Assembly (NCBI GenBank): GCA_021848465.1
Contig: JAJZUP010000002.1
Span: 1 to 64,000 of the forward strand
DNA length: 64,000 nucleotides
Direction of reading: 5' to 3'
From: Pseudomonadota bacterium
GTDB taxonomy: Bacteria; Pseudomonadota; Gammaproteobacteria; Burkholderiales; Gallionellaceae
Shown here: positions 1-64,000 of the stretch, one piece after another
Layout: each line of letters begins with the position of its first letter
How positions within the stretch are numbered: the first letter of the stretch is position 1
Program-made: the position numbers and the translations under genes
Notes under the pieces: model-generated
What the model was told of the DNA's origin: nothing
The model's input: the letters and a program-made list of their open reading frames with translations, nothing else
Database searches by the model: none

Positions 1-847
1 GCTCGCCCACTGCGGCGCCCTGAATCAATACGTCGGTTTCTTTCAGCAGCTTCTGGATGGTGTCTTGCATGCTCTTCATGGCGACCATCAGGCTGCTGGT
101 GTCGCCGGCCTTGAGTTCAATCTTGCTACTCAGGTCTCCCGAGGCGATCTTGTTGGCGATCTCGGCGGCATGACCCGGTTCGCCGCCTAGCGCTCTAGAC
201 AAATTGCGCACGACCAAATAGCCCATTACCCCAACCACTGCCAATACAATGAGCGCAATGATGATGGAAATCATGACTGCTGTCTGCTGTGCCGCGCCTG
301 CGTCACTCGCTCCCTTCTTGGCCAGTTCTGCGTTGTAATCAAGTTCCACATTCATTGCAGTCAGCACCTTTTCAATCGCAGGCATCAAATGATCTCTCAC
401 TGCCATTTCCGCTTCCTTGGTTTTGTTCGCTTTGGACAGTTCAAAAACCTTCAAACGTTGGGCGTCGTATTCAGCATAGAGCGCTTTAACTGTATCGAAC
501 ATCTTCTGTTCCTTGTCATCCGACATACAGTTGGATCCGCCACATCCGGTTGTCACGTATTCCTCTAGTGCATCATCCAGTCTTTTGTGTGCATCATTGA
601 TTTTTGTTTCTATTGCACGCATCCCCTCATCATCAGTTACGATGACATGAAACAAAGAATTCTCGCGCAAGTCCGCAAATGCTCCGCGTATCTTGAAAAA
701 AACCGTATAGGTTGGAACAGTATTGATATTGCCGTAGTTGGCGGCTGTGAATACCTTGTCAATCTGGTAGTAGCCGATCCCTGCAAGACTAATAATTCCT
801 AATACAGCAACAAACACTAATAAACCCAGCCTCTGTGCAACTGTCAT
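1..847 (-). CDS. Methyl-accepting chemotaxis protein, N-terminal part (cut by window edge)
   Basis: This gene is absent from the ORF track because it runs off the left edge. My translation gives about 282 residues: a first membrane helix at about residues 5-25, a periplasmic helical domain, a second helix at about 191-211 and a HAMP-like region after it. The signalling tip lies outside the window. The start at 847 is chosen because GGGAG sits 8 bases upstream of ATG. The periplasmic domain has a Cys pair (C102 and C107, in TGCGGSNCM), unusual for four-helix-bundle sensors and possibly redox-active or disulfide-forming. It lies downstream of cheA on the same strand, so it probably feeds that kinase. 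The ligand is unknown. Confidence 0.85.
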   Translation of the reverse strand, partial: MTVAQRLGLLVFVAVLGIISLAGIGYYQIDKVFTAANYGNINTVPTYTVFFKIRGAFADLRENSLFHVIVTDDEGMRAIETKINDAHKRLDDALEEYVTTGCGGSNCMSDDKEQKMFDTVKALYAEYDAQRLKVFELSKANKTKEAEMAVRDHLMPAIEKVLTAMNVELDYNAELAKKGASDAGAAQQTAVMISIIIALIVLAVVGVMGYLVVRNLSRALGGEPGHAAEIANKIASGDLSSKIELKAGDTSSLMVAMKSMQDTIQKLLKETDVLIQGAAVGE

Positions 848-903
848 TTTCTGTTCTCCCATAGTAGTTATCTTCATTTTGTGCATCCCTGTTCTTGCCT
901 GCT

Positions 904-1011
904 TTACAAATTCACTAACTCACCAAGCTGTACCGCCAAACCAATGCCGTAGCCGATGCTCGCCACCAGCGGCAGCAAATCCAACAAATCCAACATATCC
1001 TGTTTCATCAT
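904..1011 (-). CDS. Possible 35-aa leucine-rich peptide
   Basis: A short ORF (MMKQDMLDLLDLLPLVAS...) sits between REP cluster A and the MCP gene and is too short for the ORF track. It is hydrophobic and leucine-rich, with only a weak AGGA-like ribosome site. It could be a leader peptide, a remnant of a longer membrane protein or chance. I recognise no family. Confidence 0.22.
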   Translation of the reverse strand: MMKQDMLDLLDLLPLVASIGYGIGLAVQLGELVNL

Positions 1012-1036
1012 TAGCAATCCTGTAGCTCCAATTGCG

Positions 1037-1244
1037 AACCCTTTTCGCGGCTGAAGCCGCTCCTACGAAAACCACACCCCCTGTGGGAGCGACCTTGGCC
1101 GCGAATGCGCACCATGCACCTCACCAAACCTTCGCGGTTAAAACCGCTCCCACAAATCCACCACACCCTGTGGGAGCGGCTTTAGCCGCGAATGCGCGCT
1201 GCAAATTCCTGAAACCCTTCGCGAGCAAGCTCGCTCCTACAAAA
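1037..1244. repeat. REP palindrome cluster A (about 5 units)
   Basis: About five imperfect palindromes of roughly 25-30 bp in alternating orientation. The two forms are CTTCGCGGTTAAAACCGCTC and GTGGGAGCGGCTTTAGCCGC followed by GAATGCGC. This is the layout of REP/BIME elements spread by RAYT-type transposases; no RAYT gene is visible in this window. Reading frames through this block (for example 1032..1628 +) are artefacts of the repeat. Confidence 0.85.
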
Positions 1245-1250
1245 CCTCGT

Positions 1251-1346
1251 TTACGCAGCGAGATGCATGAGGAAATGCCCACCCGCATACAGGGTCAGCA
1301 GGGCCAGCCAGAGGCCGGCCATTTTTTTCATCAAGCCCATGTTCAT
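1251..1346 (-). CDS. 31-aa membrane peptide overlapping the cheA stop
   Basis: The cheA stop and this start share ATGA, the typical arrangement for translational coupling. The predicted peptide MNMGLMKKMAGLWLALLTLY... has one hydrophobic helix and a short C-terminal tail. It is visible only as the tail of a longer shadow ORF in the track. Coupling to cheA favours a real gene, but 31 codons is near the limit of chance. The function is unknown; a small membrane partner of the chemoreceptor array is only a speculation. Confidence 0.4.
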   Translation of the reverse strand: MNMGLMKKMAGLWLALLTLYAGGHFLMHLAA

Positions 1347-3538
1347 TGCCCCGCCGTAATCATCTTTTGTTCGCGATTGCCGAGCTGGTGCACCAAGCGC
1401 TGCACGTCGAGGATCAGCGCGACTTCGCCGCTGCCGAGGATGGTGAAGCCGCCGATGCCACGCACGCCGCCGAATACCTTGCCGAGCGGTTTGATGACGG
1501 TCTGGAATTCGCCCATCAGTTTGTCCACGACCAGCCCGGCTTTCTGCCCGGCATATTGCACGACGACGACGTTTTCGCGGCGCGGCGGAGTACCTTCCAC
1601 TTCGAACATGTCGCGCAGGCGCAGGTAGGGCAGCACTTCGCCGCGCAGGTTGAGGTAGCCGCGCTCGGCATTGGCAGTTGCATTGCGCTCGGCGTCGCTC
1701 ATTTCGATGCATTCCAGCACCATGTCGAGCGGCACGACATAAGCGGCATTGCCGACGCCGACCAGGAAGCCGTCGATGATGGCGAGCGTGAGCGGCAGGC
1801 GGATGCGCATGGTGGCGCCCTTGCCCATTTCGGATTCGATGTCGACAGTGCCGCGCAACGCCTGGATGTTGCGGCGCACCACGTCCATGCCGACGCCGCG
1901 GCCGGACAGGTTGCTGACGGCATCGGCGGTGGAGAAGCCGGCTTCGAAGATCAGGTTGTAAATTTCGGCATCGCTGAGCTGCTGCTCGGGCTTGACCAGG
2001 CCGCGCTCGATGGCCTTGGCGAGGATCTTGTCCTTGTTGAGGCCGCCGCCGTCGTCGGATACCTCGATGACGATGCTGCCGGAATCGTGGTAAGCGTTGA
2101 GCTTGAGCGTGCCTTGCGCGGGCTTGCCGCGCGCAAGGCGTACTTCGGCGGATTCGATGCCGTGGTCCATGCTGTTGCGCACCAGGTGGGTGAGCGGGTC
2201 GCCGATTTTCTCGACCACGGTTTTGTCCAGCTCGGTTTCCGCGCCGCTGATTTCCAGGCGGATGTCCTTGCCCAGCTCCTTGCTGACGTCGCGCACCACG
2301 CGCTGGAATTTATTGAAGGTGGCGCCGATCTGCACCATGCGCAACGACAATGCGGAGTCGCGCACTTCCTCGACCATGCGCGACAGGGTGGCGGTCGACT
2401 CGATCAGGTCGGCCTGACCGGAACGCAGCGCAGCCAGGCTGGCGCCCGCGCCGGCGATGATCAGCTCGCCGACCAGGTTGATAAGCTGGTCGAGCTTGGC
2501 CGCGTCCACGCGGATCAGGCTGCTTTCGGAAGTTTTGGTTTCCTTGACCTGCTTCTGTTTTTGCAGGGCGGCCTCCACCACCGGGGCCTGTACGATGTGC
2601 TGTTCCACCAATGCCTCGCCAATTTTCACCGGTGCGCCGCTTTCCTGTTGCTGCTGGAGCATTTTCTCCAGCTCGCACTGGGTCAGCGTACCGCACAGCA
2701 CGAGGATTTCGCCGAGACGCATATCTTCTTCGGGCAGGTCCTGGATCAATGCCAGGTATTCGCCGATCTTGCTGTTGGGCGGCAGGATGCGGATCTGGCA
2801 ATCGTCGCGCACGAACTCAAACACGCCTTCGATGGTGCTCTTGTCGGCAGCCGAGTTGAATGCGATTTCAAACCCCAGGTAGCAGGTTTCCGCGTCCATT
2901 TCCTTGAGCGGCGGAATCGAGTCGATCAGGGTGACGATGTGGACAATGCGCCCGAGTGTGGCGAGATACCGGATAAAGGAGAGCGGGTCCATGCCGTTGC
3001 GCAAGACATCCTTGCCAAAGCGCAGGGATATATGCCAGTTGTCGGATTCAACTGCACTTCCGCCCTCCTTCCCGATTTTATGGTCGAGTTCAGCGGGTAC
3101 GCCCGCTTTTTTTTCCTCGCCTTTCTTGCCCTCCGTTTTCTTTTCCTTGTTGCCCAGATAGGCGCCCAGCCGCTCCATGATGGCGATGCTCAAATCGGCG
3201 CTCTCTGTGTTCGGCTCTTCACCCTTGGCGGTATGTCCCACCAGCGTGCCGATATGGTCGGCGGATTCCAGCAACAAGGCGGCAAGATCGCCGTCGATAT
3301 GCAGCTCGCCGCTGCGCACGCGATCCAGCACGCTCTCGGCCACATGAGTGAATGAGACAATGTAATCCAGACCGAACAGGCCCGCCGAGCCCTTGATGGT
3401 GTGCGCGGCACGGAAAATGTCATTGATGATGTCCGGATCGTCCGGGTCCTGCTCGATACGCAACAGCGCCGCTTCCATTTGCTCCAGCAGTTCACCGCTT
3501 TCGATGATGAAGGTCTTGAGTGCCTCGTCCAGATTCAT
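1343..3538 (-). CDS. cheA: Chemotaxis histidine kinase CheA
   Basis: A 731-aa CheA, which passes receptor signals to CheY by autophosphorylation. An N-terminal Hpt/P1 domain carries the phospho-accepting H46 (RAAHTIKGSAG). A middle region is followed by a dimerisation segment (LINLVGELIIAGAG), an ATPase domain with N-box LVRNSMDHGIE and G-box SGRGVGMDVV, and a C-terminal CheW-like domain ending near ILDVQRLVHQLG. The start is supported by AAGGGA upstream of ATG. No separate cheW, cheR or cheB is visible here. REP cluster B separates it from the STAS and cheY genes, so it may have its own promoter or be read through. Confidence 0.95.
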   Translation of the reverse strand: MNLDEALKTFIIESGELLEQMEAALLRIEQDPDDPDIINDIFRAAHTIKGSAGLFGLDYIVSFTHVAESVLDRVRSGELHIDGDLAALLLESADHIGTLVGHTAKGEEPNTESADLSIAIMERLGAYLGNKEKKTEGKKGEEKKAGVPAELDHKIGKEGGSAVESDNWHISLRFGKDVLRNGMDPLSFIRYLATLGRIVHIVTLIDSIPPLKEMDAETCYLGFEIAFNSAADKSTIEGVFEFVRDDCQIRILPPNSKIGEYLALIQDLPEEDMRLGEILVLCGTLTQCELEKMLQQQQESGAPVKIGEALVEQHIVQAPVVEAALQKQKQVKETKTSESSLIRVDAAKLDQLINLVGELIIAGAGASLAALRSGQADLIESTATLSRMVEEVRDSALSLRMVQIGATFNKFQRVVRDVSKELGKDIRLEISGAETELDKTVVEKIGDPLTHLVRNSMDHGIESAEVRLARGKPAQGTLKLNAYHDSGSIVIEVSDDGGGLNKDKILAKAIERGLVKPEQQLSDAEIYNLIFEAGFSTADAVSNLSGRGVGMDVVRRNIQALRGTVDIESEMGKGATMRIRLPLTLAIIDGFLVGVGNAAYVVPLDMVLECIEMSDAERNATANAERGYLNLRGEVLPYLRLRDMFEVEGTPPRRENVVVVQYAGQKAGLVVDKLMGEFQTVIKPLGKVFGGVRGIGGFTILGSGEVALILDVQRLVHQLGNREQKMITAGQ

Positions 3539-3606
3539 GATCTATCCCTTTTCTACAAATTGTTCTTCCCCGTGGGGACATTTTTCGGCGGGAGCGCCCC
3601 GAGTTT

Positions 3607-3809
3607 CTGTAGGAGCGAATTTATTCGCGAATGCGCCCTGCGCTTCCCACCAAACCTTCGCGGTTGAAACCGCTCCCACAAAACCACCGCACCCTGTGGG
3701 AGCGAATTTATTCGCGAATGCGCACTGTGCATCTCACTAGCCTTCGCGGTTAAAACCGCTCCTACAAAATCACCGCACCCGTGGGAGCGGCTTCAGCCGC
3801 GAATGCGCC
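3607..3809. repeat. REP palindrome cluster B (about 5 units)
   Basis: Five alternating units: GTGGGAGCGAATTTATTCGC or GTGGGAGCGGCTTCAGCCGC followed by GAATGCGC, and CTTCGCGGTTGAAACCGCTC in reverse. Two units have an AATTTATT core instead of GGCTTTAGCC, so the loop varies while the stem ends are kept. The cluster fills the gap between the STAS gene and cheA. Confidence 0.85.
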
Positions 3810-3818
3810 TTGCGCCAT

Positions 3819-4133
3819 TCAGTCGTTCTGGTGCAGCACAACCTGGTCGCCAAAGAAGCTGCCGAGGTCGCACAGGTCGATGATGTCGAGCACGGCCTTG
3901 CTGTGGCCGACATAGCGCAAGGTCTTGCTGCGCAGGATCGCCTCCAGCTTGGCGGCGACCATGAGCTGCACGCCGGCGGCATCAATCTCGGTCACGCGCG
4001 ACAAATCGATTTCGATTTCTTCGTGTTCCGCCACGGCGGGAATGATCTGTTCGCGCAGGTTGCTCACTGCGTAAATCGTCATCTCGCCCTCAATCGGGAA
4101 ATACACAACCCCGGCAGTTCCATTGCGTCCCAT
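3819..4133 (-). CDS. STAS-domain protein, phosphosite missing
   Basis: A 104-aa single STAS domain, the fold of anti-sigma-factor antagonists such as SpoIIAA. The core motif is intact around IDLSRVTEIDAAGVQLM, but the position normally held by Ser/Thr (D-S/T-x-G) is D51-A52-A53-G54, so phosphorylation control of the SpoIIAA type looks impossible. It lies just downstream of cheY with an AGGA site before the start. STAS proteins often accompany chemotaxis genes and probably act by protein contact, for example with a receptor or kinase. The partner is not visible. Confidence 0.85.
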   Translation of the reverse strand: MGRNGTAGVVYFPIEGEMTIYAVSNLREQIIPAVAEHEEIEIDLSRVTEIDAAGVQLMVAAKLEAILRSKTLRYVGHSKAVLDIIDLCDLGSFFGDQVVLHQND

Positions 4134-4171
4134 GTTTTCCTCCTGTGTTATATCTGCGCCCCGGATTCAGA

Positions 4172-4540
4172 TCAGGGCAATACCAGCTTAGATACGGCCG
4201 TCAGCATCTGCGCCGGCTGGAATGGCTTGACCACCCATGCCTTGGCGCCGGCGGCCTGACCTGCCTGCTTCTTGTCCTCACCCGCTTCGGTAGTCAGCAT
4301 GATGACCGGCGTGAATTTGTATTCCGCCTTTTTCTTGGCCTCGGTGACGAAAGTGATGCCATCCATGTTGGGCATGTTCACATCGCTGATGATCAGGTGG
4401 ATCTTCTGACCGTTCAGCTTGCCCAGTGCATCCTTGCCGTCACATGCTTCGATGATGTCGTAGCCCGCGCCCTTGAGTGCGATGCTCACCACTTGGCGCA
4501 GGGATGCCGAGTCGTCTACTACGAGGATAGTTTTTGCCAT
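4172..4540 (-). CDS. cheY: CheY-type single-domain response regulator
   Basis: A 122-aa stand-alone receiver. The acidic pair is in ILVVDDS, the phospho-acceptor is D53 (ISDVNMPNMDG), the switch Thr is in MLTTEA and the conserved Lys in VVKPFQP. It has no output domain, as expected for CheY, which binds the flagellar switch or acts as a phosphate sink. A strong AGGAGG overlaps the stop of the upstream MCP gene, so the two are co-transcribed and probably made in matched amounts. Confidence 0.93.
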   Translation of the reverse strand: MAKTILVVDDSASLRQVVSIALKGAGYDIIEACDGKDALGKLNGQKIHLIISDVNMPNMDGITFVTEAKKKAEYKFTPVIMLTTEAGEDKKQAGQAAGAKAWVVKPFQPAQMLTAVSKLVLP

Positions 4541-4552
4541 TTCATTTGCCTC

Positions 4553-5818
4553 CTAAAAAAACGTGATTTCAGATTCCTGTTGCTGCTTTTTCTGCTCCGC
4601 CAGGCCGCCGCTATAGGTATCGCCGTTGTGCACCTTGAATTGCTCGGGCATGGTGTAAGTCTGGGAAAGCTCGCCCAGCCAGGAGTGCGCGTCGATCGGC
4701 GATACCGCTCGCCCTGCGGCCAAGTCTTTTTCGCTTTCATCAAGATGTTTTTCGAGCTTGGTCAAGTCGTCACGCACGTGACTCAATATCTGGCTGACGC
4801 GGTCCTGAAATTGCAGCGACACCAGCACGTCGCTGATTTCTTCGCCGATGACCTGCCCCTCCTTGCGCAACACGTCGGCGGACTGTTCCAGCCCGGTGGC
4901 GGCCTGCTCGAATTGATGCAGCACGCTGGCGATCACCTCGGCGGAATTGCTGACCATGACGGCATCCTGGCGGGAGAACTCTTCCGAGGCATGCAGTGTG
5001 GAGGCGATCGCGTTGTTGACGGTCTCGACGGTCGTCGCGATTTTCTTGCCACTTTCCGCCGATAGCGTGGAGAGCTTGCGCACTTCATCGGCCACCACGG
5101 CGAATCCGCGCCCGACCTCGCCGGCGCGCGCCGCTTCAATCGCCGCGTTCAGGGCCAGCAGGTTGGTCTGTCCGGCGATCTTGCTGACATCGGCGGCCAT
5201 GCCTTTCAACGAATCCGTCAGGCTGGCCAGTTCCTGCACCTCATGCAGCAAAGTCTGCTTGCCCGCAAGCGCGGTGCGCATCGATTCGACCACGCCATCC
5301 AGTTCCTGGTGGCAGCGTTTCAGCAAGTCAACCAGTTCCGGTTGTTGCGCGGTTCCGCTGCCATGCGACAAGTTAAGCGCCTTTTCCAGTCCTTGCGACA
5401 AAGTTGCAAAACGGTTCGCAAGGCTGATCGTGGATTCTTCGGTATGCAGGCGCGCCATGTCGATCTGGCGATACCAGACCGGCAACACTTCAGTACACAG
5501 GTCATCCAGCCCGCTGATACACCCGTTTTTCTTGCTGCACAGGCTACCGGACAGCCTGGCCTGCTCCTCCTGCACGGCGGTTTGCACGGCGGCCCTGTGG
5601 CGAGATGAAATCCAGGGAACGGCAAACAATGCCGCCAGTAACGGCACTGCCGCCAGCAACACTGAGGTGATTTCCAGCGCGCCTGAGGCCAGTACCGCCG
5701 CGCTGCCGACTGCGGCAACCAGCCATACCGGCACCGCAATCCATCCGATCAAGGCAACACCGGAAAGGCTTTCCTTCATGCCAGCGTCAGACATTTCTTC
5801 CTGTAGGGTAAAACTCAT
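4553..5818 (-). CDS. Methyl-accepting chemotaxis protein with two N-terminal helices
   Basis: A 421-aa chemoreceptor. Two closely spaced membrane helices (about residues 20-70) leave almost no periplasmic domain, so sensing is probably cytoplasmic or through a partner. A Cys-containing segment ([15 protein letters not shown]) precedes the long signalling coiled coil, whose tip reads [20 protein letters not shown]. The C-terminal tail ends ESEITFF, away from the tip. The start has GGAG 7 bases upstream. It heads the MCP-cheY-STAS unit and is preceded by a GTAGGGA/TCCTAC dyad shared with other promoters in this locus, which suggests control by the NarL-type regulator. Confidence 0.92.
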
Positions 5819-5877
5819 CTCGCGACTCCATCACTTTTCGAGTGGGCCTATGGTCGCAAAGACGCGCAAGAAAAACA

Positions 5878-5934
5878 GTCAGGAAATCTTGATTTTTTTG
5901 TAGTCAAATTACACGGGGGTAGGGAGATTCCTAC
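5878..5934 (-). promoter_or_regulatory. Upstream element of the MCP gene: TCAGGAAATCTTG box plus GTAGG dyad
   Basis: TCAGGAAATCTTG is followed by a T-run and GTAG, then the dyad GTAGGGAGATTCCTAC (5919-5934). The same 13-base box and related GTAGGGA half-sites recur upstream of the pseudokinase gene, and a stronger version lies upstream of the TonB receptor. The half-site resembles the TTTCCTA heptamer bound by BvgA-type regulators, so binding by the local NarL/BvgA-type regulator is a reasonable inference. Confidence 0.5.
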
Positions 5935-6000
5935 ACGGAATTATGCGGACTGACATATTCCGGTTGGGCGTTGATACACCGCTGAGGGGCACCAGTTGCA

Positions 6001-6075
6001 AGTGGGAGCGAACTTGATCGCGAATGCGCACGACAAACACCTAAAACCCTTCGCGGTTAAAACCGCTCCTACAAA
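6001..6075. repeat. REP palindrome cluster C (2 units)
   Basis: Two units in opposite orientation (GTGGGAGCGAACTTGATCGC, then CTTCGCGGTTAAAACCGCTC), directly downstream of the pseudokinase gene and upstream of the MCP promoter region. This is the minimal BIME pair. Confidence 0.8.
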
Positions 6076-6092
6076 ACCGCGACCATCTCAAA

Positions 6093-8123
6093 TCAATCTG
6101 CCTCCGCAGGACGGAAGCTCACCTCAATCACGGAGTGGTGTTCGAGTTCGCTGAAGATGCGCATTTCGCCGCCATGCGCACGGATGCGCTCCTGCATCAC
6201 CATCAGGCTTGGGGGAATTTGGCTGAAAAAATCTCCGGGGAGGATGTGCCCGTCATAGCGAATACCCAGCACGCAGTTGCGCCCGTCACTCTTCCAGCTC
6301 ATCAGTACCCGGCTCATCCCAACCACCTTGGCGGCATGATCGAGCACTTCTTCCGCCGCGCGGAATACCAGCAGCGCGACCTGGTCATCCAGCGGCATGC
6401 CGGTTTCGCTCACCTGGAGCTGGCAGGAAATTTCCGGCTGCTTGTTGTATTCCATGACCAGCCACTCCAGCGCAGGCGCAATGCCAAGCTGCAATGCGGT
6501 CGGGCGCAACTCGGAAACCAGCTCGCGTATCACCTTCAATGACTTGTCGATCAGTTCGCCCATCTCCAGGCTGAGTTCGCGCAAAGCGGAATTCTCCCTG
6601 GGAAATTGCATGCGCATCCCGTACAGGTGCATTTTCTGCGCTGCCATCAACTGGGCAAGTTCCTCGTTCATCTCCCAGGCGATGCGCTTGCTCGTCTCCT
6701 CGCGCTTGTTTTCGCGTATCAGCACCGCCTCGCGTAATCTTTGCTGCATCTCCTGCAGTTTCTGTTCCACAATTTTTGTCGCCGTGATGTCCTGCACCGT
6801 GCCGGACGATGCCAGGGGTTTTCCCTCTGCGTCGAAGGTTGTCTCGCAACGCTCGCGCACATGCTTGATGTTTCCTCCCGGCAGCAGCAGGCGATGCTCG
6901 ATGCTGTAGGGCGTACGGGTTTCCAGCGAGTGCCGGTAGGCTTGGTCGACGGCGGCGCGATCCTCCGGATGGATTGCCTCAAGGAAGGCCGCATACGAGG
7001 CGCCGAATTGGTTCCGGTCGATTTCAAAAATCCGGAAGATTTCATCCGACCAGCTCAGCGTACCCGTCACATGATCCAGGTCCCAGCTCCCCATCTGGCC
7101 GATGCGTTGCGCCTCTTCAAGGCGCGCATGGCTTTGCATCAGGGCTGCCTCCACACGTTTTCGCTCGCCGATGTCATGCATGAAGCCATGCCATAACACG
7201 CCGCCATCCGCCCCCGACTGTGGCAACGCGCGCGCTTCCAGCCAGATGCGGCCCTTGGACGGATGCTGCACCCTGAATTCAACATGCAGCGGCGCAAGCC
7301 TGGCGGCGGACTGCGCCATCGCGTCGAAAAACAACTTGAGGTCTTCCGGGTGAATGCACAGGTTGAGTTTCGAAATATCTCCGGCCACATCTTCCGGTTG
7401 CAACCCGAACAAATCCCGGATACCGGCGCTAGCGAACGGCATCGCGTTGCTGCCGTCGGCACCGTGGCGATAGGTAAAGAAAAAGCCCGGTGCGCTGGCC
7501 GCAAATCCGGAAAAGCGCTCTTCCAGCCTGCTGCGTTCCAGCAACTCGCGCTCGTACAAGGCGCGCGCCGTCATGTCCCGCGCAAAACACAGCACATGCG
7601 TGATGCCGCCATCGTCCGCCATCGGAACCAGGCTGATCGCGAACAGGCAATCTTCTGCACCGCCGCTGCAATAAAGCTCAGCCTCGTAATGCACCTGCAT
7701 GCCGGACTGCACCGCTTTGCGCAAATGCTCATCCAGGTGCAGCAACACCAGTTGCATGCGCGGCGTATTGATGCGACGCGCCACCTCATCGAACGGCACC
7801 CCGGCCAAACCCATTCGATCCGGATCGAATGCCTGCTCGGCGGCCGGATTCAGGCTCTCGAAACGAAAGGTCTTGTCGCGCCCGACCTCCACGACGAACA
7901 CCGCATCCGAGGCGTTTTCGAAAATTTCATGATAACGGCGGTTGGCGCGCTCATCCTGAATATCCGTCTCAAGCTGCGCCAGCCTGCGTGACGCATGCCG
8001 GAAATACAGCGTCGTGCTGAACAGCAAGACGATCATAACGATGAGCAGGAAATAAACCATGAGTTGGCCGCCAGGCACACCAATGCATATTAAATGGGCG
8101 CGCACTTTGCCTGACTTGCCCAT
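6093..8123 (-). CDS. PAS sensor protein with degenerate NarL-type histidine kinase core
   Basis: 676 aa with one membrane helix at about 22-42, three PAS domains (about 62-455), then a HisKA_3-like helical region and an ATPase-like domain. The H-box reads RIAWEMNEELAQL where an active kinase has RIARE-x-HDELGQ, so the phospho-acceptor His is Asn486. The N-box (VFRAAEEVLDHA) and G-box (IRYDGHILPGDF) are also eroded. It is therefore probably a pseudokinase that senses or regulates through heterodimers. Its PAS3 closely resembles the PAS domains of the 1705-aa kinase. ATG at 8060 (MVYFLLIVMIV) is an alternative start; neither has a clear ribosome site. Confidence 0.85.
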   Translation of the reverse strand: MGKSGKVRAHLICIGVPGGQLMVYFLLIVMIVLLFSTTLYFRHASRRLAQLETDIQDERANRRYHEIFENASDAVFVVEVGRDKTFRFESLNPAAEQAFDPDRMGLAGVPFDEVARRINTPRMQLVLLHLDEHLRKAVQSGMQVHYEAELYCSGGAEDCLFAISLVPMADDGGITHVLCFARDMTARALYERELLERSRLEERFSGFAASAPGFFFTYRHGADGSNAMPFASAGIRDLFGLQPEDVAGDISKLNLCIHPEDLKLFFDAMAQSAARLAPLHVEFRVQHPSKGRIWLEARALPQSGADGGVLWHGFMHDIGERKRVEAALMQSHARLEEAQRIGQMGSWDLDHVTGTLSWSDEIFRIFEIDRNQFGASYAAFLEAIHPEDRAAVDQAYRHSLETRTPYSIEHRLLLPGGNIKHVRERCETTFDAEGKPLASSGTVQDITATKIVEQKLQEMQQRLREAVLIRENKREETSKRIAWEMNEELAQLMAAQKMHLYGMRMQFPRENSALRELSLEMGELIDKSLKVIRELVSELRPTALQLGIAPALEWLVMEYNKQPEISCQLQVSETGMPLDDQVALLVFRAAEEVLDHAAKVVGMSRVLMSWKSDGRNCVLGIRYDGHILPGDFFSQIPPSLMVMQERIRAHGGEMRIFSELEHHSVIEVSFRPAEAD

Positions 8124-8132
8124 GCGACGCTA

Positions 8133-8188
8133 TCAGGAAATCTTGTTTTTTTTGTAGGGAAAACTCACCGGGGTAGGAAAAGTCTGAC
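8133..8188 (-). promoter_or_regulatory. Upstream element of the pseudokinase gene: TCAGGAAATCTTG box plus two GTAGG half-sites
   Basis: The TCAGGAAATCTTG box at 8133-8145 is identical to the one at 5879. After a T-run come GTAGGGAAAACTCACC (8154-8169) and GTAGGAAAAGTCTGAC (8173-8188), two direct half-sites 19 bases apart. It lies just before the gene start and probably binds the same regulator as the MCP and TonB receptor elements. Confidence 0.5.
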
Positions 8189-8192
8189 CCCA

Positions 8193-8657
8193 AGTGGGAG
8201 CGAGTTTACTTAGGAATGCTCGCTGCGCTCACTACAGCCCTTCGCGGTTGAAACCGCTCCTACGCAAACCAGCCACCCCCTGTGGGAGCGGCTTTGATGA
8301 AACTACTAGCCAATCCACTGATGAAGCAACTGGCCATCTCACTAAGCCGCAGAAAACGCGGCAAGTGATTGGTCATAAGCACGATACGACTGTGCAAGTG
8401 GCTGGTTACAGCCGCGAATGCGCATTGTGCATCCCAAACCCTTCGCGGTTGAAACCGCTCCCACGAAAACCTGCGCGCCCTGTGGGAGCGGCTTTAGCCG
8501 CGAATGCGCACTGTGCATCCCGAACCTTCGCGGTTGAAACCGCTCCCACGCAAACCAGCTTCCCTGTTGGAGCGGCTTCAGCCGCGAATGCGCATTGTGC
8601 ATCCCAAACCCTTCGCGGTTGGAGCCGCTCCTACGCAATCCAGCCGCTCCTACAAAA
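8193..8657. repeat. REP palindrome cluster D, with one enlarged unit
   Basis: About eight alternating REP units fill most of the 561-base gap between the response regulator and the pseudokinase. The unit at 8281-8425 is interrupted: GGAGCGGCTTTGATG runs into about 110 bases of unrelated sequence before closing with AGCCGCGAATGCGC. Its ends share ACTACTAGCCAATCCACT and GTGCAAGTGGCTGGTTA with a similar enlarged unit at 35114-35200. The spacing is irregular and no cas gene is present, so this is not a CRISPR. Confidence 0.85.
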
Positions 8658-8684
8658 AACGCCACATTACTGGCGGCTTGTCTC

Positions 8685-9317
8685 TCACTCAATCAGGTTG
8701 TAGTCGGCCGCATAGCGGATCAGCTCCGCGTTGCTCTGGAAATTCATTTTCTGCATCAGCCTGGCCTTGTGGGTGCTGACGGTCTTGTTGCTGATGAACA
8801 ATTCTTCGGCGATTTCGTTGATGCCCAACCCCTTGGCAAACAGCTTCAGGATGTGCATCTCCCGCTCTGACAGGCGTTCATGGGGTGCCGCTTCATTCTG
8901 GCTCGGCTTTTCGAACATCATCAGTTCGGCAATCGAGGGGTCGATATAGCGCCCGCCAGCCGACACCTTGCGAACCGCATCCATCAGCACATCCTGCATG
9001 CTGCCCTTGGTGACAAAGCCGGAAGCGCCGGCTTGCAGCACGCGCTTGGCGATCTGCAACTCGTTATGCATGCTGAGCACAAGGATGGGCAACTCCGGGT
9101 TCTGCTCGCTTATCTGCCCGATCAGGCCGACCCCGCTGACCCCCGGCATGGTCAGGTCGATCAGGATCAGGTCGTATTTATCCTTGCGCAGCTTCTCCAT
9201 TGCCTCTGCGCCATTGACCGCCTCGCCCGCCACAACGATATCGCCCATCAGCTCAAACAGCTGCTTCAGGCCATTACGCACGATCACATGGTCGTCTGCA
9301 ATCAAAACTCTAATCAT
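8685..9317 (-). CDS. NarL/BvgA-type response regulator
   Basis: A 210-aa transcription regulator. The N-terminal receiver has IADDH and phospho-acceptor D54 (LILIDLTMPGVSG). The C-terminal LuxR-type helix-turn-helix reads LSEREMHILKLFAKGL...ISNKTVSTHKARLM. The start overlaps the stop of the upstream kinase gene by 4 bases (ATGA), so it is the output of the receptor-kinase operon. Regulators of this subfamily (BvgA, UvrY, EvgA) bind paired heptamers like TTTCCTA, which match the GTAGGGAAA/TTTCCCTAC elements upstream of three transcription units here. Target control is inferred. Confidence 0.93.
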   Translation of the reverse strand: MIRVLIADDHVIVRNGLKQLFELMGDIVVAGEAVNGAEAMEKLRKDKYDLILIDLTMPGVSGVGLIGQISEQNPELPILVLSMHNELQIAKRVLQAGASGFVTKGSMQDVLMDAVRKVSAGGRYIDPSIAELMMFEKPSQNEAAPHERLSEREMHILKLFAKGLGINEIAEELFISNKTVSTHKARLMQKMNFQSNAELIRYAADYNLIE

Positions 9318-12300
9318 GATTTCACCTTTCCATTGTTCGCCGGAATGCGCACTTCGACTTCAGTGCCTTTCCCGCGTTTGCTCGTAATTCCGACATGCCC
9401 GCCCAGCATCAGCGCACGTTCCTGTATCCCGACAAGCCCGTACGACCCGGTTTTCCGGGCCTGGGCATCGAACCCCTTGCCGTTATCCTTCACCTTGAGC
9501 ACATACTCGCTGCCCCACATCCCAAAGCTGATATTGACGCGCGTCGCCTGCGCGTGGCGCGACACGTTGGTCAGCGACTCCTGCACAATGCGGAACAAGG
9601 CAATGGCCTGCTTTTCGTCCAGACTGATTTCGTCCTCCGCCAGATCCAGCTTGCACAGGATGCCGGTATTCGCTCCGAAGCGCCCGGCCAGCCACTCCAG
9701 CGCGGACTGGATACCCATGTCCAGCGCGGCTGGGCGCAGCGACGAGGCCACGTTGCGCGCCACGGCCAGCGCCTGGTCGGTCAGTCCCTTGGTATCTTTC
9801 AGGTGCGTCTTGAGTTCTGGAAGTCCGGGGGAAAACTTATGATCCAGTACTGACACACTCAATTGCAGTCCGGTCAATATCTGGCCCAGTTCATCATGCA
9901 CTTCGCGGGCAATATGTTTGCGCTCTTCTTCACGTGCGGCTTCACGACTCGCGCTCAGCCCGCGCAGCAACTCGCGCGACTCCTGCAGGTCCTGCTCAGT
10001 TTGCTTGAGAACCGTAATGTCACGCGAAATTCCGATCAGGCGGCTGACCCGCTCACCGTGGTAAATCGGTGTCATGGTCGAGTAGTAATAGCGCTTGCCG
10101 AGCGGCACATCCAGCGCAATCTCCTCTGTAAGCGTTTCCCCGGAAGCAGCGCAACGCCGGTATTTATCGATCACCGCCGCCGCGACTTCGGGAGGCACCG
10201 TCTCCTCGACATATTTCCCGATCAGTTGCTCGCGCGGAATGCCGGTGGAGGCAGCCAGCGCCGGATTGATCTCGATGTTGCGGAAGCGCCCGTCCGGCGT
10301 CACCTCCAGCAGGTACATGCCCTCGACCGCATTGTCGAAGATTTCGCGGTAACGCTGCTCGCTTTCCTGCAGGGCGCTTTCAGCCTGCTTGCGTTCGGAA
10401 ATATCCCGCACAGTCGTCAGGTGCAGCGTTTCGCCCTCATAAGTGAATGCGGTCGCGCCCACCTCAACGGGGAATATCTCACCATTCTTGCGCCGGTGGC
10501 TCGATTCGATGGTTCTATGAGCATCACCGCCTGCCACCGTCTGTTTCATCACTTCCTGCATGATTTCGCGCGTGAGATTGTGGTCAATGTCCAATACGGT
10601 CATCGCCAACAGTTCCTCGCGGCTGTATCCCAGCTCCCGCACGGCAGCTTCGTTGACATAGCGGAAGCGCAAGTCTTCGTCGATGAGGTAGGCGGCATCG
10701 AAAGAGTTATCCATCGCGCGGTTGAGCAAATGCAGCTCACGCTCGGCGCGCTTGCGCTCGGTGATGTCGCGTACCATGGCGAGATTGAAAGCTCTCCCGC
10801 CATAATTCATGTGGGAGATATTGATCTCCACCGGAATGATGCAGCCATCCTTGTGTCGGTGCTCGGCTTCGATGGTAACCGCCCCAGCCTCGCTTATCGC
10901 GCGCCAGCTTTCCGCCATCACCTCGGGCGTCCAGCCCGGCGCGATGTCCATGACGGTCATGCCGAGCAGTTCTTCCCGGCTATAGCCGAGCATGCGGCTG
11001 GCTTCTTCGTTGACATAGAAAAAACCACCGTATTCATCGACGAAATACGCGGCTTCGTGCGCATGATCGATAGCGGCCCCCAGCATGGCGAGTTGCAGCT
11101 CGGCCTGTTTGCGCTCGGTAATATCCATGAGTGAAACCAGCACCCTGGACCACGGTTTCCCGCTATCCGGCGCGATCGAGAAATGCACCGCGACATGTCG
11201 CGGCTCGCCCGTCAGGGTCTGCACCACAGCATCAAGCTTCATCTCTGTTTTGCCACGCCACAGGCCAATCAGTTCCTCGCGAAAAGCCCGGAATGAGTCC
11301 GGCGTGAAGGTTTGCTTCAAGCCCGCGAACAATTCCTCCTTGCTGTGTGCCTGGTGCAATGCTACAGCGGCCTGATTAACATCGACGACACGCGCCAGCT
11401 CGGCGCAATGCCCGACAGCGTCGGGATGTGCGTCGAACCAGGCTTCAATATCCTCAATGCCGGATTTCTGCAACTCATCAAAATAAACCCGTACCGCCGA
11501 GAAATCCTCTTCCCAGATGGACACCGGCGAGTTCTCGAACAACTGGCGGTAACGCTGTTCGCGCTCCCGGATCGCGGCATCGACAAGCTTCTGTTGGGTG
11601 ATATCGCGGCCGATGGCCAGCGCCCCGATGACATTTCCCGCTTCGTCGCGCTCAGCAACGAAGCGGATATGATGGTAGCGAATGGCATCACCAACACCCG
11701 GAATGACCAGCTCCATTTCTCCCGGCCGCCCTGTCTCTATGGTCCGCTGCAACATGGCCTGATAATCGAAATACATATCTCCCGGTGCGATTTCCATTGG
11801 AGTCATGTCGATCCGCTCCGCCAGTGTTTTGCCGAGGATCTTCAGCAGGCTGGAATTCATGTAGATAATTCGACACTGTTTGTCGTAGCGGGCAATGTTG
11901 TCCGGCAAGTTTTCCGCCAGCGTGCGGAATTCGCGTTCGCGTGCAGCCAGCTCCGCCGTGCGTTCTGCCACGCGGCGCTCCAGCTCCTCGTTATGTTCCG
12001 CCAGTTTTTTTTGTGCCGCACTCAATTTCAGATGGGTGTCCACCCGCGCCATGATTTCGTCGATCTGCAACGGCTTGGTGACATAGTCGACCGCACCGGC
12101 GCGGAAACCTTCCACCTTTTGCTCGGGCATGGCCAGCGCTGTCATGAAAATCACCGGAATGTCGCGTGTGCTGTCCTGAATTTTCAACCTGCGGCAAGTT
12201 TCGAAGCCGTCAATGCCGGGCATCATCACATCGAGCAGGATCAGGTCCGGTTGCAGCAATTGCGCGCGCCGCATACCTTCCTCGCCGTCCTGCGCGATGG

Positions 12301-12403
12301 ATACGCGATAACCGCGATCTTCGAACAGGCTTACCACCACGGCCAGGTTGCTCGGGGTGTCGTCCACGATCAGGATGGTGGAAAGTGCATTCACTGGCCT
12401 CAT
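9314..12403 (-). CDS. Receiver-multi-PAS NarL-type sensor histidine kinase
   Basis: 1029 aa. An N-terminal receiver (residues 1-125, phospho-acceptor D58 in LILLDVMMPGIDG) is followed by a coiled linker, about five PAS/PAC domains (about 165-800), a HisKA_3 dimerisation domain with intact H-box HIAREVHDELGQ (H836), and an ATPase domain with G-box VKDNGKGFD. It has no membrane helix. The likely flow is phosphate or signal input at the N-terminal receiver from the upstream HisKA kinase, then output to the adjacent NarL-type regulator. It overlaps both neighbours by 4 bases. The PAS ligands are unknown. Confidence 0.92.
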   Translation of the reverse strand: MRPVNALSTILIVDDTPSNLAVVVSLFEDRGYRVSIAQDGEEGMRRAQLLQPDLILLDVMMPGIDGFETCRRLKIQDSTRDIPVIFMTALAMPEQKVEGFRAGAVDYVTKPLQIDEIMARVDTHLKLSAAQKKLAEHNEELERRVAERTAELAAREREFRTLAENLPDNIARYDKQCRIIYMNSSLLKILGKTLAERIDMTPMEIAPGDMYFDYQAMLQRTIETGRPGEMELVIPGVGDAIRYHHIRFVAERDEAGNVIGALAIGRDITQQKLVDAAIREREQRYRQLFENSPVSIWEEDFSAVRVYFDELQKSGIEDIEAWFDAHPDAVGHCAELARVVDVNQAAVALHQAHSKEELFAGLKQTFTPDSFRAFREELIGLWRGKTEMKLDAVVQTLTGEPRHVAVHFSIAPDSGKPWSRVLVSLMDITERKQAELQLAMLGAAIDHAHEAAYFVDEYGGFFYVNEEASRMLGYSREELLGMTVMDIAPGWTPEVMAESWRAISEAGAVTIEAEHRHKDGCIIPVEINISHMNYGGRAFNLAMVRDITERKRAERELHLLNRAMDNSFDAAYLIDEDLRFRYVNEAAVRELGYSREELLAMTVLDIDHNLTREIMQEVMKQTVAGGDAHRTIESSHRRKNGEIFPVEVGATAFTYEGETLHLTTVRDISERKQAESALQESEQRYREIFDNAVEGMYLLEVTPDGRFRNIEINPALAASTGIPREQLIGKYVEETVPPEVAAAVIDKYRRCAASGETLTEEIALDVPLGKRYYYSTMTPIYHGERVSRLIGISRDITVLKQTEQDLQESRELLRGLSASREAAREEERKHIAREVHDELGQILTGLQLSVSVLDHKFSPGLPELKTHLKDTKGLTDQALAVARNVASSLRPAALDMGIQSALEWLAGRFGANTGILCKLDLAEDEISLDEKQAIALFRIVQESLTNVSRHAQATRVNISFGMWGSEYVLKVKDNGKGFDAQARKTGSYGLVGIQERALMLGGHVGITSKRGKGTEVEVRIPANNGKVKS

Positions 12404-15400
12404 GGGAGGAACCCTTCAACAAAATTGAGAATAGCCTGGGACTGGAACTCGCTGGCAAGGCGCTTCAGGTGTTCCGCGAACGGTTGGTAGCGCGCATCGA
12501 GTGCAGCAATATGCCCGGCCTGCTGCACAATGTCGCGCATGTTCCCGAGCAGCGCCAAACGGTGCAGCTCCCGAATTTCGGCCAACGGCGGCGCGGTCAT
12601 TTGAGCCGGGGCTGCGACAGCCCCTTCCGCTACGCCCTGCGGAATATCGGCGACGGAAACGGGCAATAAGTCCGCCTCGATATTCGCCGCAGGCAGTTCC
12701 AGTTCAAAACGGAAGGTGCTGCCGTCGCCGGGGCGGCTTTCAACTGCAATGTCGCCTCCCATCAAGCGCACCAATCGCCGGCTGATCGTCAAACCCAGGC
12801 CGGTGCCGCCGCTCTTTCCCCTGGCCTCGCCCACCTGCTCGAACGACTGGAAAATCTTCTCGCGGTCAGCCGCGGCGATTCCAACCCCGGTGTCGGACAC
12901 GCTGAACGCCAGCCGGGTTGGCGACTTGCGCTCGACTGCAAAAACCACTTTGCCTTGCTCGGTAAACTTGACTGCATTGGACAACAGGTTCAGCAGCACC
13001 TGGCGCAGCCGGCGCTCGTCACCACGCACGCCATCCGGCAAATCCTGTGCAAATTCGCAGACAAGATCGAGATTCTTTTGCCGGGCCTTGACGCCGATGA
13101 TCCCGGCAACACTGTTCAGGAGGCGGAGCAATGGTAAATCGCCGATATACAATTCCAGCCTGCCGGACTCGATGCGCGCCAGGTCGAGAATGTCTTCAAT
13201 CAGCGCCAGCAGGTGCTCGCCGCTCTGGCGGATCACTTCCATGCTGGCAAATTGCCGGCTATCGAGCTTGCCATCGCGTTCCAGCATCTGGGCATAACCG
13301 AGAATGCCGTTCAACGGCGTGCGCAACTCATGACTCATATGGGCGATGAATTCGCTGCGCATATCCGCCAGGCGCTGCGCCTCGACCAGCGCCGCCTCGC
13401 GCGCCTGCTCGTATTGCTTGCGCGCGGAGATGTCGCGGATCACTCCCACCAGCATCTGTTTGCCGTCCGAGGCGACAAACGGGGTCTTCTTGGTCTGGAT
13501 GTGGTGCGTCACGCCGTCTGACGAAGTGATTGTCTCCTCGTTCAGGTTCACTTCGCCGGAACCGAACACGAGTTCGTCCTTCGCCCAGAATTCGTCGGCC
13601 TCGTTCTTCGGAAAAATCTCGTAGTCCGACTTGCCGAGCAGCGTTCCGCGCGGATGGCCAATGAAGGAATAAAACGCGTTGTTCAGCAGCATCCAGCGAT
13701 GTAGCCTGTCTTTGACGAAGATCGGGTCGGGTACCGCGTCGATCACGCTGTCGAGGAAGTTGCGCGAATCCTCGAGTTGCGCCTCCATGCGCTTGCGCTG
13801 GGAAATATCGCGCGACAGCACCAGGAAGGTTCCGCTGGCCTTCTGCGAAACGGAAAGTTCGAACCAGTTCGTTTCCTGCCGATCGAGTGCGATGGTCTTG
13901 CCGAACGACACCCCTGTCTGACCGGCCTCGCGCAAGGCCTCCAGCACCGTGGCCGCCGCCGTGGGAGCGAGTATCTCGCTCACGGTGCGGCCCAGCAACA
14001 CATCCTTCTGCGCTGCCAGCAATTCCGGCGTATGCGTCCAGACATTCAGGTAGCGGCCGTCACTATCCATCTCGAACAGGATGTCTGGAATCGCATTGAT
14101 GACACCTTCGGTGAACTCCAGCGCCTCCTTCAGTTTCAGCTCGACTTCCTTGCGCTCGGTGGTATTCAGCACGAAGATCGTCATGCCGATCACTTCGCCG
14201 TGATCGCCATAGATCGGCGCACCGAAATTGTCGTGGTATTCGCGCACCGGTTTGCCATCTTCGATGCGCTCTTCCGTAGATTCCAGGTAGCCGTGGTTAC
14301 CCGCCAGCACATGATCCGCGCCTTGCCTGAAGAGTTGACGGTGCGCCTCAGTATCGATCGCATCGAGCACGCTCATGCCCGGCTCGATTTCCGCATTCCA
14401 AAGCCGTTTGGCCGCTTTCCTGAAGCGATTGTTGAAAGCCAGCAGGCGATAGTCGCGGTCGATCGCATAGATTGAAACGCTGTCGGACGGGCTCTCGATG
14501 ATGGTTTGCAGCAGGTTGTAGTTGTAACGGTAGCGCGCTTCGCTTTCCTTCAGCGCATCTTCCATGCGCTTGCGCTCGGTAATGTCGTGCACATAGCCGT
14601 ACCAGACCACCCCGCCTTCTGGATGCGGGTGCGGATTGGTATTCCCTTCCATCCAGCGCTCACCCTTGAGCGGATGAATAATGCGGTATTCGCAATGCCA
14701 CGGAGTCATCGTGCGCGCCGATTCTGCGATGCTGTCCATCACCCGCTGCGCATCGTCCGGATGATTTAGCCGCAACAGCGGGGTTGCATCCTCAACAACC
14801 TCTTCCGGTCGAACCCCGAACTGTTCGTAGATGTTCGGTGAAACATAGGGCATGCACACTGTGCCGTCGGGCTTCTGGTAAAAGCTGCCCACCATGCCGG
14901 GCGAGGATTCCGCGAGCGCGCGCAACTCGCGTTCGCGCTCGCCGAGTGCCTCTTCCAACAGCTTGCGTTCCGTGATGTCGCGCGACAACGCGAGAAAGGT
15001 TGCGTCACCCGGCTCATTCCCTGATTTCCTGGACAATGTGTGGGCAAACCAGCGCTGACCGCCCGGCACATCAATCAGGATGTCCTTGCCTTGCGCATAT
15101 CCCTTCTCGTCAGCCTCTCGGATAGCCTCCATAGCTGCAGCGGCATTCTCCGGGGAAAGCACCTCATGAACGGTCTTGCCCAGAAGCGACTCCCTCTGTG
15201 CCGCCAACAAATCGGGATTTTGTGTCCATACGTTCAGGTAGCGACCCTCGCGACTCATCTCGAGCAGGACATCCGGAATGGCATTGATGACACCCTCGCT
15301 GAATTCCAGCGCCTCCTTCAACCGCTGCTCTGCCAGCACGCGCTCGGTTATATCCTGCATCATGCCTACAGCACGCAGCAGGACGCCTTCCGGACTGCAT

Positions 15401-17517
15401 ACGATTTCGCAGCGCTCATGTACATACTTGACCCGACCGTCCGGCATCAGCAGGCGGTGCGTACTTTCATAGGGGCGTCCCGTTTCGACAGAATCGAGAT
15501 AAGCTTGCGCAATCGCGTCTCGATCCTTGGGATGGGTGGCATTCATGCACCCCTCGTAGGATGCGCCATCCTTCATCGGATCGATCTCGTAAATGCGGAA
15601 CAGCTCGTCAGACCAGACATGCACGTCGTTGACGATGTCGTATTCCCAACTGCCGACCAGGGCGATGCGTTGCGCTTCAGCCATCAACTGGCGGCTCTCT
15701 CGCAGCGCGTTTTCCATTTCCTTGCGATCGCTGATGTCCTGCACTGTTCCGATGGAACGCAGCGGTTTTCCGACAGCGTCATAGATCGTTTCGCAGCGCT
15801 CGTGAACGAACTTGATCCGGCCTCCGGGCAGCAGCAGGCGATGTTCGAGTTCAAAGGGCCGGTGCTGCGCCAGCGATGTCTTGTAGGCGGTATCGAGCAA
15901 CTGGCGGTCATCCGGATGCACGGTCTCCATGAACGCTTCATAGGAGGCGCCGAACTCGCTACGCTTGATCTCGAAAATACGGTAGATTTCGTCCGACCAG
16001 GTAAGGACGTTATCGACCAGATTGTTTTCCCAACTGCCGACATGGGCGATGCGTTGCGCTTCGTTCAACGACTCGCGGCTCTGTTGCAATTCCTCGGTGC
16101 GTTCCTGCACGCGCTGCTCCAGCCCGATATTCAATTGGCGGATTTCCTCGCTGGAGCGGCGCAGACGCAACACGAAATACGCCGTCAGCATCAGCAATGC
16201 CAGAGTCGCCCCGAGCACGGTCCACAACTGCTTCTGACGCGCCTTCTGGCGTTCGCTGGACAAGGTCAGCGCGTCAATCTGTCGTTGTTTGCTATCACGC
16301 TGGAAGCGCTCGGACAAGTCATGGATGCGCTTGCCGGCCTTTTCACTCTCCAGTTTATCGTTAAGCCGCGCCGCTTCAGCGGAATAACGATAGGCCAAGC
16401 GGTATTGACCTTCCGCCGCAGCCAGATCCGCCAGGCGCCGCGCGCTGCCGGCCTGATAGACCGTAAAACCGATCTTTTGCGCAAACTCGTTGGCGCGTTC
16501 GGCATCCTTGCGCGCCGCCCCCATGTGTCCCATCGTTTGGAGCAGGTAACTGCGCTTGGTCAGCGACCACCACAGGCCGATCGGGTTGTTGTGCTTTTCA
16601 TACAGCGCGACATCCTCATCCAGCAAGACCTGGGCCGTACGCAACTGGTTGGCATTCATGTAACGGTCTGCAAGAGTAAAGACCGCGTGCGCCACATACA
16701 AGGGTGCCCCCGCCTGGCGGAACAGTGCCAATGACTGTTCGGTGATGCGGATGGCCTCGACATGATTTTTTTTGCTGACGCTGAATTCAGCCATGCCCAA
16801 AACGGCGGCGGCTTCCAACAGTCTGGAATGTGCCTGGCGCGCCGCTTCCTGCATGCTCCGGTAATGCTCGTACGACAGCTCAAACAGCCCGCTCTGTGAA
16901 TAGGCGACCGCCATGCCCTGCTCGGCATAAGCCCGGGCCAGCGGACTATCGTTGCGTTTCGCTATGTCCAGGGACTGCATCGCGATTGTGGCCGCTTCGT
17001 CCTGATGACCGAAGCGCAAATACATCATGGCGACATGGAACATAACCTCGGCGCGCAAATCCTCGCGCTGGACGCTTTCCAGCAGGTTCATCGCGTCTTC
17101 CACCGCCGCCCGCATGTCATCAAGACGCCCCTGGTTGATGGCGCTGGAAGACACCACCAGGTCGGCCTCGATCTGGCCGACCGGGTCGTTATCCTGCTTG
17201 GCCAGCAGGTGGGCCGTGGCGCTATGCTGCGCAGATTCTTCGATCAAGCCCAGGTAAAGCTCGATGCGCGCACGTAAATTGAACATCCGCGCCTGGTCGT
17301 TGCCGGTGACCTCAACCGGGGCTTCGACTTGCAGGCGCCGCACTTCGCGGTACGCGGCCGGCGCATCGTTTTCGGCGAGCTCGCGTACCTCTGCAACCTG
17401 CGCGCGCCATGTCTCCAGTCTGCCCGCTTGCGCCGCCGACGGACACCATAAAACACAAGCCAGCATGAGGCCCGGCAGGATGCCACGGTGGAAGCGGGAG
17501 TACGGTATTGGCATCAT
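12400..17517 (-). CDS. Giant sensor kinase: signal peptide, TPR, membrane helix, seven PAS, HisKA
   Basis: 1705 aa. A signal peptide ends near SAAQA (residue 31) and is followed by a TPR-rich helical periplasmic domain (about 40-420), one membrane helix (about 433-451), seven PAS/PAC domains (about 485-1370), HisKA with H1396 (FIAHMSHELRTPLNG) and an ATPase domain (GGTGLGLTISRRLVRLMGG). It has no receiver of its own; the next gene starts with one. PAS3 and PAS6 are recent duplicates (LKEALEFxEGVINAIPD in both), as are PAS1 and PAS2. The gene begins 3 bases after the TonB receptor stop with no clear ribosome site, so it is translationally coupled. The TPR part may sense the receptor or a periplasmic ligand. 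Confidence 0.92.
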   Translation of the reverse strand: MMPIPYSRFHRGILPGLMLACVLWCPSAAQAGRLETWRAQVAEVRELAENDAPAAYREVRRLQVEAPVEVTGNDQARMFNLRARIELYLGLIEESAQHSATAHLLAKQDNDPVGQIEADLVVSSSAINQGRLDDMRAAVEDAMNLLESVQREDLRAEVMFHVAMMYLRFGHQDEAATIAMQSLDIAKRNDSPLARAYAEQGMAVAYSQSGLFELSYEHYRSMQEAARQAHSRLLEAAAVLGMAEFSVSKKNHVEAIRITEQSLALFRQAGAPLYVAHAVFTLADRYMNANQLRTAQVLLDEDVALYEKHNNPIGLWWSLTKRSYLLQTMGHMGAARKDAERANEFAQKIGFTVYQAGSARRLADLAAAEGQYRLAYRYSAEAARLNDKLESEKAGKRIHDLSERFQRDSKQRQIDALTLSSERQKARQKQLWTVLGATLALLMLTAYFVLRLRRSSEEIRQLNIGLEQRVQERTEELQQSRESLNEAQRIAHVGSWENNLVDNVLTWSDEIYRIFEIKRSEFGASYEAFMETVHPDDRQLLDTAYKTSLAQHRPFELEHRLLLPGGRIKFVHERCETIYDAVGKPLRSIGTVQDISDRKEMENALRESRQLMAEAQRIALVGSWEYDIVNDVHVWSDELFRIYEIDPMKDGASYEGCMNATHPKDRDAIAQAYLDSVETGRPYESTHRLLMPDGRVKYVHERCEIVCSPEGVLLRAVGMMQDITERVLAEQRLKEALEFSEGVINAIPDVLLEMSREGRYLNVWTQNPDLLAAQRESLLGKTVHEVLSPENAAAAMEAIREADEKGYAQGKDILIDVPGGQRWFAHTLSRKSGNEPGDATFLALSRDITERKLLEEALGERERELRALAESSPGMVGSFYQKPDGTVCMPYVSPNIYEQFGVRPEEVVEDATPLLRLNHPDDAQRVMDSIAESARTMTPWHCEYRIIHPLKGERWMEGNTNPHPHPEGGVVWYGYVHDITERKRMEDALKESEARYRYNYNLLQTIIESPSDSVSIYAIDRDYRLLAFNNRFRKAAKRLWNAEIEPGMSVLDAIDTEAHRQLFRQGADHVLAGNHGYLESTEERIEDGKPVREYHDNFGAPIYGDHGEVIGMTIFVLNTTERKEVELKLKEALEFTEGVINAIPDILFEMDSDGRYLNVWTHTPELLAAQKDVLLGRTVSEILAPTAAATVLEALREAGQTGVSFGKTIALDRQETNWFELSVSQKASGTFLVLSRDISQRKRMEAQLEDSRNFLDSVIDAVPDPIFVKDRLHRWMLLNNAFYSFIGHPRGTLLGKSDYEIFPKNEADEFWAKDELVFGSGEVNLNEETITSSDGVTHHIQTKKTPFVASDGKQMLVGVIRDISARKQYEQAREAALVEAQRLADMRSEFIAHMSHELRTPLNGILGYAQMLERDGKLDSRQFASMEVIRQSGEHLLALIEDILDLARIESGRLELYIGDLPLLRLLNSVAGIIGVKARQKNLDLVCEFAQDLPDGVRGDERRLRQVLLNLLSNAVKFTEQGKVVFAVERKSPTRLAFSVSDTGVGIAAADREKIFQSFEQVGEARGKSGGTGLGLTISRRLVRLMGGDIAVESRPGDGSTFRFELELPAANIEADLLPVSVADIPQGVAEGAVAAPAQMTAPPLAEIRELHRLALLGNMRDIVQQAGHIAALDARYQPFAEHLKRLASEFQSQAILNFVEGFLP

Positions 17518-17520
17518 CGG

Positions 17521-20085
17521 TCAGTATCTGGCGGCCAATACGAGCGCCAACTGACGGTCGTTGCTGATTGAATTTTGCGGGCGGGTCTCGACACCGTAGT
17601 AGGAGGTGCGCACGGTGCCGAGCAGGTTATTGCCTTCCAGCGTCAGCGTGAGCTGCTGGCTGATGCGGTAGCTTACCGAGGCGTCCATCCAGCCGTACGC
17701 CTTGGTGTAGATCGGCAGCGCGCCCACCCCCGCATAATTACCCACCCCGCTCAGGAAAGTGTCGCGCCAGTTGTAGGCCAGCCGCGCGGAAAACTCGCCC
17801 AGCTCATACATGCCGACGACGTTGTAGCTGTGCGGCGACAGGTTTTGCAACGGCACGTTCAGCCCGAGCACGCTGTTCGGCGTGTCGCTGTCCACGTAGG
17901 TGTAATTGGCCTGCAAGCCCAGCCCCTTCATCCAGCCTGGCAGGAAATCGTAGAACTGCTGATAGCCTGCTTCCAGCCCGCGGATGTTGGCCGGATTGCT
18001 GTTCTGCGGGCGGCTCACCTGGTAGGTCACGCCGCTGTAGGTCTCGGCGTTGCTGACCGTAGTGACGAAGCCGTCCACGCGCTTGAAAAAACCGGTCAAG
18101 TACACCGAGGTGGTGTCGTTGAAATAGCGCTCAATGGCCAGATCATAGTTATCGGCGCGGATCGGGCGCAGGTTCGGGTTGCCGGCGGTGCCGTTCAACT
18201 GCACGGTATTCAACGTCAGCGAGGGCGACATCTGGTTGAAGTCCTGGCGCGTGATGGTCTTGGATGCAGCGCCACGCAGGTAAAGCCCGTCCTGCAGCCG
18301 GTAGCGCAGGTTGGCGCTGGGCAGGTAATCGACGTAATTGCTGCCCTGATTGATCGGCGTATACGGGCCAGCCGACGGGCCGCTATAACCGTCCATGCTT
18401 CCCTGGGTATTCACTATGCGCACCCCGGCATTGCCGTCCAGCGGCATTTCGTGCGTGGCGAGCTTGCCCATGAAGTACAACGCTTGCGTGTCTTCGGTCA
18501 TATCCCAGGTGCCGAGCGGATTGCTGGCCGGGATGGCGCTGGTGATGCCCAGCGTGGCGCGCGCGCCAGCCAAGTTGCGCGCAGCCTCCGGGTCGCCGAC
18601 CAGGTAACCGCCATAGGGACTGGTGATCGTCAGCGCTGACGCATTGGTCAGCACGCCGGAGGGGAAGCTGGTGACCTGCCCCGGCGCATCGCTGGCATGG
18701 CGACGCGCCACGCGCGCCCCGGCCAGCAGCGATTCCCAGGCACTGCCGGACAAGCGGTATTCGCCGTCCAGCCGCGCGGCGGTCTGGTCGGAATCGAACG
18801 GGCGCGCGGCATACCACATGCCGGTAGAACTGAAGCCGGACAAGGCCCCCAGGCTGCTGCCCATGCTGTACGAGGGTTGGCCGGGGCCGATGTCCTGGGT
18901 CACGGAGGCGGCGGTGCCGGTCAGCGTGATCGTCGAGTAGAACAGGTTGTTGTGGCTGCGGGTATAGCTGAGGTCGCTCTTCAGGGTGAGCGCGTCGTCG
19001 GTCCAGGTCCCGCCCGCCGCAAGCTGGGCAACCTGGTCGAGCGTATCGCGCGCGGCGCCCACCGTGGTGAGCGACATATTGCTCCAGGTGATGTGCTGCA
19101 AGTCATTCGTGCCGGGAAACAGCACCGGGCTGCCGGCTACGAATGTGGTGGGGGCCGATCCATATATCTGGTAGGTGTCCTGCCTGGTCTGGAATTCGCT
19201 ATAACTGCCTTCGGCGTACAGTTTGAGCGTGTCTTGCGGCGCCCACTCCACCATCAGGTTGACCGACTTGCGCTCGCGCGTGCCGACGTTGGTGCTTTCA
19301 TTGATGCCGTTCGGCACCACTACGGTTTGACCGGAAACAATGTTGGTACGCGAAACCGGGTTGCCTACGCCTTTCCAGTCTTCGCGGAAGGCACGTTTCT
19401 GGTAGGCCGCGTCGAGCAGCACGCCGATCTCGCCATGATCTTGACTCTGCCAGCGGTTGCTCGCCAGCATCGAATATTGCTGGGCATTTTGCTTGACGAG
19501 GTCGCCATACACCGTGCGCACCGTTCCCGCCAACGCCTTGCCGGGAAAGTCAAACGGACGCCGTGTGCGCATGTCAATCGTACCGCCCACGCCGCCCTCG
19601 ATGTGGTCGGCTGCGGAGGTTTTATAGACGTCAATGCCGGCGACCATTTCGGAGGGAATATCGGCAAAATCAAGCACTCGGCCATTGCCGGCGGTAAATA
19701 CTTCGCGCCCGTTCAGCAGGGTTTCCATCTGCGTCAAACCGCGGATCGCGACGCCGGAGCCTTCGCCGCGGTCGCGCAGGATTTGCACGCCGGTCACACG
19801 TGCCAGGGCATCGGTAACATTCGTGTCGGGGAGCTTGCCGATGTCGTCCGCCACCACCGAATCCACTACTTCCCTTTTGCGCTGCTTGATCGCCTGTGCC
19901 GAAACCAGGCTGGCACGCGTGCTGGTCACGACGACCACCGGAAGTGTCACCCCTGCATTATGGGCCTGCTGCTGTGCGGACACTGACGTATCCGCTTCCT
20001 CGGCTTGCGCTCCGGTCATGCCAATGGCATATGCAGCAGCCGCAATATGAACCGCCACCCCCATCTTCCCTGTTCGAGACACCAT
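17521..20085 (-). CDS. TonB-dependent outer-membrane receptor, Caulobacter/Xanthomonas type
   Basis: 854 aa. A signal peptide (about 1-28) is followed by a TonB-box-like LPVVVVTS, a plug domain (DDIGKLPDTNVTDALARVTG through GGVGGTIDMRTRRPF) and a long barrel ending in aromatic Tyr (VLAARY). The plug sequence fits the TIGR01782-like subfamily, whose studied members import oligosaccharides and other large organic ligands rather than siderophores. AAAGGGG precedes the start. There is no N-terminal secretin/STN signalling domain of the FecA type, so it would not signal through an anti-sigma factor. It is the first gene of the operon that continues into two large kinases and a regulator. Confidence 0.92.
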   Translation of the reverse strand: MVSRTGKMGVAVHIAAAAYAIGMTGAQAEEADTSVSAQQQAHNAGVTLPVVVVTSTRASLVSAQAIKQRKREVVDSVVADDIGKLPDTNVTDALARVTGVQILRDRGEGSGVAIRGLTQMETLLNGREVFTAGNGRVLDFADIPSEMVAGIDVYKTSAADHIEGGVGGTIDMRTRRPFDFPGKALAGTVRTVYGDLVKQNAQQYSMLASNRWQSQDHGEIGVLLDAAYQKRAFREDWKGVGNPVSRTNIVSGQTVVVPNGINESTNVGTRERKSVNLMVEWAPQDTLKLYAEGSYSEFQTRQDTYQIYGSAPTTFVAGSPVLFPGTNDLQHITWSNMSLTTVGAARDTLDQVAQLAAGGTWTDDALTLKSDLSYTRSHNNLFYSTITLTGTAASVTQDIGPGQPSYSMGSSLGALSGFSSTGMWYAARPFDSDQTAARLDGEYRLSGSAWESLLAGARVARRHASDAPGQVTSFPSGVLTNASALTITSPYGGYLVGDPEAARNLAGARATLGITSAIPASNPLGTWDMTEDTQALYFMGKLATHEMPLDGNAGVRIVNTQGSMDGYSGPSAGPYTPINQGSNYVDYLPSANLRYRLQDGLYLRGAASKTITRQDFNQMSPSLTLNTVQLNGTAGNPNLRPIRADNYDLAIERYFNDTTSVYLTGFFKRVDGFVTTVSNAETYSGVTYQVSRPQNSNPANIRGLEAGYQQFYDFLPGWMKGLGLQANYTYVDSDTPNSVLGLNVPLQNLSPHSYNVVGMYELGEFSARLAYNWRDTFLSGVGNYAGVGALPIYTKAYGWMDASVSYRISQQLTLTLEGNNLLGTVRTSYYGVETRPQNSISNDRQLALVLAARY

Positions 20086-20173
20086 GTCATCCCCTTTATG
20101 CCGTTTGTTGGAATAACCAGCCGAAACAGCTTAATAATACTGCCAGTATCACAAAGTTCAGTGAATTACACTA

Positions 20174-20232
20174 TCAGGAATAGTAAGGGGGGTAGGGAAA
20201 TCCCTACAAATGGATGATAGGGATTTCCCTAC
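20174..20232 (-). promoter_or_regulatory. Two GTAGGG/CCCTAC dyads upstream of the TonB receptor operon
   Basis: GTAGGGAAATCCCTAC (20192-20207) and ATAGGGATTTCCCTAC (20217-20232) are each a 6-base inverted repeat around a 4-base spacer. Their centres are 25 bases apart, and together they form a larger near-perfect palindrome. TCAGGAA at 20174 echoes the box seen upstream of the MCP and pseudokinase genes. They lie 107-147 bases before the TonB receptor start and just after uvrB ends. They look like a paired binding site for the BvgA/NarL-type regulator encoded at the operon end, hence autoregulation. A uvrB terminator is unlikely, as no T-run follows on the minus strand. Confidence 0.6.
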
Positions 20233-20265
20233 ATTATTTCGCATAAGAGCGGGAATCGCTCAAGA

Positions 20266-22290
<2,025 letters not shown>

Positions 22291-22437
22291 GGCAGGCTGA
22301 CATTTTACCGGCAAATTACTGCGCCAGCCCAACAATCAGGAACCCGATCTGGCACTCCCCTTCACTCCCGATTCTTTTCCTGTAAACTCGCGGCACCATC
22401 TCAACGTGCCCGGCAATGCCGACATCAGGGAGCCGCC

Positions 22438-23730
22438 ATGGATCACGACGCAGACCAGGTTGCACGCAAGACACCGACATTACTCCTGATCGATGATGAG
22501 CCCAACATCCTCGCCGCGCTACGGCGCCTGCTCCACCCATTCGGCTATAACATCCTGGAGGCGGCCAGCGGCGACGAGGGTATGACCCTGATGAGACAGC
22601 ATCCTGTCGACTTGGTGATTTGTGACATGCGCATGCCGGAAATGGGTGGTGCCGAGGTGCTGGAAAACATCCGAATGAAGTGGCCGGATACCATCCGCAT
22701 CCTGCTGACCGGCTTTGCCGACCTGCAATCCACCATTGCGGCAATCAATCGCGGCGAAATCTACCGTTATCTTTCCAAACCATGGGATGACAACGAAGTT
22801 GTCCTCACGGTGCGCGACGCATTGGAGCGCAAGCGGCTACTCGCTGAAAAGCAACATCTCGAAACTTTGACCACATGCCAGAATCAGGAGCTGAAAGCCC
22901 TGAACGCCAGCCTGGAATCGCGCGTGCTGCTGCGCACAGAGGAGCTGTATGCGGCGCTTGAACACTTACGCAAGGATTACCTGGCCACCGTCCATGTATT
23001 TTCCAACCTGCTTGAGCTGCGAAAAGGCAAGCTGGCCGGGCATTCGCGCAGGGTTGCACTACTCTGCCGCGATATTGCCCGCAAGATGAACCTTCCGGAA
23101 ACCACCATCCAGGCCATCGAAACGGCGGCGCTGCTGCACCACATCGGGAAACTGAGCCTGCCCGACCATCTGCTGGAAAAGCCTTACCTGGAATTGTCCG
23201 AGACGGAACGCACCGAGTTCGATAAACATCCGCTGCATGCAGCTGCAGCGCTGATGGCACTTGAGCCGCTGCGACAGGCCTCCGAAATCATCCGTCACCA
23301 CCGTGACCCCTTTGCTGGAACGGACTCTTCCCGACTGCACGGTGCACAGCTTCCGATCGGCGCACGCATCCTTTCTGTCGCCAGCGATTTTGCGGGCTTG
23401 CAACTGGGCCTTTTGACGCGAGCCAACCTCTCTCCCGAACAGGCAATGGATGTCGTTGTCCATAGCAAGAATCGCTACGATCCTGAAGTGCTTGATGTGC
23501 TGCGCAGTTTGGCACCGTTTGCCGCGTGGCCTGCTGCGGTTGCCAGTGAATATCTGGTGACGTCGGATCAACTGCGCGCGGGCATTTCTCTCAGGCAGGA
23601 TATTGTGACCGGCAGCGGCGTCTTGCTGCTGCTCAAGGACACCGTACTCGGCAGCGAGCAGATTCAAGCCATTCGCGATTACGAGCGTTCTACCGGTGAG
23701 CAGCTCACCATTTATGCCAGTTCGATTTAG
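22438..23730 (+). CDS. Response regulator with degenerate HD-GYP domain
   Basis: 430 aa. The true gene is only the last part of the 961-aa track ORF; the start at 22438 has GGGAGCC upstream. The receiver domain (LLIDDEPNI; LVICDMRMPEMGG; ending YLSKPW) is followed by a coiled coil and an HD-GYP-like domain, the family that degrades cyclic di-GMP. The key HD motif is HH (H234-H235 in LLHHIGKLSLPDHLL), the metal-binding Asp being replaced by His, and the GYP loop is absent (IIRHHRDPFAGTDSS). It is probably catalytically dead or altered. It stands alone, divergent from uvrB. Confidence 0.88.
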   Translation: MDHDADQVARKTPTLLLIDDEPNILAALRRLLHPFGYNILEAASGDEGMTLMRQHPVDLVICDMRMPEMGGAEVLENIRMKWPDTIRILLTGFADLQSTIAAINRGEIYRYLSKPWDDNEVVLTVRDALERKRLLAEKQHLETLTTCQNQELKALNASLESRVLLRTEELYAALEHLRKDYLATVHVFSNLLELRKGKLAGHSRRVALLCRDIARKMNLPETTIQAIETAALLHHIGKLSLPDHLLEKPYLELSETERTEFDKHPLHAAAALMALEPLRQASEIIRHHRDPFAGTDSSRLHGAQLPIGARILSVASDFAGLQLGLLTRANLSPEQAMDVVVHSKNRYDPEVLDVLRSLAPFAAWPAAVASEYLVTSDQLRAGISLRQDIVTGSGVLLLLKDTVLGSEQIQAIRDYERSTGEQLTIYASSI

Positions 23731-23741
23731 GGCGCGCTGCC

Positions 23742-24440
23742 TTACCAGGGCAATTTGCGCCCATCGTAATCGAAAAACTTTCCCGAATCGGCCTGCCCCA
23801 GATTACCGATCACCTTGCGCAAGCCGGCAACACTCTGCTGCACGGTAATCATCGCATTCGGACCGCCCATGTCGGTCTTGACCCAGCCGGGGTTGAACAC
23901 CACCGCCGTGATACCGCGGGACTGAAGGTCGAGCGCCAGGCTTTTGTTGACCATGTTCACGGCTGCCTTGCTGGAGCGGTACAGGTAACTTCCCCCGCTG
24001 GTATTGTCGTCGATGCTGCCCATCATGCTGCTGATCGTGGCAATGATTTTCAGCTTGCTGCGCGCCACCTGCTCGATAAAACACTCCGCCATCCGCAACG
24101 GCGCCATGGTGTTGACCTGGAACGCGCGCATCCACTCTGCGTAGTCAGTATGGCCGAAGCCTTTGCCATCGGCATGCGGGTAAATTCCGGCGTTGTTGAT
24201 CAGCACATCGATCGCTTCATGTGCCAGGGTTTTCGACAAGGTATCTACCTGGTTGATGTCCGCCACGTCCAGTGCACGTATCTGCACTTGTCCGGGGTAT
24301 TGCGTAGTGAGCTGCTTCAATGCCTCGGCGCTGTCCGGATTGCGACAACAGGCCAGCACGCGCCAGCCATCCATTGCGTATTGCCGTGCCAATTCCAACC
24401 CGATACCGCGGTTGGCGCCCGTAATCAGTGCTGTATACAT
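23742..24440 (-). CDS. SDR-family oxidoreductase
   Basis: A 232-aa classical short-chain dehydrogenase. The Rossmann motif is TGANRGIGLELA, followed by LINNAGIY, catalytic Ser in TISSMMGS and the YRSSK (Tyr-x-x-x-Lys) pair, all intact. It resembles C-factor-like SDRs of unknown substrate. It is convergent with the HD-GYP gene with only an 11-base gap. The upstream conserved hypothetical gene is on the same strand 23 bases away, so the two may form an operon. Confidence 0.88.
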   Translation of the reverse strand: MYTALITGANRGIGLELARQYAMDGWRVLACCRNPDSAEALKQLTTQYPGQVQIRALDVADINQVDTLSKTLAHEAIDVLINNAGIYPHADGKGFGHTDYAEWMRAFQVNTMAPLRMAECFIEQVARSKLKIIATISSMMGSIDDNTSGGSYLYRSSKAAVNMVNKSLALDLQSRGITAVVFNPGWVKTDMGGPNAMITVQQSVAGLRKVIGNLGQADSGKFFDYDGRKLPW

Positions 24441-24463
24441 GTTTTCCTCCCCTGTAAAAACTG

Positions 24464-25057
24464 CTACTTGCGTGTATCCCGCTCCGCCAACTCGGCATAA
24501 TCCTTGCGTAATTTTTCAAGATCGCGGCTATACATTTCGGCGTCGCCGTGATCGAAGAACCTCGGGTAGCGCTCATGCGCGGCCTGGATGCGCCGGGCAT
24601 GCTTGATCGGGCACCAGTATTGTTCGGTACGCGCCGCCACCTCGCGCGCAAACCCGATCACACCGTTGCCATAGCTGCAATACAGACAGTTGAATTTCTC
24701 GACCAGGTTCAGGTACGGCAGCAGCGCGCGGTCGAATACCAGGTAGTCGGCGCGCCGCACCTTGGGAATGCCATATACCGGAAAACAAATTGCCTGGTAT
24801 ACGGAAACGAACAAATCCAGCAGCAGGAAAGCAATCCAGCCGGCATAGATGATCGGCGCGGTCAGCACCACCAGCGGCCTCGATTCGGCCAGGAAGCGCC
24901 ATAGCCCGACCTTGTACCGGCGCTGGCGGCGGCGCAACTCCCCGGCCAGCTCCATACGCTTGCGCTCCCACTCCTCACGCGCATCGCGATAGCTGCTTTC
25001 AACTTCTTCCTGCAGCGCGCGGATACGCGCCAGTAATTCCTCAAGTTGTTGTTTCAT
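24464..25057 (-). CDS. Conserved hypothetical protein with Cys motif and membrane-proximal helix
   Basis: 197 aa. A charged N-terminal coiled coil (about 1-50) is followed by a hydrophobic segment (LVVLTAPIIYAGWIAFLLLDL, about 62-90), then a conserved-looking region with Cys residues (NCLYCSYGNGV and RTEQYWCPIKHA) and a charged tail. CxxC-type spacing plus a third Cys could bind metal. I recall similar proteins without assigned function in proteobacteria but cannot name the family. GGGGATGCC precedes the start. Confidence 0.75.
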   Translation of the reverse strand: MKQQLEELLARIRALQEEVESSYRDAREEWERKRMELAGELRRRQRRYKVGLWRFLAESRPLVVLTAPIIYAGWIAFLLLDLFVSVYQAICFPVYGIPKVRRADYLVFDRALLPYLNLVEKFNCLYCSYGNGVIGFAREVAARTEQYWCPIKHARRIQAAHERYPRFFDHGDAEMYSRDLEKLRKDYAELAERDTRK

Positions 25058-25131
25058 GGCATCCCCGGATGTCGATCTGAACGCTGATTACCAGCCTGCC
25101 AAAGCGGGAACAGCATCGCACACTTTATCGC

Positions 25132-26019
25132 TCATAGCCATGCCGCCCCGCGCACCCCGCTTGAGTCGCCGAACCGGTTGCGCACCAGGCGCGTATCGAC
25201 GCGATCCGAAAACACCCACTCGCCCCACAGCGCAGGCACATTGTCGTACAGCCTGTCGATGTTGGACATGCCGCCCCCCAGCACGATCACATCCGGGTCG
25301 AGGATGTTGATGACATGGGCCAGCGAACGCGCCAGGCGCTGTTCATATACCTGCATGCTGCGTTCGCACACAGCATCCCCCTGCCCGGCACGCAACACAA
25401 TTTCCTGCGCCGCCAGCGCTGCGCCGTTCGCCATGTGATGCAGTTTTGCCAGGCCGGGGCCGGAAAGAAAGGTTTCGATGCATCCGCATTTTCCGCAATA
25501 GCAAGCCGGGCCGGGCAGTTCCCCCGCCTCCGGCCAGGGCAAGGGATTATGCCCCCACTCCCCGGCAATGCCGTTCGGTCCGGTCAGCACTCGCCCATTG
25601 ACCACGATACCGGCCCCGACGCCCGTGCCGAGGATCACGCCGAATACCACCTCAGCCCCGGCGGCGGCTCCGTCCACGGCCTCGGAAAGGGCAAAACAGT
25701 TGGCATCGTTGCTGATCCGGATCTTGCGCTGCAGCAGAGCCTCCATATCCTGCAAAACGGGCTGGCCATTCAGTACGGTGGAATTGGAGTTTTTCAGCAA
25801 CCCGGTTGCGCGCGACAAGGCCCCAGGCGTGCCGATGCCCAGCGTCCCCTGCCTGCCCAGCTCGGCCTCGGCATCGCGCACCAGTTGCGCAATGGCCTGC
25901 AGCGTCTCGAGATATTTTCCCTGCGGCGTGGCGACACGGCGGCGCAGCATTTCCGTGCCATCATCGCTCAGCGCAACGATTTCAATTTTTGTGCCGCCAA
26001 GATCAATTCCCAACCTCAT
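25132..26019 (-). CDS. ROK-family sugar kinase (fructokinase-like)
   Basis: A 295-aa ROK kinase that phosphorylates a hexose with ATP. It shows the phosphate-binding loop [10 protein letters not shown], the ROK signature [11 protein letters not shown] with the catalytic region, and the zinc-binding cluster [17 protein letters not shown]. The [10 protein letters not shown] form resembles Mak-type fructokinases, so fructose is the likely substrate, with glucose or N-acetylglucosamine possible. The start overlaps the dtd stop by 4 bases, so the two are co-transcribed. Confidence 0.9.
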
Positions 26020-26468
26020 GGTTTTTCTCCTCCCACCTGCAACCAGAAGGTCACCGGCCCGTCATTGACCAGACTGACTTGCATGTCGGCGCCAAACACC
26101 CCACTGGCGACAAGCGGATGCCGTTCCCGCGCAATTTCCAGCAGGTAGCCGAAGAGTTTTGCGCCATGCTCCGGCGCGGCGGCGGACGAGAAACTCGGTC
26201 GCGTACCCTTGCGCGTATCCGCCACCAACGTGAATTGCGGCACCAGCAGCAAGCCGCCTCCGGTGTCCGCCAGCGAGCGGTTCATCTTGCCCTGCTCATC
26301 GGGAAATACACGATAAGTCAGGATGCGTTCGAGCAGCCGCCGGGCTGTGGTTTCATCATCCTGCTTCTCCACTCCGACCAGCACAAGCAAACCGCTGCCG
26401 ATTTGACCGGTGAATTCCCCGCCCACGGCCACACTCGCGGAGCTCACGCGCTGCAATAACCCTATCAT
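26016..26468 (-). CDS. dtd: D-aminoacyl-tRNA deacylase
   Basis: Dtd hydrolyses D-amino acids mischarged on tRNA. The start [15 protein letters not shown] gives 150 aa, close to the normal length; the track start adds nine residues. The catalytic-site motifs are present: [18 protein letters not shown] (the SQFTL-type motif, here PQFTL) and [10 protein letters not shown] (the NxGPVT cross-subunit Gly-cisPro motif). It is translationally coupled to the downstream sugar kinase. Confidence 0.95.
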
Positions 26469-26629
26469 GCCAGCCTTGCCTCCTGACAGCCGCAAAACCG
26501 GATGATTCTATGCAATACAACTGACGATGGGACTTTCCTTACCAAGGTAGTCATTTCCTGATATTCTCTTGCCAAAAGACTTACTAAAATATTGAAACCG
26601 ATCTTGGCATTTTAACCCGCAGTCCGAAC

Positions 26630-28576
26630 ATGCAATCCGATGTTTCACAATATCGTTTCCGTGACCTGGTGGATATTCCCGCTTTCACGCGTATGCTGGA
26701 AAGTTTTTACCGCGCCACCGGCATCCCCAATGGCGTAGTCGAAGCCAATGGCGATCTGATCTCACTGGCCGCCGGCGTCAATGCGTGCACCCAATTCCAC
26801 CGCGCCCATCCTGGCTCGGAAGCGCAATGCCGCAACAGCAATATCTCCATCATGCGTGATTTGCGGTCCGGAAATATTGCCGGAGGGCAATGCCTGAACG
26901 GCCTGATGGACTATGCCACGCCGGTGGTCATCGAAGGCCGGCAACTGGCAACGCTTTTTCTTGGGCAGGTGCTGCATGAACAGCCCGACATGGAATATTT
27001 CCGTGCGCAGGCCGAAAAATTCGGCTTTGACGAAGAGGAATACCTGGCCGCGATAGCCGCAATCCCGGTAGTAGACAAGACGCGCTTGCAAACACTGATG
27101 GAGGTAATGGTCGAAATTGCGCAGATGCTTGCCGCCAGTGGTCTTGCGCGCCTGCGCCAGGTCGAACTTGAGCAGGATATCAGCTCGATTACCGAGCGCC
27201 GTATCCAGCTCGAGGATATCCTGGATTCGTCGCCGGTTGCCATCGGCTGGTCCGATGCCCACGGGAAAATTGAATACCTCAACCGCCAGTTCGCCCGGCA
27301 ATTCGGCTATCAGGCCTCAGACCTTCCCGACCTGTCCACTTGGTACCAACTCGCTTATCCCGATCCACATTACCGGGAAACCGTCATCATGCCCTGGGTG
27401 CATGAGGTTGCGCTGGCACACCAGACCGGCACGCTGCCTCCGGAACTGGAGTCAGACGTCACCTGCAAGAATGGCAGCATCCGCCGCGTGGTCGTGCGCG
27501 TATCCTGGGTCGGGCAACGCCGCCTGGTCAACTTTACCGACATTACCGAGCGCTGGGTTGCCGAGCAGCGTTATAAAGCACACGACGCAATGCTGGAAAT
27601 GGTGGCGCGCGGGGTCATGCTTGGCCACATCCTGAACAGCATCGTGCTGCAGGTCGAGCAGGAAGACAGAACCGCGCGCGGCAGCATCCTGCTGCTTGAT
27701 GCAGAAGGCAAACGCCTGCAAACCGGCGCTGCACCGAACCTCCCGGACTTCTATAATCAGGCCATACACGGAATTGAGATCGGTCTCGGGGTTGGCTCCT
27801 GCGGCACTGCCGCCCACCTTGGGGAGCGCGTGGTCGTGGCGGATATCGAGACGCACGAGTACTGGCGCCCTTACACCGGCCTGGCACGCCAGGCCGGGCT
27901 GCGCGCCTGCTGGTCGGAACCCATCCTCTCCTCGCAAGGCAAGGTGCTCGGCACTTTTGCGATTTACCATGACGAACCCAGATCCCCGCTTGAGCACGAC
28001 ATCGAGCGCATCTCATTCGCAGCCAACCTGGCGGCGATTGCAATCGAAAACCGCCATGCTCATGAGGAGCTGGAGCGGCGCGCCTATACCGACTACCTGA
28101 CCGGCCTCAACAATCGCCGCCGCTTTATCGAGATCGCGGAGAACGAGCTTGCGCGCGCAGTGCGCTTTGACAAGGCGCTGTCATTGCTGATGCTCGATAT
28201 CGATCACTTCAAGCAGGTCAACGATACCTACGGCCATAAGACCGGCGATCTGGTTCTGCAAAAACTCTCGGAAATCTGCCGCGGCACCCTGCGTACGATT
28301 GACATCATAGGCAGGCTGGGCGGGGAAGAATTCGCCATCCTGCTCCCGGAGACTAACGACATCCAGGCCTTGGACGCCGCAGAGCGATTGCGCGCAGCCC
28401 TCGCTGCCGCACAGGTGCCACTGGGAAATGGCGAGGAATTGCGCTTTACCGCCTCTTTCGGGATCGCCACCCTGAACCAGCAAGACAGCGACATCGATAC
28501 GCTGCTCAATCTTGCCGACCACGCTCTGTACGAAGCCAAGAGCAAAGGACGCAACCGCGTCGCCTGCATCCGGTAA
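26630..28576 (+). CDS. Diguanylate cyclase with PocR, PAS and GAF domains
   Basis: 648 aa. A PocR-type sensor domain (about 8-170, with CxxF and conserved Cys residues) is followed by a PAS domain (about 200-320), a GAF domain (about 330-470) and a GGDEF domain. The active site is GGEEF, and RxxD (RTID) lies five residues before it, the product-inhibition I-site, so this is predicted to be an active, feedback-controlled cyclic di-GMP synthase. It has no membrane helix. It is monocistronic and divergent from dtd. Confidence 0.93.
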   Translation: MQSDVSQYRFRDLVDIPAFTRMLESFYRATGIPNGVVEANGDLISLAAGVNACTQFHRAHPGSEAQCRNSNISIMRDLRSGNIAGGQCLNGLMDYATPVVIEGRQLATLFLGQVLHEQPDMEYFRAQAEKFGFDEEEYLAAIAAIPVVDKTRLQTLMEVMVEIAQMLAASGLARLRQVELEQDISSITERRIQLEDILDSSPVAIGWSDAHGKIEYLNRQFARQFGYQASDLPDLSTWYQLAYPDPHYRETVIMPWVHEVALAHQTGTLPPELESDVTCKNGSIRRVVVRVSWVGQRRLVNFTDITERWVAEQRYKAHDAMLEMVARGVMLGHILNSIVLQVEQEDRTARGSILLLDAEGKRLQTGAAPNLPDFYNQAIHGIEIGLGVGSCGTAAHLGERVVVADIETHEYWRPYTGLARQAGLRACWSEPILSSQGKVLGTFAIYHDEPRSPLEHDIERISFAANLAAIAIENRHAHEELERRAYTDYLTGLNNRRRFIEIAENELARAVRFDKALSLLMLDIDHFKQVNDTYGHKTGDLVLQKLSEICRGTLRTIDIIGRLGGEEFAILLPETNDIQALDAAERLRAALAAAQVPLGNGEELRFTASFGIATLNQQDSDIDTLLNLADHALYEAKSKGRNRVACIR

Positions 28577-28701
28577 GCCCCTTGCCAAAGCCTGATTGCC
28601 GCTAGTACTGCGGCACGCTTGTACAACGCGCTGGACATCTCGTGCCGCCCGCCCGGGTCAGGGACAAAGCGTTTTTTCGTAAAGCTTCGCGCAGACTTGC
28701 G

Positions 28702-29805
28702 TTAATCCGCAGCCGGCAGAAGGATTGTTACGGCCAGCCCGCCTTCGGGCCGGTTTGCGGCCGTCACACTACCGCCATGGGCTTGTATCACGCGTCGCGT
28801 AATGATGAGGCCAAGACCGTAGCCGGAATGTTGCTTGCCGGCCTCGGTGCGGAAAAACGGTTCGAATATTTTTTCCACTTCATCGGGCGCGACACCCGGC
28901 CCCTGGTCGCTCACAACAATCTTCCATTTCCTGTCCGGCTCGGCATTGGCAGCAATCCAGACATTCCCTCCCGCAGGGGAATGGCGTACCGCATTGCGCA
29001 CTACATTTTCCAGCGCGCGGAACAGCAATTCCTGGTTGCCCTTCACACTGATGAACTCGGGCAGGTCGACCAGTACCTTGCACTGCTTCGCATCCGCTTC
29101 AAAACTCGCATCCTGCGCGACATACTCGATGATTTCCTGGACATCGACAGATTCGTTCATGCGCACCTGCATGCCGGAGTCGAGGCGCGAAAGGGTCAGC
29201 AGCTCGCCGACCAGCGTATCAATGCGCCCGGTGTCGCGCCCCATGCGCGCAACCAGCTCTGCGGCGCGCTCCGGCTGCTGCTGCATCAGGTCGGTCGCAG
29301 CCTGCAACCGTGCCAGCGGGGAACGCAATTCATGTGAAATATCGTGCAGCAGGCGGCGCTGCGAACAGATTAATGCCTGCAGCCGCGACGCCATCAGGTC
29401 GAAATCCGCCCCCAGGTCGGCAAGTTCATCCTTGCGCCCCCCCATCAGCTCACCCACGCGCGTGTCCAGTTTCCCGTTGGCCACCTGCTCCAGCGCGTGG
29501 CGCATGATGCGGATGGGTCGCGAGAAATACCAGGCCAGCAAAGCCGCGAAAATAAAGCTGAAGATGCTCCCGGCAATAAGAGGTAGCGGCGGCGGCAATA
29601 TCCCGCGGCGGTATGGCCTATGCTGTACGCCCTCGCCCAGCGGCGGACGCGGCTGCGCCATAACTGCCGCTCCAGGCGACTGTGCGACGGGAGGTGGTGC
29701 AGGCGGCTCCGAACGCAAAGTCACGATGGCCACCCCGACGGAAAGCGAGGTCAGCATCTGGGCCAGCCAGAAGAAAATGAAGAACTTCCAGAACAGGCGC
29801 CCCAT
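28702..29805 (-). CDS. cpxA: CpxA-like sensor histidine kinase
   Basis: A 367-aa membrane kinase. Helix 1 is at about 8-30 and a proline-rich periplasmic loop of only about 45 residues follows. Helix 2 (about 72-95) leads to HAMP, HisKA (LLHDISHELRSPLARL) and an ATPase domain (DQGPGVAPDEV; GYGLGLIITRRVIQAHGG). It follows the response regulator with a 3-base gap. CpxA in E. coli senses envelope stress and is held off by CpxP. The periplasmic domain here is much shorter than in enterobacterial CpxA, so the input may differ. Confidence 0.88.
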   Translation of the reverse strand: MGRLFWKFFIFFWLAQMLTSLSVGVAIVTLRSEPPAPPPVAQSPGAAVMAQPRPPLGEGVQHRPYRRGILPPPLPLIAGSIFSFIFAALLAWYFSRPIRIMRHALEQVANGKLDTRVGELMGGRKDELADLGADFDLMASRLQALICSQRRLLHDISHELRSPLARLQAATDLMQQQPERAAELVARMGRDTGRIDTLVGELLTLSRLDSGMQVRMNESVDVQEIIEYVAQDASFEADAKQCKVLVDLPEFISVKGNQELLFRALENVVRNAVRHSPAGGNVWIAANAEPDRKWKIVVSDQGPGVAPDEVEKIFEPFFRTEAGKQHSGYGLGLIITRRVIQAHGGSVTAANRPEGGLAVTILLPAAD

Positions 29806-29808
29806 GTC

Positions 29809-30495
29809 TTATTCCTTGACCAGCATATAACCCTTGCGCACCACGGTCTGGATACAGGAACGGCCATCCGGCAACGCCCCCAGCTTCTGGCGAATGCTGC
29901 TCATGTGCACATCGATCGAGCGGTCAAAACGCAACAGCGGACGCCCCAGCGCCTGCTTCGACAAATCATCCTTGCTCACCACTTGCCCGATATGGCTGGC
30001 CAACATCTCAAGCAGGTTGAATTCGGTACTGGTCAACTCCACCTGCCTGCCGCCCCACTCGACCTTGCGTTTCTCTGGCCACACCTTCAATTGGCCCGCG
30101 TTGATCACCCCTGCCACTTCGGCATGGTTGCCGCCAACCCGCTTCAGGATTGCACGGATACGCGCGGTCAGTTCGCGCGGCGTGCATGGCTTCGGCACAT
30201 AGTCATCCGCCCCCAGTTCGAGCCCGACGATACGATCCGTATCGTCGCCGCGTGCGGTCAGCATGATGACCGGCAAGGTACTGGTCAGGCGAATCTGGCG
30301 CAATGCCTCGATGCCACTGATGCCCGGCATCATCACATCCACCACCGCGATCGCATATTGCCCGCTCAACGCCTCGCGTACGCCGCTTTCGCCGTCATGG
30401 ACGATGGTCACCTCGAATCCTTCCTGCGTGAGATAGTCGCCCACCATCTCGACCAGTTCCACATCATCGTCCACCAGCAAGACTTTTTCCTTCAT
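29809..30495 (-). CDS. cpxR: CpxR-like OmpR-family response regulator
   Basis: 228 aa from the start MKEKVLLVDDDVEL; the track start adds 22 residues and reaches into the promoter. Receiver: VVDVMMPGISG phospho-acceptor, MLTARGDD switch, DDYVPKPCTPREL. C-terminal winged helix ends RFDRSIDVHMSSIRQKL...IQTVVRKGYML. It is co-transcribed with the kinase. A perfect GTAAA-N5-GTAAA box lies upstream at 30570-30584, between this gene and a CpxP/Spy-like gene, which argues for autoregulation. Confidence 0.92.
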   Translation of the reverse strand: MKEKVLLVDDDVELVEMVGDYLTQEGFEVTIVHDGESGVREALSGQYAIAVVDVMMPGISGIEALRQIRLTSTLPVIMLTARGDDTDRIVGLELGADDYVPKPCTPRELTARIRAILKRVGGNHAEVAGVINAGQLKVWPEKRKVEWGGRQVELTSTEFNLLEMLASHIGQVVSKDDLSKQALGRPLLRFDRSIDVHMSSIRQKLGALPDGRSCIQTVVRKGYMLVKE

Positions 30496-30569
30496 GGCTG
30501 CATCCTGTCCATTTACACGCCGCACATAGTATCCAAGCACGCTTCCGGCAGGTAGTCTCACCAGCCGTT

Positions 30570-30584
30570 TTTACCAAGATTTAC
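30570..30584 (-). promoter_or_regulatory. CpxR box GTAAA-TCTTG-GTAAA
   Basis: On the minus strand this reads GTAAATCTTGGTAAA, an exact match to the CpxR consensus of two GTAAA repeats with a 5-base spacer. It lies in the 180-base region between divergent cpxR-like and cpxP/spy-like genes, where it could serve both. Confidence 0.75.
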
Positions 30585-30675
30585 GTAACTTAAATGCAGC
30601 TTACAACATGCCCGGACAGAATGCCGCCGTCTTGATTCAAGACGTTTTCGCAACTCTTCAACCAAGGAGAATTAT

Positions 30676-31200
30676 ATGAAAACCGGCAAGCAGCCCAACC
30701 TGATCACCTCCATGCTGCCCTACCTGCTGGCCGCCAGCATCTTCGTCGCACTGAGCCTGATCCGCGATGCGAGGGCCGTCGGCATGTTCGACTGCGGCGA
30801 CGAACCGCCGCACCCGGCCATGCACAACGGCATGCCCTTCCCGCCCGGCGAGCGCGCCGAAGGCAAAGGCATGCGGGAACACCATACGCCGTTTGCCGGA
30901 CTGAATCTGAGCGCAGCGCAGCAACAACAGATCAAGGCGATCACCGAAGCCAGTCGCGCCTCAGTATGCGAAAAACACCAAACCCTGCGCGCCAACATGC
31001 AGGCCCTGCACCAACTCACTGCGGCGGATTCATTCGATGCCGCACAGGCGCGCACCCTGGCTGACGCCCAAGGCAGGCTGCTGGCCGACCTTGCCTACCA
31101 GCGCGCGGAAGCCGCGGCCAAAATCCACGCCGTGCTGACCAGGGAGCAACGCCAGAAACTTGAAGAGCAGCGCAAGCACTGGATGGGGGATGCCAAATAA
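30676..31200 (+). CDS. CpxP/Spy-like periplasmic protein
   Basis: A 174-aa exported helical protein. The N-terminal hydrophobic segment (MLPYLLAASIFVALSLI, ending DARA) is a signal peptide or anchor, followed by a His/Pro-rich stretch and two LTxxQ-like motifs (LNLSAAQQQQ and LTREQRQKL), the hallmark of the CpxP/Spy chaperone and metal-sensor family. AAGGAGAA precedes the start. Diverging from cpxRA with a CpxR box between, it is the probable periplasmic feedback inhibitor or chaperone of that system. Confidence 0.85.
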   Translation: MKTGKQPNLITSMLPYLLAASIFVALSLIRDARAVGMFDCGDEPPHPAMHNGMPFPPGERAEGKGMREHHTPFAGLNLSAAQQQQIKAITEASRASVCEKHQTLRANMQALHQLTAADSFDAAQARTLADAQGRLLADLAYQRAEAAAKIHAVLTREQRQKLEEQRKHWMGDAK

Positions 31201-31316
31201 ACGGGGCGCCATGACCGGCTTCAGGATGGAAGACTGGACGCAATTGCTTGCCTGGAGCCGCATTGCATTGCGCCAGACACTGGCGGGCCTTCCGCTGCTG
31301 CGAAAGGCCCGAGTGG

Positions 31317-32219
31317 TTACAGCGGCTCGACGCTGTATTCGACTACCAGGCGATGTGTCTCACCGGGCTGGAAGGTGACGAGATTGTCGAATGCGTTGGC
31401 ACTTTCCACGCACACCATGTTGCGGAAACCGTTCTCGCCGAAATCGCCCATCTTGTTGGCTTTCTCGGTCCAGGGGTTCCACACCACGGTGGAACGGCTG
31501 CCCTGCTTGGCAATGCGGATCGCACGCTTCAGTCCCTTATCCTCGATCACGCAGTCGGCCTCGGTATCCACATACACGCGATCCACTTCACTCTCGATCA
31601 CGATTGCATCCTGCTGGGTGCGGCGCGCCGGTTCGCCCACCTTGTCCAGGTAGTCGCAGCCTTCCAGTCCGCGAATCTTCATTTGCGCCACGTCGCTGAT
31701 CTGGAAATAGGTATGCAATGCCTCTCCCAGCACGAATGCCGCCTTGCCGGTGTTCGCGGTGATCAGCTCGACGCGCAAGGTCTTGCCCACCACCACTTCC
31801 AGCCGCGCAGTCGAGGCATGCGGCCATTGCGCGCGCGTCGCGTCGGTCTCGACCAAGCCGAAGGCCAGGAACGTGCCGCCATCGGGAAGCGCCCGCGTTT
31901 CCTGCACATCCCACATCACAGTGCGCGCATAACCATGGCCGGGCAGCTTGCTGTCGCTGGCATGCGGACCGAACCAGGGCCAGCAGATCGGCACCCCGCC
32001 GCGAATGGACTTGCCCGGCGCGAATTTTGCGAACGGTGACAGCCAGATCACCGGCTCCTGCCCGCGCGGCTGCCAGGTGGCCACATGCGCGCCCTGCAGC
32101 ACGATATTGCTGTTGGCATGGGAATTGGATACCTCGGCGGCAATGATGCCGGGCGTGATTTCCTTGAACTGGACATGGTTGCTGATTGCAAAACGCTGGT
32201 TTAACTCGGCTACTGACAT
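31317..32219 (-). CDS. D-hexose-6-phosphate mutarotase (YeaD-like)
   Basis: 300 aa from MSVAELNQRF, with AGGGGGA 9 bases upstream; the track start adds ten residues. It is a member of the aldose-1-epimerase fold. GGVPICWPWFGPH and GHGYARTVMW carry the active-site His and phosphate-binding residues, and ALHTYFQISD the second His region. It interconverts alpha and beta anomers of glucose-6-phosphate and similar sugars. It is convergent with the cpxP-like gene; a 7-bp hairpin (GGGCCTT...AAGGCCC, 31287-31310) between them has no T-run. Confidence 0.9.
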   Translation of the reverse strand: MSVAELNQRFAISNHVQFKEITPGIIAAEVSNSHANSNIVLQGAHVATWQPRGQEPVIWLSPFAKFAPGKSIRGGVPICWPWFGPHASDSKLPGHGYARTVMWDVQETRALPDGGTFLAFGLVETDATRAQWPHASTARLEVVVGKTLRVELITANTGKAAFVLGEALHTYFQISDVAQMKIRGLEGCDYLDKVGEPARRTQQDAIVIESEVDRVYVDTEADCVIEDKGLKRAIRIAKQGSRSTVVWNPWTEKANKMGDFGENGFRNMVCVESANAFDNLVTFQPGETHRLVVEYSVEPL

Positions 32220-32351
32220 GCTGAAATCCCCCTTTAGACAATGCGGCATTGTCGCCGTTATTCGAATTGTTTTCCACTATCCGGTAGAATTGCAATTGCA
32301 AACCGCCCGGAAAAGCGATACGTTGCAACAAAACCCAGTGTGGAGGTCATC

Positions 32352-32741
32352 ATGGCTATTTCCAACATCAACGGCACAAACTCCCCCCAGGCACCGCGCT
32401 CGATCAGCGCCACCAACCCGGCGCCTGCGGTCAGCCGCGAACGCAGCTATGGCGAAGACCAGCCGGCGACCATCGTCACGCTGTCGCCACAGGCGCGGCG
32501 CCTGAGCCTGGAGCAACCACTCGTCACGCGCGAGCCGGTTCAACCGCGCACCAACCTGCCGGAAGCGCCGCCGCGCACGATCCCCGACACCCGTAAAACC
32601 CAGGATGTGGCTGTCACCCATGCCGATCTGGCGGCTGTCGCACAAACCCAGACCAGCGCGCGCGAAGCCGCCGAGGCCCCTGCCCGCCGCAGCAACGAGC
32701 AGCAGGTTACAGAAAGGAAACGTATCAATACTTATGCTTAA
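32352..32741 (+). CDS. Disordered proline/alanine-rich hypothetical protein
   Basis: 129 aa with TGGAGG directly upstream of the ATG at 32352. It is low in hydrophobic residues and rich in Pro, Ala, Arg, Thr and Gln, so it is predicted to be disordered. It has no signal peptide and no recognised domain. The 3' end overlaps the ygfZ start by 8 bases, which suggests co-translation. Its TLSPQARRLSL phrase recalls flagellar anti-sigma-factor-like disordered proteins, but the match is too weak to name it. Confidence 0.7.
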   Translation: MAISNINGTNSPQAPRSISATNPAPAVSRERSYGEDQPATIVTLSPQARRLSLEQPLVTREPVQPRTNLPEAPPRTIPDTRKTQDVAVTHADLAAVAQTQTSAREAAEAPARRSNEQQVTERKRINTYA

Positions 32742-33780
32742 CCCCGCCTGGCAATCCTTTCTCGAACAACACGGTGCACACATACAAGACGGCGTAACCA
32801 GCGACTTCGGCGATGCCGCCGCTGAGCGCGCCGCCGCACGCGACGGCACGATCCTGTGCGACCTCGGCCAGTTCGGCCTGCTCAAGGCAAGCGGCGAAGA
32901 CGCGCAAAGCTTCCTGCAAAACCTGCTCAGCAACGACATCAAGGCCGTCTCGCCGCAGCACGCGCAGCTCAGCAGCCTGAACACGCCCAAAGGCCGCGTA
33001 CTTGCCACCTTCCTGGTCTGGCAACACGGCAGCGATTATTTCCTGCAACTGCACCAGTCGCTCGCCGCCGCCATGCAGAAGAAACTCTCGATGTATGTGC
33101 TGCGCAGCAAGGTCAAGATCGAGGATGCCAGCGCGCGACATGTGTGCCTCGGATTGTCCGGGCCGCGCGCAGCAGCGCTGTTGCGGCGCGTTTTCGGTGC
33201 CGTGCCCGAACAGCCGCTGGCTGTGCACGCGCATGAATCCGGCAGCGTGATCTGCGTTGCCCAAAACCGTTTCCTGATTGCCACCACCGCCCAGTTTGCC
33301 GAACAACTCTGGCAGACGCTCAGCGCGGAAGCGCGTCCGGTTGGTTCACCCTGCTGGGATTGGTTGAGCATCCGTGCCGGCCTGCCGGTGGTCAGTGCCG
33401 CGACCCAGGAAGAGTTTGTCTTGCAGATGCTGAACCTGGAAGTGCTCGGCGGCGTCAGCTTCAAGAAAGGCTGTTATCCGGGACAGGAGATCGTCGCCCG
33501 CATGCAGTATCTCGGCCAGACCAAGCGCCGCATGTACCTGGCGCATGTAGCAGGTGAGCCCGCCCCGCAAGCCGGCGACAAAATTTTCGGTAATGAAGCC
33601 GACTCAGCCAGCGGCATGGTCGTCAATGCCGCCCCCGCACCGGGCGGCGGATACGATGTGCTGGCCGTATTGATGATCGCCAGCCACGACAGCCAGCCGC
33701 AACATCTCGGTACGCCGCAAGGCCCGCAACTGCAATTCGCGGATCTGCCCTACGCCGTGCCTGACCTGAGCAAAGCCTAG
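32734..33780 (+). CDS. ygfZ: Folate-dependent Fe-S maturation protein YgfZ
   Basis: 348 aa from MLNPAWQSFLEQHG; the longer track ORF begins in the shadow of the previous gene. The YgfZ signature KGCYPGQEIVARMQYLGQ with its essential Cys is intact, and the GcvT-like folate-binding fold is evident (LCDLGQFGLLKASGEDAQ). YgfZ helps maintain certain Fe-S enzymes such as MiaB. AAAGGAAA lies 13 bases upstream, so translation may depend on coupling to the upstream ORF. Confidence 0.93.
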   Translation: MLNPAWQSFLEQHGAHIQDGVTSDFGDAAAERAAARDGTILCDLGQFGLLKASGEDAQSFLQNLLSNDIKAVSPQHAQLSSLNTPKGRVLATFLVWQHGSDYFLQLHQSLAAAMQKKLSMYVLRSKVKIEDASARHVCLGLSGPRAAALLRRVFGAVPEQPLAVHAHESGSVICVAQNRFLIATTAQFAEQLWQTLSAEARPVGSPCWDWLSIRAGLPVVSAATQEEFVLQMLNLEVLGGVSFKKGCYPGQEIVARMQYLGQTKRRMYLAHVAGEPAPQAGDKIFGNEADSASGMVVNAAPAPGGGYDVLAVLMIASHDSQPQHLGTPQGPQLQFADLPYAVPDLSKA

Positions 33781-33890
33781 CAGACTGTTGAAAAACTACT
33801 GCGGTGGTCATCTGCGGCGTTGCGCGGCATTTGCTCTGCTTGCTGAGAGCTGAACAGAGGTGGACGCACAATCGGTAGGTTGGAAAGCAG

Positions 33891-33918
33891 CGCCCTTCGA
33901 CAGGCTCAGGGCGAACGG
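33891..33918. repeat. Dispersed CGCCCT-AGGGCG palindromic repeat
   Basis: CGCCCTTCGACAGGCTCAGG followed by GCGAACGG. This short inverted repeat is widespread in proteobacterial and environmental genomes. It is a single copy here, in the convergent gap between ygfZ and the acetyltransferase, where its hairpin could also help stop transcription. Confidence 0.6.
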
Positions 33919-33935
33919 GTTAAATCAACAAATCC

Positions 33936-34367
33936 CTAGCGCGGCTCAAGGCGCAGTTTCATTTTCTTGTGGGGTAGACCGGCATCGAGGAATTCTTCCC
34001 CCTCCTCGATAAACCCGAAGGTGTGATAGAACGGGATCGCATAGGTCTGCGCATCCACATCCACCTGCACGTAACCGCGCATGCGCGCCTCGCTCAGCAA
34101 AGCCTCCATGATCGCCGTGCCCACCTTGCGCTTGCGCCATTGCGGCAACACTGCGATGCGCCCGATGTGGCCATTGCTGAGCATGCGACCGCAGCCGATC
34201 GCCTCGCCACTCAGGCTCAGCGCCAACGCATGGCGACAGCCCTCATCCAGCCCATCCCATTCCAGCGCCTCAGGCACGCCTTGCTCACGAACGAACACAG
34301 CCTCGCGTATCCCGCGCAACAGCGGTTCGCCATCATGCCAACTGACCAGGTGTACCGTGAAATCCAT
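33936..34367 (-). CDS. GNAT-family N-acetyltransferase
   Basis: 143 aa. ATG at 34367 is preferred because GGGAGGTC lies at a workable distance; the adjacent ATG at 34370 is too close and the track start at 34421 lacks a site. The acetyl-CoA-binding region is RIAVLPQWRKRKVGTAIMEALL (motif A, Q/RxxGxG/A degenerated to RKRKVGTA), then YHTFGFIEEGEEFLDAGLPH near the end. The layout resembles ElaA/YjdJ-type small-molecule acetyltransferases. The substrate is unknown. Confidence 0.88.
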   Translation of the reverse strand: MDFTVHLVSWHDGEPLLRGIREAVFVREQGVPEALEWDGLDEGCRHALALSLSGEAIGCGRMLSNGHIGRIAVLPQWRKRKVGTAIMEALLSEARMRGYVQVDVDAQTYAIPFYHTFGFIEEGEEFLDAGLPHKKMKLRLEPR

Positions 34368-34466
34368 CATGACCTCCCGCCAATTGTGAAGTCTCATTCG
34401 CGGCCACAGCCGCACCTGCATCCCGTTGTGCTGAACGGCTGAAGCCTAACGCAAGCCGCATCAATG

Positions 34467-34946
34467 CTATGCCACAATCTCTACCGGCGTGCCTGCCGGC
34501 ACCAGCTCAAACAGCTCCAGCAAATCCGCATTGCGCATGCGCACACAGCCGCGCGAGCCCGGCTTGCCCAGCTCCACGCTGTCGGGCGTGCCGTGAATAT
34601 ACACATAACGGCGCATCGTGTCGCACGAACCGAAACGGTTGTAGCCCGGCTCCTTGCCGCCCAGCCACAGGATGCGCGTCAGTATCCAGTCGCGCCCCGG
34701 ATGCGCCGCCCCGAGTTCCGGCGTATAGATTTCCCCGGTCGCGCGGCGCCTCACAAACACCGCATTCTCCGGCTGCCCTGCGCCAATCTTGGCGCGGATC
34801 ACATGCTTGCCGCGCGGCGTGCAAAAGCTGCCATTCTCCTCGCCAGCGCCATTCGCACCGGTAGACACCGCATAGCGGCGCAGCAAGGTGCCGTCGTCAG
34901 CAAACAGTTCCAGCGTCTGCGCCGGAATGGAAATCATGATTTTCAT
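34467..34946 (-). CDS. L,D-transpeptidase (YkuD domain) without signal peptide
   Basis: A 159-aa protein that is almost only the YkuD catalytic domain. The active site is HGTPDSVELGKPGSRGCVRM, with His and Cys of the HGT...S-x-GC-(V/I)-R-M motif. L,D-transpeptidases act on periplasmic peptidoglycan, yet the sequence begins MKIMISIPAQTLELF with no signal peptide in this frame. Either it uses another route, the start is wrongly placed upstream of visible sequence, or it belongs to the cytoplasmic short YkuD group. Confidence 0.88.
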   Translation of the reverse strand: MKIMISIPAQTLELFADDGTLLRRYAVSTGANGAGEENGSFCTPRGKHVIRAKIGAGQPENAVFVRRRATGEIYTPELGAAHPGRDWILTRILWLGGKEPGYNRFGSCDTMRRYVYIHGTPDSVELGKPGSRGCVRMRNADLLELFELVPAGTPVEIVA

Positions 34947-35045
34947 TTCTCACCTGAAATAACCTTAGCCCAAAGCAAACTCGCGCACAGGGGCAAGTGC
35001 AAGTCGCATAAACTCACCGTCCCCCTTCGCTCCAGGCCTCCCACA

Positions 35046-35272
35046 TGTAGGAGCGGCCTATGCATTCCAAACCCCATCGCGGCCAAGGCCGCTCCTACGA
35101 AACCCGCCACACCCCGTGGGAGCGGCTTTGATGAAACTACTAGCCAATCCACTAAGCACGATAAAGCCGTGCAAGTGGCTGGTTATAGCCGCGAATGCAC
35201 ACCATGCCACCCACTACCCTTCGCAGTTGAAGCCGCGCCTACAGCTTTTCGAGAAACCGCTCCTGCGCACAA
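35046..35272. repeat. REP palindrome cluster E, with one enlarged unit
   Basis: REP units like those at 1-8.7 kb fill most of the 355-base gap between the transpeptidase and tadA genes. The unit at 35114-35200 is enlarged: GTGGGAGCGGCTTTGATG is followed by about 55 bases, then TATAGCCGCGAATGC. The flanks ACTACTAGCCAATCCACT and GTGCAAGTGGCTGGTTA match the enlarged unit in cluster D. Other units are worn (GCAGTTGAAGCCGCGCCTAC). Confidence 0.8.
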
Positions 35273-35301
35273 ACGCCCCTTACATAACGTGCAACAACAC
35301 C

Positions 35302-36761
<1,460 letters not shown>

Positions 36762-36799
36762 AATTTCCCCTCCAATAAAAACAAGGCATTGCAGAGCGG

Positions 36800-36866
36800 A
36801 TGCCAGATTGTACACCTCGAAGGTGCCTTTCAAGGCATTTTTTAGGGTGTCTACTTTACGTTAGAC
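36800..36866 (+). other. attI site (approximate left limit)
   Basis: The insertion point is GTTAGAC at 36860-36866, directly after ACTTTAC and between intI and the first cassette. The left boundary is approximate because attI sequences are not conserved between integrons. A TTGCAG (36790) with TACACC 16 bases later is a weak candidate cassette promoter reading right. I see no convincing LexA box. Confidence 0.65.
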
Positions 36867-36869
36867 ATC

Positions 36870-37184
36870 ATGAATTTCTTTCGCCGAATTTTTCGTAAAG
36901 CAGAACCATTTACACCGCATGAGATGGTGATTTACCTGCTGGACAAATCGGGTGATCTTGGTAGTCGTGACGATGTAGCAATGGATCTAGGGAAATATGA
37001 CTTGGAGGAAGTTGAAGATGCACTTATTCAGGTTGCCCAAGACCACTCCGAAGAGGAAATGATTATTGATTCAGCGGGTGAATCACTCTGGGAAATTTGG
37101 AAGCGTAAGAATAAATTTAACTCTGAGATAGTTGCAAAAATGCACCCATCAGCCCAAAAATTTTTCATTACATATGAAGTCTAA
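36870..37184 (+). CDS. Cassette 1: hypothetical 104-aa acidic protein
   Basis: The first cassette (36861-37250) holds one ORF starting 4 bases after the cassette boundary, so there is essentially no leader and translation may depend on attI-region sequence. The protein is small and acidic (MNFFRRIFRKAEPFTPHE..., then DLGSRDDVAMDLGKYDLEEV), with no membrane helix or signal peptide. Base composition is AT-richer than the flanking chromosome. Its stop lies inside the attC R'' box, as is common. I do not recognise the family. Confidence 0.75.
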   Translation: MNFFRRIFRKAEPFTPHEMVIYLLDKSGDLGSRDDVAMDLGKYDLEEVEDALIQVAQDHSEEEMIIDSAGESLWEIWKRKNKFNSEIVAKMHPSAQKFFITYEV

Positions 37185-37256
37185 CCCTGCGCTCAAGTTC
37201 GCTCCCTTTGGTCGCTGGGACGCGCCTTCGGCGCGCCCCTTAGCTCCACGTTAGCT
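37179..37256 (+). repeat. attC site of cassette 1
   Basis: R'' GTCTAAC (37179-37185) and R' GTTAGCT (37250-37256) flank a GC-rich imperfect palindrome with CGCGCCTTCGGCGCG at its core. The R'' box is the exact reverse complement of GTTAGAC at the left end of the same cassette. It differs from attC3 at only about four of 74 positions. Confidence 0.9.
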
Positions 37257-37282
37257 ATATTGAGTTTACAAATGGAGAAAAG

Positions 37283-37693
37283 ATGAAGAAGAAAAAAGCT
37301 TTCTATCAGCTTTTGACGAATATTTTGCTATGGTTATGTGTAGCGGTAGTTACTGGAATTATCCATTTCATTCGAGGAAATTCAGCTGCTAGTCCGTTTC
37401 CTTTGTCTGAGATTGCAAAATTTATTGATCCTTGGCTGCTCTTTACGGTTTCTGTGGCGGGACTACTCCTTTTTTCAGCGTTCTGTATCGTGAGGCAGCG
37501 TAGTTCTAACGAGAAGAATAAAGAAAACGCAGATTATTTTGCAGATCTTGCGCTTGATGAAATTGCCTCAGCGCTCTACAACTTTGGTTCGCTTCTGGCA
37601 ACTTGTGTTGCAGTTGGCTTATCTCCTTGGTATCTTTTTGCCACACCAATCTGTTATGCAACTGGTTACTATTTGAAATCTAATGATAGCTAA
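37283..37693 (+). CDS. Cassette 2: hypothetical membrane protein, 136 aa
   Basis: Cassette 2 (37251-37744) encodes a small protein with a hydrophobic helix near the N-terminus (ILLWLCVAVVTGIIHFI, about 13-30), a second at about 48-70 (WLLFTVSVAGLLLFSAFCIV) and a third near the C-terminus (ATCVAVGLSPWYLFATPICYATGYY). GGAG 5 bases upstream supports the start. It has low GC and unusual codon use, consistent with foreign origin. Membrane proteins are common among cassette products; no family is recognised. Confidence 0.75.
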   Translation: MKKKKAFYQLLTNILLWLCVAVVTGIIHFIRGNSAASPFPLSEIAKFIDPWLLFTVSVAGLLLFSAFCIVRQRSSNEKNKENADYFADLALDEIASALYNFGSLLATCVAVGLSPWYLFATPICYATGYYLKSNDS

Positions 37694-37750
37694 CCCGTCG
37701 CTCAAGCGGGACGCCGCAAAAGCGCGTCGCCCCTTAGCTTTACGTTAGGC
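37688..37750 (+). repeat. attC site of cassette 2
   Basis: R'' AGCTAAC (37688-37694) is the reverse complement of GTTAGCT at the cassette start; R' GTTAGGC is at 37744-37750. The stem includes GACGCCGCAAAAGCGCGTC. It is shorter (63 bp) than attC1 and attC3 but shares their ends (GCTCAAG and CCCCTTAGCT). Confidence 0.88.
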
Positions 37751-37757
37751 AAAACAT

Positions 37758-38168
37758 ATGGGTACAACTGGGCATACCACCGGCATGGCTGGAGAATTTC
37801 ACGCAATGGAAATATTGCACAGACTTGGGCACCAGCCCGCCTTGACGCTTGGAAATGCAAAAACCATCGACATTCTTTCCAAAGCACCATCTGGCAATGT
37901 GTACGAAGTGTCGGTCAAAGCAATTCGAGGTGGGGGTAAATGGGGTATTGGAATGGACGATTACTCGAAAAGTGAAAACCTCGTGTTTATGCTTTTCTGG
38001 TACAAGAGCTTCGAAGACATCAACACTCTTCCTGATGTATGGATTGTTCCAGCTCAAAAGGCTGAGAGCATCAAAAAGCAATGGCACAATCAATATGGCA
38101 TCTATCTATACAAAGAGCATTTGCACCTACTGGAGCCGTATAAAAATGCTTGGCAACACCTCGCCTAA
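37758..38168 (+). CDS. Cassette 3: PD-(D/E)XK nuclease-like protein
   Basis: 136 aa in cassette 3 (37745-38234). The pattern GMAGEFHAMEILHRLG, then TIDILSKA and YEVSVKAIRG fits the PD-(D/E)XK nuclease core: an N-terminal helix with Glu, an Asp, then E-x-x-x-K on the next strand. The rest is an alpha/beta tail with conserved-looking VWIVPA. It could be an orphan restriction- or Holliday-junction-resolvase-like nuclease, or a catalytically altered member. No methylase or partner is in the cassette. There is no clear ribosome site. Assignment rests on motif pattern only. Confidence 0.6.
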   Translation: MGTTGHTTGMAGEFHAMEILHRLGHQPALTLGNAKTIDILSKAPSGNVYEVSVKAIRGGGKWGIGMDDYSKSENLVFMLFWYKSFEDINTLPDVWIVPAQKAESIKKQWHNQYGIYLYKEHLHLLEPYKNAWQHLA

Positions 38169-38240
38169 CCCTACGCTCAAGTTCGCTCCCTCCGGTCGCT
38201 GGGACGCGCCTTCGGCGCGCCCCTTAGCTCCACGTTGGGC
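38163..38240 (+). repeat. attC site of cassette 3
   Basis: R'' GCCTAAC (38163-38169) is the reverse complement of GTTAGGC at the start of cassette 3; R' GTTGGGC is at 38234-38240. It is nearly identical to attC1, with the same CGCGCCTTCGGCGCG core. Such homogeneity of attC sites is typical of chromosomal (sedentary) integrons. Confidence 0.9.
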
Positions 38241-38260
38241 ATCGCACAGGAGGCCATGCC

Positions 38261-38977
38261 ATGTTTAGCGGTTTGCTTGAGGCAGTTGCGTCCCATTGTC
38301 CCGACACAGACACGGCACTGACGTCTGAGCAACATAAGGAGTTGCTCGATGAAATTTTGCCGTGGCTATCCGTTGATGCCGAACCTCTGCTTGGTGCAAC
38401 TCAAGCAATATTTGGTGAAGCTGTCTTCGACAGTTCGGAAATCGGCTTTGAATACATGGCGCCAAAGCCTGACCAGGATGGGCTTATACATGTGCCCATT
38501 CAAGTCTGCTCAATGTATGTTCGTCCCACGAAAGATTCCCGCAGCGTTTCACTCAATTTCACTGTGCTGCGAGGCTTTACGAGCCGGGGGCAGATACATC
38601 AGCCTTCCGTCGAGCTAGAGCTTGAGATATGGGACTTGGCGGCAAAGGAAGCTTTTGAATCTCTCTACAAGGATTACCGTGGTCAGATAACCCGACTCCT
38701 TGAGCACGAACAAACTCAGTTCTTCACATCCTATTGCTCGGACATTGTTGGGAAGTCGAAGAGCAACAGGTTATCGGTGAAACTCGACGAGTACTTCACT
38801 GACTCCGAGGTCGACAACTGCTTCTCCTTGACCAAGAGTTGTCCAAGTGGAACCAGCCACTCAAAGGCAATTCGTGGACTTCTTGTCCTCTCCGTTCTTT
38901 ACATTGCTTGTCGCGCAAGTTTGGCCGGGAAGAGCGGTCGCTTATTGCTTGAAAAGAATCTTGCGAGGGTTGCATGA
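38261..38977 (+). CDS. Cassette 4: hypothetical 238-aa protein
   Basis: Cassette 4 (38235-39044) holds an ORF with a strong AGGAGG 7 bases before ATG. The product is soluble and acidic (SGLLEAVASHCPDTD..., then MYVRPTKDSRSVSLNFTVL and SVELELEIWDLA). The last 60 residues are less protein-like. Another frame (38847..38987) encodes FVDFLSSPFFTLLVAQVWPG and stops in the attC R'' box, so a frameshift near 38800-38840 is possible. I do not recognise the family. Confidence 0.65.
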   Translation: MFSGLLEAVASHCPDTDTALTSEQHKELLDEILPWLSVDAEPLLGATQAIFGEAVFDSSEIGFEYMAPKPDQDGLIHVPIQVCSMYVRPTKDSRSVSLNFTVLRGFTSRGQIHQPSVELELEIWDLAAKEAFESLYKDYRGQITRLLEHEQTQFFTSYCSDIVGKSKSNRLSVKLDEYFTDSEVDNCFSLTKSCPSGTSHSKAIRGLLVLSVLYIACRASLAGKSGRLLLEKNLARVA

Positions 38978-38983
38978 CGCGAT

Positions 38984-39050
38984 GCCCAACCCATCATTCC
39001 ACCGGACCTGCGCGAAAAGCCGCGCAGGCCAGTGAATTCAGACGTTGGAC
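38984..39050 (+). repeat. attC site of cassette 4
   Basis: R'' GCCCAAC (38984-38990) extends to a 10-base match with the cassette start (GATGCCCAAC against GTTGGGCATC). The stem is CCTGCGCGAAAAGCCGCGCAGG and R' is GTTGGAC (39044-39050). Its sequence is unlike attC1 to attC3, so this cassette probably came from another integron lineage. Confidence 0.88.
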
Positions 39051-39108
39051 ACCTTAGAACTACCGCATGGAAATTGACAATATGTAGCCTCGCGACTACA
39101 GTGACAGC

Positions 39109-39405
39109 ATGATTGAAATCCGCAAAACTGCTCTTTTCGCTCAATGACTCGACGGCCTGACGGATCTTCAGGCGAGGGCTCGGGTTCAGACAAGAATCGA
39201 GCGGCTCGCTTCCGGAAACGCTGGTGATGTTGAACCGGTTGGCGAAGGAGTTTCAGAGTTGCGGATCAGTTACGGCCCCGGTTACCGGGTATATTTCAAG
39301 AAGCGCGGGCGGGAACTGGTCATTCTGTTGGCCGGTGGTGATAAGAGCACCCAAGCCAAGGACATCAAAGCTGCCTTGCGCCTCGCGCGTAATCTTTCGG
39401 AGTAG
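39109..39405 (+). pseudogene. Cassette 5: HigB/RelE-like toxin gene with in-frame TGA
   Basis: Reading from ATG at 39109, the frame encodes a 98-aa addiction-module killer protein of the HigB/RelE-like family (after the stop: LDGLTDLQARARVQTRIERL, ISYGPGYRVYFKKRG, LVILLAGGDKSTQ). Codon 13 (39145-39147) is TGA where relatives have Trp (TGG), a single-base nonsense mutation. The rest of the frame is open to TAG at 39403 and clearly under past selection. The ORF track missed it because of the stop. The antitoxin follows after 5 bases. No convincing internal start would restore the N-terminal helix. Confidence 0.85.
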
Positions 39406-39410
39406 CTACC

Positions 39411-39710
39411 ATGACTAAAACCGTTACCACTCGCTATGACGTCGCCGAACATCTCAGAACCCCTGAGGAGATGGCTGCTTACCTCGAAGCCTGCCTTGAG
39501 GAAGCTGACGGGGATGCCGCATTCATTGCCAAAGCACTCGGTGACATTGCACGCGCAAAGGGCATGACACAAGTTGCACGAGATGCCGGGCTGTCACGCG
39601 AAAGCCTTTACAAAGCTCTTTCTGGTGATCGCGCACCAAGCTTCGACACCATCCTGAAAGTGGTCAACGCACTAGGCATTAAGCTGCATGCTGAAGCAGT
39701 TCGCGCCTGA
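39411..39710 (+). CDS. Cassette 5: HigA-like addiction-module antitoxin
   Basis: 99 aa, an intact antitoxin of the HI1420-type group. Its N-terminal part (YDVAEHLRTPEEMAAYLEAC) binds toxin. A helix-turn-helix (MTQVARDAGLSRESLYKALSG...PSFDTILKVVNALG) lets the complex repress its promoter. GTAGCTACC precedes the start and the gene is 5 bases after the broken toxin. In integrons such pairs are thought to stabilise the array; here only the antidote survives. Confidence 0.9.
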   Translation: MTKTVTTRYDVAEHLRTPEEMAAYLEACLEEADGDAAFIAKALGDIARAKGMTQVARDAGLSRESLYKALSGDRAPSFDTILKVVNALGIKLHAEAVRA

Positions 39711-39716
39711 CCTATT

Positions 39717-39780
39717 GCCCAACCCGGCGCTCGATGGGACTGCCATAAGGCAGTGGCAGCCCATCAACTCCACGTTAAGC
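39717..39780 (+). repeat. attC site of cassette 5 (end of the array)
   Basis: R'' GCCCAAC (39717-39723) and R' GTTAAGC (39774-39780) enclose a stem with GGGACTGCCATAAGGCAGT. Unlike the other four, R'' does not exactly match its own cassette start (GTTGGAC predicts GTCCAAC), a one-base mismatch. Beyond it only 100 bases separate the array from the helicase gene, so this is the last recognisable cassette. Confidence 0.8.
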
Positions 39781-39879
39781 CCCGCAACCCTCTCCCGCCC
39801 GCCCAGCAGAAATTATTTTCCCTGATCGCTTACGCACCCGGCTAAAATAGCGGTTTGTCCGTTTTCTGGTGTGCGCTAC

Positions 39880-42800
39880 ATGAATGACGAGCTATCCGGC
39901 AAGATTTCCGCGATGTCTGCCCTGAACGGGGTCGATGACGATTCGCGCCTGGTAATGCTTGCCATGGCCCTGCTGTGGTCGCCCCACCCGCTCAGCGCCA
40001 TCCATACGCTGATGCGCAAGCTCGATTTCAAGCACCGCAACGGCCACTCGTTCATGGCCGAGGAAATCCGCTTCTGCCTGCCCGCCTTGCTGGATAAGCA
40101 ACTCGTCAGCGAGCCCCGCCCCGGCTATTTCCGCGTCGCCGAACCGGCGCGCGGCCTGCTCTACGAAGAGCTGTTCGGCGCGCTGGAGGTGGCGGTGCTG
40201 CGCCGCGCGCTGTATGAGACCGAGGGCTACAGCCCGCAGCACACGCTGTATTCCTGGCCGCTGCTGGAGCGCGACCCCACCATTGCGATCGTGCGGCTGT
40301 CCCTGCTGACACGCACCGGCAAATTCGACATCGAGCGCATGAGCCAGTTGATCGGCCGCAATATGGACTGGCGCGGCATCCTGCAAGCCGCGCTGTTGCA
40401 GCACTTCACGCCTACGGATTTTGCGCGCATCGACCCGGAGCTGAGTTTCGACTTTGCGCAACTGGCGGTACAGGATTTTTGCGCCTACTGGGATGCTGAC
40501 CTGCAGCCGCTTGCCGAATGGACACTGACGCAGGCCGCCAACCTGCCGGAGCGCCTGCCGAATGCGCTGCGCTGCGCCGCCGCCGAACTGTTGCTGCACA
40601 AGGGCCAGCGCGCACAGGCTTTAACCGTGCTGGCCGGTTTGCAGGATAGTCATGCGAACGCACTGCGCGCCTATGCGCTGGCACAGGAAAGCCGCTGGGA
40701 AGAGGCGCAGGAATTATTCGAGAGCGCGCTGAAGCAACGCCACAGCGAAGCGGGCGCGAAAAAGCGCGCCTTCCCGGTGAGCTTCGCATGGGTATATCCG
40801 CTGGCCCTGCTGGCCCAGCAAACGCCGCGCCACCTCGAGCTGGCACGCAAATTCTGCCTGAACGAGTCGGGCAAGCGCGACCCGGACAGCAGCTCCGGCT
40901 GGGGACAATGGGTGCATGCGATCGACATCAAGCGCGGCGACAGCGAGCCGGACCCGGCCCTGCAACGCGCAGCCGAGTATTACGGGCAGCATGTCAGCCT
41001 GGACCATTTCTGGCGTGTGCTGATTGGCGCCTGGGTCGGCATGGAGACCATGCGCGACACCGGCGCTTACCGCACGGCGCTTGGCACGATGGCGCGCAAC
41101 CAGGCGGCCACGCTGCGCCGGATCGGGCTGGACTGGCTGGCCTTCCTGGCCGATGGTGCGCAACAGGTAATCAACGGCCAGGAGGCCCCTGAAGGATTTT
41201 TCCTGGCCGGCAAGAACGAACATTGGCGCGACCTGCTCTCCGCCTTGCAAACCCTTGGCGAAGAAAGCACCGAAGCGGCTGCGGAAAACGCGCGCTTTGC
41301 CTGGATGCTGGACATCGCGCCGGATGGCGCACTGCGCGACATCCAGTTGCTCGAACAGCAAATGGGCGTGCGCGGCTGGAACACCCCGCGCCCGGTGACG
41401 CTGGGGCGCATCGTCGGCAATCCGCAACTGGCCCCGTGGGATGCCAAGGTCGCCAACTGCCTGCGCAGCGAAAAAGGCGCGCGACGCGGCGTGCAACTGG
41501 ATATGGCGAATGCGATCCAGGCGCTGGTCGGCCACCCGCACGTGGTATTGAAAAGCAGCATCGAGCAATTCGTCGAACTCAGCGAAGCCACACCGGAAAT
41601 CGAGGTGGCCCACCAGGGCGACCAGATCGTGCTCAAGGTCACGCCACCGTTGCGCGCCGGCGACCCCGGCCACAAGCACTATTACGACGAGGCGGAAAAG
41701 CGCGAAGCCGAGGCGCTGCACCTGATCACGCTGGTGCCGGACGGTGCCCAGCGCGTGCGCCTGTACCGCTTCACCCCGGCGCAGCGACGGGCCGCACAAC
41801 TGCTGGCCGACAAGGTCAGCATCCCGGCCAGCGCACAGCATGAGCTGAACATCGCCATGCAGGCACTGACCAGCCATTTCCAGTTGCAGTCCGACCACCT
41901 GCAGGCGGCACGCGAAGTGCCGGCCGAAACCCGTTTGCGCGCCGAGCTGGCGCCGTTCGGCGACGGACTGCTGCTGCGGCTGGTCGCCACGCCGCTCGGC
42001 AGCGACGGCCCGCGCATGCCGCCCGGCAGCGGTCGCACGCGCCTGATGGCCATGGTGGGCGGAGAAAGCACCGGCACCACGCGGGAGCTGGACATCGAGC
42101 GCCGCCACATGGAAAGCGTGCTCGATGCGCTGCCGTTCCTGGAGAGTTGCCGCGGCAACAGCCGCCAATGCGAATGGGAAGTGCCGGTCATCGACGATGC
42201 GCTGGCGCTGGTCGAAGTGCTGCCCACCCTGCCCGGCATCGCGGCGCTGGACTGGCCCAAGGGCAAGGCGGTGAAGGTGGTGACGCTGGACGAGGAGCAA
42301 CTCGCCATGCGCATCACCAGCGCACGCAACTGGTTCAAGCTGGACGGCGAAGTGCGCGCGGACGAAGGAATGGTATTTACCTTCCAGGCACTGCTGGCCG
42401 CCGCCGAGAGTTCCAGCCGCTTCGTCGCCATGGGCAACGGCACGTATGCCGCACTCACGCGCAAGCTCAAGGAGCGCCTGTCCAACCTCGCCGCCGTCAG
42501 CGAAACCGATGCGCACGGCACGCGCGTGCCGCGCCTCGCGGCGGTCTGGCTCGACGATGTGCTGCAGGACATCCGCACCGAAACCGATTCCGATTTCCAG
42601 CAGGCCATCGAGCAACTGCACCGCGCCCAACAGCAGAACTTTGTCCTGCCCGGCACGCTGCAAGCCGAGCTGCGCCCCTACCAGGAAGACGGCTACCAAT
42701 GGGCATCGCGCCTCGCGCAAGCCGGGTTTGGCGCCTGCCTCGCCGACGACATGGGCCTGGGCAAAACGTTGCAGTCGCTGGCCTTGCTGCTGGCGCGCGC

Positions 42801-44046
42801 GGAAGGCGGCCCGGCGCTGGTCATCGCGCCGACCTCGGTGTGCGGCAACTGGGTCAGCGAGGGCGAGCGCTTTGCTCCCAGCCTGAACCTGCATCTGTAC
42901 GGCGCGGCCGACCGCGCCACCGTGGTTGAGGCCGCCGGTGCGCGCGACGTGGTGGTGGTGTCGTACACCCTGCTGCAACAGGCAGCCGAACAGTTCGCGG
43001 CCAAGCGCTGGCACACGGTCATCGCCGACGAGGCGCAAGCGATCAAGAATGCCAGTGCCAAGCGCAGCCAGGCGGTATTCGAGTTGCAGGCGGACTTCCG
43101 CCTTGCGCTCTCCGGCACGCCAGTGGAAAACCGCCTCGCCGAGCTGTGGTCGATCATGCGCTTCATCAATCCCGGCCTGCTCGGCAGCAGCACGCGCTTC
43201 AACGAGCGCTTTGCCGCGCCGATCGAGCGCGAAAAGGATCGCGATGCACAACACACGTTGCGCCGCCTGATTGCGCCGTTCCTGCTGCGCCGCACCAAAT
43301 CCCAGGTGTTGCAGGAATTGCCGCCGCGCACCGAACTGGTGATCAAGATTGCACCGGGCGTAGAAGAGGCCTCGCACTACGAGGCGCTGCGCCGCCAGGC
43401 GATCACCGAAGCCGACAAGGCGCTGGCAAGCAACAGCAACGGCCAGGCACGCATGAATATCCTCGCCCAGCTCACGCGCCTGCGCCGCGCCGCGTGCGAC
43501 CCGCGCGTGGTCACCCCCGGCTTCCCGGCCAGCGGCAGCAAGGTGCAGACCTTCGTCACGCTGGCGCAGGAGTTGGTTGCCAACGGCCACAAGGCGCTGG
43601 TGTTCAGCCAGTTCGTGGACTTTCTCACGCTGCTGCGCACCGCGCTGGATGAAATCGGGGCCAGTTACCAATACCTGGATGGCGCCACGCCTGCGGCCGA
43701 ACGCAGCAAGCGCGTGGATGCATTCCAGGGCGGCCAGGGTGATTTCTTCCTGATCAGCCTGAAAGCGGGCGGCTTCGGCCTGAACCTGACGGCGGCAGAT
43801 TATGTGGTGATTACCGACCCGTGGTGGAACCCGGCTGCGGAAGACCAGGCCATGGGACGCGCGCACCGCATGGGACAGCTGCGCCCGGTGACGGTGTATC
43901 GCCTGGTCACGCAGGGCACCGTGGAGGAGCACATCGTCGGGCTGCATAACGACAAACGCGCGCTGGCGGAGAGCATTCTCGGCGAGGGCGAAGCGGTCAG
44001 CCTGCCCTCCACCGACGAGCTGATTTCACTGATCCGGGGCGAGTAG
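39880..44046 (+). CDS. SNF2/Rad54-family helicase-like protein
   Basis: 1388 aa from ATG at 39880 (the track start is an upstream GTG). A long N-terminal region of about 930 residues, possibly helical-repeat, precedes a SNF2 ATPase: Walker A DDMGLGKTLQS (about 957), DEAQAIKN (about 1050, DEAH position), SGTPVENRL, KALVFSQFVDFL, and LKAGGFGLNLTAADYV...AMGRAHRMGQ (motifs V and VI). Such bacterial SNF2 proteins remodel protein-DNA or RNA-polymerase complexes; RapA is a distant relative. It lies just past the integron array but has normal composition and is not a cassette. The long antisense ORF 40714..43947 is a shadow. Confidence 0.92.
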   Translation: MNDELSGKISAMSALNGVDDDSRLVMLAMALLWSPHPLSAIHTLMRKLDFKHRNGHSFMAEEIRFCLPALLDKQLVSEPRPGYFRVAEPARGLLYEELFGALEVAVLRRALYETEGYSPQHTLYSWPLLERDPTIAIVRLSLLTRTGKFDIERMSQLIGRNMDWRGILQAALLQHFTPTDFARIDPELSFDFAQLAVQDFCAYWDADLQPLAEWTLTQAANLPERLPNALRCAAAELLLHKGQRAQALTVLAGLQDSHANALRAYALAQESRWEEAQELFESALKQRHSEAGAKKRAFPVSFAWVYPLALLAQQTPRHLELARKFCLNESGKRDPDSSSGWGQWVHAIDIKRGDSEPDPALQRAAEYYGQHVSLDHFWRVLIGAWVGMETMRDTGAYRTALGTMARNQAATLRRIGLDWLAFLADGAQQVINGQEAPEGFFLAGKNEHWRDLLSALQTLGEESTEAAAENARFAWMLDIAPDGALRDIQLLEQQMGVRGWNTPRPVTLGRIVGNPQLAPWDAKVANCLRSEKGARRGVQLDMANAIQALVGHPHVVLKSSIEQFVELSEATPEIEVAHQGDQIVLKVTPPLRAGDPGHKHYYDEAEKREAEALHLITLVPDGAQRVRLYRFTPAQRRAAQLLADKVSIPASAQHELNIAMQALTSHFQLQSDHLQAAREVPAETRLRAELAPFGDGLLLRLVATPLGSDGPRMPPGSGRTRLMAMVGGESTGTTRELDIERRHMESVLDALPFLESCRGNSRQCEWEVPVIDDALALVEVLPTLPGIAALDWPKGKAVKVVTLDEEQLAMRITSARNWFKLDGEVRADEGMVFTFQALLAAAESSSRFVAMGNGTYAALTRKLKERLSNLAAVSETDAHGTRVPRLAAVWLDDVLQDIRTETDSDFQQAIEQLHRAQQQNFVLPGTLQAELRPYQEDGYQWASRLAQAGFGACLADDMGLGKTLQSLALLLARAEGGPALVIAPTSVCGNWVSEGERFAPSLNLHLYGAADRATVVEAAGARDVVVVSYTLLQQAAEQFAAKRWHTVIADEAQAIKNASAKRSQAVFELQADFRLALSGTPVENRLAELWSIMRFINPGLLGSSTRFNERFAAPIEREKDRDAQHTLRRLIAPFLLRRTKSQVLQELPPRTELVIKIAPGVEEASHYEALRRQAITEADKALASNSNGQARMNILAQLTRLRRAACDPRVVTPGFPASGSKVQTFVTLAQELVANGHKALVFSQFVDFLTLLRTALDEIGASYQYLDGATPAAERSKRVDAFQGGQGDFFLISLKAGGFGLNLTAADYVVITDPWWNPAAEDQAMGRAHRMGQLRPVTVYRLVTQGTVEEHIVGLHNDKRALAESILGEGEAVSLPSTDELISLIRGE

Positions 44047-44135
44047 GGGTATTTCCGGACAGTTCAAGGGGCAATATTCATCTCGGCCCGGCATTAGGTA
44101 TAATCCGCATCCTCGTTAAATCCCAAGGAAACATC

Positions 44136-45329
44136 TTGAACCTTTCGCACCGCGTCCTCGCCATCAAGCCTTCCCCTACCCTCGCCGTCGCTGCGCGCGC
44201 GGCCAAGCTGAAAGCTGAAGGCAAGGACATCATCGGACTGGGTACCGGCGAACCGGATTTCGATACTCCGCAACACATCAAGGATGCCGCCATCGCGGCG
44301 ATCAACAAGGGCTTTACGAAATACACCGCGGTCGGCGGCACACCCGGCCTGAAGCAGGCGATCATCGCCAAGTTCAAGCGCGACAACGGGCTTGATTACA
44401 CCGCGAAGCAAATCCTGGTGTCGTGCGGCGGCAAGCAGAGTTTCTTCAACCTGGTACTGTCCACGATCAATCCCGGCGACGAAGTCATCATCACGGCACC
44501 GTACTGGGTGTCGTACCCGGACATCGTGATCATCGCCGAAGGCAAGCCGGTGATCGTGCAAGCCGACATTGCACAAGGTTTCAAGCTGACGCCGCAGCAA
44601 CTCGAAGCTGCGATCACGCCGAAGACGCGCATGGTCGTGATCAACAGCCCGAGCAACCCTTCCGGCGCGATGTACTCGCGTGAAGACCTGGCGGCGCTGG
44701 GCGCAGTGTTGCGCAAGCACCCGAACATCCTGATCGCGACCGACGACATGTACGAACACATCCAGTTGGGCGCGGACAAGTTCTACAACATCCTGAACGC
44801 CTGCCCCGACCTGTATGACCGCACGATGGTGCTGAACGGCGTGTCGAAAGCCTATGCAATGACCGGTTGGCGCATCGGCTATGCGGCCGGCCCGGAAGCC
44901 ATCATCACCGCGATGGAAAACGTGCAGTCGCAAAGCACCTCCAATCCAACCTCGATTTCGCAGGTTGCCGCCGAAGCGGCATTGAACGGCGACCAGAACT
45001 GCCTGGCTCCGATGATTGCCGCGTTCCGCGAGCGCCACGAGTTTGTGGTGGATGCCTTCAACAAGATTCCCGGCCTCAAGTGCATCAAGGCGGGCGGTGC
45101 TTTCTACGCCTTTCCGGATGCGCGTGCCGCCATTGCGCGCCTGCACCAGCAAGGAAAAATCAAGGAAACCACCGACATTGCGCTGTCCGAGTACCTGCTG
45201 AACGAAGCCGGCGTGGCGGTGGTGCCGGGCTCGGCATTTGGCAGCGAAGGCTACTTCCGCATTTCCTTTGCTACGTCGATGGAAAATTTGACGGCAGCGC
45301 TTGAGCGTATCGCAAAAGCGCTGGCCTGA
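44136..45329 (+). CDS. Aspartate aminotransferase, class I PLP-dependent
   Basis: 397 aa starting at TTG (44136), supported by AAGGAAA 8 bases upstream. Family I-gamma aminotransferase: GLGTGEPDFDTP, SPSNPSGAMYS (substrate carboxylate Asn-Pro), and SKAYAMTGWRIGY with the Schiff-base Lys. It transfers the amino group between aspartate and 2-oxoglutarate; some family members also use prephenate. It probably supplies aspartate-family synthesis, for which lysC lies 4 kb away. Confidence 0.94.
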   Translation: MNLSHRVLAIKPSPTLAVAARAAKLKAEGKDIIGLGTGEPDFDTPQHIKDAAIAAINKGFTKYTAVGGTPGLKQAIIAKFKRDNGLDYTAKQILVSCGGKQSFFNLVLSTINPGDEVIITAPYWVSYPDIVIIAEGKPVIVQADIAQGFKLTPQQLEAAITPKTRMVVINSPSNPSGAMYSREDLAALGAVLRKHPNILIATDDMYEHIQLGADKFYNILNACPDLYDRTMVLNGVSKAYAMTGWRIGYAAGPEAIITAMENVQSQSTSNPTSISQVAAEAALNGDQNCLAPMIAAFRERHEFVVDAFNKIPGLKCIKAGGAFYAFPDARAAIARLHQQGKIKETTDIALSEYLLNEAGVAVVPGSAFGSEGYFRISFATSMENLTAALERIAKALA

Positions 45330-45403
45330 TACCTCGTGGCGCACCGTTTCATGATGCCCACGTTCCGCACTCCATCCCACCTTATCGCAAGGTGGTCGCG
45401 CCC

Positions 45404-46372
45404 ATGACAATCGAACACCTCGCCGTGCTCGGACAAATCCTTGCTGCGATCGAAAACGATACGCTGGCCCTGCCCGCCTTGCCGGATGTCGCCCTGCGCC
45501 TGCAAAAACTGATCGACGACCCGAATGTGGCCGCGGATGAAATTGTGGCAGCCCTGTCGGGCGACGCGCTGATTTCCGCACAGTTGATAAAAAGCGCAAA
45601 CGGCGCTGCCTTTGCCGACAAGCACCCGGTCAACAATGTGCGCGGAGCCTTGTCGCGTCTGGGCTATCGCCAGGTACGCAACCTGGTCATCGCGACCACC
45701 ATGAGCAAGATGTTCCGCTTCGGTAACCCGTTGCTCAACCGCCATCTGGAGAGCGTTTGGGAACATAGTCGCCGGGTTGCGGCGGTCAGTTATGTGCTGG
45801 GGGCACGCAAGCCTTACCTTTCGCCAGACCAGGCCATGCTCGGCGGACTGGTGTCCCGGATTGGCACCCTGCCGCTATGCACGTTTATCGAGACCCGCCA
45901 GCTCTCGTTAAACGAAGAGGAGTTGCAGGTATTGCTCGACAAATACAGCGCGATGGTCGGGGGAAAACTGCTCGGGAAGTGGAGCTTCCCGGAGGAACTG
46001 ATTAACGTCGCCACACCGCGCAGCGAGACACAAGCTGCGGGCGACAACCTGTCACGTGCGGACTATGCCGACGTCGCTGCGGTATCCGATTTGCTGCTGA
46101 AGGAAAATGCGGCCGACATCGCTTGGGACAGCCTGGCTGCGGTGCAACGACTCGGCCTGAGCGACGAGGGGTGCATAGAATTCATGGAGCACAACGCCGC
46201 ACGTATTGCCGAAGTATCGGAAATGCTCGGATTGACCGCGGCAGGCAGTTCATCTTCCCCACCTGCGGCTGAGTCTCGCAGCCCATTTAGCGCCAGCGGG
46301 ACTGTAGCCCCCCGTCCCGCAGGCAAGCTGGACGCGTTGCTTGCCTGGCTGAAAGCGTTGCTGAAGCGCTAA
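45404..46372 (+). CDS. HDOD-domain protein 1
   Basis: 322 aa from ATG at 45404, with AAGGTGG upstream. The HDOD domain (about 15-210) is a catalytically inactive HD relative: LPALPDVALRLQKLIDDPN start, SGDALISAQLIKSANGAAF, NNVRGALSRLGYRQVRNLVI, SVWEHSRRVAAVSYVLG. The tail is a Ser/Pro-rich linker and a short amphipathic helix (LDALLAWLKALLKR). HDOD proteins act as signalling scaffolds, often tied to cyclic di-GMP or stress. A paralogue lies at 53526. Confidence 0.9.
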   Translation: MTIEHLAVLGQILAAIENDTLALPALPDVALRLQKLIDDPNVAADEIVAALSGDALISAQLIKSANGAAFADKHPVNNVRGALSRLGYRQVRNLVIATTMSKMFRFGNPLLNRHLESVWEHSRRVAAVSYVLGARKPYLSPDQAMLGGLVSRIGTLPLCTFIETRQLSLNEEELQVLLDKYSAMVGGKLLGKWSFPEELINVATPRSETQAAGDNLSRADYADVAAVSDLLLKENAADIAWDSLAAVQRLGLSDEGCIEFMEHNAARIAEVSEMLGLTAAGSSSSPPAAESRSPFSASGTVAPRPAGKLDALLAWLKALLKR

Positions 46373-46374
46373 AC

Positions 46375-49176
46375 TCAGCGTGCCGCCCGCAACTGCGGCG
46401 CGCTTAATGTGCCCGACAGACTCAGGTTGCTGGTGCCGCTACGCCCCTTGAGTTCCGCGCTGAAGCGTCCCGCAATGCTCCCGTCGCCATTCACATCAAA
46501 TGCGCCACGACTGCTCAGGATGCCGGAGGCGATCTGCAAGCGCTGGAAATGGCTGCCTTGCGCGCTGCTCTGGAAATCGCCGCCCAACTCGTCCAGATAG
46601 GTCCGGCCGCCGGCCCCGGTATTGCCTTGACGTGCGGTTTCGATCATGTCGAAGCCCTTGATCTCGCCCTTGCCAACCTTGAAGCGGCCTTCCAGCGTTT
46701 TACTTTCCGACAGCTTGTCGAAACGTGCCGCACTTGCATTCAGGCGCGCATTACCGGACAGCTCGCCGCTCACACCGAATTTCGGGAACAGCTTGTCCAG
46801 CTCGACGCTGCTGGCTTCCATCTCGGCACGCATCGCCCAGCCGCGCTGCCATTCCAGCTTCAGCTTGCCGTTCAGGAAACCGCCATATAGCTGGGCCTTG
46901 AATTCGGGAAAGTTAAGTACGGCAGCGGAGAGCTCACCTTTGGCACTGAAATCTTCGAAATTGACTTCATTGAACAAAGGTACGCCAGTGCCTTTGGCAT
47001 CCAGCTCAACTTGCCAGCGTTCCTCCACCGGATGCAATGCAAGATCGATCTTGCCGTCGGCGCTGAGCAGTTTTACTTGCGCTATTTTCCCCTGCGGATC
47101 GAGATCGACTGCGCCGTTGAATGCGGGCAAGGCCAGATCGCTGCCCACAATCTGCAACTGCTTGATCGTGACACGTTGCACCGGATACGCATTATCGTTG
47201 CCAAGACGCTGTAGCCAGCCTTGCAGCTTATCCAGGCTCTGTCCTGCCAGACTGACATCCTGCAATTCGGCATTGCTGATTTTTTTGACTTGGCCGAACA
47301 GGCTGGCGACATCGAAAGTCAGCACGACCTTGCCGGCCTGTCCTTCATGCGCTTCGCCCACTTGTACCTGCTCCAGTTGCAAGCTGGGTACCGGCAGCGA
47401 ACTCGCGTGCAGTTTCGCAATATGTACCGGCTGGCCAAATTGTGCCGACAGGCGCTGCTCGATTGGGGCAATGTAGCTGTCCAGCGGCATGACGTATGGC
47501 AAGGCAAATACCAGCAACACCGCCACCACGAGCAAACCTGCGGCAATCTTGCCCAATGGCAGCGGTTTACGCCGGACCTTGGCGGATGCCGGCGCTGCGG
47601 GCCTGACCGGCTCGGCAGCTGGCTGGGCCGGGCGTTCCGCTTCCTGTCGTGCCTGTTCCCTGGCACGCTGCTCGGCGGCCGCCCAGGCCTTGGCCTGCTC
47701 AGCCGCCAACTGCTGCGCCTCTTGTGCAGCCTTCGCGGCAGCCGCTTCCGCCGCCGCGAAATTTGGCTGCTTGTCAGTCTTGTCCCCGACGCTGGCCGCC
47801 TGCAATTTTGCGGCCTCCAGTTCGGCCTTGATGCGCACGTTGTCCTGCTCCGCCTTCTGGCGTGCGACCTCAGCCTCCTGTCTGGCCCGGGCTTCAAGTG
47901 TCGCCTTGAGTTCGGCTTCAGCACGCGCCTGAGTTTTTTCCTGCTCCATTTTCTCGCGCAAGGATGCGGCTTCCTGCTGCGCACGCGTCTTTGCTTCAGC
48001 ACGGATTTTTTCAGCCTCCTGTTTGGCCTGCGCCTCAGCTTCGGCCCGGATGCGCTCAGCCTCTTGCTGCGCCTTGATGCGGGATGCCTCCTGCTCTGCC
48101 TGCAAACGGGCCGCTTCTTCTTTCGCACGTGCCTCGGCTTCGGCGCGGATTTTTTCCGCCTCCTGCTTGGCGCGTATTTCGGCTTGCGCCCGGATACGCT
48201 CAGCCTCTTGCTCGGCTTTCTGCCGCGCTGCCTCCTGTTCCGCTTTCAGACGTGCGGCTTCCTGCTCAGCCTTCAGCCGGGCCGCCTCCTGCTCTGCTTT
48301 CAAGCGCGCGGTCTCGGCCTCTTGCTTGATGCGCTGCGCTTCGAGTTCCGCCTTGACGCGCGCAGCCTCCTGTTCGGCTTTCAGCCGCGCGGCCTCGGCC
48401 TGCTCCTTGGCTTGGGCTGCGGCGGCGAGTTCCGCCTGCACACGTGCGGCTTCCTTTTCAGCCAGCTGACGCGCAGCCTCTATTTCGCGTTTGGCCTGCA
48501 ATTCGGCTTCTGCCTTGGCACGCGCCGCCGCCTCTATTTGCCGCTGCGCCTGTGCCTCGGTTTCAGCCTTGGCTTTGGCTGCCGCTTCCAGTTGTTGGCG
48601 CGCCTGTTCGGCGGCCTGCTCCGCGCGCACTCGGGCTGCGGCCTCCTGCCTGGCCTTTGCCTCAGCTTGCTCACGAATGGCAGTTTCCTGCTGGACTCTT
48701 TGTTCGATTTCGGCCTTGCCCTTGGCGGCGGCCTCGGCTGCGAGACGCGCATTCGCCTCCGCCTTGGCCTCGGCGTCCTGGCGCGCCTTTTCCTTGGCCG
48801 CAGCTACGGCCGCCTCAAGCTCAGCGTGTGCCCGCGCGGCCTTGTCGTCGGCTGTCCGCGCCGCTGGAGTTGGGCTGACCAGGCTGGTGAAATCCAATTC
48901 TTCACCCGAATTCATCGCTGCTTGGGCCTTGGGCTTGACGATCTGCACCGTTGCCACTGGCTTGTCTTTATCCTGGATCAGGCCCTCTGCCAGCAACGCC
49001 TCAAGTGTGTCATCAAGAACTGCGCGCAAGCTCGGCGGCGCCCTGCGCGCGACCTCATCCAAAGTGGATTTACCATCAATCAGCAGCAAGGCGCGCTTCA
49101 AATCGCCCGATATGCCAGCCGCCATCATCTCTGCCTTGGCGGTTTTTACAAAAATGATTTTCTTGTCCATTGCCAT
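46375..49176 (-). CDS. TolA-like coiled-coil / AsmA-like fusion protein
   Basis: 933 aa. An N-terminal winged-helix-like domain (about 8-75: GDLKRALLLIDGKSTLDEVA) is followed by about 400 residues of Ala/Glu/Lys-rich coiled coil with near-exact repeats (RLKAEQEAARLKAEQEAA). A membrane helix lies at about 540-562 (KIAAGLLVVAVLLVFALPYV), then a periplasmic AsmA-like lipid-transfer region (PIEQRLSAQFGQPVHIAKL; SASGRF-like strands to the end). The coiled coil would be cytoplasmic, opposite to TolA. AsmA-like proteins help move phospholipids to the outer membrane. Repeat-rich DNA could vary in length between strains. It is convergent with HDOD protein 1, only 2 bases apart. Confidence 0.82.
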   Translation of the reverse strand: MAMDKKIIFVKTAKAEMMAAGISGDLKRALLLIDGKSTLDEVARRAPPSLRAVLDDTLEALLAEGLIQDKDKPVATVQIVKPKAQAAMNSGEELDFTSLVSPTPAARTADDKAARAHAELEAAVAAAKEKARQDAEAKAEANARLAAEAAAKGKAEIEQRVQQETAIREQAEAKARQEAAARVRAEQAAEQARQQLEAAAKAKAETEAQAQRQIEAAARAKAEAELQAKREIEAARQLAEKEAARVQAELAAAAQAKEQAEAARLKAEQEAARVKAELEAQRIKQEAETARLKAEQEAARLKAEQEAARLKAEQEAARQKAEQEAERIRAQAEIRAKQEAEKIRAEAEARAKEEAARLQAEQEASRIKAQQEAERIRAEAEAQAKQEAEKIRAEAKTRAQQEAASLREKMEQEKTQARAEAELKATLEARARQEAEVARQKAEQDNVRIKAELEAAKLQAASVGDKTDKQPNFAAAEAAAAKAAQEAQQLAAEQAKAWAAAEQRAREQARQEAERPAQPAAEPVRPAAPASAKVRRKPLPLGKIAAGLLVVAVLLVFALPYVMPLDSYIAPIEQRLSAQFGQPVHIAKLHASSLPVPSLQLEQVQVGEAHEGQAGKVVLTFDVASLFGQVKKISNAELQDVSLAGQSLDKLQGWLQRLGNDNAYPVQRVTIKQLQIVGSDLALPAFNGAVDLDPQGKIAQVKLLSADGKIDLALHPVEERWQVELDAKGTGVPLFNEVNFEDFSAKGELSAAVLNFPEFKAQLYGGFLNGKLKLEWQRGWAMRAEMEASSVELDKLFPKFGVSGELSGNARLNASAARFDKLSESKTLEGRFKVGKGEIKGFDMIETARQGNTGAGGRTYLDELGGDFQSSAQGSHFQRLQIASGILSSRGAFDVNGDGSIAGRFSAELKGRSGTSNLSLSGTLSAPQLRAAR

Positions 49177-49344
49177 GTTTGACTCAATATATGCCTAAAT
49201 TTCGGCTTGATTTTCTGCAAAACGGCATCTTACCCCTGCCTGTCAGGGGATGACAAATACTCCGGCCCGGCCTCACTACCGACCTGCTTTTTATGATTAC
49301 TTCAGTTAAAATGCCGGAAGTTTAAAAACGAAAACAGGCATATC

Positions 49345-50577
49345 GTGGCACTGATAGTACAAAAATACGGCGGCACGTCCGTCGGCAATCCGGAACGCAT
49401 CAAGAACGTTGCAAAACGCGTCGCAAAATACAAAGCCCAGGGACATCAGGTTGTAGTGGTGGTTTCCGCCATGAGCGGCGAAACCAATCGCCTGATTTCC
49501 CTTGCCAAGGAAATCCAGGCGAATCCCGACCCGCGAGAACTTGATGTCGTCGTTTCAACTGGCGAGCAGGTCACCATCGGCCTGGTTTCCATGGCCTTGA
49601 TCGCAGAGGGGCTGAAAGCCAAGAGCTATACCGGCGCCCAGGTCAAGATCATGACCGATAGTGCCTTCACCAAGGCTCGCATCGTCAGCATCGATGAACA
49701 AAATATCCGCACCGACCTTGCCAACGACTATGTCGTGGTTGTTGCCGGATTCCAGGGCATCGATGAGCAAGGCAATATCACGACGCTGGGACGCGGCGGC
49801 TCGGACACCACGGGCGTTGCCGTTGCTGCGGCCCTGCGTGCTGACGAATGCCAGATTTATACCGATGTGGACGGCGTCTACACCACCGACCCGCGCATGG
49901 TGCCGGAAGCGCGCCGCCTGAAGAGCATCACATTTGAAGAGATGCTGGAAATGGCAAGCTTGGGCTCCAAGGTTTTGCAGATACGCTCGGTTGAATTCGC
50001 CGGCAAGTACAAGGTCAAGTTGCGGGTGCTTTCCAGCTTTGCTGATGAAGGCGAAGGCACGCTGATCACTTTTGAGGAAAACGACAAAATGGAACAGGCA
50101 ATCATTTCAGGAATCGCGTTCAACCGCGATGAGGCAAAAATTACTGTGCGCGGCGTGCCGGACAAGCCCGGCATCGCATACCAGATTCTCGGGCCGGTCA
50201 GCGAAGCCAATATCGATGTCGACATGATCATCCAGAACGTCGGCGTGGATGGCTCGACAGACTTCTCGTTCACCGTTCATCGCAATGAATACACCAAAGC
50301 GATGGACATCCTGAAAACGCAGATACAACCCCATATCGGCGCGCGCGAGGTGGTGGGCGACAACAAGATCGCAAAGGTGTCCGTGGTCGGTGTCGGCATG
50401 CGCTCCCACGTGGGAATCGCCAGCAAGATGTTCCGCACCCTCGCTGAAGAGGGTATCAATATCCAGATGATCTCAACCTCCGAAATCAAGATCTCCGTCG
50501 TTATTGACGAGAAATATCTTGAGCTGGCAGTGCGCATTCTGCACAAGGCCTTCGATCTGGATCAGGAAGACGCATAA
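49345..50577 (+). CDS. lysC: Aspartate kinase
   Basis: 410 aa from a GTG start (49345). Kinase domain: VQKYGGTSVGNPERI, VVVVSAMSGETNRL, GRGGSDTTGVAVAAAL, DVDGVYTTDPRMV; two C-terminal ACT domains carry feedback sites (ITVRGVPDKPGIA; KVSVVGVGMRSHVGIA). It phosphorylates aspartate, the first step to lysine, threonine and methionine. Two tRNA genes follow 45 bases downstream. TTAAAAT about 30 bases before the start may be a -10 element. Confidence 0.96.
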   Translation: MALIVQKYGGTSVGNPERIKNVAKRVAKYKAQGHQVVVVVSAMSGETNRLISLAKEIQANPDPRELDVVVSTGEQVTIGLVSMALIAEGLKAKSYTGAQVKIMTDSAFTKARIVSIDEQNIRTDLANDYVVVVAGFQGIDEQGNITTLGRGGSDTTGVAVAAALRADECQIYTDVDGVYTTDPRMVPEARRLKSITFEEMLEMASLGSKVLQIRSVEFAGKYKVKLRVLSSFADEGEGTLITFEENDKMEQAIISGIAFNRDEAKITVRGVPDKPGIAYQILGPVSEANIDVDMIIQNVGVDGSTDFSFTVHRNEYTKAMDILKTQIQPHIGAREVVGDNKIAKVSVVGVGMRSHVGIASKMFRTLAEEGINIQMISTSEIKISVVIDEKYLELAVRILHKAFDLDQEDA

Positions 50578-50622
50578 AACGTTTGACCTGAAGGCCTCAA
50601 GCCAGTATCATGCGCGGCCTTC

Positions 50623-50716
50623 GGAGAGATGGCCGAGAGGTCGAAGGCACACCCCTGCTAAGGGTGCATACGAGCTTAAACTTGTATCGAGGGTTCGAAT
50701 CCCTCTCTCTCCGCCA
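50623..50716 (+). tRNA. tRNA-Ser (anticodon GCU)
   Basis: Acceptor stem GGAGAGA pairs with TCTCTCC; the anticodon loop CTGCTAA gives GCT. A long variable arm (CATACGAGCTTAAACTTGTAT) marks class II, and the T-loop is GGTTCGAAT. The CCA end is encoded. A T-loop and stem are fully complementary. Confidence 0.97.
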
Positions 50717-50762
50717 GAGATGGCAGAGAAACAAATGCAGTACTGCAGTAAAAGTTAACAAC

Positions 50763-50839
50763 GCGCCCGTAGCTCAGCTGGATAGAGTACTTGGCTACGA
50801 ACCAAGGGGTCAGGAGTTCGAATCTCTTCGGGCGCGCCA
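50763..50839 (+). tRNA. tRNA-Arg (anticodon ACG)
   Basis: Acceptor GCGCCCG pairs with CGGGCGC; D-arm AGCTCAGCTGGATAGAGT; anticodon loop CTACGAA gives ACG, whose A34 is the substrate of TadA, encoded at 35302; T-arm GAGTTCGAATCTC. CCA is encoded. Confidence 0.97.
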
Positions 50840-50845
50840 AATAGC

Positions 50846-50873
50846 AAGGCCTCCAGCGATGGAGGCCTTTTCA
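50846..50873 (+). terminator. Rho-independent terminator after the tRNA pair
   Basis: AAGGCCTCCA-GCGA-TGGAGGCCTT forms a 10-bp stem with tetraloop, followed by TTCATTT. It ends the tRNA transcript seven bases after tRNA-Arg. Confidence 0.88.
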
Positions 50874-51034
50874 TTTGCATGATCTGCCTTCCTGAAAAAG
50901 AAACGGCTTACGCTATGAATCGTAAGCCGCAAAAACTACTATAGGGATACTACAAACTCCTCAGTTGCAAATTCATGCAACCGTACATCAGCCATCCGGG
51001 CTTCAGCTTTCACCGAAGCCCAAATGGCAGTGTC

Positions 51035-51370
51035 TTACTTCAACTCCAGAATGGCTTCAACAATCTTTTCGATCTCAGCCTTGCTTGGCTTGGAAGCGTG
51101 AGGTGGCATTGCCATGCCGCCGGTCACTTTAGTCCAATTGCCCTTGCCGCCCTTGATGACCTTCTCTACCAGCATTTCCTTGGCTCCTTTGTCACCACGG
51201 TACTTGTCAGCGACGTCTTTCCAGGCAGGCCCTACAACTTTCTTCTCTACTGAGTGGCAAGCCAGACAGTCGCCTTTGTATTCCTTTGCCAAAGCGACTG
51301 GATCTGCGGCCCATGCCGATCCGGATGCCAAACCTGCTACTGAAACCAACGCTACAAGTATTGCTTTCAT
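51035..51370 (-). CDS. Small monohaem cytochrome c
   Basis: 111 aa from MKAILVALVSVAG; the track start adds five residues, and GGGAGAG is 6 bases before this ATG. A signal peptide ends ASGSAWA. One haem site CLACH (proximal His) and axial Met in GGMAMPPH define a class I cytochrome c (c551/c552-like). Mature mass is about 10 kDa. It carries electrons in the periplasm, and the reductase and oxidase partners are not in this window. Confidence 0.93.
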   Translation of the reverse strand: MKAILVALVSVAGLASGSAWAADPVALAKEYKGDCLACHSVEKKVVGPAWKDVADKYRGDKGAKEMLVEKVIKGGKGNWTKVTGGMAMPPHASKPSKAEIEKIVEAILELK

Positions 51371-51643
51371 ATCACGCTCTCCCATAAGTTAAATTGAGTT
51401 TAAAGCCTAGAGCAACCAGGCTGTAATATCCTAACTTGTTGAATGCAAAATTTTAGTTAAATTTCGTGAGGTTTGTATTTTTCGTAACACAAATATGCTA
51501 TCCAGCACGACTCACCACCACATGGCACCGCACAAAATCAGTCCCTGCCGAACAGGGGAGTCAGCAACATTAGCCTTACAGTTCGTTTACTCCCTCACGT
51601 AGGCTAAACTGGCTTATGATTCCCCAACCCCAAGGAGTAATTT

Positions 51644-52300
51644 ATGAAAAAAGATTTTTGGCTGGAGCGATGGGAACGTCAGGAAATCGGGTTCCACCAA
51701 GGTGAAGTCAATCCGTATCTGATTAAATATTGGGCAAGGGCCAATCCCGCTCACTCGGGCAAAGTGTTTGTACCGCTTTGCGGGAAAAGCCAGGATCTGA
51801 TATGGCTCCGCAATTATGGGCAGCAGGTATTGGGTGTTGAGTTAAGTCCGCTTGCTGTTGAATCTTTTTTTTCAGAAAACGGTTACTCGCCCATTACAAC
51901 TCGCATTCACAATTTCCAGCAATGCGCAGCCGACGACTTGAAGTTATTGTGTGGCGACTTTTTTGATTTAACCGCTGACATTCTCGAAGACACCGTTGCT
52001 GTGTTTGACCGGGCATCGCTGGTCGCGCTGCCGCCCGAAATGCGTAGCCGCTATGCCAAGCACTTGGTCGAAATTTTACCGCCTTTGGCGAAAATCCTTC
52101 TCATCACTTTTGAATATGACCAAATGCGCATGCCAGGCCCACCCTTTGCCGTCACTCAAGATGAGGTTGACGCGCTATATGGGCAATATGCCGAAATTGA
52201 GTTGCTTGAGTCGATCAGTGTTCTTGAGGACAACCCGCACTTCAAGGCTCGCGGCCTGTCAGCGCTTCACGAAAACATATTCCTGCTGACGCTGAAATAA
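51644..52300 (+). CDS. tpm: Thiopurine S-methyltransferase
   Basis: 218 aa, the normal length for bacterial TPMT. It begins KKDFWLERWERQEIGFHQGE, and the SAM-binding motif is VFVPLCGKSQDLIWL with GVELSPLAVESFF; the substrate region is ITFEYDQMRMPGPPFAVT. AAGGAG precedes the start. Bacterial members methylate thiols and oxidised selenium or tellurium species, so a detoxifying role is likely. Confidence 0.94.
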   Translation: MKKDFWLERWERQEIGFHQGEVNPYLIKYWARANPAHSGKVFVPLCGKSQDLIWLRNYGQQVLGVELSPLAVESFFSENGYSPITTRIHNFQQCAADDLKLLCGDFFDLTADILEDTVAVFDRASLVALPPEMRSRYAKHLVEILPPLAKILLITFEYDQMRMPGPPFAVTQDEVDALYGQYAEIELLESISVLEDNPHFKARGLSALHENIFLLTLK

Positions 52301-52374
52301 TTCCGGAGCATCATTTTTGTCACCCATAATGACGACACTCCACAACCGGACCGGCACTCCCATCAAGGATGGAT

Positions 52375-53265
52375 ATGAACGATTTCATTACCGCCAACAT
52401 TAAAGCTGTCCCCAAGGAAACGATGATTATCATCATCATTGTTGCAGTCGCATGGCTCCTCTCCAGACTCGGAAAGCGACTTATTCTTGTTTTTCGCGAC
52501 TACATGGATGAACACGCGGACTCAGCCGAAGACCGCAGAAGAATCGACACGCTCGCCAGCGTTTTCCATTACATCAAAACAGTCTTGATCTCGATAATCG
52601 CCGGCAGCCTGATCCTGAGCGAGATTGGCGTTTCTATTGCCCCAATCCTGGGGGCCGCAGGCGTAATTGGTCTAGCGGTAGGTTTCGGCGCACAAAGCCT
52701 TGTCAAAGATTATTTCACCGGGTTCTTCTTGTTATTGGAAAACCAGATTCGACACGGTGATGTGATTGAAATTTGCGACAAAGTCGGCACAGTTGAGAAT
52801 GTAACGCTGCGCTATGTTTCTCTCCGTGACAATGAAGGAAACGTGCATTACGTCCCCAATGGGCAAATCAGTATTGTCACCAATAAATCGAGAAGCTATG
52901 CCTACTCATTGATTGATTTTGGAGTAGCGTATCGCGAGGATCTGGAAGAGGTTTACGCGCTTATCCGGGAAGTAAACCATGAGCTGCGCAGCGACCCTGC
53001 CACCGCTAACAAGATTCTTGAAGACATTGAAATTCAGGGCGTACAGGATTGGGCGGAATCCGCAGTAACCATCAGATGCCGAATTAAAACTGTTGCACTT
53101 GAACAATGGAACATCCGACGCGCCTTTCTTGGCAAACTGAAAGTCATCTTCGATAAAAATAATATCGAAATCCCGTTCCCCCATCTCACGTTGTATGCTG
53201 GACAAGACAAACATGGAAACAGCCCTGCGTTTCGCGTTATCCGGCAGGATGCGCCAACCGCATAA
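52375..53265 (+). CDS. Small-conductance mechanosensitive channel (MscS family)
   Basis: 296 aa; ATG at 52375 is chosen because AAGG lies 6 bases upstream (the track start at 52369 overlaps it). Two to three membrane helices: about 10-35 (IIIIIVAVAWLLSRLG), 55-80, and the pore helix AAGVIGLAVGFGAQSLVKDY (TM3), then the beta domain FFLLLENQIRHGDVIE and a C-terminal alpha/beta vestibule. It opens under membrane tension to release solutes after osmotic downshift. Confidence 0.93.
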   Translation: MNDFITANIKAVPKETMIIIIIVAVAWLLSRLGKRLILVFRDYMDEHADSAEDRRRIDTLASVFHYIKTVLISIIAGSLILSEIGVSIAPILGAAGVIGLAVGFGAQSLVKDYFTGFFLLLENQIRHGDVIEICDKVGTVENVTLRYVSLRDNEGNVHYVPNGQISIVTNKSRSYAYSLIDFGVAYREDLEEVYALIREVNHELRSDPATANKILEDIEIQGVQDWAESAVTIRCRIKTVALEQWNIRRAFLGKLKVIFDKNNIEIPFPHLTLYAGQDKHGNSPAFRVIRQDAPTA

Positions 53266-53525
53266 GTTATCACGCCCGTAATCCTCTGCAGTTTTACATC
53301 CCCGCCACAAATCCCCTCCCCGCGCCCTATATCCTGCACGCAATATATAGAACCTATTGCATATTGACAGTCGCGCCCCCAAGGTTACAGTAACGAATCC
53401 GCATCTCATTATTTATTAACAGCTTTTTGACGCAACTTCCTGATCAAAAAATCAGCAAAATAAAAAATAGAAAGAGCATGTGGCACACAGGTTGGCTTTT
53501 CATACGGAAGTACAAAGGGGCAAAA

Positions 53526-54431
53526 ATGAGCGTAAGAGCGGCAATCAGCCAAGCTGTCAGATCGTCAGAAGCCGAGACAATCATTGAAACCCAGGTCCAC
53601 AATATCATTCTGGAAATCCTGGATGAGCTGCGCAATGACCGTTTGCAGTTACCCGAGTTACCGGCTCTTGCCCGTGCAATTCATAACACCGTTTTCAGCT
53701 CTGATCCGTCTCGAAACATGCTCGAGAAAACCATCGCTTTGGACGCTACCACTTCACAGGTTGTGATAAAGGCCGCAAATATCGCAGCGTATTCGAATGG
53801 AAAACAGATTTGCAACCTGCATGACGCGATACAAAGCCTAGCCCCAAGAATGGTCTACAACATCGTTCTATGCTCAACGATGTCAAGCTTTTTCCAAGCA
53901 CGCAGCCCCCTTATCAACCTAAAAATGAAAGCCCTATGGGCGCACTGCCAGAAAATCGCAGTATACGGTTATGTGTTAGCGGCACGGAAAAAGTCCCTGA
54001 ATACGGATGAGGCTTTGCTGGCCGGGTTAGTCCACGAAATTGGTTCCTTGCCGTTGTTCCATTACATTGACCAGAACCATCCGCAAATCAGCGAACATGC
54101 GCTGGACCGACTGACTGGCACTTACTCTGCCCCCATCGGCTTTCGGGTTTTGCAAAACTGGAAATTTCCGGAACCGCTAATCGACGTGGTATCGGAGCAG
54201 TTAAATATGAACTTCAGGCCCAAATCTGCTTCGCCCGATTATATTGACGTCATCTCAATTGCGAAATTACAGGCGCAAACCATTGGAAAAAAATTGGCCT
54301 GGAGAAATATCGCGGCCGCAGAGCGTTTGGGACATTATCCGGGCGATTGCAGTCGCTTCCATGAGACCTACGCAGAAAAACTGCAGATGATCGCCAACAT
54401 GTTCGGCATGCCCCACCCCGCTGCCGCTTAA
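53526..54431 (+). CDS. HDOD-domain protein 2
   Basis: 301 aa from MSVRAAISQAV with AAAGGGG upstream; the track start adds 33 residues lacking a site. The HDOD core matches the protein at 45404 in layout: LPELPALARAIHN, DATTSQVVIKAANIAAYS, NLHDAIQSLAPRMVYNIVL, ALWAHCQKIAVYGYVLAARKKSL. Residues needed for HD phosphohydrolase activity are absent, as in the family. Probably a signalling scaffold. Confidence 0.88.
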   Translation: MSVRAAISQAVRSSEAETIIETQVHNIILEILDELRNDRLQLPELPALARAIHNTVFSSDPSRNMLEKTIALDATTSQVVIKAANIAAYSNGKQICNLHDAIQSLAPRMVYNIVLCSTMSSFFQARSPLINLKMKALWAHCQKIAVYGYVLAARKKSLNTDEALLAGLVHEIGSLPLFHYIDQNHPQISEHALDRLTGTYSAPIGFRVLQNWKFPEPLIDVVSEQLNMNFRPKSASPDYIDVISIAKLQAQTIGKKLAWRNIAAAERLGHYPGDCSRFHETYAEKLQMIANMFGMPHPAAA

Positions 54432-54494
54432 ACACCGACGCATCGGCCGTCCACCTGCACCCCTTCGGGATGTGCCGTTACAAACGGCCTCATA

Positions 54495-54821
54495 TCAGGC
54501 CTGCCACACACCAAAGCCGGCGCTGCGTAAATCGATGCCGATCTCGATTTCCCGGACACATGCCTCATCGTAAGACATCGGGTTAAATCCTTCGTACAAA
54601 TCTGGAAGCAAATGCAGCCCATAGTCCCGAACGTAACGATTGGACTGAATGCCGGCCTTATGTTTGTCAAACCGAACATCCGGATCGAGTCCGGTCATGC
54701 CGACATAAACGCAGGGCTTGCCTTGAATATAGTCGGGATTACATTTCCTGAATTTGCCTTCGTGCAGAACATCGCGGGATAACTCAATAACATAAACATG
54801 ATAATGTTTACGCTTCGGCAT
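54495..54821 (-). CDS. GIY-YIG-like small protein
   Basis: 108 aa from MPKRKHYHVYVIEL; the longer track ORF runs back into the HU gene on the opposite phase and is rejected. The two strand motifs VYVIEL and PCVYVGMTG with RFDKHKAG are a degenerate GIY-YIG nuclease pattern (the first GIY is VYV-like). It ends SAGFGVWQA. It has no DNA-binding extension. It lies 55 bases downstream of HU and is transcribed in the same direction. Confidence 0.6.
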   Translation of the reverse strand: MPKRKHYHVYVIELSRDVLHEGKFRKCNPDYIQGKPCVYVGMTGLDPDVRFDKHKAGIQSNRYVRDYGLHLLPDLYEGFNPMSYDEACVREIEIGIDLRSAGFGVWQA

Positions 54822-54876
54822 GACGAAAAAATCTGGAAGAAAGGGCAACTGTCGCTTGGCAGTTGCCCATGGAGAC

Positions 54877-55161
54877 TTACTTCTTGGTGCCGTTGACGGC
54901 CCCTTTAAGCGCAGCTCCTGCCTTGAAGGCCGGTTGCTTGCTCGCCTTGATCTTGATTTCGGCACCGGTTTGCGGGTTACGGCCAGTACGTGCAGCACGT
55001 TTGCGAACCTCAAAAGTGCCAAAGCCGACCAATGCCAACTTATCCCCTTTTTTCAGCGTATTGGTTACGACATCAATGAAAGCGGAAATTGCGCGATCAG
55101 CGTCTGCCTTGCTTCCCCCTGTCTTCTTGGACAGAGCATCAATCAGTTCCTTACGGTTCAT
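54877..55161 (-). CDS. HU-family DNA-binding protein
   Basis: 94 aa, typical length. [28 protein letters not shown] is the dimer helices and [20 protein letters not shown] is the Pro-tipped DNA-bending arm. An extra tail [14 protein letters not shown] is a little longer than E. coli HU. Nucleoid-associated, bends DNA for replication and recombination. Normal for the position. Confidence 0.94.
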
Positions 55162-55314
55162 CTGGTAAATCTCCCTGAGCGTTGTTATTTAAGTACTGCG
55201 GCGAGCATTTTATTCGTCAAAGCGATACTGGCAATAGCCCGGATTAGCTAATGTTGTTTATTTCATACACCGATATAAATAAAACGCTGCTTTGCATCAT
55301 TTTTCACATTTTTT

Positions 55315-55469
55315 TAAATTTTGTGGAACTTATTACGGAATACCCAATCAAATCCCTCGAGTAATGCAATTAGCTCCATATCTCTTCCTCCCTGGAGATA
55401 TGTTCGGGTCTTAACCTCCCCTTTGTTAAGACCTTATTTTCCCCCGGCGCAAGTCGGGGGTTCTTTTTT
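55315..55469 (+). ncRNA. Candidate small RNA with CU-rich loops and own terminator
   Basis: Three perfect hairpins follow each other on the plus strand with no coding gene upstream on that strand. Hairpin 1 is CATATCTC/GAGATATG with loop TTCCTCCCTG (55377-55402); hairpin 2 is GGTCTTAAC/GTTAAGACC with loop CTCCCCTTT (55407-55433). Hairpin 3 is CCCCCG/CGGGGG followed by TTCTTTTTT (55441-55469), a strong terminator only in this orientation. Loops rich in CCUCC could pair with ribosome-binding sites, as in CcsR-type regulatory RNAs. A possible promoter is TTGCAT-17-TAAATT (55292-55320), so a product of about 150 nt is expected. Its 5' end is a guess. Confidence 0.6.
55441..55469 (+). terminator. 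Terminator of the candidate small RNA
   Basis: CCCCCG-GCGCAAGT-CGGGGG with TTCTTTTTT directly after. On the minus strand the T-run would precede rather than follow the stem, so it does not serve the ATPase operon. Confidence 0.85.
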
Positions 55470-55543
55470 CCAGATTCACAGCGTGATTTTGCCCGGCAAG
55501 CTGCTGTGCCACCACGACACAGGGAACTCCTGCCGCGATACTG

Positions 55544-56425
55544 TTAGCGAACCAATGCCTCAAAGCCCGCAATCACATCGAACAATTCTTCATCTATAGT
55601 GTTTTGCCGTTGGAGATGAAAAGACTGTCGCAGCGCTTCCATGATTTCGTCGATATTTTTTTCAGCGCGTTGCATGGCAGCCAAACGGCTTGCATGTTCG
55701 CTCGCCAAAGACTCCGCGCATGTCCGGAAAAGAATAATGAACAGATACTCCCGGATTAACGCCTTCAGGGCAGCTTCCTGTGCTCCAATCACTTCAGGCA
55801 GGTTCTTGTCCGGCCATTTGAGGTGTAAAAAATCCTGCAACCACGACTCATCCAGCGGCAAAAGCCGCAATTTGGCAGGACTGTAACCACCGCCTGATAC
55901 CGGCCGATTGTTAAACAGGTAAACCTGCTCAATGCGCCCCTGCTCTCGCAGGGTTTCAATCTCCATCAGAATACGCCCCACCAAAGGGGCGATTGCCGCA
56001 ATCGAATTCGGCACTGGGTATTGACCGCTTACCCGCAGTCCAGCCTCATCGAGAAAGTCCCGCATGCGCTCCCCTACCGCCCAAATATATGGGGTCTCGG
56101 TACCCGCGAGGGATTCGCTGGCAAACGCTGCCAGCATCTCGTTAAACTGCCCGACCAACCCTTGATCCGAACCAAAAACTACGGCGCCAATCATCTTGCC
56201 ACAGCCCCCCACCCGCCCGTTTAGCGGCAGCACTGTACCGCTCTGCCGCAACCAGACAAACAGGCCGAGCTCAACCGTATGGGCATATTCCCCCAACGAT
56301 TGCAGCGCACGCTCGTATTGCACAATGCTTGATGCGGACAAAGCTTTCATCGCGCGCACCACTGCGGCCAGATCCTGCGCATTGCTTATTTTGCGTTGCA
56401 AACTGTCGAGACTGTCGCTCATCAT
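55544..56425 (-). CDS. atpG: N-ATPase gamma subunit
   Basis: 293 aa, the rotor shaft of the F1 part. N-terminal helix SLDSLQRKISNAQDLAAVVRAMKALSASSI and C-terminal helix (TIDEELFDVIAGFEAL) match the conserved coiled-coil ends, with a divergent middle as usual for N-ATPases. It shares the ATG/stop region with atpA (1-base overlap) and is the last gene of the operon. Confidence 0.9.
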   Translation of the reverse strand: MMSDSLDSLQRKISNAQDLAAVVRAMKALSASSIVQYERALQSLGEYAHTVELGLFVWLRQSGTVLPLNGRVGGCGKMIGAVVFGSDQGLVGQFNEMLAAFASESLAGTETPYIWAVGERMRDFLDEAGLRVSGQYPVPNSIAAIAPLVGRILMEIETLREQGRIEQVYLFNNRPVSGGGYSPAKLRLLPLDESWLQDFLHLKWPDKNLPEVIGAQEAALKALIREYLFIILFRTCAESLASEHASRLAAMQRAEKNIDEIMEALRQSFHLQRQNTIDEELFDVIAGFEALVR

Positions 56426-57948
56426 TACGCCCGATGATCCTGCAGCACACGGCTGGCCTGCTGCAGGATCAATTCATGGTCTGCCTCGCTGATCGCTTCC
56501 GAAGAGCTAATGCGCTGTACCAATTCAGCAGGCAACTGCTCTGCTATGGCACGCAAGGCGAGTTCCGCCTGCCGCATTTTTTCCAGTGGGATCGCATCGA
56601 ACAAGCGCCGGGTCAAAGCCAGCAGCACAACAATCTGCCCAGCTACGGAAACAGGTTCAAATTCCGGCTGCTTGAGGCAAGCGCGAATACGGCGCCCATG
56701 CCCGATAATCCTGAGGGTATTTTCGTCCAGCCGTGTCCCAAAACGAGCAAAGGCCTCCAGCTCTTCAAACTGCGCATAGGCCAATTTGAGGTCTCCCGCC
56801 ACCAGCCGATAGGCCTCATGCTGGGCTTTACCGCCAACGCGCGAAACAGACTTTCCCACATCGACCGCAGGCAGTATTCCCAGTGCAAACAAATCGGGAG
56901 AAAGATAAATCTGACCATCGGTAATCGAAATCAGGTTGGTAGGGATGTATGCAGAAATATTTTGCGCTTCAGTCTCAATGATAGGCAGCGCAGTCAATGA
57001 GCCGCCGCCAAGCTCGGCGCGTAACCGGGTTGCCCGCTCCAGCAGGCGCGAGTGAATATAAAAAATATCTCCCGGATAAGCCTCGCGCCCGGGCGGACGG
57101 CGCAACAATAACGACAGCTCACGGTAGGCCCGAGCATGATGGGTCAGGTCGTCATACACGATAAGCACATCGCGCCCCTGCTCCATGAAATATTCCGCAA
57201 TGCTGGTAGCCGCATAAGGAGCGATGTAGGAAAGCCCCGGCGGGTCGTTTCCCTCGGTCACGACGACCACCGTATAGTCCATCGCTCCATTTTCGCGCAG
57301 GTCGGCAACCACTTTGGCAACACCCGATGCTCGCTGCCCGATTGCGCAATACACGCACAACACATCCTTTCCGCGCTGGTTCAAGATGGTATCGACGGCG
57401 ATCGCAGTTTTACCAGTCTGCCGATCGCCAAGGATCAGCTCGCGTTGACCGCGCCCTATCGGCACCAGTGCATCGATTACCTTGATGCCGCTCTGCAGCG
57501 GCTGGCTGACCGGCGCGCGATCCATAATAGGCGGGGCGGGACGCTCAATGGGGTAGCGCTGCCGGGAAAGAACCACCCCCTTGCCATCGAGAGGTTTGCC
57601 GAGCGGGTTGACGACCCGCCCCAACAACGCCTCCCCAACCGGAACATCCATGATATGACCGCGACGTTCGACTTCATCGCCGGAATGCAATTGCAGGTAA
57701 TCCCCCAGCAGCACCACACCGATTTCATCCTCATCGACATTGAATGCGATTCCATACAATTCGCCGGGAAACTTGACCACCTCCTCATAACACACCCCCG
57801 GCAAACCGGACACGCGGGCGATGCCATTCGACAAGCTGGTCACAATGCCGATTTCCCGGGACACCAATTGCGGCATAGTGGCATCCCTGATATGTGCCAT
57901 ATCAGAAAAGGCCTGTGCGACCGTATTTTGCAGACTTTGCGTTTCCAT
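56425..57948 (-). CDS. atpA: N-ATPase alpha subunit
   Basis: 507 aa. Nucleotide-binding P-loop [13 protein letters not shown], signature region [16 protein letters not shown], and catalytic Arg in [11 protein letters not shown]. It forms the hexamer with beta. Slightly shorter and more divergent than housekeeping AtpA, as expected of this laterally moving ATPase type. Confidence 0.95.
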
Positions 57949-57952
57949 GCTG

Positions 57953-58717
57953 CTAGGCGGTATTTCTGGCTCTCAGTAAACGGTTTAAAGACTGCTCCAG
58001 TTCATGCAAATGTTCCGACACGCTCCAGGCTAGTTTCCTGCCATGCACATACAGTTCAATTCCGGCAATCAGGCTGGGTTCAATTTCAAAGCGAATGGCC
58101 AATTCCCGCCCCGCCAAATTCGCCATCGTCGACCTGATCTTTTCCTGCAACGGCGACGGAAGTGCAAACGCACTTCGCAGAATAGCCTCTCCCCCCAGCA
58201 CCGCTAGTGCGCTCAGTTCACCCTGCACAATGTTGCCCGCATCCTTCAGGCGCGCCAGAAACACCTCTACCAGACGCTGCTCCAGCGCCGTGTCTGAAAG
58301 TTCTGAGAGGACTTTGCGCGTAATCGAAAATACCTCCTGCTGAGCTTGGCGTGCAATTTCATGATTCAAGTTCCGGTACTCTGCATCCAACTGGGTATCC
58401 AGCCGCTTGCGCAGCTCCTCTGCACGACTCCTGGCCTCATCAAGCAAGCGCTGGCGCTCGGCGGCTGCTTCTGCGCGAGCATGATCCAGCAATGTCGCGT
58501 GCTGTTGCTCAAACTCGGCACGCCGCTGCTGATATTCACTGCGTTCGGTCGCTGCGGCCTCGCTCGCATGCCGCGCATCCTCAAGCTCACGGGCGATACG
58601 CTGTTCCCGCGCGTCCAGCGCCTTCAAAACCGGCTGGTATAAAAAGCGCTTCATCAACCATACCAGAACCAGGAAGTTGAACACCTGCGCAATAACGGTA
58701 AACCAGTCGATCAACAT
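57953..58717 (-). CDS. atpF: N-ATPase b subunit (extended, delta-like C-terminus)
   Basis: 254 aa, longer than the usual 156-aa b subunit. One membrane helix (about 5-22), a long charged coiled coil to about 140, then a C-terminal region like the delta subunit ([31 protein letters not shown]). N-ATPase operons have no separate atpH and use such a fused stator. None is present here. Confidence 0.9.
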
Positions 58718-58719
58718 GT

Positions 58720-58998
58720 CTATTTGGCAGCCTGCGCAATCACGTGGTTCCAGAATGGATTGGCAAAGATCAGGATCATCGACACGACAAAACAGTAGAT
58801 GGCGATCGACTCGATCATGGCCAGACCGACGAACAAGGTGCGCGTAATTGTTGTCGCAGCGTCAGGCTGCTGGGCCAGCGAACTGAGCGCGGTCGAAACC
58901 GCTCGCCCCTCCCCCAGCGCTGGCCCGACCCCGCCGATGGCAATGGTAAGGCCCGCGGTAATGATGGACACCATCGCAACCAGTGTTGAGCTATCCAT
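58720..58998 (-). CDS. atpE: N-ATPase c subunit
   Basis: 92 aa from MDSSTLVAMVSI with GGAGAAGTC upstream. Two helices; helix 1 has GGVGPALGEG (E30), helix 2 has MIESIAIY (E63, S64, Y68). In Na+-binding c rings the ligands are Gln32, Glu65, Ser66 and Tyr70; here E30/E63/S64/Y68 occupy those positions, so Na+ binding is plausible, with H+ not excluded. Confidence 0.92.
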   Translation of the reverse strand: MDSSTLVAMVSIITAGLTIAIGGVGPALGEGRAVSTALSSLAQQPDAATTITRTLFVGLAMIESIAIYCFVVSMILIFANPFWNHVIAQAAK

Positions 58999-59029
58999 GA
59001 CTTCTCCTTTCCTGTGGCATGATTCAATC

Positions 59030-59704
59030 CTAAACCTCTTCGCGCGCCCGGGTCGCAGCGGCAATATATACCGTCGCCAGAATGCCGAAAATATAAGCCT
59101 GCACCACTCCGGTAAGCAGCCCCAGCAGACTCATGACAATCGGGAATATGAACGGCGTGACCGTCAACAGGATAGCCAGGATCATGGTTCCGCTCATGAT
59201 GTTCCCGAACAGGCGAATTGCCATGGCCAGCGTACGGGAAAGCTCGCTGATGATATTGAAAGGCAGCATGACAACACTGGGCTTAAGGTAAGAAGCCAGA
59301 AACGCACTCAATCCGCTTTCCGCAATCCCGAATACCGGCACCGCAATAAATACACACAGCGCCAAGGCCGTCGTTGTCGACAGCGAGCCCGTCGGCGGTT
59401 CGTAATAAGGGATAACCGTACACAGGTTGGAGATCGCTATGAACAGGAACAAGGTGCCGATGAAACCAATGTATTTATTGGCCTGACGCAAACCGACCTC
59501 TTCAATCTGTTTGCGCATGGTCACCACAATTACCTCCAGCGCGCCTTGCCAGCGCGAGATGCGCCCATCGCTGACCAGATTACGCGTGGCCCAGCGCGCA
59601 CCGAGCACAAGAACCAGCATCAGCGCCCAAGTCGTCACGATTGTCACATTGAGCTTGATATAGCCGTGCTGCCACAGGACCAGCTCATCCGGGCTAAGAC
59701 GCAT
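59030..59704 (-). CDS. atpB: N-ATPase a subunit
   Basis: 224 aa from MRLSPDELVLWQHG; the track ORF adds a spurious N-terminus. Several membrane helices, with the essential Arg in SELSRTLAMAIRLFGNIM-like context and the second half-channel region near VVQAYIFGILATVY. It overlaps atpR by 11 bases. Forms the ion half-channels beside the c ring. Confidence 0.92.
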   Translation of the reverse strand: MRLSPDELVLWQHGYIKLNVTIVTTWALMLVLVLGARWATRNLVSDGRISRWQGALEVIVVTMRKQIEEVGLRQANKYIGFIGTLFLFIAISNLCTVIPYYEPPTGSLSTTTALALCVFIAVPVFGIAESGLSAFLASYLKPSVVMLPFNIISELSRTLAMAIRLFGNIMSGTMILAILLTVTPFIFPIVMSLLGLLTGVVQAYIFGILATVYIAAATRAREEV

Positions 59705-59981
59705 GGCATTCTCCCCGCGCCTTGATGCGGCCGGCAACCAGAAAGCGCGCAATGATGAATCCCGCCAGACACACCAGCAAACGTTGCCATTCAGCTCCGG
59801 CCAGCCAATAAAACCCGGCAAGCACAAACGCATTCCGCACCAGGAAACTGGCACCAAACCATACTGCCGGATATTGGGCAGCCAGACCTTTTTTGACCGT
59901 CCACCACAACCCGGCAAAATATATTGCCCCAAGCGCCATGCCGGCCAGCAGCGCTGCGGTTATTTGCAGCAATTCAGGCAT
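59694..59981 (-). CDS. atpR: N-ATPase-specific subunit AtpR
   Basis: 95 aa from MPELLQITAALLAGM. Three hydrophobic helices (LLAGMALGAIYFAGLWW; FGASFLVRNAFVLAGFYW; LVCLAGFIIARFLV). The order Q-R-B is diagnostic of N-ATPases; AtpR is proposed to be a membrane accessory that helps assemble the c ring. Overlaps atpQ by 8 bases. Confidence 0.88.
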   Translation of the reverse strand: MPELLQITAALLAGMALGAIYFAGLWWTVKKGLAAQYPAVWFGASFLVRNAFVLAGFYWLAGAEWQRLLVCLAGFIIARFLVAGRIKARGECHAS

Positions 59982-60298
59982 CGCCCTGCCCCCTTTTGTC
60001 TGCCTGCTCATCACGAATGCTTTGATGTTCCCGCGCCACCCACCGCCATGCATTCAGGCACCCCAGCGTCAGCCCGACAATCATCAGGGTCAATGTCCAC
60101 GATTGCCGTAGCGGGTAATGCTCATCCAGCCAGATCCCCAGAGCCGCGCCCAGCAACGCCGGCACGGCAACAGACCAGCCCACCAGCCCCATCATGCCCA
60201 GTCCGCTCCACACCGTTTGTGTCACTTTGCGCTGTGCCTGCAATTTGCGTTCTTCCTTGCTGCCAATCTGGCGCACAAACTCGGGCTCTTCCGGAATG

Positions 60299-60306
<8 letters not shown>
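59974..60306 (-). CDS. atpQ: N-ATPase-specific subunit AtpQ
   Basis: 110 aa from MADIPEEPEFVRQIG; the longer track ORF lies in the frame of the epsilon shadow. Charged N-terminus, then two membrane helices (MGLVGWSVAVPALLGAALGIWL and LTLMIVGLTLGCLNAW), similar in layout to AtpI. The start overlaps the atpC stop region. Confidence 0.87.
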
Positions 60307-62226
<1,920 letters not shown>

Positions 62227-62373
62227 TCAAATGACACCCTACCCACCACCGACCAAGATCGCAAGCAAAGAATACCTGATGAAAAGTCATAAATCCATTT
62301 GCGAACATCAAGACCGCAATAAGCTGCCTGACTTGCATTAAAATTACCGGGTTCATTTTGACGGAGCACTGAA

Positions 62374-62898
62374 ATGCGAAAAATACTTGTAACCACCCTG
62401 CTGTTGATCCTGTCCGTCCCCGCTGTTGCTGAGCAACAAATTTACGGTGCATTGTCTGTCGGCAATGCCAATGAGGCAGACCTGAGCGGACTGGGGAATA
62501 CGGCCAGCGGCACCTCTGCCGGTGCAACATTCGGCTTTCACATGAACAAGAATTTCGCTTACGAGGTGAGCTATCTCTCGTTGCTCAGCAACGCGAAAAT
62601 TTCCAACTCCACTGCCAGCAGGACTATCCATGGAGCAGAATTGGCTGTCGTGGCCAACTGTTTCGTCGGTCAAAATTTTTCGGTCTTCGGACGTTTGGGA
62701 TATGCCAACCTGGACCAGCCCTACAGTACCGGCATCGCCGTTTCCAACCTGGTTGGATTTATATATGGGGGCGGAGTGCAATACGACCTGAATTCGACTA
62801 TCAGCGTTCGTGCTGGCTATCAGATCGCCAACCTCACAGGGAAGTCCGGTGACGCCATCGTCAACGATGCTTACGCATCTCTGCTTTATAACTTCTGA
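62374..62898 (+). CDS. Small outer-membrane beta-barrel protein
   Basis: 174 aa. Signal peptide (ILVTTLLLILSVPAVA) then alternating strands rich in Gly and aromatic residues (YGALSVGNANEADL, FGRLGYANLDQPY, GYQIANLTG) and a C-terminal Phe (SLLYNF), the hallmark of an OmpA/OmpW-like 8-strand porin-like barrel. GACGGAG is upstream of the ATG. Divergent from the ATPase operon; the 220-base gap holds both promoters. A terminator follows at 62926. Confidence 0.88.
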   Translation: MRKILVTTLLLILSVPAVAEQQIYGALSVGNANEADLSGLGNTASGTSAGATFGFHMNKNFAYEVSYLSLLSNAKISNSTASRTIHGAELAVVANCFVGQNFSVFGRLGYANLDQPYSTGIAVSNLVGFIYGGGVQYDLNSTISVRAGYQIANLTGKSGDAIVNDAYASLLYNF

Positions 62899-62925
62899 TC
62901 CAGCGCAAGCCACTCCGATAAAAAG

Positions 62926-62953
62926 CAAAGGCCCGGTAATCCCGGGCCTTTTA
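62926..62953 (+). terminator. Rho-independent terminator after the barrel gene
   Basis: AAGGCCCGG-TAAT-CCCGGGCCTTTT: a 7-bp GC stem with T-run, 27 bases after the barrel stop codon. Confidence 0.9.
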
Positions 62954-63121
62954 CTATGCCATATAGTGTACACCAAATACATTTTTCACAACAGGATTGA
63001 TCTATGATGCATAAAATGGATATAAAGTCGGCCAGCAGGATGACGAAATAGAAAATCTGGCGGCATGCAAAATGCCTCCCAAAAACCGGCCAAAGAGCTG
63101 GAGCTGAAACGAGGAGAAGAA

Positions 63122-63649
63122 ATGAAACTGAATATCCAGCCAACCCAAAAGGAAATCAGCCTTGGGGACGACGATGTCATCGTCTCAAAAACCGACCTGA
63201 GCGGACGTATTACCTACGTCAACCGCGCGTTCATGAGGATCGCCAATTTTTCCGAGGAAGATGTCCTTGGCCAACAGCACAACATTGTGCGCCACCCAGA
63301 CATGCCGCGCGGGGCATTCAAATTGTTATGGGACACGTTACAACAGGAGCGCGAATTTTTCGGCTATGTCAAAAACATCACCTCCGACGGGGATTATTAC
63401 TGGGTGTTTGCCAATGTAACTCCTGACCGGGATGCCTCTGGAAAGCATATCGGCTATTTTTCCGTGCGACGCAAGCCAGTCAAATCTGCAGTCGCGACGA
63501 TGCAAACCATCTACCAGGAAATGCTTGCCGTTGAAAAAAGTTCGCATGCAGCCCAAGCCCCGGCTGCGTCGATCGCTCTCTTGCAAAGCAAGCTGAAATC
63601 AATGGGAACAAGTTACGACCGCTTCATCCTGGCGCTGCAGGAGCACTGA
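63122..63649 (+). CDS. PAS-domain sensor protein (CetB/Aer-N-like)
   Basis: 175 aa from MKLNIQPTQKEISLGDDD with AGGAGAAGAA upstream; the track start adds 19 residues. A single PAS domain of the aerotaxis-receptor type: DLSGRITYVNRAFMRIANFSEEDVLG, HNIVRHPDMPRGAFKLLWDTL, YYWVFANVTP; then a helical tail. This PAS usually binds FAD and senses redox state. It ends 1 base before the downstream MCP, which has no sensor domain of its own, so the two probably work together. Confidence 0.9.
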   Translation: MKLNIQPTQKEISLGDDDVIVSKTDLSGRITYVNRAFMRIANFSEEDVLGQQHNIVRHPDMPRGAFKLLWDTLQQEREFFGYVKNITSDGDYYWVFANVTPDRDASGKHIGYFSVRRKPVKSAVATMQTIYQEMLAVEKSSHAAQAPAASIALLQSKLKSMGTSYDRFILALQEH

Positions 63650-63650
63650 A

Positions 63651-64000
63651 ATGAGTAAAACCACAAACTCGAAACTCAACCCTTTCTATCACCTGATGAT
63701 GGGAGGGCGATTCCTCATGGTATGCACAGGCTTCGTCCTGATTACGGTAGTGATGTCTACTTGGCACACCTTCAACTATGGCTTTGACTGGACCGCCTGG
63801 GCATTCCCGCTTTTCGCCCTGCTATTCACCTTCTACGCCTATACAAAGTACAGCCATGCGGTGAAAGTAGTCGTAAAAATGCAGGAGGTACTGCGCGAAT
63901 CACGCAAAGGACAACTGCACCAACGCGTTGTCCGCACCAAAGGGCTGGGGGAAATCGGCCGCGCTGCGTGGGAGTTAAACGATTTCCTCGACATCATTGA
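63651..64000 (+). CDS. Methyl-accepting chemotaxis protein, N-terminal part (cut by window edge)
   Basis: This gene is absent from the ORF track because it runs off the right edge. ATG at 63651 follows the PAS gene stop by 1 base. The first 117 residues show two membrane helices with a tiny periplasmic loop (FLMVCTGFVLITVVMSTW; AWAFPLFALLFTFYAYTK), then a HAMP-like segment (EVLRESRKGQLHQRVVRTKGLGEIG). With no periplasmic sensor it is probably the signalling half of a bipartite Aer (CetA-like). Confidence 0.88.
   Translation, partial: MSKTTNSKLNPFYHLMMGGRFLMVCTGFVLITVVMSTWHTFNYGFDWTAWAFPLFALLFTFYAYTKYSHAVKVVVKMQEVLRESRKGQLHQRVVRTKGLGEIGRAAWELNDFLDII

Follow-up and report, generated by a model that had tools for sequence, protein, structure and literature searches.

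The gene between a NarL/LuxR-type response regulator (RR) and a chemoreceptor-like MCP protein in Gallionellaceae encodes a sensor kinase homologue, here termed HK2, that has lost conserved ATP-binding residues in nearly all of its orthologues and has kept an acidic-xxx-Gln motif of the phosphatase type in every one of them. We propose, at somewhat less than an even chance, that HK2 is a PAS-controlled, kinase-dead HisKA_3 sensor that dephosphorylates the adjacent RR as a one-way off-switch, with the neighboring HK1 acting as the kinase. The gene was studied in a window of 64,000 nt from a Gallionellaceae metagenome-assembled genome of 2.43 Mb (G000), and its orthologues were collected from nine related genomes of iron bacteria.

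HK2 (6093..8123) is read on the minus strand from 8123 to 6093, as are all other features of the locus given below, and comprises 676 amino acids from Met1. Since Met1 lies only ~10 nt below a promoter-like element, translation may alternatively start at Met22 (8060). The hydrophobic N-terminal segment MVYFLLIVMIVLLFSTTLYF (8004..8060) is likely a single transmembrane helix, and similar segments are present in the HK2s of G088 and G049. Three PAS domains follow, as had been claimed from the sequence alone: residues 68–188 (7560..7922, Pfam PAS_4), about 201–331 (7131..7523, with PAS_9 at 230–319) and 356–442 (6798..7058, PAS_3); regions similar to the second domain occur elsewhere in the same genome. 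The HisKA_3 DHp domain (residues 479–544, 6492..6689) scores 28.9 bits in Pfam against a curated cut-off of 24, compared with 47.1 bits for HK1. This places the protein with the NarX/DesK-type kinases, so that the label “NarL-type” previously given to it was wrong, NarL being a class of regulators. The H-box reads RIAWEMNEELAQ, compared with HIAREVHDELGQ in the 1029-aa HK1, and the phospho-acceptor position is indeed occupied by an asparagine (Asn486, codon AAC at 6668-6666). It is followed by Glu487-x-x-x-Gln491 (6651..6665), the acidic-xxx-Gln motif, whose function is assigned from the literature. The degenerate CA (ATP-binding) domain (6114..6446) gives no HATPase_c match in Pfam, while HK1 reaches 46.8 bits. 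Here, the N-box Asn is changed to His, the G1 Asp to Tyr and the second G1 Gly to Ile, and both G2 glycines and the GxGT residues are gone, at sites that are invariant or nearly so in 45 comparison kinases. The erosion of the N- and G-boxes suspected in the sequence-only reading is therefore real.

HK2 is part of a locus with the conserved order HK1 – RR – HK2 – MCP – CheY – STAS – CheA in Gallionellaceae. HK1 (9314..12403), a REC-PAS-HisKA_3-HATPase_c protein with all boxes intact, is the proposed phosphodonor of the RR (8685..9317; Response_reg and GerE in Pfam), the proposed substrate. Beyond HK2 lie genes for an MCP-signal protein (4553..5818, Pfam MCPsignal) and, by domain search, a CheY-like receiver (4172..4540), a STAS-domain protein (3819..4133) and a CheA with Hpt, dimerization, HATPase_c and CheW domains (1343..3538). 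HK1-RR-HK2-MCP synteny is found in nine genomes, in which HK2 stands between RR and MCP (G000, G029, G043, G086, G094, G096, G049, G015 and G053); in G088, HK2 also precedes MCP and the RR is located on a separate contig. HK2 is always found 5′ of an MCP gene, mostly with the CheA cluster beyond. The genes after HK2 vary in G029 (MCP, CheW-like, CheB-like) and in G088 (two MCP-GGDEF proteins). The sister loci of G008, G064 and G040 lack HK2 and carry an MCP-type gene directly after the RR, indicating that HK2 is optional.

Including G000, we identified HK2 in ten genomes. A search of 100 genomes of the family with the whole protein gave a single relative at 1e-80 because the PAS domains dominate, and a search with the DHp-CA part only returned ordinary kinases. 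The first two relatives, from the uncultured Gallionellaceae A2_bin-1030 (G029) and Sideroxydans DeMMO3_12 (G088), show the same odd Ala-Trp-x-Met ahead of the acceptor but keep the histidine. Scanning GTDB genome contigs for the pattern AW[EK]M[NH]EE recovered only these two, the remainder being PAS matches, and two profile matches (G394 and G028) were rejected as canonical kinases. The other seven HK2s were reached only via the RR orthologue and the promoter element described below. HK2 reading frames as a whole range from about 362 to 676 aa, at odds with the conserved length supposed earlier.

All ten HK2s were placed in a single alignment with 15 HK1 and 30 other HisKA_3 kinases. The acceptor histidine is present in nine of the ten HK2s and in 45/45 comparison kinases. 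All nine orthologues thus have His, and the asparagine is private to G000, an outcome that the sequence-only reading had itself named as refuting; Asn as a conserved feature finds no support. The residue following the acceptor (H+1) is Glu in 10/10 HK2s versus Asp in 45/45 comparison kinases, whereas the Gln at H+5 occurs in every HK2, in 15/15 HK1s and in 22/30 of the other kinases; the remaining eight carry Gly or Ser, so that this Gln is not universal outside HK2. The ATP-binding sites fail in nine HK2s, and only that of G043 keeps every residue. Six HK2s have lost the N-box Glu and the second G2 Gly: these are six of the seven non-W-type proteins, which carry Ser, Ile or His instead of the Glu and an altered G2 GxxG. 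The three W-type proteins (G000, G029 and G088) have lost the G1 Asp, the second G1 Gly and the first G2 Gly; the second G2 Gly is gone from seven HK2s, G000 among them. HATPase_c scores follow this pattern, with 55 bits for G043, 38–45 for the six others of its subclade, about 13 for G029, and no match in G088 and G000. Judged from the aligned residues, loss of ATP-binding residues is a trait common to the clade that arose via different lesions in its two subclades, and Asn486 is a private, late step in the genome in which decay is furthest along, affecting the histidine itself.

In a phylogenetic tree, all HK2s lie on the same side of a branch with support values of 91/92 that is present in 94% of bootstrap trees, and they fall into two groups, the W-type trio and the remaining seven. 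The HK1s from the two sets of genomes likewise form separate groups, a pattern that inheritance of the whole locus as a unit would produce. A single origin of HK2 is favored by this tree, in which branch support is moderate and branches are long; the alternative, a local origin of the W-type trio from HK1s of their own, stays above the 5% rejection level (p-AU 0.078). The HK2 of G000 has the longest branch of the clade (1.39–1.69 changes per site).

An AlphaFold model of the C-terminal 230 residues, built with five sequences (pLDDT 79.7, pTM 0.62), shows a hairpin for DHp together with a CA domain folded as an alpha/beta sandwich, the lid of which is uncertain. Foldseek matched it to the CA domains of DesK (3ehg, target TM 0.81) and VraS (4gt8, 0.77) and, among others, to DivL (4q20) and RetS (7n0e, 6dk8). 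The CA fold therefore appears to be retained without the catalytic chemistry, with the reservation that the underlying alignment is shallow and includes intact kinases, which may bias the model toward a kept fold. By this prediction HK2 combines a kinase fold with the absence of catalytic residues, a feature of pseudo-histidine kinases such as DivL and ChrS_fs. Codon-position GC (0.64/0.40/0.73) matches that of the neighboring genes, also in the CA part, and no stop or frameshift interrupts the 676 codons. By comparison, shuffling the C-terminal 226 codons introduced 5–9 stops on average and left only 0.04–0.2% of sequences stop-free. Both features argue for, without proving, continued selection on HK2. 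Together with the lost ATP-binding boxes and the predicted fold, they support the suggestion made at the outset of a selected non-catalytic sensor.

A promoter-like element precedes both HK2 (CCTAC...CCTACAAAAAAAACAAGATTTCCTGATA, 8132..8185) and the MCP gene (GTAGGAATCTCCCTAC...GACTACAAAAAAATCAAGATTTCCTGAC, 5877..5934). It has the layout GTAGGGAAATCCCTAC – about 16 nt – CCTACA – AAATCAAGATT[G/T]CCTGATA and is found, with at most five mismatches in a 19-nt core, upstream of 19/20 HK2 and MCP genes; only 12 of 3000 shuffled windows match equally well. Further sites in G000 are located at C4:1453, C7:897921, C8:101410, C4:217270 and C4:149339. The element marks a few sensor genes here and in relatives (HK2, MCP and candidates of 628 and 759 aa) as well as a paralogous NarL-type regulator and a protein that, judged by eye, is FIST-like. 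Single hits with one mismatch in G019, G419 and G047 were set aside as probably due to chance. The RR orthologue is enriched in element-bearing genomes (p = 6.5e-6 with relatedness ignored; 6 of 9 among 13 of 158). The link between regulator and element is thus one of co-occurrence, and the RR may bind the element.

How could a protein of this kind act on the RR? In HisKA_3 proteins, the phosphatase reaction uses the H+5 Gln and the acidic H+1 residue, and the His is dispensable (PMC5231405, PMC3510030); the DxxxQ motif of NarX is described as required for its phosphatase activity (PMC3510030). HK2 retains the Gln throughout, together with an acidic residue that is Glu instead of Asp. We therefore suggest the following scheme. 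HK1 would phosphorylate the NarL-type RR. HK2, having presumably lost autokinase activity while the DHp helix and the motif remain, would strip the phosphate from the RR via acidic-xxx-Gln, and its PAS domains would gate this off-switch. Because HK2 and MCP have one promoter element in common and the regulator gene co-occurs with it, a negative feedback is possible in which the RR drives expression of HK2 and is in turn dephosphorylated by it. Several observations count against a phosphatase. The Asp-to-Glu exchange at H+1 affects all HK2s; in DesK, the H+1 Asp is reported to pair with Arg84 of DesR, and by inspection the equivalent stretch of the RR (LSMHNE) contains no Arg. The phospho-accepting His is kept in nine HK2s and would be needless for a pure phosphatase, and the apparently fully intact HK2 of G043 implies that the family did not begin as one. 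Moreover, HisKA_3-type phosphatase activity can depend on the CA domain: a CA frameshift of Corynebacterium glutamicum ChrS appears to be phosphatase-negative (PMC9491836). The evolutionary version of the proposal, that a duplicated HisKA_3 kinase, settled between a regulator and a chemotaxis cluster and sharing its element with the chemoreceptor, lost its kinase half through different lesions in each subclade and became a dedicated PAS-gated RR phosphatase, with intact, partly decayed and fully decayed (His to Asn) stages surviving in relatives, seems to us possible, with perhaps a third of the weight on its side.

HK2 could instead heterodimerize with the intact HK1 via the HisKA_3 bundle and add PAS inputs, leaving all catalysis to HK1. 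The genes are adjacent and of the same DHp class, the DHp domain of HK2 is still recognizable, and in C. glutamicum the native kinases ChrS and HrrS interact by BACTH and HrrS phosphorylates ChrA, as PMC9491836 reports. The His of nine HK2s could even take phosphate from the CA domain of the partner; Asn486 cannot, so that trans-phosphorylation is not the role in G000. In addition, the DHp-CA parts of HK2 and HK1 are markedly different (about 30% identity), and pure allostery has no need of the kept Gln and carboxylate. We regard heterodimerization as unlikely, at perhaps one chance in four, and the conserved residues fit action on the neighboring RR better than the regulation of the neighboring kinase that had been considered at first. 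Yet another reading has the DHp domain bind the phosphorylated RR and inform a different output, such as the adjacent MCP/CheA pathway, in the way the output domain of the DivL pseudokinase is described to have become a sensor of regulator phosphorylation (PMC4211667). DivL is among the structural matches and an MCP gene always follows HK2, but the similarity is that of a generic fold, and the retention of the H+5 Gln would have no reason. This we consider improbable.

Equally improbable, in our estimate, is that the HK2 of G000 is simply a decaying gene heading for loss, with a functionless C-terminal half. Its long branch, the losses at several boxes and the dispensability of HK2 in the sister loci would all fit, but the uninterrupted frame, the normal codon-position GC and the retention of both the promoter element and acidic-xxx-Gln would not. 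As to the asparagine itself, CAC to AAC is a change of one base in a metagenome-assembled genome, and a conspecific genome for comparison was not found; still, a sequencing or assembly error is very improbable, given the independent N, G1, G2 and GxGT lesions in the same domain. Due to these lesions and the G1 loss shared with two orthologues, the kinase-dead reading does not depend on the Asn486 codon.

Compared with known systems, HK2 resembles the NarX, NarQ and DesK sensors (HisKA_3, HPK7) in its DHp family, the acidic-xxx-Gln past the acceptor and the adjacent NarL-type regulator, and it differs from them by the missing His and usable ATP-binding boxes and by Glu for Asp at H+1. RetS of Pseudomonas aeruginosa, one of the structure matches, is comparable as a sensor that targets a different kinase system and is not itself a simple kinase, but it is a HisKA-type hybrid. 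DivL of Caulobacter belongs to a kinase class other than HisKA_3. It is, according to PMC4211667, a natural, PAS-bearing pseudo-histidine kinase without phospho-His in which the fold is kept, and it acts on CckA/DivK, unlike HK2 with its proposed RR target. The C. glutamicum variant ChrS_CA-fs (PMC9491836) is described as likewise kinase-dead by loss of CA in a cell with an active paralogue, but it is a laboratory-evolved frameshift that keeps the His, whereas HK2 represents natural, residue-by-residue decay over a clade. Few pseudo-histidine kinases are known. In the syntenic series, the HK2 of G043 is intact, six genomes have lost N-box and G2 residues, G029 and G088 have lost those of G1, and in G000 the loss is complete and Asn has taken the place of His; such a series would allow one to ask in which order kinase functions decay and whether selection keeps the phosphatase. 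As the same gene position provides active-looking and dead versions beside the same class of regulator, these are clean test proteins, and the series illustrates the decay of a sensor kinase toward a protein that may serve solely as an off-switch.

Directly upstream of HK1, the window contains a gene for a 1705-aa multi-PAS HisKA-type kinase with a TPR-like N-terminal part (12400-17517); no other PAS domains of this genome are as close to the HK2 ones as those of this kinase (57% identity). REP-like repeats of the GGAGCGG...AACCGCGAA type occupy intergenic gaps at 8240-8640, 1050-1190, 3660-3800, 6060 and 35119-35254, among them the gap between RR and HK2.
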